DNA of 38,820 bases. Source: Actinomycetes bacterium. GTDB lineage: Bacteria > Actinomycetota > Actinomycetes > Jiangellales > Jiangellaceae. This document shows positions 1-38,820 of the stretch, piece after piece. Position 1 is the first letter of the stretch, and each line of letters begins with the position of its first letter. The stretch is taken from the NCBI GenBank assembly GCA_021793295.1, contig JAJYTA010000022.1, positions 1 to 38,820 on the forward strand, written 5' to 3'. Made by a program: the position numbers and the translations under genes. The notes beneath the pieces are model-generated. The model was given only the letters and a program-made list of their open reading frames with translations. It made no database searches and was not told the DNA's origin.

Positions 1-137
1 AGATCAACGTCGCAGGTGTCACCGACGATGACGCGCGCCGGCGGCTGGCCGCGACGGTCGACGGCGTCGGTGCGTTGGCCCAGCGAGCCGACGAGGTGAC
101 CGCCTCCGTGCGGCAGCGGATGTCACGCTCGGCGTAG
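1..137 (+). CDS. C-terminal end of an unidentified protein (partial)
   Basis: An open frame entering from the left edge (codons start at base 3) runs about 44 codons to a TAG at 135-137. The visible tail is helical and charged, ending QRMSRSA. It has the codon bias of this genome: nearly every third base is G or C. No family can be recognised from so short a tail. Its last 15 bases overlap the 3' end of the convergent MarR-GNAT gene. I infer a real gene from the codon bias and the plausible stop. The start and product lie outside the window. Confidence 0.5.
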   Translation, partial: INVAGVTDDDARRRLAATVDGVGALAQRADEVTASVRQRMSRSA

Positions 138-1064
138 GTCCAGCCGCCAGACTTCGCCGACCAGGTCGTGGCCGAAGCTGTGGTGCGGTTCCTGCTCCAC
201 GAGTTCGAAGCCGGTCTTCTGATAGATGTGCCGAGCTGCGGTGAGCACGTTGTTGGTCCAGAGCGTGATCGCCTCGTAGTGGGCGTTCCGGGCGAAGGTC
301 ACGCACTCGTCGACCAGGCGCTTGCCCAGTCCGTCGCCACGCGCTGACGGCTCCACGTGAAGCAGCCGCAGCTGTGCGGTCTTGTCGTCCTTGCGCATAC
401 AGAACACGGCGCCGGCCCGGCGACCGTCGAGCTCGGCGATCCATGCGTTCTCTCGCCGTGGGTCGTGGCTCGCGCCGTAGTCGGCGACGATGCGCGCCAC
501 CAGAGCTTCATAGGTCTCGTCCCAGCCGTACTCCTCGGCGTAGAGCGCGCCGTTGCGTTGCACGACCCATCCGAGATCGCCGTTGCGCAGGCCGCGCAGC
601 ACGTAGGTGGCGCGGCTGTCGTCGTCGGCGCCGTCGTCCAGCAATTCGCGCACCGTGGCGAACGCGGCGATGAGCCGTCGCTGGTCGTGCTCGGAAAGCG
701 AGCCCAGCAGCTTCTCCGCCTGGCGGTTCGAGCGCGAGTCGAGCGTGGCGAACGCGTCGCGCCCGGCTTGGGTGAGCGACGCGCGAAGCCGGCGGCCATC
801 CGCGCTCGAGCGCGATCGGTCGACCAGGCCTGCGGAGTCCAGCCGGGCGAGGATCCGGCTCAACTGGCCGGCGTCGATGCCCAGCGCGGAGCGCACATCA
901 GCGACGTCGGACTCCGGCTGCTGGGCGAGCTCGAAGATCACCCGCGCCTCGGTCAGCGTGTGCCGAGACATGAGCAGACCTTGGTCGAGGAATCCCATCA
1001 CGCTCGTGTAGAAGCGGTTGAAGGACCGCACGGAGGCGACGCGGGCGGATGTGTCGGCATCCAT
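123..1064 (-). CDS. MarR-GNAT fusion: transcriptional regulator with acetyltransferase domain
   Basis: The 313-residue protein has an N-terminal MarR-type winged-helix domain (about residues 10-145; recognition region near GIDAGQLSRILARLDSAGLV, wing near RSSADGRRL). A GNAT domain follows (about 153-310), with the acetyl-CoA motif A at 234-250 (LRLLHVEPSARGDGLGK). Such bifunctional proteins are a known actinobacterial family, presumed to link ligand sensing or acetylation to repression; the acetyl acceptor is unknown. The ATG at 1064 is preferred because a TACCGT -10-like box lies exactly 6 nt upstream and no Shine-Dalgarno is visible, as in a leaderless transcript. Two TTGA/TCAA inverted repeats lie directly upstream, which suggests autoregulation. 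The gene is divergent from the SARP regulator, so it may also control that gene. Confidence 0.9.
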   Translation of the reverse strand: MDADTSARVASVRSFNRFYTSVMGFLDQGLLMSRHTLTEARVIFELAQQPESDVADVRSALGIDAGQLSRILARLDSAGLVDRSRSSADGRRLRASLTQAGRDAFATLDSRSNRQAEKLLGSLSEHDQRRLIAAFATVRELLDDGADDDSRATYVLRGLRNGDLGWVVQRNGALYAEEYGWDETYEALVARIVADYGASHDPRRENAWIAELDGRRAGAVFCMRKDDKTAQLRLLHVEPSARGDGLGKRLVDECVTFARNAHYEAITLWTNNVLTAARHIYQKTGFELVEQEPHHSFGHDLVGEVWRLDLRRA

Positions 1065-1067
1065 GAG

Positions 1068-1101
1068 TTGACGGTATCAAGCAATATGTTGACTGAGTCA
1101 A
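1068..1101. promoter_or_regulatory. Paired MarR-type operator between divergent regulators
   Basis: Two related inverted repeats are seen: TTGACGGTATCAA (1068-1080) and TTGACTGAGTCAA (1089-1101). Their starts are 21 bp apart, two helical turns, so two dimers would bind the same DNA face. The first covers the -10-like box of the MarR-GNAT gene. MarR proteins typically bind short palindromes of this kind close to their own promoter. Use by this MarR-GNAT protein is inferred. Confidence 0.7.
1071..1076 (-). promoter_or_regulatory. -10-like box for leaderless MarR-GNAT transcript
   Basis: On the minus strand the box reads TACCGT, followed by 6 nt and then the ATG. This spacing would put transcription initiation on or next to the start codon. 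It lies inside the first operator. Confidence 0.5.
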
Positions 1102-1156
1102 GTATGTGAGTGGGCTCGGCCACCCGAGAACGGCGACTGCGCGTCGACGGCATGGT

Positions 1157-1162
1157 TAAGCT
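1157..1162 (+). promoter_or_regulatory. -10-like box for SARP regulator (leaderless)
   Basis: TAAGCT is followed by 7 nt and ATG 1170. This fits the TAnnnT-N6/7-start pattern seen at other genes here and is the main reason for choosing 1170 as the SARP start. No clear -35 is visible. Confidence 0.4.
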
Positions 1163-1169
1163 GACCGCG

Positions 1170-3977
1170 ATGGCTGTTGAGGGGACCAGCGGCGGCTCGC
1201 GCCAAGAGCTGTCGATCACGATCCTCGGCCCGGTGAGTGCGTGGCGTGGCGGCGTCGAACTGGCGCTGCCCGCGGGCCGGCCCAGTGTGGTGTTGGCCGT
1301 ACTGGCGCTGCGTCCCGGCTCCGTCGTGGGCCTCGACGTGCTGGAAGAGTATCTGTGGCCCGACCAGCCGCCGGAGCGTCCGCGCAGCACCATCCAGACT
1401 CATGTCGCTCGGCTGCGCCACGTCGTCGGCCGCGACACGATCCGTGCGGTCGCCGGTGGGTACGTCCTCGACGTGGCGCCCGACGCCGTCGATCTCGGGG
1501 CGTTCCGGGCTCTCGTGTCCGCGGCCACCGCCACGGCTGAGCCGCGCAACGAGCTCGACCTGCTCAACCGCGCGTTGTCGCTCTGGCGTGGTGCCCCGTT
1601 GTCCGGGTTGACCCCCGATCACGTCGAGCGCGAGCGGGCCACGGCCATCGTCGAGGAACTGCTCAATGCGACCGAACGCGCCAACGAATTGCGACTTCAG
1701 CTCGGTCACCTCGATGGACTACAGCGATCGCTGCGTGCGTTGGTCGCTGCGCATCCGTGGCGGGAGCGAACATGGGCCCAGCTGATGTTGACCCTCTACC
1801 GGCAGGGCCGACGGAGCGAAGCGCTGGCTGCATTCCATGACGTCGGGCATGTCCTGCGCGACGAGCTCGGCATCGACCCGGGCTCGGAACTGGTCACGCT
1901 GCATCGCCGCATCCTCGAAAACGACTCGACGCTGCTGGAACCCGAAACCTCGCCGGCGCGGCCGTACACCCGCCCGGCCCAATTGCCACCACCCGTGCCG
2001 GATTTCATCGGCCGCGAACAGCAGGTCGAGCATCTGGTCGACGTGCTCACCGGTCCCGCCGCGGCCACCAGAGTCGTGCTGATCTCCGGCCCAGGCGGTT
2101 CCGGCAAGTCCACGCTCGCGATCCACGTCGCCCACCGCGTTCGGGAGCACTATCCCGACGGGCAGCTGGTCGCCGAATTGCGAGGTCCACACGGGCGGAC
2201 CGAACACGGCGACGTCCTCGGGCGCCTGCTTCGATCCCTGGGGGTCGCCGCGGCCGAGGTGCCGGCCGACGTCGCCGAGCGGGCCAGTCTGTTCCGGACG
2301 CTGTGCGATGGCCAACGGCTCCTGCTGATCCTCGACGACGCGCACATCGCCGACGATCTCCCGCGGTTGATTCCCGGCGGCGAGATGTGCGGGGTGATCG
2401 TCACGAGCCGACCACCGTTGACCAATGTGCCCGCAGCCGCCCGCGTCGACCTCGGCTTCTTCGGCGAGGCCGATTCGGGCCGGCTGCTCACGTCCATCGT
2501 CGGCGCTGAACGCACCTCGAGCGACCCGGAGTCGGCAGCGGCGATCAGTGCGGCGTGCGAAGGCTCGCCGTTGGCACTGCGGATCGCCGGCGGACGGATC
2601 GCGGCCCGGCCCACGTGGCCGTTGGCTCATTTCGCGCAGCGACTCACCGCGGGCAACCGCCTCGACGAGCTCGCCATGGGCGGACTCGGTGTACGGGCGA
2701 TGCTCGAAGCGAGTCACGACGACCTCGAACCACAGACCGCACAGCGGTTGCGGTTGCTGGCGGCCGCCCCGATTCCCGCGATCGACGTCGAGTTCGCCGC
2801 GGTTGCCTGGGACGTCGATGACGACGACGCGCAAGCGTCGTTGGAGGCGCTGGCCGACGTTCGGTTGATCGAACCCACGGGACCGGGCCACTACACCTGG
2901 CACGATCTGGTCAACGACTACCTGAACGATGACGGCGACCCAGCCGACCAGGCCGCTGTGGCTGCCGCGACTCGCCGGCTCATGCGCTACTACCTGCGCA
3001 GCCTCGACAACGCCAAGTACGTGTTCCGCCCGGGAGGCACCAACCGCGACACTTCATCGTGGTACCCGCACGACGTCGCCGGGCGAACGTTCGAAAGCCA
3101 AGTCGCCGTCCACACGTGGCTGCATCCGCGCCATCACCTCATCGCGGGGTTGGCCCGGCGGGTCCTGACGACGCCGGGTACGCCGGATTCGGCGGATGCC
3201 GCCCAGGCCGCAGCGTTGATGTTGCTGCTCGGGTCGGTGGCCTACGAGTGTTGTGACGATCGAGAGCATCTGGAGAACACCGCGCGCGCTGTCCTGGCGG
3301 CCGAGGAACAGCTGTCCGACCGGTTCTTCGTCTCGGCCGCGTGGCACAGCGTCAGCCTGGCGCTCAGCGAGGAGATGCGCATCGACGAATCGCTGGAAGC
3401 AGCCGCTCGGGCGCTGGCGATTCGCCGCGAGATCGGGGACCGGTTCGGCGAGGTGACGTTGCTGAACAACATGGCGATGCTGCACCAGCACGCCGGGCGG
3501 CATCACGAGGCCGCCGAGTTACTGGAACGGTGCGTGACCACCGAGGACCCCCTCCCGCCTGAGGTCCGGGCCTGTTGCCTGCGGAATCTCGGGGAGGTTC
3601 AGCTGAGTCTCGGTCGGCTCGACGATGCTCGCCGCAGCCTGCAAGCCGCTGTCGCGACGTGCCCGCCCGAGCCGGTTTCGCGCGACGCCTTCTACCAAGC
3701 GGCCGCGGAGGCATCGCTGTACCTGCAGTGTGGTGATCACGACGCCGCGTTCGCGTCGTGCACCGAGGCGGCGGCGGTGGCCGAGAAGCTGGGGGCGTCG
3801 TCCCTGCAGGCCGTGGCGTGGGTCCAGCACGGGCGTATCCATGCCGCGGTGGGAGCGACGGCCGATGCCGTGCGCCTGTGGCGGGATGCCATGGCCGTCC
3901 CAGCGGGATTGGACGACGCCACGGCTGCGGAGGTGCGCCGGTTGATCGCCGAGGCCACCGGCTGCGGAGCGTCCTGA
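1170..3977 (+). CDS. AfsR/SARP-family transcriptional regulator (wHTH-BTAD-NB-ARC-TPR)
   Basis: This 935-residue protein has the AfsR architecture. The order is an OmpR-like winged helix (about 15-105), a bacterial transcriptional activator domain (about 110-260), an NB-ARC/STAND ATPase with Walker A GPGGSGKS at 307-314 and a Walker B-like LLLILDD ending near 390, and C-terminal TPR-like helical repeats. SARPs bind direct repeats overlapping -35 regions and activate secondary-metabolite or stress genes; the STAND and TPR parts are thought to sense a ligand or partner. No biosynthetic cluster lies next to it, so the target is unknown. ATG 1170 is chosen for the TAAGCT box 7 nt upstream; GTG 1110 and ATG 1152 are in-frame alternatives without a clear ribosome-binding site. 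Its stop overlaps the next start (TGATG), which implies translational coupling. Confidence 0.9.
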   Translation: MAVEGTSGGSRQELSITILGPVSAWRGGVELALPAGRPSVVLAVLALRPGSVVGLDVLEEYLWPDQPPERPRSTIQTHVARLRHVVGRDTIRAVAGGYVLDVAPDAVDLGAFRALVSAATATAEPRNELDLLNRALSLWRGAPLSGLTPDHVERERATAIVEELLNATERANELRLQLGHLDGLQRSLRALVAAHPWRERTWAQLMLTLYRQGRRSEALAAFHDVGHVLRDELGIDPGSELVTLHRRILENDSTLLEPETSPARPYTRPAQLPPPVPDFIGREQQVEHLVDVLTGPAAATRVVLISGPGGSGKSTLAIHVAHRVREHYPDGQLVAELRGPHGRTEHGDVLGRLLRSLGVAAAEVPADVAERASLFRTLCDGQRLLLILDDAHIADDLPRLIPGGEMCGVIVTSRPPLTNVPAAARVDLGFFGEADSGRLLTSIVGAERTSSDPESAAAISAACEGSPLALRIAGGRIAARPTWPLAHFAQRLTAGNRLDELAMGGLGVRAMLEASHDDLEPQTAQRLRLLAAAPIPAIDVEFAAVAWDVDDDDAQASLEALADVRLIEPTGPGHYTWHDLVNDYLNDDGDPADQAAVAAATRRLMRYYLRSLDNAKYVFRPGGTNRDTSSWYPHDVAGRTFESQVAVHTWLHPRHHLIAGLARRVLTTPGTPDSADAAQAAALMLLLGSVAYECCDDREHLENTARAVLAAEEQLSDRFFVSAAWHSVSLALSEEMRIDESLEAAARALAIRREIGDRFGEVTLLNNMAMLHQHAGRHHEAAELLERCVTTEDPLPPEVRACCLRNLGEVQLSLGRLDDARRSLQAAVATCPPEPVSRDAFYQAAAEASLYLQCGDHDAAFASCTEAAAVAEKLGASSLQAVAWVQHGRIHAAVGATADAVRLWRDAMAVPAGLDDATAAEVRRLIAEATGCGAS

Positions 3978-5191
3978 TGCCGGCGGAGGCCACCTCGGTC
4001 GTGCGGTTGGTCACCGACGAGGAGCGTCGGGCGCGGCTGGGCGTCCGGCATGCGCTGGCGCCGTCCGGTCGAGTGCGCTCACCCGAAGACGCTGCTCGAG
4101 CGGTCGTGTGCTTGCACGCGACCGAGCCGCCGAGCGTGCACCTGTCCTGCTGGGCACGGACCGAGGCCAGCAGCGTCGACGACGTTGAACGAGCGCTCTA
4201 CGACACGCGTACCCTGATCAGGCAGCAGGCCATGCGTGAAACGCTTTTCGTGTTTCCGCGCGAGGTCGTCCCCGCTGCCTGGGGCAGCGTCTCCGCGCGC
4301 TTCGCCGCGGTCAGCCGCAACCGACTCATCAAGGACCTGGAACGCTGGGGCACGGTGCCGGCCGGGGAAGGCGCGACGTTCGTGCAGGCTGCTGAGATCG
4401 CGGTCCTCGACCACCTCGCCGACGGCGTCCCGCGGTCGTCGGCCCAACTGCGGGAGGAGGTCCCCGAAGTCGGCGGGTTCATCGTGCAGGCTCCCGGCAA
4501 GTCGTGGGGCGGCAAGGTGGCGATCGCCCCTCGCGTCCTCGCTCAGCTCAACCTGGCCGGAAAGATCGCCCGGGCGGGCAACGCCGGCCCCTGGTACACC
4601 AGCCGGCCCACGTGGACGACCACCGCAGCATGGTGGGGTCACGAGGTCCCCAACGCGCTCGAGGCACGGCAGGGCTACGCCGACCTGGTGAACCGGTGGC
4701 TGTGGGCCTACGGCCCCGGCACCATCGACGACATGGCGTGGTGGCTCGGCGCCACCAAGGCCACGGTCCGGACTGCACTCGACGACCTAGCAGCGGTGCG
4801 GGTGTCGCTGGAGAATGGTTCGGTCGGCTGGCTGCGAGAAGACGACATCGAGCCGGTCCGCGCCCCCGAACCCTGGGTGGCGCTGCTGCCGTTGCTCGAT
4901 CCCACCGTGATGGGGTGGAAGAAGCGCGATTTCGTCCTCGGCGAGCTCGGCCCCCAGTTGTTCGACAGCGTAGGCAACGCCGGAACGACCGTGTGGGTCG
5001 ATGGGCGGGCCGTCGGCGCCTGGGTGCAGGACGTCGATGGCATCGTCCAGGTGAGACTCCTCGAAGACGTCGCCCCTCCGGCTCGCCAGGCGTTGCAGGC
5101 CGAAGCGCGCAGGCTCACCGAGTGGCTGGCCGGCCAGCGGGTCTTCGCCGTCTACCCGTCACCGGCCATGAAGTCACGCGCTGCTGGCTGA
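3977..5191 (+). CDS. AlkZ-like winged-helix DNA-binding protein (HTH_42/DNA glycosylase superfamily)
   Basis: The 404-residue protein matches the HTH_42 superfamily, which includes the interstrand-crosslink glycosylases AlkZ (Streptomyces) and YcaQ (E. coli). The N-terminal segment VVCLHATEPPSVHLSCWAR (43-61) corresponds to the family stretch with the catalytic Q-x-Q or Q-x-D pair. Here the pair reads H47-A-T49, so glycosylase activity cannot be assumed. Family-like blocks follow, such as RQQAMRETLFVFPRE and a tryptophan-rich central winged-helix region (WLWAYGPGTIDDMAWWLG). The start at 3977 overlaps the SARP stop, so the two genes are co-expressed and the protein may serve the pathway that regulator controls. 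It ends 6 bp before the convergent pdh-type operon. Confidence 0.85.
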   Translation: MPAEATSVVRLVTDEERRARLGVRHALAPSGRVRSPEDAARAVVCLHATEPPSVHLSCWARTEASSVDDVERALYDTRTLIRQQAMRETLFVFPREVVPAAWGSVSARFAAVSRNRLIKDLERWGTVPAGEGATFVQAAEIAVLDHLADGVPRSSAQLREEVPEVGGFIVQAPGKSWGGKVAIAPRVLAQLNLAGKIARAGNAGPWYTSRPTWTTTAAWWGHEVPNALEARQGYADLVNRWLWAYGPGTIDDMAWWLGATKATVRTALDDLAAVRVSLENGSVGWLREDDIEPVRAPEPWVALLPLLDPTVMGWKKRDFVLGELGPQLFDSVGNAGTTVWVDGRAVGAWVQDVDGIVQVRLLEDVAPPARQALQAEARRLTEWLAGQRVFAVYPSPAMKSRAAG

Positions 5192-5197
5192 GCGGTG

Positions 5198-6502
5198 TCA
5201 GGCGACGGCGAGCCAGGGGTCTTCGAGCACGGTCGCGAGGTCTCGGATGAACTCCGCGGCCTGAGCGCCGTCGACGACCCGGTGGTCCGACGACATGGTC
5301 ATCGTCATCCGCTGGACCACGCCGACCGCACCGTCGCGGACACCGGCCTCGGAGCGCACCGCGCCGACGGCGAGGATGGCCGCCTCAGGCGGGTTGATGA
5401 CGGCGGTGAAGTGGTCGATGCCGTACATGCCGAGGTTGCTGACGGTGAACGTGCTGCCGGTCATCTCGTCCGGGGTCAGCTTGCGCTCACGAGCCCGGCC
5501 GGCGAGTTCGCGGGTCTCGGCCGCGATGGTGGTGAGGTTCTTGCTGTCGGCGTCCCGGATGACCGGCACGACGAGGCCCGCGTCGGTGGCCACGGCGACG
5601 CCGACGTGGATGCGTCCGTGCTGCACGATCGAGTCGTCGGCGAACGACGAGTTCACGACCGGGTGATCGCGCAACACCACGGCGGCGGCCCGGACGATGA
5701 TGTCGTTCACGCTGACCTTCGGCCGGCCGGCTGCGACCAGCCGGTCGTTGAGATCTGCGCGCAGCGTCATCAACGGCTCGGCGTCCACGGTCTTGGTGAC
5801 GTAGTAGTGCGGTGCGGTCTGCTTGCTCTGGCTCAGCCGGCGCGCGATGGTGCGCCGGATCGGGGTGAGCGAGATGACCTCGTCACTGTCGGTGACCGGC
5901 ACTTCGGGAGCAGGTGTCGCCGCGGCCGGTGCGGCCGCCGGGGCGGATGCCGCGCGAGCCTGCTCGTCGCGAGCGCGGGCGACGTCGGCGCGGATGATGC
6001 GCCCGCCGGGACCGGTTCCCGTGACGGTCGCCAGGTCGATGCCGTACTCGCGGGCGTCACGGCGTGCCAACGGCGAGGAGAGGATGCGCGCGCCGTCGCC
6101 CGTCGACGCCGCGGCGGGCGCTGCCGGTGTGGCTGGCGTGGCTGGTGCTTGCGCAGCCGCCGGTGCCGCCGGCTCGGCCTCGGCGGATTCGGCCTCGGCC
6201 GCGGCGACTCCCGTCTCAGCCGGCGCCGGCTCGGACTCTTCGGCCGCTGGGGCAGACTCGGGTTCACCGGCCGCCCGCAGCCGCGCGATCGGTGCACCGA
6301 TCGGAGCGGAATCACCCTCGGCGACCACGATCTCTTCCAGAACACCGTCCTCGTAGGCCTGGTGCTCCATGACTGCCTTGTCGGTCTCGATCTCGACCAA
6401 GGTGTCGCCCGCCTTGACCTCGTCACCGACCTGCTTGAGCCAGGCGTTGACGACGCCCTCTTCCATCGTGTCCGAGAGGCGGGGCATCAGGATGTCGACC
6501 AT
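5198..6502 (-). CDS. pdhC: Dihydrolipoamide acyltransferase (E2) of a 2-oxo acid dehydrogenase complex
   Basis: E2 core subunit of 434 residues, which transfers acyl groups from E1 to CoA through a swinging lipoyl arm. Domains: one lipoyl domain (1-78) with modified lysine K42 in ETDKAVME, a long Ala/Pro/Glu linker, a peripheral subunit-binding domain (139-175, SSPLARRDAREYGIDLATV), a second flexible linker, and the catalytic domain (205-434) with DHRVVDG at 406-412 and catalytic His407. Minus-strand ATG 6502 is preceded by GAGGAG 5 nt upstream. It is the last gene of the E1alpha-E1beta-E2 operon. The acyl substrate is not proven; pyruvate is inferred from the E1alpha sequence. No lipoamide dehydrogenase gene follows, so E3 must come from elsewhere. 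Confidence 0.92.
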   Translation of the reverse strand: MVDILMPRLSDTMEEGVVNAWLKQVGDEVKAGDTLVEIETDKAVMEHQAYEDGVLEEIVVAEGDSAPIGAPIARLRAAGEPESAPAAEESEPAPAETGVAAAEAESAEAEPAAPAAAQAPATPATPAAPAAASTGDGARILSSPLARRDAREYGIDLATVTGTGPGGRIIRADVARARDEQARAASAPAAAPAAATPAPEVPVTDSDEVISLTPIRRTIARRLSQSKQTAPHYYVTKTVDAEPLMTLRADLNDRLVAAGRPKVSVNDIIVRAAAVVLRDHPVVNSSFADDSIVQHGRIHVGVAVATDAGLVVPVIRDADSKNLTTIAAETRELAGRARERKLTPDEMTGSTFTVSNLGMYGIDHFTAVINPPEAAILAVGAVRSEAGVRDGAVGVVQRMTMTMSSDHRVVDGAQAAEFIRDLATVLEDPWLAVA

Positions 6503-6522
6503 GGTGTCTCCTCGTCGCCGCG

Positions 6523-7536
6523 CTAGCGTGCGCGGGCCCGGTCCGATCGGCGCCCGACGGCGTCGAGAGTCTGTTGAACGACGGTGACGACGTCATCCGC
6601 CGACGGCAGCGCGGCGAGCTCCAGTGGTTTGGCGTAGGGCAGCGGCACCTCGGCCATCGCCACCCGGCGCACCGGTGCGTCCAGCCAGTCGAAGGCGCCG
6701 TCGGAGATCGACGCCGCCACCTCGGCGCCGATGCCGTAGGTGAGCCAATCGTCTTCGAGAACCACGGCGCAGTTGGTCTTGCGTACCGATTGGACGACGG
6801 TCTCGCGGTCGAGCGGGCGCAAGCTACGCAGGTCGACGACCTCGGCGTCGATGCCTTCCTCAGCTGCCAGCTTCTCCGCCACCTGCAGCGCGACCCGGGC
6901 CATGCGCGAGTACCCGACGAGGGTGATGTCGCTGCCCTCGCGCGTCACCGCAGCGCGCCCGATCTCGCCGGGCTCGTCGCCGTCGGGCACCTCGCCCTTG
7001 GTGTTGTACAGCGCCAGATTCTCGAGGAACAGCACCGGATCGTCGTCGCGAATCGCCGCGAGCAGCAGCGCCTTGGCGTCGGCCGGCGACGACGGCGCCA
7101 CGACCTTGAGCCCGGGGGTGAAGGCGTAGAAGAGCTCGACGTTCTGCGAATGGGTGGCGGCCAGCTGCTGGCCCCCACCGCCTGGCGTCCGGATGACCAT
7201 CGGGACGCTGTTCTGCCCCCCGAACATGCCGTAGATCTTCGCCGCATGGTTGACGATCTGATCGAGCGCCAGCAGGGAGAAGTTGATGGTCATGATCTCG
7301 ACCACGGGCCGCAGCCCCAGCATGGCGGCACCGACGGCGATCCCGGTGAAGCCTTCCTCGGCGATCGGGGTGTCACGCACCCGGCGGGGCCCGAACTCGT
7401 CGAGCATGCCGGCAGTGATCTTGTACGACCCCTCGAACCGGCCGATCTCCTCGCCCATCAGGAAGACGTTCTCATCGCGCAGCATCTCCGCACGCAGGGT
7501 GTCGTGCAGCGCCTGGCGGTAGGTGATGACGGCCAT
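6523..7536 (-). CDS. pdhB: 2-oxo acid dehydrogenase E1 component, beta subunit
   Basis: The 337-residue transketolase-like beta subunit pairs with E1alpha in a heterotetramer to decarboxylate a 2-oxo acid with thiamine diphosphate. Recognisable blocks are FLMGEEIGRFEGSYKIT near the N-terminus, DTPIAEEGFTGIAVGAAM with the glutamate expected to activate the thiazolium, and the C-terminal transketolase domain with VVDLRSLRPLDRETV and LEDDWLTYGIGAEVA. Length is normal. The ATG at 7536 lies one base from the E1alpha stop at 7538-7540, and E2 follows after 20 bp, so the three form one operon. Confidence 0.93.
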   Translation of the reverse strand: MAVITYRQALHDTLRAEMLRDENVFLMGEEIGRFEGSYKITAGMLDEFGPRRVRDTPIAEEGFTGIAVGAAMLGLRPVVEIMTINFSLLALDQIVNHAAKIYGMFGGQNSVPMVIRTPGGGGQQLAATHSQNVELFYAFTPGLKVVAPSSPADAKALLLAAIRDDDPVLFLENLALYNTKGEVPDGDEPGEIGRAAVTREGSDITLVGYSRMARVALQVAEKLAAEEGIDAEVVDLRSLRPLDRETVVQSVRKTNCAVVLEDDWLTYGIGAEVAASISDGAFDWLDAPVRRVAMAEVPLPYAKPLELAALPSADDVVTVVQQTLDAVGRRSDRARAR

Positions 7537-7537
7537 G

Positions 7538-8611
7538 TCAGGCTCCCGCGGTGGGGTCGAGGGGGAAGAGCGGGTCAGCGGGCAGCCGCCGGGAGTCGTT
7601 CGGCACCGGCGTGGCGTAGGTGTAGTCGAACAGTGACTCGACCTCGGGGTGTGGGCTGTTCTCGGCGAACTCGACGGCAGCCGCGACGACCTCGCCGACT
7701 TCGGCGTCGATGGCGCTCAACTGGTCCGCGTCGGCGATGCCCTCGCTGATCAGGTGGTTGTGCAAGGTGGCGACGGGGTCCTGCTCCTGGACCGCCTGGA
7801 CCTCCTCGGGATCGCGGTAGGTGGCGGGGTCGACGACGGAGTGCCCACGCAGCCGCCCGCTCATCGTCTCGAGCAGGAACGGCTTGTGTTCGGTTCGAGC
7901 ACGCTCGACGGCCGCCGCCGCGGCGTCGCGCACGGCGATGACGTCGTTGCCGTCGACGCGTGCGGACTCCATCCGATACGCCGAGGCTCGCTTGTACAAC
8001 TCCGGTTCCGCTGAGGCCATCTCGACCGTGGTACCCATACCGAGCTGGTTGTTCACGACCACGAACACGACCGGAAGGTCCCACAGGGCGGCGATGTTCA
8101 GCGTTTCGTGGAACGCGCCGATGTTGGTGGTGCCATCGCCCATCTGGCACATGACGACCTCGTCGCCGCCGCGGTACGAGATCGCCATCGCGGCCCCGGC
8201 GGCCAACGGCAGCTGCCCTCCTACGATGCCGTAGCCCCCGAGGAGGCGAACCTCGGTGTCGAACAGGTGCATGGAGCCGCCCCAGCCGCGGGCGACGCCG
8301 TCTGAGCGTCCGTACAGCTCGGCCATGACGCGGCCCGGATCCATGCCGCGGATCAGCGCGTAGCCGTGGTCACGGTAGTTCGTGAACAGATAGTCGCGCT
8401 CGGTGATCGCTTCCATCAGGCCCACGACGGTGGCTTCCTCGCCGAGGTTGAGGTGGCAGTAGCCGCCGATCTTGGCCTCGGTGTAAGCCCGTGCGGTCCG
8501 TTCCTCGAACCGCCTGACCAGCAGCATCTGGCGGTAATAGGTCAGCAGCTGTTTCCCGTCCTTGGTCGAACGGCGCTGCGGGCGCTTGCGCGCACGACTC
8601 GTGGTCGCCAC
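7538..8611 (-). CDS. pdhA: Pyruvate dehydrogenase-type E1 component, alpha subunit
   Basis: The 357-residue protein is the thiamine-diphosphate-binding alpha subunit. The cofactor motif runs from GDG at 158-160 to NN at 187-188, the classic GDG-x26-NN signature. The N-terminal part (RRFEERTARAYTEAKIGGYCHL) and the loop GGSMHLFDTEVRLLGGYGIVGG resemble PdhA more than branched-chain or acetoin E1alpha, so pyruvate is the likely substrate; the exact substrate is an inference. The start is GTG 8611, with a weak purine-rich ribosome-binding site. First gene of the operon, it is divergent from a TetR gene with a palindromic operator between, so transcription is probably controlled by that repressor. 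Confidence 0.92.
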   Translation of the reverse strand: MATTSRARKRPQRRSTKDGKQLLTYYRQMLLVRRFEERTARAYTEAKIGGYCHLNLGEEATVVGLMEAITERDYLFTNYRDHGYALIRGMDPGRVMAELYGRSDGVARGWGGSMHLFDTEVRLLGGYGIVGGQLPLAAGAAMAISYRGGDEVVMCQMGDGTTNIGAFHETLNIAALWDLPVVFVVVNNQLGMGTTVEMASAEPELYKRASAYRMESARVDGNDVIAVRDAAAAAVERARTEHKPFLLETMSGRLRGHSVVDPATYRDPEEVQAVQEQDPVATLHNHLISEGIADADQLSAIDAEVGEVVAAAVEFAENSPHPEVESLFDYTYATPVPNDSRRLPADPLFPLDPTAGA

Positions 8612-8673
8612 TCTCGCTCGCCCCTCTCGTGTGCCGAGACGCTCAGATCCGGCCCGGCGGTGACCGGGCTACA

Positions 8674-8695
8674 AATGAAACGCTATCGTTTCATT
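8674..8695. promoter_or_regulatory. Perfect palindromic TetR operator between pdh-type operon and tetR
   Basis: Arms AATGAAACG (8674-8682) and CGTTTCATT (8687-8695) are exact inverted repeats around CTAT. The site lies 27 bp before the tetR start and 63 bp before the E1alpha start. AT-rich arms in GC-rich DNA plus the adjacent TetR gene make it the likely binding site for that repressor, controlling both directions. Confidence 0.8.
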
Positions 8696-8721
8696 CTTGG
8701 AAAGCATAGATCGGGGTCGCC

Positions 8722-9369
8722 ATGGCAACCAACGAGGTTCGGCGGTCACCGGCGCGAGGCCGCCCGCGAGACGAGGATCGCGCTGCTCGGCGCGATGCGC
8801 TCCTGGAGTCGGCCATGCGCCAGTTCCTGAGCCGCGGGTACTCGGCGACCACCATCGAAGACGTCGCCGCCGGCGCCCGGGTGGCCAAGCGCACGATCTA
8901 CACCACCATCGGCGACAAGGAAGAGCTGTTCGTAGCGGTGGTCCGGCGCCTCGGTGACCGCGCGGTCACAGCGACGACGGGCGACTCCGACGACCCCGTC
9001 TCGCTCCTGCACGCCTTCGGTGTCCGACTGGTGCGGCTGATGCTGTCCGACGAGGCTGTGGGGCTGCACCGGTTGGTGATCGGCGAAGCCGCCCGCTTCC
9101 CGGAGCTGGCCGAGCGTCACTACATGAACGGCTCTCATCGCTACATCGGCGTGTTGTGTGACCTCTTGGCCGCCTTGCCGCCCGGCGCCCTCGTGCTGCC
9201 CGCCGACCGCAACGGGCACGGCCTGGCGGCCCAGGCCGAGGCGCTGTTCACGCAGTGGCTGGGCGAGCGACACCGGCGACGCCTGTTCGGACTCGACCCC
9301 GCGCCTTCGGATGACGACATCGAGAAGCACGTCGCGACGGTGCTGCAGCGATTCGTGCGCACGGCTTGA
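8722..9369 (+). CDS. TetR/AcrR-family transcriptional regulator
   Basis: A 215-residue TetR-type repressor. The N-terminal helix-turn-helix (about 24-70) includes RDALLESAMRQFLSRGYSATT and IEDVAAGARVAKRTIYTTIGDK. The remaining all-alpha ligand-binding domain resembles the AefR-like C-terminal family. The effector is unknown. The gene is divergent from the pyruvate-dehydrogenase-type operon, and a perfect 22-bp inverted repeat lies in the shared promoter region, so autoregulation and control of that operon are likely. ATG 8722 follows GGGG weakly spaced at about 6 nt. A small hairpin lies just after the stop. Confidence 0.9.
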   Translation: MATNEVRRSPARGRPRDEDRAARRDALLESAMRQFLSRGYSATTIEDVAAGARVAKRTIYTTIGDKEELFVAVVRRLGDRAVTATTGDSDDPVSLLHAFGVRLVRLMLSDEAVGLHRLVIGEAARFPELAERHYMNGSHRYIGVLCDLLAALPPGALVLPADRNGHGLAAQAEALFTQWLGERHRRRLFGLDPAPSDDDIEKHVATVLQRFVRTA

Positions 9370-9376
9370 CGTGCAC

Positions 9377-9392
9377 GAGGAATTCGTTCCTC
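9377..9392 (+). terminator. Short hairpin with TTCG loop after tetR
   Basis: GAGGAA-TTCG-TTCCTC is a perfect 6-bp stem closed by a TTCG tetraloop, 7 bp after the tetR stop. No T-run follows, so it is at best a weak terminator or a transcript-end stabilising hairpin. Confidence 0.4.
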
Positions 9393-9714
9393 CGCGCCGA
9401 GGTTCTGCGCCCGAAAACGGCGATAATCACCGCGATGCGCAAAGCGCGCGGAGACACGTCATTGCGCCAAGAGCTGGGTCTACCTCGGGAAACGCACGCT
9501 TGTAGGGACATTTCCGGACAAGGATGCAGGAAAAGGCCGGGCTTGCGTCACCGATTCAAGAACTCCACGTGACTTGATCACCCGCATGATGTATGTCAGC
9601 TGTCAAGCTGTGTAACGTTGCCCCAGATCCGGTTTGGACACCTGGCCGATTCGGCCGCTACGCACCGTCTTTTCCGGACCAGCCATGTCAAATGACACTT
9701 ATTGGAGAACATCA
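9393..9714. other. Gene-free stretch before the surface protease
   Basis: These 322 bases carry no convincing gene; the open frames in them are short and lack a ribosome-binding site. The composition is more AT-rich than its surroundings between 9500 and 9710, as expected for a promoter and leader of the protease gene. A GGAG ribosome-binding site at 9704-9707 lies 7 nt before GTG 9715. I see no firm -10/-35 pair. Confidence 0.5.
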
Positions 9715-11973
9715 GTGAGCACCATGTTGCTGCGCCGCCGAGGCGCAGCACGTGCTACCGGGGCCTTCGTGGCTGCCGCCGTCGCCGGCGGGTGCGTCAT
9801 CGCATCCGCTGCGGTGCCGGCTCATGCCGACGACGACCGTGCCCCGTTAGCCGTGCAGACCTTCGCCGCTGCGGACTTCACCGACCTGGCAGCCGAGCTG
9901 CCGGCGGCGCTGCGCGAAGCGATCCAGCGTGACCTCGGCCTCGAGCCGGCGCAATATCTCGCCAATGCCGAAGCGGCGCGTACGGCGTCGGACGTGGCGG
10001 ACTCGCTGCGTGCCGAAGGCGTGAACGTCCTGGGCTCGTCCATCGACGGCCAGGACGTGACCATTCACGTCGGCTCCGACAGCGACGTTCCGTTGGCCGA
10101 GGCCACCGGCGCCAAGGTCGAGGTCGGCGGGCTGATCGAGCTCAGCACCGAACGCGAGGTCCAGCCCGCCCGCGATCACAAGGGCGGCTACGGCTACGCC
10201 TACCAAACCAGCGAGCCGGATGAAACCGGTGCCTTCCAGCTCGGCCGGTGCTCGGCCGGGTTCAGCGGGTACGACGCTGACGGCAACTCGCGCTTCCTGA
10301 CCGCCGGGCACTGCGGTACGGACACCGCGACCGGTGAGCAGCTGACCTACCCCGTCCACCACATCGAGCTCGACGAGCCGATCTGGGCCAGCGAGGACTG
10401 GGCGCAGGAGTTCCCCGGCACTTCGCTGGGCGAGTTCGTTCCGGGCTCGATGCACTACGGCAACGAACACGACGGCGGCCTGGTCGACGTCACGTCGGAG
10501 TGGGACGGGATCCCGCAGGTCGCGGGCTGGGCCGGCGGTGCCGGTAGCCCGGACGAGGCCTCGGTCGACGTCCTGGGGACCATCGGCGCGGTCGCCGGTG
10601 CGCAGGCGTGCAAGTCCGGCGCGACCTCCGGCTGGAGCTGCGGCGAGGTCCTCGTTCCGCAGGAGAGCATCGCCGTGGGCGACCAGCAGGTCACCGGGTT
10701 CATCTTCAACGCGTGCCTGCTCGGCGGTGACAGCGGCGGCTCGATCCTCGTGGGCAGCTACGCGCTCGGTGTGAACAGCGGTTCGACTCACGACGGCCGC
10801 ACCGACTGCGACACCTGGACGCCTGCCACCGGGCCGGACGACACCAGCGGTGACTTCAGCATCGGCTACGCCGTGGCTGGCGGCGAGTACAGCGCCAAGA
10901 GCCTGTTCGGTGCCGACTGGGAGCCGGCGATCAAGATCAACACGCCGGTCGTCACCTCGCCCGAGGACGGCGGCGAGACCGGCCCGACCCCGACGTTCAC
11001 CGGGACCGTCGAGGGCGCGCGCTCCACGCACAAGGTCCGCCTCGTGATCGACGGCGAGAACTCCTACGGCGGCGAGGTGACCAACGACGGCGCGTTCTCC
11101 GTCGACGTCACCGAGGCCCTCGAGCCGGGTGAGCACACCTACGAGCTGCAGGCCACGTACGGCCAGTACTCGAAGTCCGAGGTCGTCGAGGGCAACTTCA
11201 CCGCCACCGAGGTGCAGGTCGAGCAGCTCGCGGTGGAGTCCCCGACCGATGGGCAGACCACCAGCGACGTCCGTCCCGACTTCACCGGCACCGGCCAGCC
11301 CGGCGCCACGGTCACCCTGACCGTCGGCGACGAGGTCGTGGGCGAGGCGACGGTCGGCGAGGACGGCACCTGGACCATCACGCCGGAATCGGACCTGCCG
11401 ATCGGCAAGCGCTTCGACGCGACCGTCACGCAGCAGTTCGACGGTGACACCCAGGAGGCCACGGTGGCCGACCTCGGCATCAAGGCGCCTGAGGTCACCA
11501 TCGCCGCGCCCGAGGACGGCTCCTCGGTCTCCGGTGACGTCGTCTTCACCGGTACGGCCTTCCCGGGGGCCACGGTCGGCCTGGAGATCGAAGGCACCGT
11601 CACCGAGTCGGGCGCGGTGCAGACCGCGGCCGACACGTGGGAGGGCGACCTCGAGGTCGACGAGAACGGCGCATGGACGTTCACCCCCGCGGAGCCGTTG
11701 CAGGACGGTGAGTACACGCTGACGGCGTCGGCCACGCTGGAAGGTGGCGACCCTGAGCTCACCGACTCCGAAGCCACTGTTTCGTTCACGGTGACCACCG
11801 GGGACGACGGTGCGGACGAGAACGGCGACGAGCAAGGCGACGAGAACGGCGACGACGACCTTCCCGACACCGGATCGTCCAACACCTGGATGATTTTCCT
11901 CGGGATCGGTCTTCTCCTGGCCGGCGGCGCAGCCATCGCCGTCCGCGCCAAGCGCAACAGCAGCGTCGCCTGA
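9715..11973 (+). CDS. Secreted, wall-anchored S1-family serine protease with Ig-like repeats and LPDTG signal
   Basis: Predicted surface protease of 752 residues. It has a signal peptide (1 to about 38, ending AVPAHA), a pro-region (about 40-145), and a streptogrisin/alpha-lytic-like S1 domain with likely triad His199 (TAGHCG), Asp253 (HDGGLVDV) and Ser340 (GGDSGGS). Three Ig-like repeats follow, starting near 413, 505 and 593; each has a SPxDG or APEDG start and a TFTGT/DFTGT/VFTGT core. An acidic linker leads to sortase signal LPDTG (716-720), a hydrophobic helix and a basic tail. It should be cleaved by sortase and linked to peptidoglycan; no sortase gene is in the window. GTG 9715 is chosen for GGAG 7 nt upstream; an upstream in-frame ATG would place extra residues before the signal peptide. 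Substrate unknown. Confidence 0.9.
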   Translation: MSTMLLRRRGAARATGAFVAAAVAGGCVIASAAVPAHADDDRAPLAVQTFAAADFTDLAAELPAALREAIQRDLGLEPAQYLANAEAARTASDVADSLRAEGVNVLGSSIDGQDVTIHVGSDSDVPLAEATGAKVEVGGLIELSTEREVQPARDHKGGYGYAYQTSEPDETGAFQLGRCSAGFSGYDADGNSRFLTAGHCGTDTATGEQLTYPVHHIELDEPIWASEDWAQEFPGTSLGEFVPGSMHYGNEHDGGLVDVTSEWDGIPQVAGWAGGAGSPDEASVDVLGTIGAVAGAQACKSGATSGWSCGEVLVPQESIAVGDQQVTGFIFNACLLGGDSGGSILVGSYALGVNSGSTHDGRTDCDTWTPATGPDDTSGDFSIGYAVAGGEYSAKSLFGADWEPAIKINTPVVTSPEDGGETGPTPTFTGTVEGARSTHKVRLVIDGENSYGGEVTNDGAFSVDVTEALEPGEHTYELQATYGQYSKSEVVEGNFTATEVQVEQLAVESPTDGQTTSDVRPDFTGTGQPGATVTLTVGDEVVGEATVGEDGTWTITPESDLPIGKRFDATVTQQFDGDTQEATVADLGIKAPEVTIAAPEDGSSVSGDVVFTGTAFPGATVGLEIEGTVTESGAVQTAADTWEGDLEVDENGAWTFTPAEPLQDGEYTLTASATLEGGDPELTDSEATVSFTVTTGDDGADENGDEQGDENGDDDLPDTGSSNTWMIFLGIGLLLAGGAAIAVRAKRNSSVA

Positions 11974-11990
11974 GGAGCGAGTCTGTTGGT

Positions 11991-12045
11991 CGGGGCGTTG
12001 ACCTGGATGAATACATCGTGAAAGCGATGTGAAGGCAACGCCCCG
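11991..12045 (+). other. Nested double stem-loop after the protease gene
   Basis: Outer arms CGGGGCGTTG (11991-12000) and CAACGCCCCG (12036-12045) pair perfectly over 10 bp. Inside them ACATCG (12013-12018) and CGATGT (12025-12030) form a second perfect 6-bp stem with loop TGAAAG. It begins 18 bp after the protease stop. It could be a 3'-end stabiliser, a terminator without a U-tract, or a small structured RNA. Confidence 0.6.
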
Positions 12046-12046
12046 T

Positions 12047-12061
12047 ACCGTCAGTGACGGT
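12047..12061. repeat. 15-bp inverted repeat
   Basis: ACCGTCAGTGACGGT is a perfect palindrome around a central G, starting two bases after the nested stem-loop. It resembles a protein-binding site more than an RNA hairpin, because its loop would be very short. Function unknown. Confidence 0.5.
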
Positions 12062-12137
12062 CGGCTGGCCGCCGAGTCGGGTGGCCGCGGCCGTTGCCGG
12101 GATCCGTCGCAGAAAGACGGATGGCCCGCTCATGATC

Positions 12138-12172
12138 CGGCCCCGCAGGTCCGTGCCCGGCCTGCGGGGCCG
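12138..12172. terminator. Strong 12-bp hairpin between convergent genes
   Basis: Arms CGGCCCCGCAGG (12138-12149) and CCTGCGGGGCCG (12161-12172) pair perfectly with an 11-nt loop. It lies 21 bp beyond the stop of the minus-strand DUF1707 gene and downstream of the plus-strand protease, so it may serve both. The T-rich tail on the plus side is short (CTTTCAT). Confidence 0.7.
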
Positions 12173-12193
12173 CTTTCATGTCCGGGTGTGGCC

Positions 12194-12874
12194 TCAGTGG
12201 GCTTTCTTGGCGATCTTCTGGGCCTTCTTGAGCGGCATGTCCAGAGTCTCCTCCGGCAGCCGCCACACGTCGGTGCCGCCCATGACGTTGTACACGAGGA
12301 TCTTGACTCTCGGTGCGCCCGGGCGCGGCGGCCTCGTGCTTCCCCGCTCGCCGGTGCCGCCCATGATCGAGAACCCGCCCACTTCGACGTCCACGGTGTC
12401 GGGGACGTAGATGTCGGCGCCACCCATCACGCTGATCGACACGATCGTGGTCTCGTCGGAATCGAGTTCGGCGTTACGCAGGTCGATCGTGTGCCCACCC
12501 ATGATGGCCAACGCCGTCACGCGCTCGGCCACCCGCCAGCGTCCCTGCTTCTCGGTGCCGCCCATGATCGCGACGATCCACTTGGTGAGTTTGCGGCGGC
12601 GGGTCTCGGGCTCGGTGGCCGAACGAGACGCCGAATCGGTCGAGGGCAAATCGGCGACGAGCCGATCCAGTTCCTCCCGGGTGGTGGCCCGGTAGGCGAG
12701 GCCGATGCGTTCCTCGAGTTCGGCGAGGGTGAGTCGCCCGGTGGTGGCGTGCTCCGAGAGCGCCTCGACGACCTGTTCGCGCTCGAGGTCCGATGCTCGA
12801 ACCGCGGGAGTGGAAGGCGTGGGCGGGAGGCGCCCGGGCTCGTCCCGGTCGGCAGGCTCGGAGGTCGGCGTCAT
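12194..12874 (-). CDS. DUF1707 domain protein with LiaF-like MGG repeats
   Basis: A 226-residue protein. A DUF1707 domain (about 25-75; VRASDLEREQVVEALSEHAT, LTLAELEERI, ATTREELDRLVADLP) is followed by a basic segment and a C-terminal part resembling the cell-wall-active antibiotic response (LiaF) beta domain. The C-terminal part carries five MGG turns (IMGGTEKQG, IMGGHTIDL, VMGGADIYV, IMGGTGERG, VMGGTDVWR), suggesting a regular beta-helix-like strand ladder. No transmembrane helix is evident. In actinobacteria such proteins are common and mostly uncharacterised; a role in envelope-stress sensing is inferred from the LiaF likeness. The gene starts 9 bp after the NUDIX gene, so the two are probably one transcript. 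Confidence 0.85.
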   Translation of the reverse strand: MTPTSEPADRDEPGRLPPTPSTPAVRASDLEREQVVEALSEHATTGRLTLAELEERIGLAYRATTREELDRLVADLPSTDSASRSATEPETRRRKLTKWIVAIMGGTEKQGRWRVAERVTALAIMGGHTIDLRNAELDSDETTIVSISVMGGADIYVPDTVDVEVGGFSIMGGTGERGSTRPPRPGAPRVKILVYNVMGGTDVWRLPEETLDMPLKKAQKIAKKAH

Positions 12875-12883
12875 GTCGCCAGG

Positions 12884-13315
12884 TTAGTCGTGGCCGGCAA
12901 GCGCGGCTACGACCGCTCGGTCGGCCGGCAGCCAGGACACCGCGTGCCACGAGCCGGGCTCCAGCCAGCGCAACGCGTCATGGTCGGCCATCGCTTCGGG
13001 AACACCGGACTCGACGACGGCCCACCACACCCGCATGCAGGCCTGGGCGGTCAACGGCCAGGCCCCGTCCACCGGCCCCAGCACCTCAGCGCCCAGCCGG
13101 ACCGAGACCGCCAACTCCTCGCGCAATTCGCGGTGCAGGGCGGCCACCGGTGTCTCGTCCGGCTCCACCTTCCCGCCCGGGAACTCCCACCCTCCGGCCA
13201 GTTCGGCCGGGGCGCGGCGGCGTGCGGCGAGCAGCCGCTGCGGCCGCGCGAGGTCGTCGACGATCGCAGCGGCCACGACCAGCATCGTCGGCGACTGAGG
13301 GCGGTATTCGGTCAT
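12884..13315 (-). CDS. NUDIX hydrolase, MutT-like
   Basis: A 143-residue protein with the Nudix box at residues 48-70 (GKVEPDETP then RELREELAV). The metal-binding glutamates E63, E66 and E67 are present; the usual Gly of the box is Ala69. Its size and the N-terminal VVAAAIVDD, AARRRAPAELAGGWEFPGG pattern fit the MutT/CTP-pyrophosphohydrolase group, which cleans oxidised or non-canonical nucleoside triphosphates. The exact substrate is unknown. ATG 13315 is used. It heads a two-gene minus-strand unit with the DUF1707 gene and is divergent from the CAP-domain gene. Confidence 0.88.
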   Translation of the reverse strand: MTEYRPQSPTMLVVAAAIVDDLARPQRLLAARRRAPAELAGGWEFPGGKVEPDETPVAALHRELREELAVSVRLGAEVLGPVDGAWPLTAQACMRVWWAVVESGVPEAMADHDALRWLEPGSWHAVSWLPADRAVVAALAGHD

Positions 13316-13360
13316 CTACGACATCCAGATGCAGGCGGGCGGATCGGGAGGTAGGGGTCA

Positions 13361-13366
13361 TATGAT
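13361..13366 (+). promoter_or_regulatory. -10-like box for the CAP-domain gene
   Basis: TATGAT matches the consensus -10 at five of six bases. It is about 48 bp before GTG 13414, giving a leader that includes GGAAGG at 13398-13403. No good -35 is visible at the usual spacing. Confidence 0.4.
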
Positions 13367-13413
13367 CTTGGCACGTGCAGTATGGTCGGGCATCGTCGGA
13401 AGGACTTTGACCC

Positions 13414-14382
13414 GTGACCTTGTGGCAACCTCGGCACCGACGACCGAGTAAAACCCCCCTGTACCTGCGCCTCGGCTCTCTGGTTCTGATCCCCGTTCTC
13501 ACGGTCGGCGCCATCGCGGTCCTCAACGAGGATCCGTCGTCGTCCGGCACTCTGCGCGTCGAGACCGAGAGTACGCGGACCTCCGACCGGCCCAGCGACA
13601 CGACGTCGTCGTCGGCCACGGGCACCCCGTCCGATGCCGGCACATCGGGCACCCCCGGCGCCTCCGAGACCTCCGACGCGGCCAGCGATCCGCATGGCGA
13701 CGGCGCGGACCGCACCGACGGGTCGAGCGGCGGCGATTCGAGCTCGACCGGCGATCCCGACTCGACCGGGGATCCGGACCCCTCCGGCGAGCCGGACCCG
13801 ACCAGCGATCCCACGGACGACACCGACCCGGCCGAACCCGAAACGTCCGGCTCGCCGCGGCCGTCGTCCACCCCTGAGCCCACCGACGAGCCGACCCGGC
13901 CCGGCAAGCCGACGCCGACCGGAGAGCCCTCCACGCCGAACGATCCGACGCCCACCCCGTCCACGACGCCGACCGACCCGCAGCCCACCACTCCGGTACT
14001 CGCCCGGGACGAACAGGCGCTGATCGATGCCACCAACGCGGTGCGTGCGGAGGCGGGTTGCTCGCCGCTTCGGGCCGACGCTCGGCTCCTGGCCGCTGCC
14101 AGAGAACACAGCCGCGACATGCGCCAGCGGTGGTTCGTCTCACTGGTGAGTCCGGACGGCGAGACCCCGACCGACCGCGCTGAAGACCACGGCTACAGCG
14201 CACCCGTCACCGGGAACGTGTGGCGCGGGACCCGCAGCGCCGAACGTGTCGTCAAGCACTGGATGGCCGATGCCGACTCGCGCGCCCGGCTGCTGGACTG
14301 CAGCTACACCTCGGTCGGCGTCGGCGTCGAGAAGGGGTTGCTGCTCAACGCCTGGTGGTCGCAGCTCTTGGGACGCGCCTGA
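13414..14382 (+). CDS. Membrane-anchored CAP (SCP-like) domain protein with degenerate active cavity
   Basis: A 322-residue protein. A short basic N-terminus and one transmembrane helix (about 19-37) are followed by a long Ser/Thr/Pro/Asp-rich linker (about 40-195) likely to span the wall. A CAP domain occupies 197-322. It keeps the fold signatures (DATNAVRAEAGCSPLR, SPDGETPTDRAEDHGYS, WWSQLLG) and a probable disulfide. The usual cavity residues appear lost: the FSH histidine position is Leu244, the GEN glutamate position is Gly267, and the HR histidine position is Ser289. Bacterial CAP proteins are secreted and poorly understood. GTG 13414 follows GGAAGG by 10 nt. Confidence 0.82.
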   Translation: MTLWQPRHRRPSKTPLYLRLGSLVLIPVLTVGAIAVLNEDPSSSGTLRVETESTRTSDRPSDTTSSSATGTPSDAGTSGTPGASETSDAASDPHGDGADRTDGSSGGDSSSTGDPDSTGDPDPSGEPDPTSDPTDDTDPAEPETSGSPRPSSTPEPTDEPTRPGKPTPTGEPSTPNDPTPTPSTTPTDPQPTTPVLARDEQALIDATNAVRAEAGCSPLRADARLLAAAREHSRDMRQRWFVSLVSPDGETPTDRAEDHGYSAPVTGNVWRGTRSAERVVKHWMADADSRARLLDCSYTSVGVGVEKGLLLNAWWSQLLGRA

Positions 14383-14456
14383 TCTGAAGCGCGCCGGAGG
14401 GCGCCCTGGGTCCGGAACTGGTCGAAAAATCGCTCGCTGCTCGCGCCACACCGATC

Positions 14457-14462
14457 TAGCGT
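14457..14462 (+). promoter_or_regulatory. -10-like box, leaderless tandem-GNAT gene
   Basis: TAGCGT is followed by 7 nt and ATG 14470. There is no Shine-Dalgarno between them, which favours 14470 over the upstream in-frame GTG 14461. Confidence 0.45.
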
Positions 14463-14469
14463 GTGCCGC

Positions 14470-15510
14470 ATGTCCAGCGCACAACTGGCCCCGGTCCGGG
14501 TCCGCGCCGCCGCACCGGCGAACCTTCCGGGCTTGCCGTCCGGCGTCGATCTGACCTGGCGGGCGCTGACCCCGGCCGATGTTCCAGCGTGGTACGCGCT
14601 GACGGGCGTGGCCGACGACGCCGACGACGCCACCGAGCGTCGCTCACGAAGCGAACTGGCCCAGATGTTCGAGGGCGGCTGGCGGGACCCGGCCCGCGAC
14701 TCGGTGGCCGGTTTCGACGCTGCCGGCCGAATGCGTGCGTATGCGTGGTCGGAGTTCCGCCCCGCCACCGAAGGCACCCACGCCACCGTCCTGTACGGCA
14801 CGGTGCACCCGGACGATCGCCGCCGTGGGATCGGCCGGGCGATCCTGGCGTGGAGCGAGGCACGCTCGCGGCAGCAGCTGGCCGCCGCGGCGGTCAATCT
14901 GCCGGCTCGGATCCGGTTATTCGTCGACGAGCACCACGTCGCGGCGAGACGTCTCGGCGAACGCTCCGGCTTCGAACCGCGGCGGTGGTACATCGGGATG
15001 CGTCGAGACCTGGCGGCGCCGCTGCCTGAGATTCGAGTCCCCGACGGCGTGACGGTACGTCCGTATGCCCGGTCGTGGGACGAGGCGGTCCGGCTCGCCC
15101 ACAACGAGTCGTTCGCCCGCGACCACTGGGGCTCGAGTCCGTTCGATGCCGAGGTGTGGCAGGTGAACGTCGTAGGCACCGATGCGTTCCGGCCCGATTG
15201 GAGCTTCGTCGCGCTCGACGCCGCGGGCCTGGTGGTCGGTTACCTGATCTCCGGTGCCTACCACCAGGACTGGGAGCCCCAGGGCTACACCGAGGGCTGG
15301 ACCGACCTGCTCGGCGTCCGCCGCGAGTGGCGGCGGCAGGGCCTGGGCGGCGCGCTGTTGGTCGCCGCGATGCGCGCCTACTCGGCCTCGGGCATGCAGT
15401 ACGCCGGCCTGGACGTCGACACCGCGAATCCCACCGGCGCCCTGGGCGTGTACACCCGGTTGGGCTACGAGCGCGAGACCGGCGCGGTCATGCTGACCAA
15501 AGAGATCTGA
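14470..15510 (+). CDS. Tandem GNAT acetyltransferase (MshD-like architecture)
   Basis: A 346-residue protein with two GNAT domains (about 20-180 and 185-346). Acetyl-CoA motif A is visible in each: VHPDDRRRGIGRAI in the first and VRREWRRQGLGGALL in the second. The C-terminal GLDVDTANPTGALGVYTRLGY is the usual motif-B region. Mycothiol synthase MshD has the same double-GNAT layout with only the C-terminal half active, but I see no specific MshD signature, so the substrate remains open. It is transcribed alone, probably leaderless, and converges on the ABC permease gene 26 bp further on. Confidence 0.85.
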   Translation: MSSAQLAPVRVRAAAPANLPGLPSGVDLTWRALTPADVPAWYALTGVADDADDATERRSRSELAQMFEGGWRDPARDSVAGFDAAGRMRAYAWSEFRPATEGTHATVLYGTVHPDDRRRGIGRAILAWSEARSRQQLAAAAVNLPARIRLFVDEHHVAARRLGERSGFEPRRWYIGMRRDLAAPLPEIRVPDGVTVRPYARSWDEAVRLAHNESFARDHWGSSPFDAEVWQVNVVGTDAFRPDWSFVALDAAGLVVGYLISGAYHQDWEPQGYTEGWTDLLGVRREWRRQGLGGALLVAAMRAYSASGMQYAGLDVDTANPTGALGVYTRLGYERETGAVMLTKEI

Positions 15511-15536
15511 GCCGCGATCAGCCGCGCCGCCGGTCC

Positions 15537-17117
15537 TCAGCGCACGTCCCGCCGGCGAAACGACACCACGCCCACGACGATCACCGCGGCCGCGAGCCCG
15601 GTCAACGTCAGCGATGCCGCCACGTCCATGCTGCCGCCCGGTAACCGTGGCGTGTGCTCGAACGGCGACAGCTCGAGCACCCAGTCGGGCAGCCGGATCA
15701 GCGAGCCCAGCATCGCGGCGACCACGCAGCCGGCCAGAATCGCCCACGCTGTGACGGCCAGTCGAGGCAGTAGGCCGATCAAGAGCACCGTGGCGGCGGT
15801 GAGCAACCACACTGCGGGCACGTGCGCCATGGCCGCGCCGGCCAGGCGTGGGATTTGCTCGGCGTCGCTGGTCAAGATGCCGTAGGCGATTCCGGTCCCC
15901 AGACCTCCGGCGACAGGCACCACGATCGCAGCGGCGAGTGGCGCGACGAGGTGGCTGAGCAACCATGCCGGCCGGCTGAGCGGGGTGGCCAAGATGGGTT
16001 CGGCCCGCCCGGCCGACTCTTCGCTGGTGATGCGCAACGCCGAGGCGATGGCGCAACCGGCAGCTGCCAGTGACAACAGCAGTAGCGTCAAGGCCAGGAA
16101 CGCCTCGGTCGGGTTCGCGCCGTACGCACTCACCCACTCCTGCAGGTCGTCGCTCTCGGCGACGATGTCCTCCATCTCGCGTGCGACCGATCCGAAAGCC
16201 AGGCCACCGAGAAACACGCCCACCGTCCAGCCGATCAGCGACGCCCGCTGCAGACGCAGTGAGAATCCCACCTGGTGGAGCAGTGTCGGTGACGCCGACG
16301 CCGGCCCCGGCCGCTGCGGTACGAGTCCCGCCCCGACATCGCGCCGATTCTGCAGCGCGACGGCCATGGCGACCAGGAGGGCGGCAGCGCCGAGCGCGAT
16401 CAGCAGTGGCCACCAGCGTTCGTCGGCGAACGGGCGGGTGGCCTGTACCCAGCCGAACGGCGAGAGCCAGGACAGGCCGGTCTCGCCGACGTCACCGGCC
16501 GCGCGGATCACGTAGGCGGCTGCGACCACCGTGCCCGCGATGGCGTTCGACCCTCGTACGTGTTCGGTGATCTGACTGGTCACCGCGGCGACGGCGCCGA
16601 AGACGATGCCGATGCCCGCCAGCGCGGCTCCGAACGTGGCAGCTCCGGCGGCTGAAACGTCGAAGGCGGTCATGATCGCCGCCACCGCGGTCCCGACGGC
16701 GATGTTCATCGCCACCATGACGATGACCGCGGCGGCCAGCGCGGCATGCCGGCCGAGGACATTGGCTCGCAACAGCTCGAGGCGTCCGGACTCTTCTTCC
16801 GCACGGGTGCAGCGGCCGATGATCAGCACGCTCATCAGCGCGACCGCGACCGAGAGGTAACCGCCGACCTCGAACACCGTCGCCCCGCCTGCGGTGTCGA
16901 CGGCGTGGCCCGGTCCATTGAGCGCGGTGGCCGCCGGGCTGGAGCCCGCCGTCTCGGCGTAGCCGGCCAGGTCGGCCGCGGTGGGGTAGAGACTCTTGAT
17001 GCCCGCGGTGGTCGCCGCGAGGAGCCCGGTGAGGGCTGCGAGCCAGACGGCAAGGCGGACCCGGTCGCGGCGTACGTTCAGCCGGGCCAGATGCATGGTT
17101 CCGGTCAGCGTGCTCAT
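15537..17117 (-). CDS. ABC-2 type exporter permease (antibiotic exporter-like)
   Basis: A 526-residue integral membrane protein with about twelve hydrophobic segments in two similar halves, each starting with a basic arginine-rich cytoplasmic stretch ([19 protein letters not shown] and [19 protein letters not shown]). The pattern and [10 protein letters not shown] and [14 protein letters not shown] loops fit the fused ABC-2 permeases of the tetronasin/polyketide-antibiotic exporter group. ATG 17117 overlaps the ATPase stop (ATGA), so the two subunits are translated together. Regulation is probably by the divergent TetR gene. The exported compound is unknown; self-protection or drug efflux is an inference. 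Confidence 0.88.
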
Positions 17118-18040
17118 CGGGCGGCCTCGGCGGGTTGCGGTTCGGTGCTGGTGTCGTCGCCGGTGCCGTAGTGGCGCATGAACAGCTCCTCGAGTGAGGG
17201 CGGTGCGCTGGTGAGGGCTTGCACGCCGTACGTCGTGAGCGCACGCAGGGCTGCGTCGAGATGGTCACCGTCGACGTCGAATCGCACGGTTGCGCCGTCG
17301 ACGGTCAACCCGTGGACCCCGGGCACGCGGTCCAAGTCGTCTGCCGGGCGGCTGGTCGTGGCTTCGATGCTGGTCCGGGTCAGGTGCCGTAGTTCACTCA
17401 ACGAGCCGGACTGCACGGTGCGCCCGGCCCGGATGATGCTGACTCGGTCACACAGCTTCTCGACCTCGGCCATGATGTGGCTGGAGAGCAGGACCGTGCG
17501 CCCCTCGGACTTTGCTTCGCGGATGCATTCGGTGAACACCGCTTCCATCAACGGGTCCAAACCGGACGTCGGCTCATCCAAGATCAACAACTTTGCGTCG
17601 GAGGCAAGCGCGGCCACCAGGGCGACCTTCTGCCGGTTGCCCTTCGAGTAGGTGCGGCCCTTCTTGGTCGGGTCGAGGTCGAAGCGCTGCAGCAGGTCGG
17701 CGCGGCGACGTGGATCGAGCCCGCCGCGCAGCCGGCCGAGGACGTCGATGACCTCACCACCGGTCAGCGACGGCCACAGGTTCACGTCACCGGGGACGTA
17801 GGCCAGCCGCCGGTGTAGGTCGACCGCGTCGGACCACGGGTCGCGCCCGAACATCGTCGCGGCTCCGTCGTCGGCGCGCAGCAGCCCGAGCAGGATGCGG
17901 ATCGTGGTGGACTTTCCGGCGCCGTTCGGGCCGAGTAGGCCGTGCACCTCGCCGGTGCGCACCGTCAGATCGAGTCCGTCGAGTGCGCGCGTGCGGCCGA
18001 AGTGTTTGGTCAACCCGCCGACGTCGATCGGCAGAGACAT
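17114..18040 (-). CDS. ABC transporter ATP-binding protein
   Basis: A 308-residue ATPase with Walker A GPNGAGKS (37-44), a signature motif in the variant form YSKGNRQK (131-138), Walker B LLILDEP (151-157), and the H-loop histidine at 188 (LLSSHIMAE). The variant signature is typical of the DrrA/CcmA-like antibiotic exporter ATPases. The C-terminal extension (about 220-308) is the usual DUF4162-like tail. ATG 18040 is preceded by AGGAGG. The permease gene starts within its stop codon. A 10-bp inverted repeat and a divergent TetR gene lie just upstream. Confidence 0.92.
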
Positions 18041-18056
18041 CAGGCCTCCTAGAGCT

Positions 18057-18086
18057 GAGAGTTACTGTCAATTAGTAGTAACTCTC
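18057..18086. promoter_or_regulatory. Inverted-repeat operator between ABC exporter and tetR
   Basis: Arms GAGAGTTACT (18057-18066) and AGTAACTCTC (18077-18086) are exact inverted repeats with a 10-nt spacer. They lie 17 bp before the ABC ATPase start. A direct repeat ACTGTCA occurs at 18064-18070 and again at 18114-18120, next to the tetR promoter. Likely bound by the TetR protein. Confidence 0.7.
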
Positions 18087-18138
18087 GCATACGTAGGACG
18101 CAAACTGCAAGTGACTGTCAGTTCTTCCAGGAGGGCGC

Positions 18139-18144
18139 TACGAT
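18139..18144 (+). promoter_or_regulatory. -10 box for leaderless tetR transcript
   Basis: TACGAT is followed by 7 nt and ATG 18152. No Shine-Dalgarno is present. The ACTGTCA copy at 18114-18120 falls where the -35 would be. Confidence 0.5.
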
Positions 18145-18151
18145 CGCAGCA

Positions 18152-18772
18152 ATGGCGGCCGAACTCAGCTTGCGCGAGCGCAAGAAGCTCAAGGCGATGC
18201 GCCACATCCAACGGGTGGCCGTCGACTTGTTCGATCAGCATGGCTACGACGCGGTGTCCATCGAACGCATCGCGGCCGAGGCCGAGGTGTCACCGAGTTC
18301 GATCTACCGCTACTTCGGCACCAAGGAACAGCTGATCCTGCACGACGAGTACGACCCCGTCGCGGTCCGGGCGCTCGACAACGAGTTGGCGGCCCGCGAC
18401 CCGATCACCGCGCTGCGCAAGGTCATCACCGAGATGGTCGAGGTGATGATGAGCAACGACGACGAGGACCTCGTACGCCGCCGGATGAGTTACGCAGTGA
18501 CGGTGCCCGCCGTGCGGGCCGGCATGTATCGCCAGGGTGACGAGGTCAATGCCGACATTCGGGCGCTGCTGGCCAAGCACACCGGCCGGGACCCGAACGA
18601 ACTGGAGATCCGGGTCCTCGTCGCCGCGCTCGTCGCTGGGTTCCTGGCGAGCATCGAGTACTGGCACGACAGCGGCTATCGAGAATCGTTGCACGAGGTG
18701 CTCGACCGTTCGCTTGACGTCATGACCGGCCTCAGCCTCGAGTGGCGCCGAGCGAAAGCCCCTACTGGGTGA
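18152..18772 (+). CDS. TetR-family regulator of the adjacent ABC exporter
   Basis: A 206-residue protein with an N-terminal helix-turn-helix (about 15-60; IQRVAVDLFDQHGYDAVSIER and IAAEAEVSPSSIYRYFGTKEQ) and an all-alpha C-terminal ligand domain. It is divergent from the ABC exporter genes with an inverted repeat between them, the standard layout of a drug-sensing repressor and its pump. The ligand is unknown. Its last 11 bases overlap the 3' end of the convergent alpha/beta hydrolase gene. Confidence 0.9.
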   Translation: MAAELSLRERKKLKAMRHIQRVAVDLFDQHGYDAVSIERIAAEAEVSPSSIYRYFGTKEQLILHDEYDPVAVRALDNELAARDPITALRKVITEMVEVMMSNDDEDLVRRRMSYAVTVPAVRAGMYRQGDEVNADIRALLAKHTGRDPNELEIRVLVAALVAGFLASIEYWHDSGYRESLHEVLDRSLDVMTGLSLEWRRAKAPTG

Positions 18773-19577
18773 GGCGGGCTCGCTCCAGGAACGTCAAGAC
18801 TGCGGCATTGAACGCAGCCGGCTGCTCCATGGCCAGCGTGTGCCCGGTGCCCGGGATCACCGCACTCGCGGCGAACTGTGCCTCGGCTTCAAGGCATCCG
18901 GCCACCGTGTGGATGTCGGTGGAGTCGAGGTCGCCCACGAGAACCAGCACTGGCGGGGTGAGCTCACGCAGGCGGGTGAGCGCGCCGACCTCGCGCATGG
19001 CGCCGGAGGCCGCGGCATGGTTGCGGACGACGTCGGTGGCCATCTGCCGGCACCGTTTTCGCACCGAGGCATCGACCTGGTCCGGTCCTCGATGGGGCCC
19101 GTCGACCCAGGCCCGGAGGAAGTACTCGACGTAGCCGTCGAGATCGCCCGCCTGCGCTGCAGCCGACTGCCGCTGCATCAGCTCGAGGATTGCGGGATCG
19201 GTGAACTGCATGCCGCTGACGCCGGGACTCGCCAGCGTCATCATGTCGACCAAGTCCGGGTAGGTCAGGGCGAAGTCGATGGCGATGCGCGCGCCCGTGG
19301 ACAGCCCGACCAGCGAGGCTCGGGGAACGTCGAGCCCGGCGAGCAGATCTGCGAGATCGTCACAGGCGGAGTAGTCGGCAACCGGTGTGGACGAGGCGCC
19401 GTGCCCGCGTGCGTCGTAGCGGATCACGCGGTAACCAGCCCGGGCGAAGACGTCGACCTGGTCGTCCCACATCCGGTGGTCGAGCATGCCGGCATGGATG
19501 AGCACGAGCGGGTGGCCGGCCCCGCGGTCGTCGACGAACAGCTCTCCGTCGCGAACGGGTAATCGGCCACTGGTCAT
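18762..19577 (-). CDS. Alpha/beta-fold hydrolase
   Basis: A 271-residue hydrolase of the 3-oxoadipate enol-lactonase/esterase-like group. Visible elements are the oxyanion region LVLIHAG (24-30), nucleophile Ser93 in GLSTG, acid Asp218 in VGDLDSTD, and His246 in GTGHTLAM. No signal peptide, so it is cytoplasmic. Substrate not predictable. ATG 19577 has GGAG about 10 nt upstream. It lies just beyond the Tad operon terminator on the same strand, so it is probably transcribed separately, and its 3' end overlaps the convergent tetR by 11 bp. Confidence 0.87.
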   Translation of the reverse strand: MTSGRLPVRDGELFVDDRGAGHPLVLIHAGMLDHRMWDDQVDVFARAGYRVIRYDARGHGASSTPVADYSACDDLADLLAGLDVPRASLVGLSTGARIAIDFALTYPDLVDMMTLASPGVSGMQFTDPAILELMQRQSAAAQAGDLDGYVEYFLRAWVDGPHRGPDQVDASVRKRCRQMATDVVRNHAAASGAMREVGALTRLRELTPPVLVLVGDLDSTDIHTVAGCLEAEAQFAASAVIPGTGHTLAMEQPAAFNAAVLTFLERARLTQ

Positions 19578-19602
19578 CGTGCGAAGCTCCGTTCTCTACC
19601 GA

Positions 19603-19639
19603 GTCAGGGCCGCCCGAACGCAGGCTGGGCGACCCTGAC
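19603..19639 (-). terminator. 13-bp hairpin ending the Tad-type operon
   Basis: GTCAGGGCCGCCC (19603-19615) and GGGCGACCCTGAC (19627-19639) pair over 13 bp with one mismatch and an 11-nt loop. On the minus strand this is 80 bp after the last Tad operon gene and 26 bp before the hydrolase ATG. No strong T-run follows, so it could alternatively be a leader structure of the hydrolase gene. Confidence 0.65.
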
Positions 19640-19718
19640 GCAACGTATGACAGATCAGGATCCGATCGGTAGTGGTGTCCATGTGGTGGGCACCATGACC
19701 GACATTTGCCGCGAACCT

Positions 19719-20324
19719 TCAGCCGGACGGGTCGGCGAGGCGAACCGAGGCGATCAGCCAGCCCCCGGCCGGCTCGGCGTACACGAGCCCGAGATCGAGC
19801 TTCATGCCGGAGTCGTAGGTCAGCACGCCGCGGGTTTTCGTGGCCTCGCCGGGATCGTCGACGTCGACGTCGACGAGCGTGCCCGTCGGGATGTCGGCGA
19901 CGCGCACGTCGCGATACATCGCCGCCTGCTCGTCGGTGAGCCACGAGGACACCGCGGCGAACCACGCCTGCTGACCCAGCGTCGTCTGGGTGAAGGTCCG
20001 GCCGAATCCCGTCGCCACTTCGGCCCACCCGCCGGCCGAAGCGCCGATGACGTCAGCGGTCCCTGTGATCGACGGCGCAGCCGTCGACGATGGCGACGAC
20101 GTGGACATCGGCTCACTTGGTGTGGCGGAGACGGGAGACGAGCCGGCCGAGGGCAGCGGCACCGGACGAGGGCCGGTGGAGAGGATCGCCCACACCGCGC
20201 CCCCGCAGGCCAGCGCCGTCACGGCGACCAGCAGCCACAGCCAGTGCTGCCGAAGGAATCCGATGACGCCGACGGCACGCCCGGACACGCGAGCTCGTGG
20301 CGCAGGGACGACGGGAAACGTCAC
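19719..20324 (-). CDS. Tad operon accessory membrane protein, possibly VirB8/TcpC-like
   Basis: A 201-residue protein: a cytoplasmic basic N-terminus, one transmembrane helix (about 25-47), a Ser/Pro/Thr linker, then a soluble extracytoplasmic domain of about 115 residues. That domain (from about 87) begins with helices (GWAEVATGFGRTFTQTT, QAWFAAVSSWLTDEQAAMYRDV) and ends in beta strands (GTLVDVDVDD, RGVLTYDSGMKLDLGLVYA, GWLIASVRL). This alpha-then-beta order behind one anchor resembles the NTF2-like fold of VirB8 and TcpC in conjugation and secretion systems. That is an inference from pattern, not a match to a known motif. The GTG start overlaps the upstream stop (GTGA), so it is the last gene of the Tad operon. 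Confidence 0.75.
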   Translation of the reverse strand: MTFPVVPAPRARVSGRAVGVIGFLRQHWLWLLVAVTALACGGAVWAILSTGPRPVPLPSAGSSPVSATPSEPMSTSSPSSTAAPSITGTADVIGASAGGWAEVATGFGRTFTQTTLGQQAWFAAVSSWLTDEQAAMYRDVRVADIPTGTLVDVDVDDPGEATKTRGVLTYDSGMKLDLGLVYAEPAGGWLIASVRLADPSG

Positions 20325-20620
20325 AGCAACCCGTCGTCGTCATCAGCGTCGGCGAGCCTGCGCTGCAGGGACGTCAGTGGATGATCGGGCGGGGATGCCG
20401 GCAGCGTCGGTGGCCACGGCATGGCGTGCGCATCGAGCACGGCGCTGAGCGTGTGGTCGGCTTCGCGGGCGCGGCGCTGCAACAGCGGGAGCAGCAGCGC
20501 CTGGCCGAGATCAAACGGATCGGCCGCCAGCGCGGCGAGGGCCGCATACAGCGACCGCCGCGCGGTCAGGGCGTCGGCCGCCGCGTCGAGCTGGTTCCTG
20601 GTGTCGTCGAGTTCGGGCAT
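20321..20620 (-). CDS. Small Tad operon protein, function unknown
   Basis: A 99-residue cytoplasmic protein, largely helical: ELDDTRNQLDAAADALTARR, then a leucine/alanine-rich segment (LYAALAALAADPFDLGQALL), then a proline-rich stretch and an acidic tail (ADADDDDGLL). No recognisable family. ATG 20620 is preferred because GGAGGAG precedes it by about 11 nt; an in-frame GTG at 20692 would add 24 residues but lacks a ribosome-binding site. It shares a GTGA overlap with the next gene. Conservation only inside Tad loci would support a role in the apparatus. Confidence 0.65.
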   Translation of the reverse strand: MPELDDTRNQLDAAADALTARRSLYAALAALAADPFDLGQALLLPLLQRRAREADHTLSAVLDAHAMPWPPTLPASPPDHPLTSLQRRLADADDDDGLL

Positions 20621-20738
20621 GGGGGTGAGAGCTCCTCCCACAGGTGGGGTGTCTACTGCCTGTGGGTGCGCAGCGTGGGTGCTTCGTGACACCTGCGGCG
20701 ACGATCTGGTAGCACGATGCGTCGTCCCGACGAGGCCG

Positions 20739-21167
20739 TCACAGTCTCGTCGTCACCTCGACGGTCGCCTCGCCGGTGGCTTCGAGCGTGGTGATGCCGA
20801 TGAGCGACAGGATGCGCGCCGGTTCGGTCGTATCGGTTCGAACGACGATGGTATTGCCCTCCAGCGTGACCGAGCCGGCAACGCCGGCCGCGGACAGGTG
20901 GTTTCGGGCGGCGGCGACGGCGCGGCGCCGATCGAGACCACTCGAGCCGGTCACCACCGACCCGCTGATGTGCTGACCGGCAGCCCGTGCCGCCTCAGCG
21001 GCGACGTTGTCGGCGCGCTGCTGAGCCGTCATTTGGGCGCGGCCGTCGAACACCAGGCCCACCATCGCGATCAGCGCCAGGGTGACGACTGCGAAGATCA
21101 AGGTGATGCTGCCGGTGTCGCTGCTCGTCCTGAGCCTGGTCGTCCGCGTCATCCGAGTGCTCCTCAT
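20739..21167 (-). CDS. TadG-like pilus assembly protein
   Basis: A 142-residue protein with a short basic N-terminus followed by GSITLIFAVVTLALIAMVGL (19-38), the hydrophobic N-terminal helix typical of the TadG-like (putative Flp pilus-assembly) family, and VFDGRAQMTAQQRADNVAAEAAR just after it. The C-terminal region is alpha/beta and extracytoplasmic. It lacks the long von Willebrand domain of full TadG, as usual in the short actinobacterial versions. ATG 21167 overlaps the preceding TadE stop. It is probably a minor pilin-like or assembly component. Confidence 0.82.
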   Translation of the reverse strand: MRSTRMTRTTRLRTSSDTGSITLIFAVVTLALIAMVGLVFDGRAQMTAQQRADNVAAEAARAAGQHISGSVVTGSSGLDRRRAVAAARNHLSAAGVAGSVTLEGNTIVVRTDTTEPARILSLIGITTLEATGEATVEVTTRL

Positions 21168-21595
21168 CGTTCGCGGTATGTGTCGACGGGGCTGACGGCG
21201 GTTGCGCGGACGGTGACCGTCGGCAAGGCCAACGGAAGGTCGGCCACCTTGAGCGGACAGCTCACGGTGACCGTCACCCGGCCCGGATCGCCGAGGGCCG
21301 CTCGGAGCCCGGAGGTGTCGACCTCAACCGTCGTGCTCAGACAAGCCAGGCCCTGATCGGCCAGGGAGCGGCGGGCGACTTCGGCTGCGGCCGTTTCCCC
21401 GGCCGTCGCTGTGCGTTGCAGCGACGCTGCCCGGGCCGCGTCCGCAGCCGCCTGCTCGACCGTCCCGTCGGCCAGGGCGTGTCGGCCGGCGAACGTAAGC
21501 AACGCGATGAGCAGGAGGAGGCCCGGCGCCAGGACCGCCATCTCGAGTGTCGCCGAGCCACGTTCGGCGGCGCCCGCACGGCCTGCGCGGGTCAT
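21164..21595 (-). CDS. TadE-like pseudopilin (second copy)
   Basis: A 143-residue protein with the TadE hallmark: a basic N-terminus, then GSATLEMAVLAPGLLLLIALL, in which the short leader ends at Gly and the mature helix has Glu at position +5, as required by prepilin peptidase-type processing. The mature part contains two cysteines (LACLSTTVEVD and VTVSCPL) that may form a disulfide outside the membrane. ATG 21595 overlaps the preceding stop (ATGA); ATG 21607 in the same frame is an alternative. Together with the neighbouring TadE-like gene it probably forms minor pilin subunits. Confidence 0.85.
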   Translation of the reverse strand: MTRAGRAGAAERGSATLEMAVLAPGLLLLIALLTFAGRHALADGTVEQAAADAARAASLQRTATAGETAAAEVARRSLADQGLACLSTTVEVDTSGLRAALGDPGRVTVTVSCPLKVADLPLALPTVTVRATAVSPVDTYRER

Positions 21596-21993
21596 GGATC
21601 GGTCCATCGGCGAATCGGCGCCGTCGACGACTGCGTCACGTCGATCATCCATCCGGGGATCAGCGTCGTCGACGCAGCCGACACGGTCACGGTGACATCG
21701 TCGGCACGCGCCGACTGGGTGATGGTGCGCACGCTCAGGATCGAGTCGCTCCCGGCGCTGGAGATGAATTCGGCGGCACGCTCGGCTCCGCCGTCGCCGT
21801 TGTTCATGCTGGCGGTGCGGGCACCTTCTTGGGCGGCGGTGAGCGCGATGTTGCGCGCGTGGAACCAGATGCCGGCGTGCACGATGCCGAAGATCAGCAG
21901 GAAGACCGCCGGCCACAGAATGACGGTCTCCAGGGTGGCCGAGCCGCGGTCGCGCCCGTACCTGCGCGGACTCGATCGATTCGACGGGACCAC
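21592..21993 (-). CDS. TadE-like pseudopilin (first copy)
   Basis: A 133-residue protein with a basic N-terminus and GSATLETVILWPAVFLLIFG (17-36), the TadE-type prepilin-like segment with Glu at +5 after the presumed processing site. The following helix (HARNIALTAAQEGARTASM) is the characteristic TadE AAxxGAR region. The remainder is a small beta domain. The start is GTG 21993, 4 bp after the TadC stop. It overlaps the next tadE-like gene by 4 bp. The leaders of the two copies differ, so they are probably distinct subunits rather than recent duplicates. Confidence 0.85.
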   Translation of the reverse strand: MVPSNRSSPRRYGRDRGSATLETVILWPAVFLLIFGIVHAGIWFHARNIALTAAQEGARTASMNNGDGGAERAAEFISSAGSDSILSVRTITQSARADDVTVTVSAASTTLIPGWMIDVTQSSTAPIRRWTDP

Positions 21994-21997
21994 GGAG

Positions 21998-22897
21998 TCA
22001 GCCGATCTGCATGGCGACGGGAGCGGCCAGGATCAACATGAACACCACCGACGTCGCCGCCAACGGTGCCGTGGCACGCTCGGTTCGCGCGCCGGCGCGG
22101 GCTTGGTCACCGGCGAGGATCTCACTGCGCATGGCCGAGGCCCTGGCCCGCAGGATGTCGTAGACGGTGGCGCCTTCGTGAGCTGACATCTGCATCACGT
22201 CGCCGGTCTCGGCGAGTTCGGGCAGCCGGAGTTCCTCGCCCACGGTGCGCAGCGCGTCCCAGGCTGGCGTTCCTGCCCAGCGGGCGTGAGCGAGCTCGTC
22301 GCGCACGCGGTGGAACGCCCAGGAATCGCCGATCTGGGCGGCCGACTCGAGCGCTTGTGTGGTTCCGGCACCCGCCGCTCGTTCGAGCGCGACGAGGTCG
22401 ATGTACGAGGTCATGGCGCGCTGGAACTCCGCCCGTTTGGCCTTGGCCAGGTCTGCTGCGTTGTACAAGGGCAGGTATGACAGCGCGATGGCCGCGACGA
22501 TGCCAGCCCCGACCGGGACCGTGAACGGCAGCGAGATGCCGTTGACAGCCAGGGACAGGGTGCACGCCCACGGCAGGCACAGGCCGATCGCACCGTACAG
22601 CGCTCGCTCGCCGAGGAACTGCGGCACGCTTTTGCGGAGCAGAGCCAGATCACGGTGCGGCACGTGCAGCAGAGCCGCACCGGCCGCCCGCCGCAACACC
22701 ACCCGGCCGAGGCGGTCGGTGTAGCCGTTGTCGCCCACCAGGTCGGCCGTCGCCGTCGCGGTGCCGGTCAACCGCGCCGCGGTATGCGCTGGATGCAGCT
22801 GCCGTGTTCGTCGGCCGATGAGTTCTCTGAACAGCAGAATCAGTCCGGAGCCCGCGCCCAAGCCCAGCACGACGGCCAACTGCGTGGTGGACATCAT
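21998..22897 (-). CDS. tadC: TadC-like inner-membrane platform protein
   Basis: A 299-residue type II secretion F-domain protein with N- and C-terminal transmembrane helices and a cytoplasmic helical domain (about 130-250; TSYIDLVALERAAGAGTTQALESAA, GDVMQMSAHEGATVYDILRARA). It should pair with TadB to form the membrane platform driven by the TadA ATPase. ATG 22897 is chosen because its ATG overlaps the TadB stop (ATGA); a longer reading to 22990 would run far into tadB. Length is normal for actinobacterial TadC. Confidence 0.9.
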   Translation of the reverse strand: MMSTTQLAVVLGLGAGSGLILLFRELIGRRTRQLHPAHTAARLTGTATATADLVGDNGYTDRLGRVVLRRAAGAALLHVPHRDLALLRKSVPQFLGERALYGAIGLCLPWACTLSLAVNGISLPFTVPVGAGIVAAIALSYLPLYNAADLAKAKRAEFQRAMTSYIDLVALERAAGAGTTQALESAAQIGDSWAFHRVRDELAHARWAGTPAWDALRTVGEELRLPELAETGDVMQMSAHEGATVYDILRARASAMRSEILAGDQARAGARTERATAPLAATSVVFMLILAAPVAMQIG

Positions 22898-23772
22898 GGG
22901 CCTTCCGCATCGGCGCCGGCCGCGAGGATGCGTGGCTGGCGTGGGGTGGTCGTGATCTGTCGCATCCACACCAGGCACCCGACGTAGCACGCGAGCAGCC
23001 CGCTGAGGATCAGCTGGCCGGTGGCCGTCCGGTAGGGGTCGGCGTACGGGCTGAGCAGCATCAGACCCAGCCCGGACGCGCTGATGATGGTCACCAGGCG
23101 GGCCGTGGTGCGGCCTTTCGCCTGTTCGGCGTCGATGATCCGGCGGGCTCGCACGTCGTCACGCACGGCCGCCGCGAGACCGTCCAGCACACTGCTGAGC
23201 TGGTTACCCCGCCGATTCGCGCCGAGCAGCAGGGCGGCGACGAGGAAGTCGCCGGTGGCGTCATCGAGATCGTCGGCGAACGCCCGCAGCGCTGCCGAGA
23301 TGTCCCAGCGCGCCTGCAGCCGGGCGACCAGGCGAGCCACCTCGGGGCGAATGGGCTCCGGCGACGAGCGCAGGCTGGCCGTGATGGCCTGCTCGATGCC
23401 GATCCCGACGCCAAGCACGCTCGACAGGTTCTGCGCCCACTCGCTCATCGCCTCGAGCCGGGCGATCTCGGCCTTGCTCGACGACGTCTGAAGCAGCACC
23501 GGCAGCCCCCACACGGCCGCCGGAATGATCAGCACGGCAAGCACCCATCCGGTGATCAACCACACCGCGACGCCCACGCCGGCGGCCATGGCCACGCGAC
23601 GCCGTGAACGTCGCTGCTGGGGCGTGTGCCCGCGCAGCGCCGCCAGCCGGCGCCGGATCCGGTCGTGGCGCGGGGTGCCGGCATCGACGCGGACCTTGAC
23701 CGAGCCGAAGCCCGTCGCGGCCAGTCCGGCCAGGCCCGCGATGGCGGTCACGGCTGCGAGCGCCGGGATCAC
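22894..23772 (-). CDS. tadB: TadB-like inner-membrane platform protein
   Basis: A 292-residue type II secretion F-domain protein. Transmembrane segments lie at the N-terminus, at about 63-92 (VAMAAGVGVAVWLITGWVLA), and twice near the C-terminus (LVTIISASGLGLMLL, LILSGLLACYVGCLVW). The central cytoplasmic domain (about 105-225) includes GVGIGIEQAITASLRSSPEP and LLLGANRRGNQLSSVLDGLA, as in TadB proteins. Start GTG 23772 overlaps the tadA stop (GTGA). It is predicted to couple ATPase motion to pilin assembly with TadC. Confidence 0.91.
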   Translation of the reverse strand: MIPALAAVTAIAGLAGLAATGFGSVKVRVDAGTPRHDRIRRRLAALRGHTPQQRRSRRRVAMAAGVGVAVWLITGWVLAVLIIPAAVWGLPVLLQTSSSKAEIARLEAMSEWAQNLSSVLGVGIGIEQAITASLRSSPEPIRPEVARLVARLQARWDISAALRAFADDLDDATGDFLVAALLLGANRRGNQLSSVLDGLAAAVRDDVRARRIIDAEQAKGRTTARLVTIISASGLGLMLLSPYADPYRTATGQLILSGLLACYVGCLVWMRQITTTPRQPRILAAGADAEGP

Positions 23773-25286
23773 GCCGGGCCTCCTGGTCGATGTGTCCGTG
23801 GGTCGTAGCCGTGTGCCGCGAGTTCACCGATCCAGGTCGGCGCGGACGCCGGAACGAGGCCGGCTCCGGACCGCTCCTCGAACACGTCGGTACTGGCCGG
23901 CATGCCCCGCTCGCCGGGTTCGAGCGCGACGATCTGCGCGACGCGACGCTGCCGGCGCACCGGTGCGTCCGGGTCGTAGCCGCCCTCGCGTCGCTCGACG
24001 TGGACGATCAGATTGACGTGCTGCGCGATCTGCCGGTAGGCGAACTCGGCGGTGACGTGCTGGCCGGCCTCCATGGCACACGTCACCAGTCGTTCGATGG
24101 CGGCGTGGGCGGAGTGAGCGTGCACGGTGGACAACGATCCAGCGCCGGACTGCATGGCCTTGAACATCGGTAACACCTCACGCCCGCGGACCTCTCCGAC
24201 GATGAGGCGGTCGAGATTCATCCGCAGCGCGTCGTAAACCAGTTCGTCCAGCGAGATCTCACCGGCCACGCGTCCGTCGGCGCCTCGTTCACCACTGCCG
24301 GTGCGCGCCTCCCAGGCGATGATGCGGTGGTGGCGATCACGCATGTGATGCAGCCCGAGCTCGTACTCGGTCTCGATGGTGCCGAGCTTCTCCTCCGCGT
24401 GGATCTCGTTGGCCAGCGCTCGGACGAGTGTCGTCTTGCCGGCACCCATCGACCCCGACACCACGATGCTGCGACGGGCGCGAACCGCGGCGCGCAAGAA
24501 CTGTGCGGCCTGCGGAGGCAAGGTCGTGCCGTCGACGAGGTCGTCGAGATCGATGTCGACCAGCCGGTGCCGGCGGATGACCACGACCGGCTGGTGGGTG
24601 GTCCAGCCCGACGCGGCGAGCCGGTGACCGCCGTGCAGGTGGAGGTGGAGACTCGGGCTGGCGGTGGAGAACGTGCGCTCGCTGGCGCCGCCACGCGTGG
24701 CCAGGAACGTGAGCATGTCGATGAGCTCGTCTTCGGAGTCGACGATGGGCGGTCGCCTGCTGATGACGCCGTGGTGATCGATGACCACCACGGGTTCGGC
24801 GCCGTAGACCTCGATGTTCTCGATGGACGGGTCGTCGACCAATGGTTGCAGCCGGCCCAAACCGAACAAGGAGTCGAAGATCGCCTGCGCCAACTGTGTC
24901 TGGTGGTCGACGTCCATGGCCCCGGCCCCGGCGGTGACCGTCTGGCGAACGTGCTCGTCCAGGATCTGGGCGATGACCTCGCGGCCCACCGCGCGGCGTT
25001 CGTCCTCGGCGGTGTTTTCGTCGACCTGGTCCGCCAAGCGCGCAGCTGCCTGTTGCCGGAAGGCACGTACCTGAGCCCAGTCGACGTCGCCGTCGGTGTG
25101 CTGCTCGGTACGAGCCGGGGCAACGGTGACCTCGGAGCGTGGGTGCACCGGGGGCATCGCGCTGAGAATCTCGCGGGGGCTTCGGGACGGCCTGGTGAAG
25201 GGAACAGACGCGGGCTCGATCACTGGCGGCCGGTCGAAGATCGGCAGCCGCGTGATTTCGTCGTCGGCCGGCTCGTTCATGCTCAT
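23769..25286 (-). CDS. tadA: TadA/CpaF-type secretion ATPase
   Basis: A 505-residue hexameric motor ATPase of the type II/IV secretion GspE superfamily. Walker A is GSMGAGKTT (278-286), the Asp-box region is GTIETEYELGL (302-312), Walker B is RLIVGEVRG (360-368) and the His-box is STVHAHS (386-392). The N-terminal domain includes FGLGRLQPLVDDPSIENIEV (141-160), as in CpaF. The catalytic residues are all present, so the motor should work. The first 70 residues are a disordered, proline-rich extension. GTGA/ATGA overlaps tie it to tadB downstream and the MinD-like gene upstream. Confidence 0.95.
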   Translation of the reverse strand: MSMNEPADDEITRLPIFDRPPVIEPASVPFTRPSRSPREILSAMPPVHPRSEVTVAPARTEQHTDGDVDWAQVRAFRQQAAARLADQVDENTAEDERRAVGREVIAQILDEHVRQTVTAGAGAMDVDHQTQLAQAIFDSLFGLGRLQPLVDDPSIENIEVYGAEPVVVIDHHGVISRRPPIVDSEDELIDMLTFLATRGGASERTFSTASPSLHLHLHGGHRLAASGWTTHQPVVVIRRHRLVDIDLDDLVDGTTLPPQAAQFLRAAVRARRSIVVSGSMGAGKTTLVRALANEIHAEEKLGTIETEYELGLHHMRDRHHRIIAWEARTGSGERGADGRVAGEISLDELVYDALRMNLDRLIVGEVRGREVLPMFKAMQSGAGSLSTVHAHSAHAAIERLVTCAMEAGQHVTAEFAYRQIAQHVNLIVHVERREGGYDPDAPVRRQRRVAQIVALEPGERGMPASTDVFEERSGAGLVPASAPTWIGELAAHGYDPRTHRPGGPA

Positions 25287-26113
25287 ACGCCCACGCTCCC
25301 CCCAACGCGCGCGTCGGGGTGACCGGTCGGCCGGCCGAGAACCCGCCGCCGGCGGTCGTCGACGTCAGCCAACTCGGCGATGGCGGCCCGCCCGGATCGG
25401 ATCAGGCGCGAGTTGCCGACCCGAGTGAGACTCGTACGTACGCGCTCCCGGCCGTTGACGCGTTCGGCGGTGAGCGGATCCCAGGCGACGCTCGCCCACA
25501 CCGGCAGGGTGGTGGCGTCAGCGGCCTCGTTCGCCCGATGTGGCCGCCCGTCGCCGACCAGGAGAAGTCCGCGCCGTTCCATGACGGCGTCGGCTTCGGT
25601 GCCAGGCAGCTGATCGGCGTTCGCGCGGACGGCCACGAGGTCGTCCAGTCCAGTCCGGCTCACCACCGCCAGCAGGTCTGCGGTGCGTAACAAGGGGTCG
25701 GGTCCGTGCCGCATGCCCAGCCGTCCTGCGTCGACGATGACATCGACGCCGTGGCCCGAGACTGCCTTCAGCAGCGTGGCCAAGGATTCCCAGAACGTCT
25801 CGGTCAGACTCGCCGCCTGCGCTCGGGTGGCGAGGCCAGGCAGCACCAGTCGGCCTCGGTCGTCGGTCAAGGCGATCGTCTGACCGCGGAGCGTGTCCAG
25901 GTTCAAGGCACCGCCGCGATGGGCGAGGGCCAAGTTGATCAGGCTGAGCTGATGGTCGTACTCACCGCGCAGGTGGCCCGCCTTGATGCTGCTGCTGCCG
26001 CAGACGTCGGCCTCGACCAACAAGACCGGGCGTGGCCAGGCCAAGGTGAGAACCAATGCCGTGGTGGTGACGCCGGGGGCGCCGCGCGCGGACGTCATCG
26101 CGATGACCGTCAC
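25283..26113 (-). CDS. MinD/TadZ-like protein with degenerate P-loop
   Basis: A 276-residue protein of the SIMIBI MinD/ParA fold, in the position where TadZ/CpaE sits. TadZ-type proteins place the Tad machine at a pole. The expected deviant Walker A motif KGGxGKTT reads R10-G-A-P-G-V15-T-T here, so both lysines are replaced. The switch-like VLLVEADVCGSS and VDVIVDAGRLG segments are kept. Nucleotide binding may therefore be weak or absent, as in other known pseudo-ATPase TadZ proteins. A GTG start at 26113 overlaps the upstream gene; its ATGA overlap with tadA shows tight coupling. Confidence 0.83.
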   Translation of the reverse strand: MTVIAMTSARGAPGVTTTALVLTLAWPRPVLLVEADVCGSSSIKAGHLRGEYDHQLSLINLALAHRGGALNLDTLRGQTIALTDDRGRLVLPGLATRAQAASLTETFWESLATLLKAVSGHGVDVIVDAGRLGMRHGPDPLLRTADLLAVVSRTGLDDLVAVRANADQLPGTEADAVMERRGLLLVGDGRPHRANEAADATTLPVWASVAWDPLTAERVNGRERVRTSLTRVGNSRLIRSGRAAIAELADVDDRRRRVLGRPTGHPDARVGGSVGV

Positions 26114-26841
26114 TGCTGTTCGTCCTCATCGGAGGCTGCATCGGGTTCCTGCGCGGAATCCAGCACGATGGCCACCCGGCCGGTCGCGACCCGGGCGGCG
26201 AGCTCGCCGGCGACGTCGTCATCGACGACCACGTCGACGATGACCTGGCCGTGATCGGTGATCCCAGAGACGCTCACCACGGTGGCGGGGATGGACGGTG
26301 GTGACTCGGCGGGGGGATCGTCTCCGGGGTTCGGAGTGTCGAAAATGCGCACGGGATCGCCCGGAACCATCTCGTGCTGGGGCAGCTGTGCTTCGGTGAC
26401 GGCGACGCCCACCACCGTCTCACCCGCCGCCGGGACGGCGGCGGAGGTGACGGCGCTCTCCGTCAGCAGGGTGCCGGCCGTCAGGTCGGCGGCGGCGTGC
26501 TGGCCCACGATTCCGTCGCGGCGGTCGGCCGGTATCGGTGCGACCGCGGGGTCCGGGGCCGCGCGGGCGATGGTGAGGTCGTCGGTGGTGATGATCTCAC
26601 CGCGGTGGACGTCGGCGGCGACGGCCAGCACCTGTGTGGTGTCCCCGGAGAGCTGGGCCAGATAAGCCGCTCCGGCGCCGCAGACCGCGAGCAGGCCGAC
26701 CCCTAGGCCGATCAGCGCGGGACGTCGACGATAGCGCGGGTCGGACGTTCCGATGTCGCGCACGCCCGTAGCCCCGCTCAGGCCGGGGTCGATCGTGGGA
26801 CGCGCCGGGGCCTCGACGGGGCCGTCGCTTGTTCGGGTCAT
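26110..26841 (-). CDS. CpaB/RcpC-like SAF-domain protein
   Basis: A 243-residue protein with a cytoplasmic N-terminus, one transmembrane helix (about 44-64, ALIGLGVGLLAVCGAGAAYL) and an extracytoplasmic SAF domain (about 70-135; VLAVAADVHRGEIITTDDLTIA, GIVGQHAAADLTAGTLLTESAV). RcpC/CpaB proteins in Tad loci are thought to sit in the periplasm or wall zone and bind the pilus channel or peptidoglycan. It is the first gene of the ten-gene operon; ATG 26841 has GGGAAGG nearby, and a promoter with a consensus -35 lies about 100 bp upstream. The C-terminal tail is acidic. Confidence 0.85.
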   Translation of the reverse strand: MTRTSDGPVEAPARPTIDPGLSGATGVRDIGTSDPRYRRRPALIGLGVGLLAVCGAGAAYLAQLSGDTTQVLAVAADVHRGEIITTDDLTIARAAPDPAVAPIPADRRDGIVGQHAAADLTAGTLLTESAVTSAAVPAAGETVVGVAVTEAQLPQHEMVPGDPVRIFDTPNPGDDPPAESPPSIPATVVSVSGITDHGQVIVDVVVDDDVAGELAARVATGRVAIVLDSAQEPDAASDEDEQQ

Positions 26842-26859
26842 GCGCCTTCCCTAGAAGCC

Positions 26860-26869
26860 GTAGATCTAC
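26860..26869. repeat. 10-bp palindrome in the Tad operon leader
   Basis: GTAGATCTAC is a perfect palindrome lying in the leader, 18 bp before the first gene of the operon. It is too short to interpret with confidence; a protein site or a chance occurrence are both possible. Confidence 0.35.
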
Positions 26870-26938
26870 ATGGACGCCGGCGGAAATGGTGGCCTGACGG
26901 TGCGGAACCAGTGCGGAGGTGAAACGGGCGAGCAGTGA

Positions 26939-26966
26939 ATGCTAGTAATGCCGTCGGCGTTGTCAA
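26939..26966 (-). promoter_or_regulatory. Promoter of the Tad operon
   Basis: On the minus strand the sequence reads TTGACA (26961-26966), 16 nt, then TAGCAT (26939-26944). The -35 is perfect and the -10 matches four of six. It lies between the sigma-like gene and the first Tad gene, predicting a leader of about 90 nt. This is a vegetative-type promoter rather than an obvious alternative-sigma site. Confidence 0.65.
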
Positions 26967-27002
26967 ACAGGGGTCTTCCTGACGTCGAGACGGTTGTCTA
27001 TC

Positions 27003-27797
27003 TCAGGGATGAGCGCTGTGCTCGCGTACAGCTGAGGCCAAGCGTTTGGTGGACCTCAGGCAGCGCTGCCGGACGGTGGCCGGCTGCAGCCCGAGGGTCT
27101 GGGCCACCGCCAGTGCACCACCCTTCTCGCCGGGAGCCGGGCAGTAGACCCGGCTGAGCAAGGAAGCGTCGTCGGGGCTGATGACTCCGGCGTCGACACC
27201 CCAGGCGAGCGTGGTGAGCAGTTCCGCCGCCGGTGCGGGTGTGTGCTGGACGAACAGCGCCTCGCCCGACTCCAAGACATGGTCGTCGACAGCGGAGGGT
27301 GCGTGATCGTCCACCGTCGAGGTGAACGCGCCGAGAGCGTCCATGCACAGGTTCACGGCGACTTTGCGCGTTCTGCGCGTGACCGGGTAGGTGGCGATGC
27401 TGTGCCACAGTGCGGCGACGGCCGCTGCCGTGAGCTGGTCGATGTCGCCGCGAATCCCTGGTGCACCCTGCCGGTGGGCGCGGCGCGCGAGGTTGACCGC
27501 GCGGCCGAGCATGGCTTGCAGCACCAGCCGTCCGGCGACGGCGTCGCCGTCGACGATGTGCCGCGTGAGCAGACCGATCAGGATCGAGTCGGCTGATTCG
27601 GGTTGCGACCTGCGCGCCTGGGTGACCACGTCGAGCGCGTCGGCCAACGACACGCACGCGTTCAGCGCCGGGATGTTCCAGCGTGCCGGCGGGCGCCGGT
27701 GAGCCATGGCGCTCCACTCGGTGTTGAGCTGATCGGTGATCAAGGTCATCGAGGTCATCGAGGTTGTGGTGCGACCGGGAGTGGCGGTGGTGGTCAC
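27003..27797 (-). CDS. Sigma factor-like regulator next to the Tad operon
   Basis: A 264-residue protein resembling the sigma-70-like helix-turn-helix proteins found beside actinobacterial Tad genes. A sigma region 2-like segment (ILIGLLTRHIVDGDAVAGR, GDIDQLTAAAVAALWHSIAT, YPVTRRTRKVAVNLCMDAL) is followed by a C-terminal region 4-like HTH (VAQTLGLQPATVRQRCLRST). I chose GTG 27797 because GAGGAG lies 5 nt upstream; a longer reading to 27959 has no ribosome-binding site. It lies directly upstream of the Tad operon on the same strand and is divergent from the LysM-BTAD gene. It may control one or both; the target promoter is unknown. Confidence 0.75.
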   Translation of the reverse strand: MTTTATPGRTTTSMTSMTLITDQLNTEWSAMAHRRPPARWNIPALNACVSLADALDVVTQARRSQPESADSILIGLLTRHIVDGDAVAGRLVLQAMLGRAVNLARRAHRQGAPGIRGDIDQLTAAAVAALWHSIATYPVTRRTRKVAVNLCMDALGAFTSTVDDHAPSAVDDHVLESGEALFVQHTPAPAAELLTTLAWGVDAGVISPDDASLLSRVYCPAPGEKGGALAVAQTLGLQPATVRQRCLRSTKRLASAVREHSAHP

Positions 27798-27857
27798 GGG
27801 TGCTCCTCGCCGTGGATATGCAGGGGATACGGACCCGTTCAGCCGACCGGGCGGTGG

Positions 27858-27930
27858 TAGCCCTGGGGATAGCCCTGGCCGGGTCCGAACGGCGACGAGC
27901 GGTTGCCCTGTATGGATGCCGGTTGCCCTG
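27858..27930. repeat. Direct repeats in the promoter region of the LysM-BTAD gene
   Basis: TAGCCCTGG occurs at 27858-27866 and 27870-27878 (12 bp apart). CGGTTGCCCTG occurs at 27900-27910 and 27920-27930 (20 bp apart). All four share GCCCTG. SARP-type regulators bind direct repeats spaced by about 11 or 22 bp, so this could be the site of the adjacent BTAD protein. The spacings here are similar but not identical. Confidence 0.5.
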
Positions 27931-28046
27931 AGTGCTTTCTCCACGCAGGCATAGGGCACCCTGGACGCCTTCCTTCGGCGGTCGTGTCACACGCCAGGAC
28001 TCACCGTCACCCACAGGTCACGACAGGCTCGACGAGGAGGCTTGTG

Positions 28047-30896
28047 ATGATCGGCTCGAGGCGACGGCGCGCGGCGTCCGCGGCGGATGTCGCGCGCGGA
28101 TTGGCCGCATTGGTGGTCTTGACGGTTCTCGTCGTGGGTGTACCGGTCGCGCTCTGGGTGATCGACGGCTCGCCACTGCCCAGCGCGGTCCCCGCTGTGT
28201 CGGACGTGTGGGCAACCATCACCAGCCCGGACGACGGCACGTTCTTTCTCGACGTTCTCGTCTTCGCGGGCTGGCTGGGTTGGGCGACGTTCGCGGTGAG
28301 CGTGCTCGTCGAGATTCCCGCCGCTCTGCGCGGCGTCCGAGCCCCGGCACTGCCCGGATTGGCCGCGCAACAGCGCGCTGTGGCCGCGCTCATCACCGCG
28401 ATCGCAGCGATCGTCCCGGCGTCCCAGATCGCTGCGGCCGAGACCGCGCCGTCGTCGGCTCCCGCGCAGCAGGGTCCATGGCAACCTGCGCCACCGGTGA
28501 CCACAGCGTTGGTCGAAGGCGGATCGGCGACGACACCCACTCCGGACGCACCCACATCACGGACGCATGAGGTCGTGGCCGGCGACACGCTCTGGGCCAT
28601 CGCTGAGCAGCATCTCGGCGATCCGAACCGTTACACGGAGGTCTATTCCGCCTCGACCGACACGGTGCAACCCGACGGCCGTCAGCTCACCGATCCCGAC
28701 CTCATCGTGCCCGGCTGGGTTCTGACGTTGCCGTCCGCCGGCGACCGGGGGACTTCGGAGCAGAGCCGGGTCGACCATGACGAGCCCGCCGAGGAACGTA
28801 CCCGAGCCGCGGAGCCCTCCGCTACGGTCGAACGGGACGAACCTGCAGGTGCCACCGAAGATGCAGTATCCATGACCCCGACCGGCGCCATCGGCGGACT
28901 CGTGCCCGAGGAGGCGCACGCCGCTGATGACGGCCTGGCGGCGGACACCGGCGTCGGCGAATCGCGCGACGAACCAGGGCCCGGCGGATTGCTACGCACC
29001 GCGGATGGCGTCGGCGCGGTGCTGGCCGCCGGATTGATCGCCGTGCTGGCCGCGCGGCGGGCGGTGAGCCAGCGGCGTCGCCGGGCTGGTCAGCGCTTGT
29101 CCACCGGCGCCACGGGCGATCGCGTGATCGAGATCCAGATGCGCCACGTCGCCGACGCGCCCGCGGTGGAGTTCGTGGATCGTGCGCTGCGCACCCTTGC
29201 CGCCACGCTGCATGCCCGCCGCCGAGCACTGCCGGCCCTGCGTGCTGCCCGGCTCACCCGCACGATGCTGGAGCTCTACCTGGACACACCCGACGAGCCG
29301 CCCGAACCGTTCGTCGATCTCGGGGAGCGACGAGTCTGGGGCCTGGCGGTCGGCACTGGTGCGGTTCTTCCGGCTGCTGCCGCGCGAGAACATCCGGCAC
29401 CGTTCCCGGGCCTGGTCACGCTCGGCCACGACACCGAGGACGGGCTCCTGTTGGTCGATCTCGAGCATCTGCGCTCGCTCGCCGTCACCGGCCCGGAAGC
29501 TCTCACTCAGGCGCTGATGACCGCCGTCGCTGCTGAGTTCGCAACGAGTCCGTGGGCCGACGACATCCGCGTCACGTTGGTCGGCGAGCGGGCGTGGAGC
29601 GAACTCGAGGTGCTCGAGACCGGCCGCATCCGGCGAGTCACCGACGTCGATCGGCTGCTCGACGAACTCGCCGTCCGGGCGGCGGACGACCGCGGACTGC
29701 TTGCCTCGGCCGGGATGAGTGATCTCGCCGCGGCCCGCGCCGCACAAGCCGCCGAAGCCGCGTGGACCCCGGAGATCCTCTTGCTCGCCGAGCCGCTCAC
29801 CGACGAGCGGCACACGCGGCTGGTCGCGTTGCTCGAGCACGAGCCCAGAGTGGCCATCGCCGCGCTCATCGGCGGTGGCAGTGGGGAAGCGAGGTGGCGG
29901 CTACGAATGACCGGCTCCGGTGGCGAGGCCACGGCCGTGCTCGACCCCCTCGGCATGACGTTGCGCCCACAGCTGCTCGACGCCGCGTCCTGCGGCCATG
30001 TCCTCAATCTGGTGCGCTCGTCCGACGAGGTCGTGGGTCAAGCCGTCCCGGAGCCTGACATGCGGGCCTGGCCTGTGCATCCGGTCGGACCATCGGCGCC
30101 CGCCGAGCCCGCCGAGCCCGCCGAGCCCGCGGAACCCGTCGAACCTGCCGAACCGACCGCGCCACGGCTCATCATGCTGGGGCCGGTGGAGGTGATCCAC
30201 ACCGCCGAACTCGGTGAACGCAACAAGCTCGGGCAGTTGACCGAGTTGGCGATGTTCATCGCGCTCAACCCCGGATGCGACAGCCAGGCCATCGACGATG
30301 CCATCTGGCCGGGATCCATCGTCACTCGGACCACGCGCAATACGGCGATCTCCAAGCTGCGCCGGTGGCTGGGTACCGACGCCCGGGGCGCGCCACTTCT
30401 CCCTCGGACCGAAGGACGTTACGCGTTCCAACCCGACGTGCGCAGCGACTGGGACGACTGGTGCGACTTGCTGCCGCAGGGTCCGCAGAACGCGACCAGT
30501 GACGATCTTCGTGCCGCGGTGGCGCTGGTCAAGGGACGGCCTTTCAGCGGACGGGGCCGCCGCTCGTACGCGTGGGTGGATCACCACGCTCAGGACATGA
30601 TCGCGGCCATCGTCGACGCGTGCCACGAGCTGGCCGTCCGGTCCTCGTCGGGCGGTGACCACCGTGAGGCGCTGCGCGTCGCGCTGCTGGGGTTGTCCAT
30701 CGAGCCCGGCGTCGAGCTGCTGTGGCGCGACCGGCTCAAGGCCGAAGTCATGCTCGGCGACCGTGAGACGGTGCTGCAGAGCATCGACCGGTTACGCAGC
30801 ACCACTGACGAGCTCGGCGGCGATCTCGACCCCGGCACCGAGGAGTTGATCGAGCAGATCCTGCATCACGGCGGGCGGGTCTCCGCCGCCGGTTGA
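28047..30896 (+). CDS. Membrane protein with LysM domain and C-terminal SARP-like (wHTH-BTAD) module
   Basis: A 949-residue protein. Three hydrophobic segments (about 18-38, 64-90, 113-132) are followed by a LysM domain (174-228; HEVVAGDTLWAIAEQHLGDP), a Ser/Glu-rich linker, a fourth transmembrane helix (about 321-340), a large cytoplasmic-looking region (about 345-680), an EPA repeat, and a winged-helix plus BTAD module (about 706-945; LTELAMFIALNPGCDSQAIDDAIWPG and ELLWRDRLKAEVMLGDRETV). LysM binds peptidoglycan and BTAD modules regulate transcription. A membrane-tethered regulator that reads wall state is the natural inference, also seen in family members beside actinobacterial Tad loci. 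ATG 28047 follows GAGGAGG by 6 nt; upstream in-frame ATG and GTG codons lack such a site. Confidence 0.85.
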   Translation: MIGSRRRRAASAADVARGLAALVVLTVLVVGVPVALWVIDGSPLPSAVPAVSDVWATITSPDDGTFFLDVLVFAGWLGWATFAVSVLVEIPAALRGVRAPALPGLAAQQRAVAALITAIAAIVPASQIAAAETAPSSAPAQQGPWQPAPPVTTALVEGGSATTPTPDAPTSRTHEVVAGDTLWAIAEQHLGDPNRYTEVYSASTDTVQPDGRQLTDPDLIVPGWVLTLPSAGDRGTSEQSRVDHDEPAEERTRAAEPSATVERDEPAGATEDAVSMTPTGAIGGLVPEEAHAADDGLAADTGVGESRDEPGPGGLLRTADGVGAVLAAGLIAVLAARRAVSQRRRRAGQRLSTGATGDRVIEIQMRHVADAPAVEFVDRALRTLAATLHARRRALPALRAARLTRTMLELYLDTPDEPPEPFVDLGERRVWGLAVGTGAVLPAAAAREHPAPFPGLVTLGHDTEDGLLLVDLEHLRSLAVTGPEALTQALMTAVAAEFATSPWADDIRVTLVGERAWSELEVLETGRIRRVTDVDRLLDELAVRAADDRGLLASAGMSDLAAARAAQAAEAAWTPEILLLAEPLTDERHTRLVALLEHEPRVAIAALIGGGSGEARWRLRMTGSGGEATAVLDPLGMTLRPQLLDAASCGHVLNLVRSSDEVVGQAVPEPDMRAWPVHPVGPSAPAEPAEPAEPAEPVEPAEPTAPRLIMLGPVEVIHTAELGERNKLGQLTELAMFIALNPGCDSQAIDDAIWPGSIVTRTTRNTAISKLRRWLGTDARGAPLLPRTEGRYAFQPDVRSDWDDWCDLLPQGPQNATSDDLRAAVALVKGRPFSGRGRRSYAWVDHHAQDMIAAIVDACHELAVRSSSGGDHREALRVALLGLSIEPGVELLWRDRLKAEVMLGDRETVLQSIDRLRSTTDELGGDLDPGTEELIEQILHHGGRVSAAG
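30102..30155 (+). repeat. Tandem 9-bp coding repeat (Ala-Glu-Pro)
   Basis: Six 9-bp units of the type GCCGAGCCC encode (A/V)EP or AEP steps between the cytoplasmic region and the winged helix of the LysM-BTAD protein. The first three units are identical; the last three have drifted. It is likely a rigid linker, and prone to length change. Confidence 0.8.
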
Positions 30897-30911
30897 GCCG
30901 GCTCGTCGCCG

Positions 30912-30917
30912 TAGGCT
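30912..30917 (+). promoter_or_regulatory. -10-like box, leaderless YbaK gene
   Basis: TAGGCT is followed by 6 nt and ATG 30924, with no Shine-Dalgarno. The same six-base box and spacing occur before the sirtuin gene. Confidence 0.45.
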
Positions 30918-30923
30918 TCGGTC

Positions 30924-31382
30924 ATGACCGAACAGCTCGCGCTGGAGGCACTGCAGGCTTCCGGTCTGGACTACGAAGTCGTCCGGCATGGACCGGTCAG
31001 CAGCCTCGAGGAGGCGGCGGCTGCCCGCGGAGTCGATCCGGCGGCGGTGATCAAGACCATGGTCGTGCGCCGAGCTGACGACGACTTCGTCTTCGTCCTC
31101 GTCCCCGGCGACCGCACCATAGCGTGGCCGAAGCTGCGCAGCCTGCTCGGCACGAGCCGGTTGTCCATGCCCGACGCGGCGACAGCACGTGCCGTGACCG
31201 GCTACGAGCGAGGCACCATCACGCCGTTCGGTGCCGCGCGGGCGTGGCCGGTGATCGCCGACGAACGCATCCGCGGCCGGTTGGTGTCCATCGGCGCTGG
31301 CGCGCCCGGCGTGGCCGCGACGGTGGACGCGGACGCGTTGGTCGACGTCCTCGAAGCCACGGTCGCTGACGTCACGAAGTGA
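30924..31382 (+). CDS. YbaK/EbsC-family aminoacyl-tRNA deacylase
   Basis: A 152-residue protein of the YbaK/ProX fold, which hydrolyses mischarged tRNA such as Cys-tRNA(Pro). Visible family features are DPAAVIKTMVVRRADDDFVFVLVPGDRT (38-65) with the conserved lysine near 44, SMPDAATARAVTGYERGTITPFG (81-103) and GAGAPGVAATVDADAL near the C-terminus. Length is normal. It has a leaderless-looking promoter and stands alone; its 3' end overlaps the convergent sirtuin gene by 11 bp. Confidence 0.88.
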   Translation: MTEQLALEALQASGLDYEVVRHGPVSSLEEAAAARGVDPAAVIKTMVVRRADDDFVFVLVPGDRTIAWPKLRSLLGTSRLSMPDAATARAVTGYERGTITPFGAARAWPVIADERIRGRLVSIGAGAPGVAATVDADALVDVLEATVADVTK

Positions 31383-32226
31383 GCAGCCGATCGGGCAGCG
31401 CCGCGGCGAGCTCGGTGAGCGTGCGCGAACAGCCTGCGTCGATTTTCACCGTGGCCAGGTCGTCACCGCGGGTGGCGCCCCGGTTCACGATGACGATCGG
31501 CCGGCCGCTGCGGTGCGCGTGGCGCACGAACCGCAGACCGGACATGACCGCCAGTGACGAGCCGGCCACCAGCAGGGCATCGGCAGCGTCGACCATGGCG
31601 AAAGCGGCCTCGACGCGATCTTTCGGGACGTTCTCGCCGAAATAGACGATGTCCGGCTTGAGGACGCCGCCGCAGAAGTCGCAGTCTGCGACCCGGAAGT
31701 GTGCCGTTGCCTCGATCACCGCGTCGGCGTCGGGCGCGATCTCGGCGTCTGGAACCTCGTCAGCGAATCCGGGGTTCAACTCCTCGAGCCGAGCCGCCAG
31801 GTGATCGCGCGGTATGACCCTGGAGCAGCTCAAACAGATCACGCGGTCGTAGCGGCCGTGCAAGTCGATCACCCGGCGACTGCCGGCGGCTTCGTGCAGG
31901 GTGTCGACATTCTGGGTGATGATGCCGACCACCACGCCGTGGTCTTCCAGCTGTCGCAGGGCGTGATGTCCGTCGTTCGGGCGGGTCCGATGGACGTGCG
32001 CCCACCCGACGTGATTGCGGGCCCAATAGTGCCGCCGCCGGGCCGGATCGCTGACGAATTGCTGGTACGTCATCGGGGTCCGGGGCGGGGAATCCGGGCC
32101 ACGGTAGTCGGGGATACCGGAGTCAGTGGAGATGCCCGCGCCGGTCAACGTCGTGATGGACCGGCCCGCGAGGACGTCGACAGCGTGGTCGAGCGGGGTG
32201 GCCGCGGCGGCGTTGCGATCGAGCAT
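31372..32226 (-). CDS. Sir2-family NAD-dependent protein deacylase
   Basis: A 284-residue sirtuin that removes acyl groups from lysine using NAD. Motifs: [15 protein letters not shown] (29-43), TQNVD (104-108), catalytic His123 (LHG), four zinc cysteines C131, C134 (CLSCS) and C182, C185 (CDFC), and the adenosine-binding [14 protein letters not shown]. The sequence fits the class II/SIRT4-like group, whose members may remove larger acyl groups. Zinc site and catalytic residues are intact. ATG 32226 follows TAGGCT by 6 nt, so it is probably leaderless. Confidence 0.92.
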
Positions 32227-32232
32227 CGTTCG

Positions 32233-32238
32233 AGCCTA
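32233..32238 (-). promoter_or_regulatory. -10-like box, leaderless sirtuin gene
   Basis: On the minus strand, TAGGCT is followed by 6 nt and the ATG at 32226. The pattern is identical to that before the YbaK gene. Confidence 0.45.
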
Positions 32239-32296
32239 TGTCGCGTGGGTCGGCCGCTCGAGAAACTGGCCTCGGGCGGCCGGACGCCACATTGCC

Positions 32297-32334
32297 GAGC
32301 GGCACCACCCCGGGGGGCGAGAATGGTGCCGCTC
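32297..32334. terminator. 11-bp hairpin between sirtuin and split-barrel gene
   Basis: GAGCGGCACCA (32297-32307) and TGGTGCCGCTC (32324-32334) pair perfectly around a 16-nt GC-rich loop. On the minus strand it is about 147 bp after the split-barrel gene and about 70 bp before the sirtuin ATG, so terminator is likely. No T-run is seen. The rest of the 254-bp gap (32227-32480) holds the palindrome listed next and no gene. Confidence 0.55.
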
Positions 32335-32352
32335 TCATATCGAGGTTATGTC

Positions 32353-32368
32353 CGTTCCGGCCGGAACG
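32353..32368. promoter_or_regulatory. 16-bp perfect palindrome of unknown function
   Basis: CGTTCCGGCCGGAACG is a perfect palindrome, with one further matching pair outside it (T at 32351, A at 32370). It lies in a gene-free stretch, 127 bp upstream of the sirtuin start. Its shape suggests a dimeric DNA-binding protein; none is encoded adjacent. Confidence 0.5.
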
Positions 32369-32480
32369 TAAGGGATTCGGGAAAAATCACCCACGGAAGT
32401 GCTGGACACGGGGACGTCGGCGCGGCCGACGATCTTTCGCACCGCCTGTCGGGCGACGTGACTACCATTCATCCGAGCAG

Positions 32481-33293
32481 TCAGATCCCTCGCCGGCACG
32501 CCCGAGCCAGATCGCGCTGACGCCGCATCCGCGCCATGAGACTCAGCGGCCGCGGAAGTTCCACATCGCCCGCCTCGTGATCCACCGCCAGCGAGAGGTC
32601 ACCACCCAGCACGCCGTGCGCTGTCCACGAGGTCCAGCGTTCCATGTCCGGCGAGAAGTCGTGACACACAACGACGGCCCGCGAGGTGCCCGTGGCGAGT
32701 GCCGAACCCGCCGCGTCCGCGGCCATCTCACGCCGTCGCACCTGCACGGCACGGTCATCACGGCGCTCGACCTCGACCGACGCCACCGCCAGCCGCGTCT
32801 GCGCGGCAACGCCGCTCACCGCGACGGCCAGCACGCCGTCGGCAGCCCCGCCCGCGCGCTCCGCCACGTCGACCACGGCTTCGGGTTCCACGGTCACGAT
32901 CAACCGAGGCAGATACCACCAGTGCTCGCGGCGCAGAATCGGGGAGTCGGCGAGCACACGCGCGGGCGGGAATTTGCGCAACTCCTGGTCGAGCAGATGC
33001 TCGGTGAACACGCCGCCGTCGCGATCCTCGGTCAGCTCGGGGCGTCCGAGCATGGCGATCGGCCGCCACGACGAACCGGACAGCCGCGAGTCGGACAGGA
33101 CGACGGCGACCTGGTCAGCGGTACCGACGTCTCGCCCCAACTCGGCGTAGGCATAGGGCAGGGCCAGCGCGGGCCGGTCGTCGAGGACGAGCGGTGTCGC
33201 CGCGGCGACGTCGAGGCTCCCGTCGGTCCGCAACCAGGCGACCTCGCACACGCCAGCAGCGTGCACGGCGGCCACGAACGCGGGTGCGGCCAT
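32481..33293 (-). CDS. Hypothetical protein, possibly pyridoxamine 5'-phosphate oxidase-like split barrel
   Basis: A 270-residue cytoplasmic protein. The N-terminal half (EVAWLRTDGSLDVAAATPLV, RPALALPYAYAELGRDVGTA, VAVVLSDSRLSGSSWRPIAM) alternates strands and loops in the way of FMN-binding split-barrel proteins. The C-terminal half has another strand-rich block (HWWYLPRLIVTVEPEAVV) and ends basic. I cannot assign cofactor or substrate. ATG 33293 is chosen because GAGGAG lies 13 nt upstream, longer than ideal, and because the next upstream in-frame ATG has no ribosome-binding site. The gene is divergent from cstA. Confidence 0.6.
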   Translation of the reverse strand: MAAPAFVAAVHAAGVCEVAWLRTDGSLDVAAATPLVLDDRPALALPYAYAELGRDVGTADQVAVVLSDSRLSGSSWRPIAMLGRPELTEDRDGGVFTEHLLDQELRKFPPARVLADSPILRREHWWYLPRLIVTVEPEAVVDVAERAGGAADGVLAVAVSGVAAQTRLAVASVEVERRDDRAVQVRRREMAADAAGSALATGTSRAVVVCHDFSPDMERWTSWTAHGVLGGDLSLAVDHEAGDVELPRPLSLMARMRRQRDLARACRRGI

Positions 33294-33413
33294 GAGCGGT
33301 CGAGTGCTCCTCGGGTCGGAAAGTCTTGATCGGAATGTGAGCCACGTCATAGGGTGCCTGATGCCAGCCGCCACGTGGCTCGGGGGCATGTGGTCGAACC
33401 TCGAGGAGGTCGT

Positions 33414-35156
33414 GTGCCTGCCATCGTCATCGCGGTCGTGGTTCTCGCACTGTTCGCCCTGGGGTACGTCTATTACTCGCGGTACCTTGCCGATCGCGTG
33501 TACGGGCTCGACCCGTCGTTCGTCACCCCCGCGCACGAGCTGTCCGACGGCATCGACTACGTCCCCACCAACAAGCATGTCGTGTTCGGGCACCATTTCG
33601 TGTCGGTCGCCGGAGCCGCGCCGATCGTCGGCCCGGCCATCGCGGTCTTCTGGGGATGGGGCCCGGCGCTGGCATGGGTCGTGATCGGCACGATCTTCGC
33701 CGCGGGCGTCCACGATTTCGGGGCGTTGGCGGTGTCGGTCCGGCACAAGGCGCGCAGTATCGGCACGCTGACCCAGGACGTCATCAGCCGACGGGCTCGG
33801 ACCTTGTTCCTGCTCATCATCTTCTTCCTGCTCACGCTGGTGAACGCCGTGTTCGCCGTCGTGATCGGGAACCTGCTGGTGGCCAATCCTGGCGCGGTCA
33901 TCCCGATCTTCGTCGAGATCCCGCTGGCCATCGCGATCGGTCAGTACATCTACCGCAAACGCAGCGCCGCCTTGGTCCCGTCGATCATCGGGGTCATCGG
34001 CCTGTACCTGCTCATCTGGGTGGGCAACGAGGTTCCCATCGAGATCACCGGCTTGGCCGATCAGCTCGGCTTCGACCGGGCCCGGGATCTCTGGGTGATC
34101 ATCCTGTTCGTCTACACCTTCATCGCCGCACGGCTACCGGTGTGGATGTTGCTGCAGCCCCGCGACTACATCAACTCCCATCAGCTGTTCATCGCGTTGG
34201 GCATCGTGTTGCTGGGCGTGCTGGTCGGCTGGAACAGCGTCGTGGCCCCGGTGTTCAACGACGTCCCGGACGATTCGCCGAGCATCTTCCCGTTCCTGTT
34301 CATCACGATCGCCTGTGGGGCCATATCGGGCTTCCATTCCCTCGTGTCGTCCGGGACGACGTCCAAGCAACTCGACAAGGAGACCGACGGGCGCTACGTC
34401 GGGTACATGGGCGCGTTGGGCGAGGGCAGCCTGGCCATGTGCTCAGTGCTCGCGGTGACGGCCGGGGTGGTGGCCTCTCGAGCCGAGTGGGACACCCTGT
34501 ACGGCGACTTCTCGACAGCCTCCGACGGCGCTGCGGGCAATTTCGTGAACGGCGTGGCGGTCTTCGCGAACAATCTCGGCATCCCGCTCGACCTCGCGGT
34601 CATCTTCGCTGCCGTCGTGGTCATCTCGTTCGCGGCCACGACGATGGACACCGGGGTGCGGCTGCAGCGCTACGTCGTGCAGGAGATCGCGACGCTGGCC
34701 GGCTGGAACGCGTTGTCGCGCAACCTCACCCTGGCCGGAATCGTCGCTGTCGCGGTGCCGATGGCGATGGCCCTGCTTCCCGGCGGCGGGGACGCGGGCT
34801 ACACGTTCGGCGTGTTGTGGCAGCTGTTCGGTACCACGAACCAATTGACCGCGGGGCTGGCCCTGGCGGTGGTCGCCGTCTGGGTCGTCAGTCGCCGGCG
34901 CAACCCCGTGGCCGTCATCGTGCCATTGGTATTCCTGCTGGTCATGACGTCGTGGGCGCTCATCGTCAATCTGCGGAACTTCATCGAGGCCGGCGAGTGG
35001 GTGCTCGCACCGCTCGACGCGATCATCTTCGTGCTGGCGATGTGGCTCATCGTCGAGGCGGCGATGGCACTGCGGCGTGCCTACACCGACCGGGCCGGCA
35101 GCGCGGGCGAGCCGGTACAGCCGCGGCTCGATGACGACGACGCCCGGACCGGCTGA
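33414..35156 (+). CDS. cstA: CstA-family carbon starvation transporter
   Basis: A 580-residue multi-pass membrane protein of the CstA family, which imports peptides or pyruvate during carbon limitation. Family features are TNKHVVFGHHFVSVAGAAPIVGP (near 50-72), FAAGVHDFGALAVSVRHKARS and GFHSLVSSGTTSKQLDKETD. It is the shorter type found in many Gram-positive bacteria (E. coli CstA is about 700). GTG 33414 is used: GAGGAGG lies 4 nt upstream and the upstream 20 codons lack a hydrophobic start. A small Cys-Cys gene begins 5 bp after its stop, so the two are co-transcribed. Confidence 0.9.
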   Translation: MPAIVIAVVVLALFALGYVYYSRYLADRVYGLDPSFVTPAHELSDGIDYVPTNKHVVFGHHFVSVAGAAPIVGPAIAVFWGWGPALAWVVIGTIFAAGVHDFGALAVSVRHKARSIGTLTQDVISRRARTLFLLIIFFLLTLVNAVFAVVIGNLLVANPGAVIPIFVEIPLAIAIGQYIYRKRSAALVPSIIGVIGLYLLIWVGNEVPIEITGLADQLGFDRARDLWVIILFVYTFIAARLPVWMLLQPRDYINSHQLFIALGIVLLGVLVGWNSVVAPVFNDVPDDSPSIFPFLFITIACGAISGFHSLVSSGTTSKQLDKETDGRYVGYMGALGEGSLAMCSVLAVTAGVVASRAEWDTLYGDFSTASDGAAGNFVNGVAVFANNLGIPLDLAVIFAAVVVISFAATTMDTGVRLQRYVVQEIATLAGWNALSRNLTLAGIVAVAVPMAMALLPGGGDAGYTFGVLWQLFGTTNQLTAGLALAVVAVWVVSRRRNPVAVIVPLVFLLVMTSWALIVNLRNFIEAGEWVLAPLDAIIFVLAMWLIVEAAMALRRAYTDRAGSAGEPVQPRLDDDDARTG

Positions 35157-35161
35157 GCGGG

Positions 35162-35572
35162 ATGAGCCGTCCGGCGCATCGGATCCTGCTGGTCGGGCCG
35201 TGGCGCGCCGGCTCGTCCAGCGGCGGATGCTGCAGCGCTGAACCGGCCGGCATCGGCGGCGAGCACGCCCACCGGCCTCCCGCCGAGGCGGATCGCCGCG
35301 AGGGCGACGCGGCCGGCGTCGTCCGGGCGTTGCGGTCGTCCGCCGGACCGGCCGTCGACGTCCAGCTCGTCGACCCGCGAAACACGCTCTACCTGCTTCC
35401 GGTGGTCTATCGCGATGCCCGAACCGCGGGTGTGAGCATGGTCCGTGCGGCGGTGACGGCGATACGCGCGACGACGCCGTGGACGTTGGTGGTGGACGGC
35501 AGGATCGTCAGCCGGGGGGACATGCTGGACCCGGTCGGGGCGGAACGGCGCTGTTCACCGCTCCTGGCGTGA
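35162..35572 (+). CDS. Small Cys-Cys protein coupled to cstA, possible thioredoxin fold
   Basis: A 136-residue protein with an N-terminal strand (RILLVGPW), an adjacent cysteine pair C23-C24 (GGCCS), an alanine/arginine-rich helix, a second strand (VDVQLVDP), and a C-terminal TPWTLVVDGRIVSRGD that resembles the cis-proline strand pair of thioredoxin folds. A third cysteine is at 131. This order recalls small thioredoxin-like proteins such as ArsD, but no family match is certain. Its coupling to cstA suggests a role in regulating, maturing or supporting the transporter. ATG 35162 is 5 bp after the cstA stop. Confidence 0.65.
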   Translation: MSRPAHRILLVGPWRAGSSSGGCCSAEPAGIGGEHAHRPPAEADRREGDAAGVVRALRSSAGPAVDVQLVDPRNTLYLLPVVYRDARTAGVSMVRAAVTAIRATTPWTLVVDGRIVSRGDMLDPVGAERRCSPLLA

Positions 35573-35593
35573 AGATCGCTCAAAGCGGACCGA

Positions 35594-35599
35594 TACAGT
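35594..35599 (+). promoter_or_regulatory. -10-like box, leaderless nhaA
   Basis: TACAGT is followed by 7 nt and GTG 35607. No Shine-Dalgarno is present between this box and the start. Confidence 0.45.
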
Positions 35600-35606
35600 C
35601 GAGCCC

Positions 35607-37040
35607 GTGACGGAGGAGCCGCAGGAGTCGGTCGACCCCATCCTCGAGGAGCACGACCACCGGTCTGGCATTTGGCGAACTGGCCCGATCTGGATGGCCA
35701 GTGACCGCCGCCTGGCCAAATTCGTCGCGCGACCGATCGCGTCCTTCCTCCGGGTGGAGGTCGCCGGAGGGGTCGTGCTGCTGGCTGCGGCCGTCATCGC
35801 CCTGGTGTGGGCGAACTCACCGTTCGCTGATTCCTACCAGCAACTGTTCGAGACCGAGATCACCCTGCGCATCGGCTCGTTCGAGCTGGCCGAAGATCTG
35901 CGGCACTGGATCAACGACGCCTTGATGGTGATCTTCTTCTTCGTCGTCGGTCTCGAGATCAAATACGAGATGGTCGCGGGTGAACTGCGGGATCCTCGGG
36001 CGGCGGCGGTCCCGATCATCGCTGCATTCGGCGGCATGGCCGTTCCGGCTGCCATCTACTTGGCGTTCAACAGCGGTGGCGCCGGCGCCGACGGGTGGGG
36101 CATCCCGATGGCCACCGACATCGCATTCGCCCTGGGGGTGCTGGCCGTGCTGGGGCGGCGGATACCGGCGCCGGCCAGGGTGTTCCTGCTGACACTGGCG
36201 ATCGTCGACGACATCGGTGCCATTGCCGTCATCGCCATCTTCTACACCGCTGACCTGCAGCTGCACTGGCTGGCGCTGGCGGCGGCCGGGGTCGCGGCCG
36301 TGGTGATCCTGCGCCGCATGCGGGTGTGGTCGCTCTACGTCTACATCATCCTCGGCGTGTTCGTGTGGTTCGCGATGTTCCAGTCCGGCGTGCACGCCAC
36401 CATCGCCGGCGTGATCATGGGCCTGTTGACGCCGGCCAAGCCGCTACTCGACGAATCTCAGGCCCGTGCGTACGCGCGCGAATCAGCCGCCGACGAACTG
36501 ACCGCCACGGAGGTACGCCGCTACCGGTTCCTGCTCGGTGAATCCGTTTCGGTCGCTGAGCGGATGGAACGGACGCTGCATCCGTGGAGCAGCTACGTGA
36601 TTCTGCCCATCTTCGCGTTGGGCAATGCCGGCGTCTATCTGGGCGGTGGTGTACTCGGCGAGGCGCTCGGGTCGTCGGTCACGCTCGGAGTCGCCACCGG
36701 CCTGGTGGTCGGCAAGATCGTGGGCATCACCGTCACGTCGTGGCTCGCCGTTCGACTCAAGCTCGGCCGGCTGCCCACCGACACCGGGTGGCCGATGATG
36801 GTCGGCCTGTCCGCGGTTGCCGGTGTCGGATTCACGGTGTCGCTCTTCGTCACCGGGCTCGCCTTCGGCGACGACAGCATGTTCGCGGCCGATGCGAAGG
36901 TCGGCGTGCTGGGCGGGTCGGTGATCGCGGCGGTGCTGGGTGCGGTCGTCCTGGTCGTAGCCGCACGGCGGCGGGACTTGCACGTGCGTGGCGACAGCGG
37001 CGCAGGGGTTTCGAGTCAGCCGTCGGAGCACTCCGCGTGA
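35607..37040 (+). CDS. nhaA: NhaA-type Na+/H+ antiporter
   Basis: A 477-residue sodium/proton antiporter with about twelve transmembrane helices. The ion-binding aspartates are present: D171 in MATDIAFALGV and D201-D202 in IVDDIGAIAVIA, corresponding to E. coli D133, D163 and D164. The N-terminus is a 40-residue charged extension and the C-terminal tail is basic. It lacks the thioredoxin fusion of some actinobacterial NhaA proteins. GTG 35607 follows TACAGT by 7 nt. Its stop overlaps the start of the downstream lipoprotein gene (GTGA). Confidence 0.95.
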   Translation: MTEEPQESVDPILEEHDHRSGIWRTGPIWMASDRRLAKFVARPIASFLRVEVAGGVVLLAAAVIALVWANSPFADSYQQLFETEITLRIGSFELAEDLRHWINDALMVIFFFVVGLEIKYEMVAGELRDPRAAAVPIIAAFGGMAVPAAIYLAFNSGGAGADGWGIPMATDIAFALGVLAVLGRRIPAPARVFLLTLAIVDDIGAIAVIAIFYTADLQLHWLALAAAGVAAVVILRRMRVWSLYVYIILGVFVWFAMFQSGVHATIAGVIMGLLTPAKPLLDESQARAYARESAADELTATEVRRYRFLLGESVSVAERMERTLHPWSSYVILPIFALGNAGVYLGGGVLGEALGSSVTLGVATGLVVGKIVGITVTSWLAVRLKLGRLPTDTGWPMMVGLSAVAGVGFTVSLFVTGLAFGDDSMFAADAKVGVLGGSVIAAVLGAVVLVVAARRRDLHVRGDSGAGVSSQPSEHSA

Positions 37041-37999
37041 ACCGCTTCGCGCTGCGGGCCGTCGCGGCCCTCGTACTGTCGGTGGCCGTCGCTGCGTGTG
37101 GAGCCGACGGCGCCGGTGGCGACGACGCGGAGGAAAGCCCGTCGAGTGAGCCGACCGAGACCCGCCTCGCGTGCGACGCGCCGTGCTACGGCGACGCCGC
37201 CACCCTCGGCTCCGTGTCCGCCGATACCGCCATCGAGGTCAGCGGGATCGCGGCGAGCGTGCGCACACCTGGTGCCTATTACGTCGTCAGCGACGAGGCC
37301 GGGACGTCGCAGGTCGCCGTCGTCCAGGCCGACGGCGAGCTCGTCGGGCGTATCGAGGTGGCGGGTATGGACGCCGCCAACGCCGAGGCGCTGGAGGTGG
37401 GGCCGTGCGGCGACGCGCCGGACGAATCGTGCCTCTACGTGGGCGACATCGGCGACCACGTCGGACGCGATGATGTCGTGATCTACCGGCTCCGAGAGCC
37501 GGCTGTCGACACCGTCGATCCGGTCCCGGCCGACGCGCTGCGCTACACCTACGCCGACGGGCCGACCGATGCCGAGGCGCTCATGGTCGACGACGAGGGC
37601 CGCCCGCTGATCGTCAGCAAGGGCGAGACCGCTCGGCTCTACCACGGGCCGGCGAGCGGCGGCGTCCTCGAGCGCGTCGGCGAGATCGATCTCCCCGAGC
37701 CCGAGAACGGGCTGTTCGCCGACGTGGTCGGCAACGTCGTCACCGGCGCGTCCACGGCGTCCGGGCGGGTCCTGCTGCGCACGTACGACGAGGTTCTTGA
37801 GTACCGAGCCGAGGACGACGAAGGCGCCGACCTGACACAGTTCCCCCGCTGGTCGTGGTGGCGAGTGCCTGCGGGACTCCTGGTGCAGGCCGAGGCGATC
37901 ACCTACCGCGTCGACGAATGCGGCTACCTGACGGTCTCTGAACTGACCGGAGCGATCGCCGGGGTGCCCTGCGCGGGGAACGTTCCCACATCGTCGTAA
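37037..37999 (+). CDS. Predicted lipoprotein, function unknown
   Basis: A 320-residue protein with a lipoprotein signal peptide (residues 1-20) and lipobox VAAC with lipid-modified Cys21. The mature part begins with an acidic/serine linker and then repeats of strands and acidic loops (GAYYVVSDEAGTSQVAVVQ, ALMVDDEGRPLIVSKGE, GRVLLRTYDEVLEYRAED) that suggest a beta-propeller. Cysteines at about 48, 52, 117, 125, 295 and 313 could make disulfides. GTG 37037 overlaps the nhaA stop, so the two are translated together; a link to ion homeostasis is only positional. No family recognised. Confidence 0.75.
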   Translation: MNRFALRAVAALVLSVAVAACGADGAGGDDAEESPSSEPTETRLACDAPCYGDAATLGSVSADTAIEVSGIAASVRTPGAYYVVSDEAGTSQVAVVQADGELVGRIEVAGMDAANAEALEVGPCGDAPDESCLYVGDIGDHVGRDDVVIYRLREPAVDTVDPVPADALRYTYADGPTDAEALMVDDEGRPLIVSKGETARLYHGPASGGVLERVGEIDLPEPENGLFADVVGNVVTGASTASGRVLLRTYDEVLEYRAEDDEGADLTQFPRWSWWRVPAGLLVQAEAITYRVDECGYLTVSELTGAIAGVPCAGNVPTSS

Positions 38000-38049
38000 C
38001 GTAGGCCCGAGCGCACCGCCCGACGTCGACTTCGCAGGAGCGAACCCCC

Positions 38050-38820
38050 ATGCACGACAATCGCGCCCTCATCGAGAAGCGCCTGAACCGTGTCCTCAAC
38101 CAACGACTCAAGCCCGCTGTGCACCGCAGCGTCGCCCCGGTCCGGCTGTCCGTGTGGCATGTGGACGGTGGACAGGGCGAACCCGTCCCACCGTCGGAGG
38201 CGTTGCCCGGCGGGCCCGCCGTCGCCGAAGGGCGCTACCAGCCCGCCGACGTGGGGCTGCGATGGGGACCGGCCTGGGGCACGTCGTGGTTTCACGTCGA
38301 AGCCTCGGTACCCGCGGAGGCGGCAGGTCGGCGCGTGGAGCTGTTCGTCGACCTCGGCTGGGAGAACCGCTTCGCCGGGTTCCAAGCCGAAGGGCTGGTG
38401 TACCGCCCGGACGGCTCGGTGGTGAAGGGTCTCAACCCCCGCAACCTCTGGGTGCCGATCGCCGACCCGGCGACCGGCGGCGAGACCGTCGACCTTTACA
38501 TCGAAGCCGCGGCGAACCCGAAGGTCGACCACGGTGACACCCCGTTCGCCGCGACGCCGCTGGGCGAGAAGTCCACGGCCGGCACCGACCCGATCTACCG
38601 CGTCAACCGGGTGGACGTCAGCGTGTTCGAGCAGGACGTGTGGGAGCTGTGGCAAGACCTCGAAGCGCTCGGCGGGCTGATGCTCGAACTTCCGGACGGT
38701 GAGCCGCGGCGCTGGCAGATTGCGCAGGCGATCGAACGCTCCCTCGACGCGCTGGACCTGCAGGACCTGGCCGGTTCGGCGGCGGCGGCACGAGAGCCGC
38801 TCCAGCCGGCGCTGGGCAAG
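38050..38820 (+). CDS. GH38 alpha-mannosidase (N-terminal part, truncated by window)
   Basis: The first 257 codons of an open frame leaving the right edge. The start MHDNRALIEKRLNRVLNQRL and the jelly-roll-like N-terminal domain (LRWGPAWGTSWFHVEASVP, VELFVDLGWENRFAGFQAEG, GLNPRNLWVPI, DLYIEAAANPKVDHGDTPF) match GH38 alpha-mannosidases. The catalytic domain lies beyond the window. ATG 38050 has AGGAG at 38036-38040, 9 nt upstream. It would release terminal alpha-mannose from glycans, in the cytoplasm judging by the lack of a signal peptide. Confidence 0.85.
   Translation, partial: MHDNRALIEKRLNRVLNQRLKPAVHRSVAPVRLSVWHVDGGQGEPVPPSEALPGGPAVAEGRYQPADVGLRWGPAWGTSWFHVEASVPAEAAGRRVELFVDLGWENRFAGFQAEGLVYRPDGSVVKGLNPRNLWVPIADPATGGETVDLYIEAAANPKVDHGDTPFAATPLGEKSTAGTDPIYRVNRVDVSVFEQDVWELWQDLEALGGLMLELPDGEPRRWQIAQAIERSLDALDLQDLAGSAAAAREPLQPALGK

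Follow-up and report, generated by a model that had tools for sequence, protein, structure and literature searches.

The window analysed here is a stretch of 38,820 nucleotides, corresponding to one contig (C45) of a Haloactinopolyspora genome of 4.67 Mb that is 99.99% complete, and it carries on its minus strand, from position 26841 down to 19719, an operon of ten genes hereafter referred to as W. The first gene encodes a SAF-domain, CpaB/RcpC-like membrane protein of 243 aa (26110..26841; Pfam SAF, 35.7 bits) and is followed by a TadZ/MinD-like gene (25283..26113; 276 aa), which occupies the orthologous position in relatives and shares 71-76% identity within the W clade. The TadA/CpaF motor ATPase (23769..25286; 505 aa; T2SSE, 93.2 bits), with Walker A and Walker B motifs invariant in nine orthologues, precedes the two platform proteins, TadB (22894..23772; 292 aa; T2SSF, 41.6 bits) and TadC (21998..22894; 298 aa; T2SSF, 27.2 bits). 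Beyond a spacer of only four bases (21994..21997), the site at which a flp gene is missing, lie two minor pilins with a prepilin-like site G/SATLE, TadE1 (21592..21993; 133 aa; TadE, 54.8 bits) and TadE2 (21164..21595; 143 aa; TadE, 30.6 bits), a TadG-like protein (20739..21167; 142 aa; Pfam Tad, 37.5 bits), and the small accessory genes acc123 (20321..20692) and acc201 (19719..20324). The Pfam search of the operon returned one SAF, one T2SSE, two T2SSF, two TadE and one Tad/TadG-like domain, and gave no match for TadZ or for either accessory protein.

Six of the nine gene junctions are 4-bp overlaps; tadB and tadC overlap by 1 bp, while gaps of 4 and 46 bp separate tadC from tadE1 and tadG from acc123, respectively. 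Two putative regulators lie upstream: a sigma-like protein of 264 aa on the minus strand (27003..27797) and a divergent LysM-BTAD membrane protein on the plus strand (28047..30896), with its BTAD domain above the Pfam cut-off (31.6 bits) and its LysM match just under it (19.4 versus 20.9 bits). Start positions are our own corrected calls, at approximately 21595 for TadE2 (not 21916), 22894 for TadC, 27797 for the sigma-like gene and 28047 for the BTAD gene. The ten tightly packed genes with two flanking regulators described in the original prediction are therefore borne out by gene coordinates, junctions and Pfam domains.

Thirteen more genomes, from Haloactinopolyspora and the neighbouring genus Jiangella (genus g3), contain an orthologue of W, with TadA identities of 72-77%, and most of these loci share the neighbours seen in the window, namely a sir2-like gene, an editing-domain gene and a hydrolase. 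The window genome encodes four tad-type ATPases, the other three belonging to paralogous loci denoted I (contig C62), E (C307) and Rv3654c-type (C18).

Absence of Flp and of a linked peptidase

No match was obtained between tadC and tadE1 in the W operon with an HMM of 14 related Flps, nor was a hidden flp found there in another frame. The same holds across the lineage: in all 13 W loci whose tadC-tadE1 junction is present in the assembly (the window and 12 orthologues), tadC runs directly up to tadE1, the junction varying between a 4-bp overlap and a 7-bp gap, without any match to Flp, as against a spacing of 227-521 bp in almost all non-W relatives. Of 41 related non-W loci, drawn from Jiangellaceae and further actinobacterial families, 38 yielded a Flp between tadC and tadE with the same pipeline (E < 1e-3); these include two paralogues from the window genome and a W-like, Flp-bearing locus (L092) on a short contig of Jiangella rhizosphaerae. 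The three exceptions comprise L065, where a Flp was found by another count, L153, with a weak match, and L149, which belongs to another tad type. All six annotated plasmid relatives carry at the flp site a gene of 60-76 aa, always named 'hypothetical protein'; five of these six match the Flp HMM at E < 1e-4, the sixth, from M. luteus, weakly.

Elsewhere in the window genome, strong Flp HMM matches are confined to the three non-W tad loci, each of which (E, I and Rv3654c-type) has a Flp-like gene of 60-77 aa; the genome-wide search with the Flp HMM detected no orphan flp, all three flp genes lying in other tad operons. Across the 14 genomes, strong hits likewise fall almost only in other tad loci, and W occurs together with a Flp-bearing I locus in 14 of 14. 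The absence of Flp is thus real and fixed across the lineage, and not the result of a gene overlooked in a single genome.

The lack of a TadV/CpaA peptidase at the locus, claimed together with that of flp, was also confirmed, the window containing no A24 peptidase. The only A24 peptidase of the genome, which displays the GFGD motif and a conserved aspartate upstream of it, is encoded on another contig beside mltG-aroE, and exactly one such gene occurs in each of the 14 genomes (the window genome and 13 relatives), ruling out a peptidase dedicated to W. In actinobacteria, tadV is not clustered with the tad genes (Angelov et al., PMC4322843). The missing peptidase, taken at first as a peculiarity, is hence ordinary: one unlinked A24 gene serves all the tad loci.

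Relation to plasmid-type Tad loci

W possesses the features of a Tad (type IVc) system, with a TadA-type ATPase, TadB and TadC, TadE-type minor pilins with TadG, and a peptidase in the genome, but lacks the Flp major pilin in the locus. Its closest counterparts are the plasmid-type tad loci described on the Cutibacterium acnes linear plasmid, Rhodococcus fascians pFiD188, M. luteus pCW.Ay and Xylanimonas pXCEL01. The gene order SAF-TadZ-TadA-TadB-TadC-...-TadE-TadE-TadG is the same, tadV lies outside the locus in both, and the association of SAF, TadZ and LysM-BTAD with the tad core is shared, in agreement with the placement of W in the tree. What sets W apart from the six annotated plasmid loci is that it has neither their gene of 60-76 aa at the tadC-tadE junction nor an adjacent T4SS. 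W is, in short, a pilin-less plasmid-type Tad that has settled in the chromosome, not a new system.

The two regulators fit the same picture. In most relatives, including those of plasmid type, tadG is followed by a LysM(/BTAD) gene, whereas in W the LysM-BTAD gene is divergent; wherever the contig extends far enough, W-type loci other than L048 have a divergent orthologue at the same position. The sigma-like protein of the window gave no Pfam match of its own, but weak matches to sigma-70 region 4 were obtained in 11 of 15 members of its family (best E 0.0015). The gene is common to W and I loci, lying upstream of the tad operon also in the latter, and a relative is encoded on M. luteus pCW.Ay (26% over 261 aa). 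A sigma gene upstream of the tad locus, as in W, has been described on the C. acnes plasmid (PMC3666418). Since relatives and this plasmid carry them, the sigma-like and LysM-BTAD proteins are family features, already reported for C. acnes (PMC3666418); what had been singled out as two dedicated regulators are standard partners of plasmid-type actinobacterial Tad.

Among the paralogues, I-type loci (L008, L055) resemble W in a TadA about 60% identical, a sigma-like gene of the same kind and a LysM-BTAD gene; unlike W, they have Flp and are divergent to a T4SS cluster, in which VirB4-like and TcpC proteins were recognised by Pfam, and VirB6-like, PrgI-like and VirD4-like proteins and a cell-wall hydrolase by eye. 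The Rv3654c-type (mycobacterial-type) locus shares TadA, TadB, TadC, TadE and TadG with W, but has its own 60-aa Flp/DUF4244-like pilin and lacks SAF and LysM-BTAD.

A functional precedent comes from M. luteus, whose Flp-poor tad-1 locus encodes pilin-like ORFs of TadE/F size and is needed for tad-2 to form its Flp pilus (PMC4322843). Like the W-bearing genomes, M. luteus has a second locus with Flp and one peptidase gene that lies apart from the tad genes (PMC4322843). W has, beyond the parts of tad-1, genes for SAF, TadZ, a sigma-like protein and LysM-BTAD, TadZ being absent from M. luteus; cooperation is proven for tad-1 and tad-2, whereas for W it is a proposal.

Origin and possible product

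In a tree of TadA, TadB and TadC, all 14 W loci grouped together, nested among Flp-bearing loci, although support for the W node was blurred by rerooting (0.55 or 0.999). Given this nesting, a single loss of flp, before the Haloactinopolyspora and Jiangella loci diverged, is the simplest account. Where the locus is completely sequenced, the W genes are intact. Across entire genes, among them tadE and tadG, dN/dS ranged from 0.10 to 0.46, with a value of 0.56 for one 62-codon fragment of tadC. Relaxed constraint on motor and platform after the loss of Flp was not seen: at 212 positions that do not vary in any other locus, the W clade shows only 4 changes, compared with 2 of about 195 otherwise invariant positions in the Flp-bearing I clade. 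The W operon is judged to be functional and under purifying selection.

With Flp lost and the operon maintained, either the minor subunits alone build something or W works together with a sister operon. The reading we favour, at roughly even confidence, is that W is a derived, maintained, flp-less Tad of plasmid type (type IVc) that forms a pseudopilus or minor-pilin scaffold and probably cooperates with the Flp of a sister locus. The TadA motor and the TadB/TadC platform would handle, extrude or assemble TadE1, TadE2 and TadG; these would be matured by the single unlinked A24 peptidase, which presumably cuts the two TadE proteins at G/SATLE. The most likely product would be a short pseudopilus spanning the cell wall, or a scaffold of minor pilins, which probably cooperates with Flp from a Flp-bearing sister locus, as tad-1 does with tad-2 in M. 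luteus. The LysM-BTAD protein may sense the wall and regulate the operon, and the sigma-like protein may also act as a regulator.

A tentative alternative, to which we give somewhat less credence, is an autonomous device made of pseudopilins only, in which TadE1 and TadE2 would polymerise, independently of Flp, into a short wall-spanning pseudopilus serving as a secretion piston or surface structure, with acc201 as a lineage-specific partner on the wall side. Every other tad part is kept under selection alongside W's own regulators, acc201 is a conserved membrane protein exclusive to W, and the AlphaFold2 model of TadE1 (pLDDT 86) is pilin-like, with a long N-terminal helix and a globular sheet domain; a search of this model against the PDB returned no significant match. 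Autonomy is also plausible because in the Kil system of Myxococcus xanthus pseudopilins partly make up for a lost major pilin (PMC8460266). Conversely, TadE1 shows no shift towards a major pilin, aligning end to end with the TadE1 of the Flp-bearing paralogues, the operon contains no candidate secreted substrate, and the M. luteus precedent favours cooperation.

That precedent, in which tad-1 is required for the tad-2 Flp pilus, makes cooperation slightly more likely than autonomy in our assessment. The co-occurrence of W, I and E is phylogenetically one event, as these loci belong to the core genome of two genera, and therefore does not prove cooperation; moreover, I and E appear able to function on their own, and the complete machinery and regulators of W could equally be compatible with independence. 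As Flp loss is fixed in the lineage, the TadE-based system envisaged in the original prediction is a live possibility; its description as 'minimal' does not hold, because every part except Flp has been retained. Were the autonomous reading true, W would represent a pseudopilus system of Gram-positive bacteria that derives from a Tad pilus and operates without any major pilin.

The same prediction held that a flp gene and a peptidase gene elsewhere in the genome, co-conserved with the operon, would mark W as an ordinary Tad pilus system whose locus is split. On such a reading, Flp from the I or E locus would be supplied in trans as the main subunit of W. The peptidase is indeed located elsewhere and co-conserved, the Flps of other loci are co-conserved in 14 of 14 genomes, and the invariant positions of motor and platform are retained. 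Every Flp, however, sits inside its own complete tad operon, and the window genome has no orphan or extra flp and no W-specific Flp copy, so that we consider this explanation improbable. That W is a decaying relic heading for loss, as the missing flp, the absence of acc123 from other W loci and the lack of T4SS genes beside it might suggest, is very unlikely, the selection data and intact genes already disfavouring decay and the loss of flp predating the split of the two genera.

The work on M. luteus raised the question of why Gram-positive bacteria keep Flp-less tad loci and what role TadE and TadG play. The present lineage provides a natural experiment on this point, in which the pilin gene alone has gone from an operon under selection, in 13 related loci, with Flp-bearing paralogues in the same cells. 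Our literature search for tad in Jiangella found no papers; the W-bearing lineages include culturable, named species.

Accessory genes

The protein encoded by acc201 consists of one membrane helix, a variable linker and a conserved extracellular domain; it is shared, in conserved form, by the W loci checked, and was found nowhere else among the loci sampled. Its predicted model combines the transmembrane helix with a domain of helices and four strands, for which a fold search against the PDB gave no significant match. Comparison of profiles did not support a shortened TcpC/VirB8 (hhalign probability 0.2%), and identity with the lipoprotein encoded beside the tad loci of genus g6 or with a 273-aa protein of the T4SS cluster was not supported either.

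Among W loci, acc123 occurs in the window genome only. Its similarity to a small gene adjoining tcpC, seen with many I-type loci (about 48% over 37 aa, E 1e-3 to 5e-2), is weak but repeated. T4SS or conjugation genes are present beside I-type loci and L092, whereas none adjoin W, and acc123 may be left over from a T4SS linkage that I-type loci keep and W has lost. As a separate observation, ComEC is present; it is a widespread protein, and so says little about DNA uptake.

T4SS genes beside Flp-bearing Tad operons

In the I-type paralogous loci (L008, L055 and L160; contig C62 in the genome under study), a Flp-bearing Tad operon lies divergent to a chromosomal type IV secretion system (T4SS) cluster, a pairing present in both Haloactinopolyspora and Jiangella. 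The cluster comprises VirB4-like and TcpC genes, together with VirB6-like, PrgI-like, VirD4-like and cell-wall hydrolase genes assigned by eye. The linear plasmids of C. acnes and M. luteus have an arrangement similar to this chromosomal one. In plasmid-type tad loci, the Flp pilin is named 'hypothetical protein' in all six annotated records (e.g., L165, 10287-10487), so that Flp seems absent from gene tables though present. On a short contig of Jiangella rhizosphaerae, locus L092 combines a Tad operon resembling that of the window, with Flp retained, with T4SS genes and a ParA-like gene, and is possibly the donor form of the window's locus.

Type VII-like neighbours of E-type loci

At the E-type loci, another Flp-bearing paralogous type (L009, 15105-18000; L062, L063, L064 and L068), the Tad operon is immediately followed by a WXG100-size gene (~90 aa) and then by a large gene that resembles a component of a type VII secretion locus.

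Apparent mobile elements and regulator-like genes

The Tad loci of another Jiangellaceae genus, g6 (L056, L057, L058 and L060), apparently lie on mobile elements, with relaxase-like, DUF2637 and excisionase-like genes, and carry additional genes between tadG and the LysM-BTAD gene. The window itself holds a second very large gene (1110-3977, plus strand), the beginning of which resembles a BTAD/SARP-type regulator.
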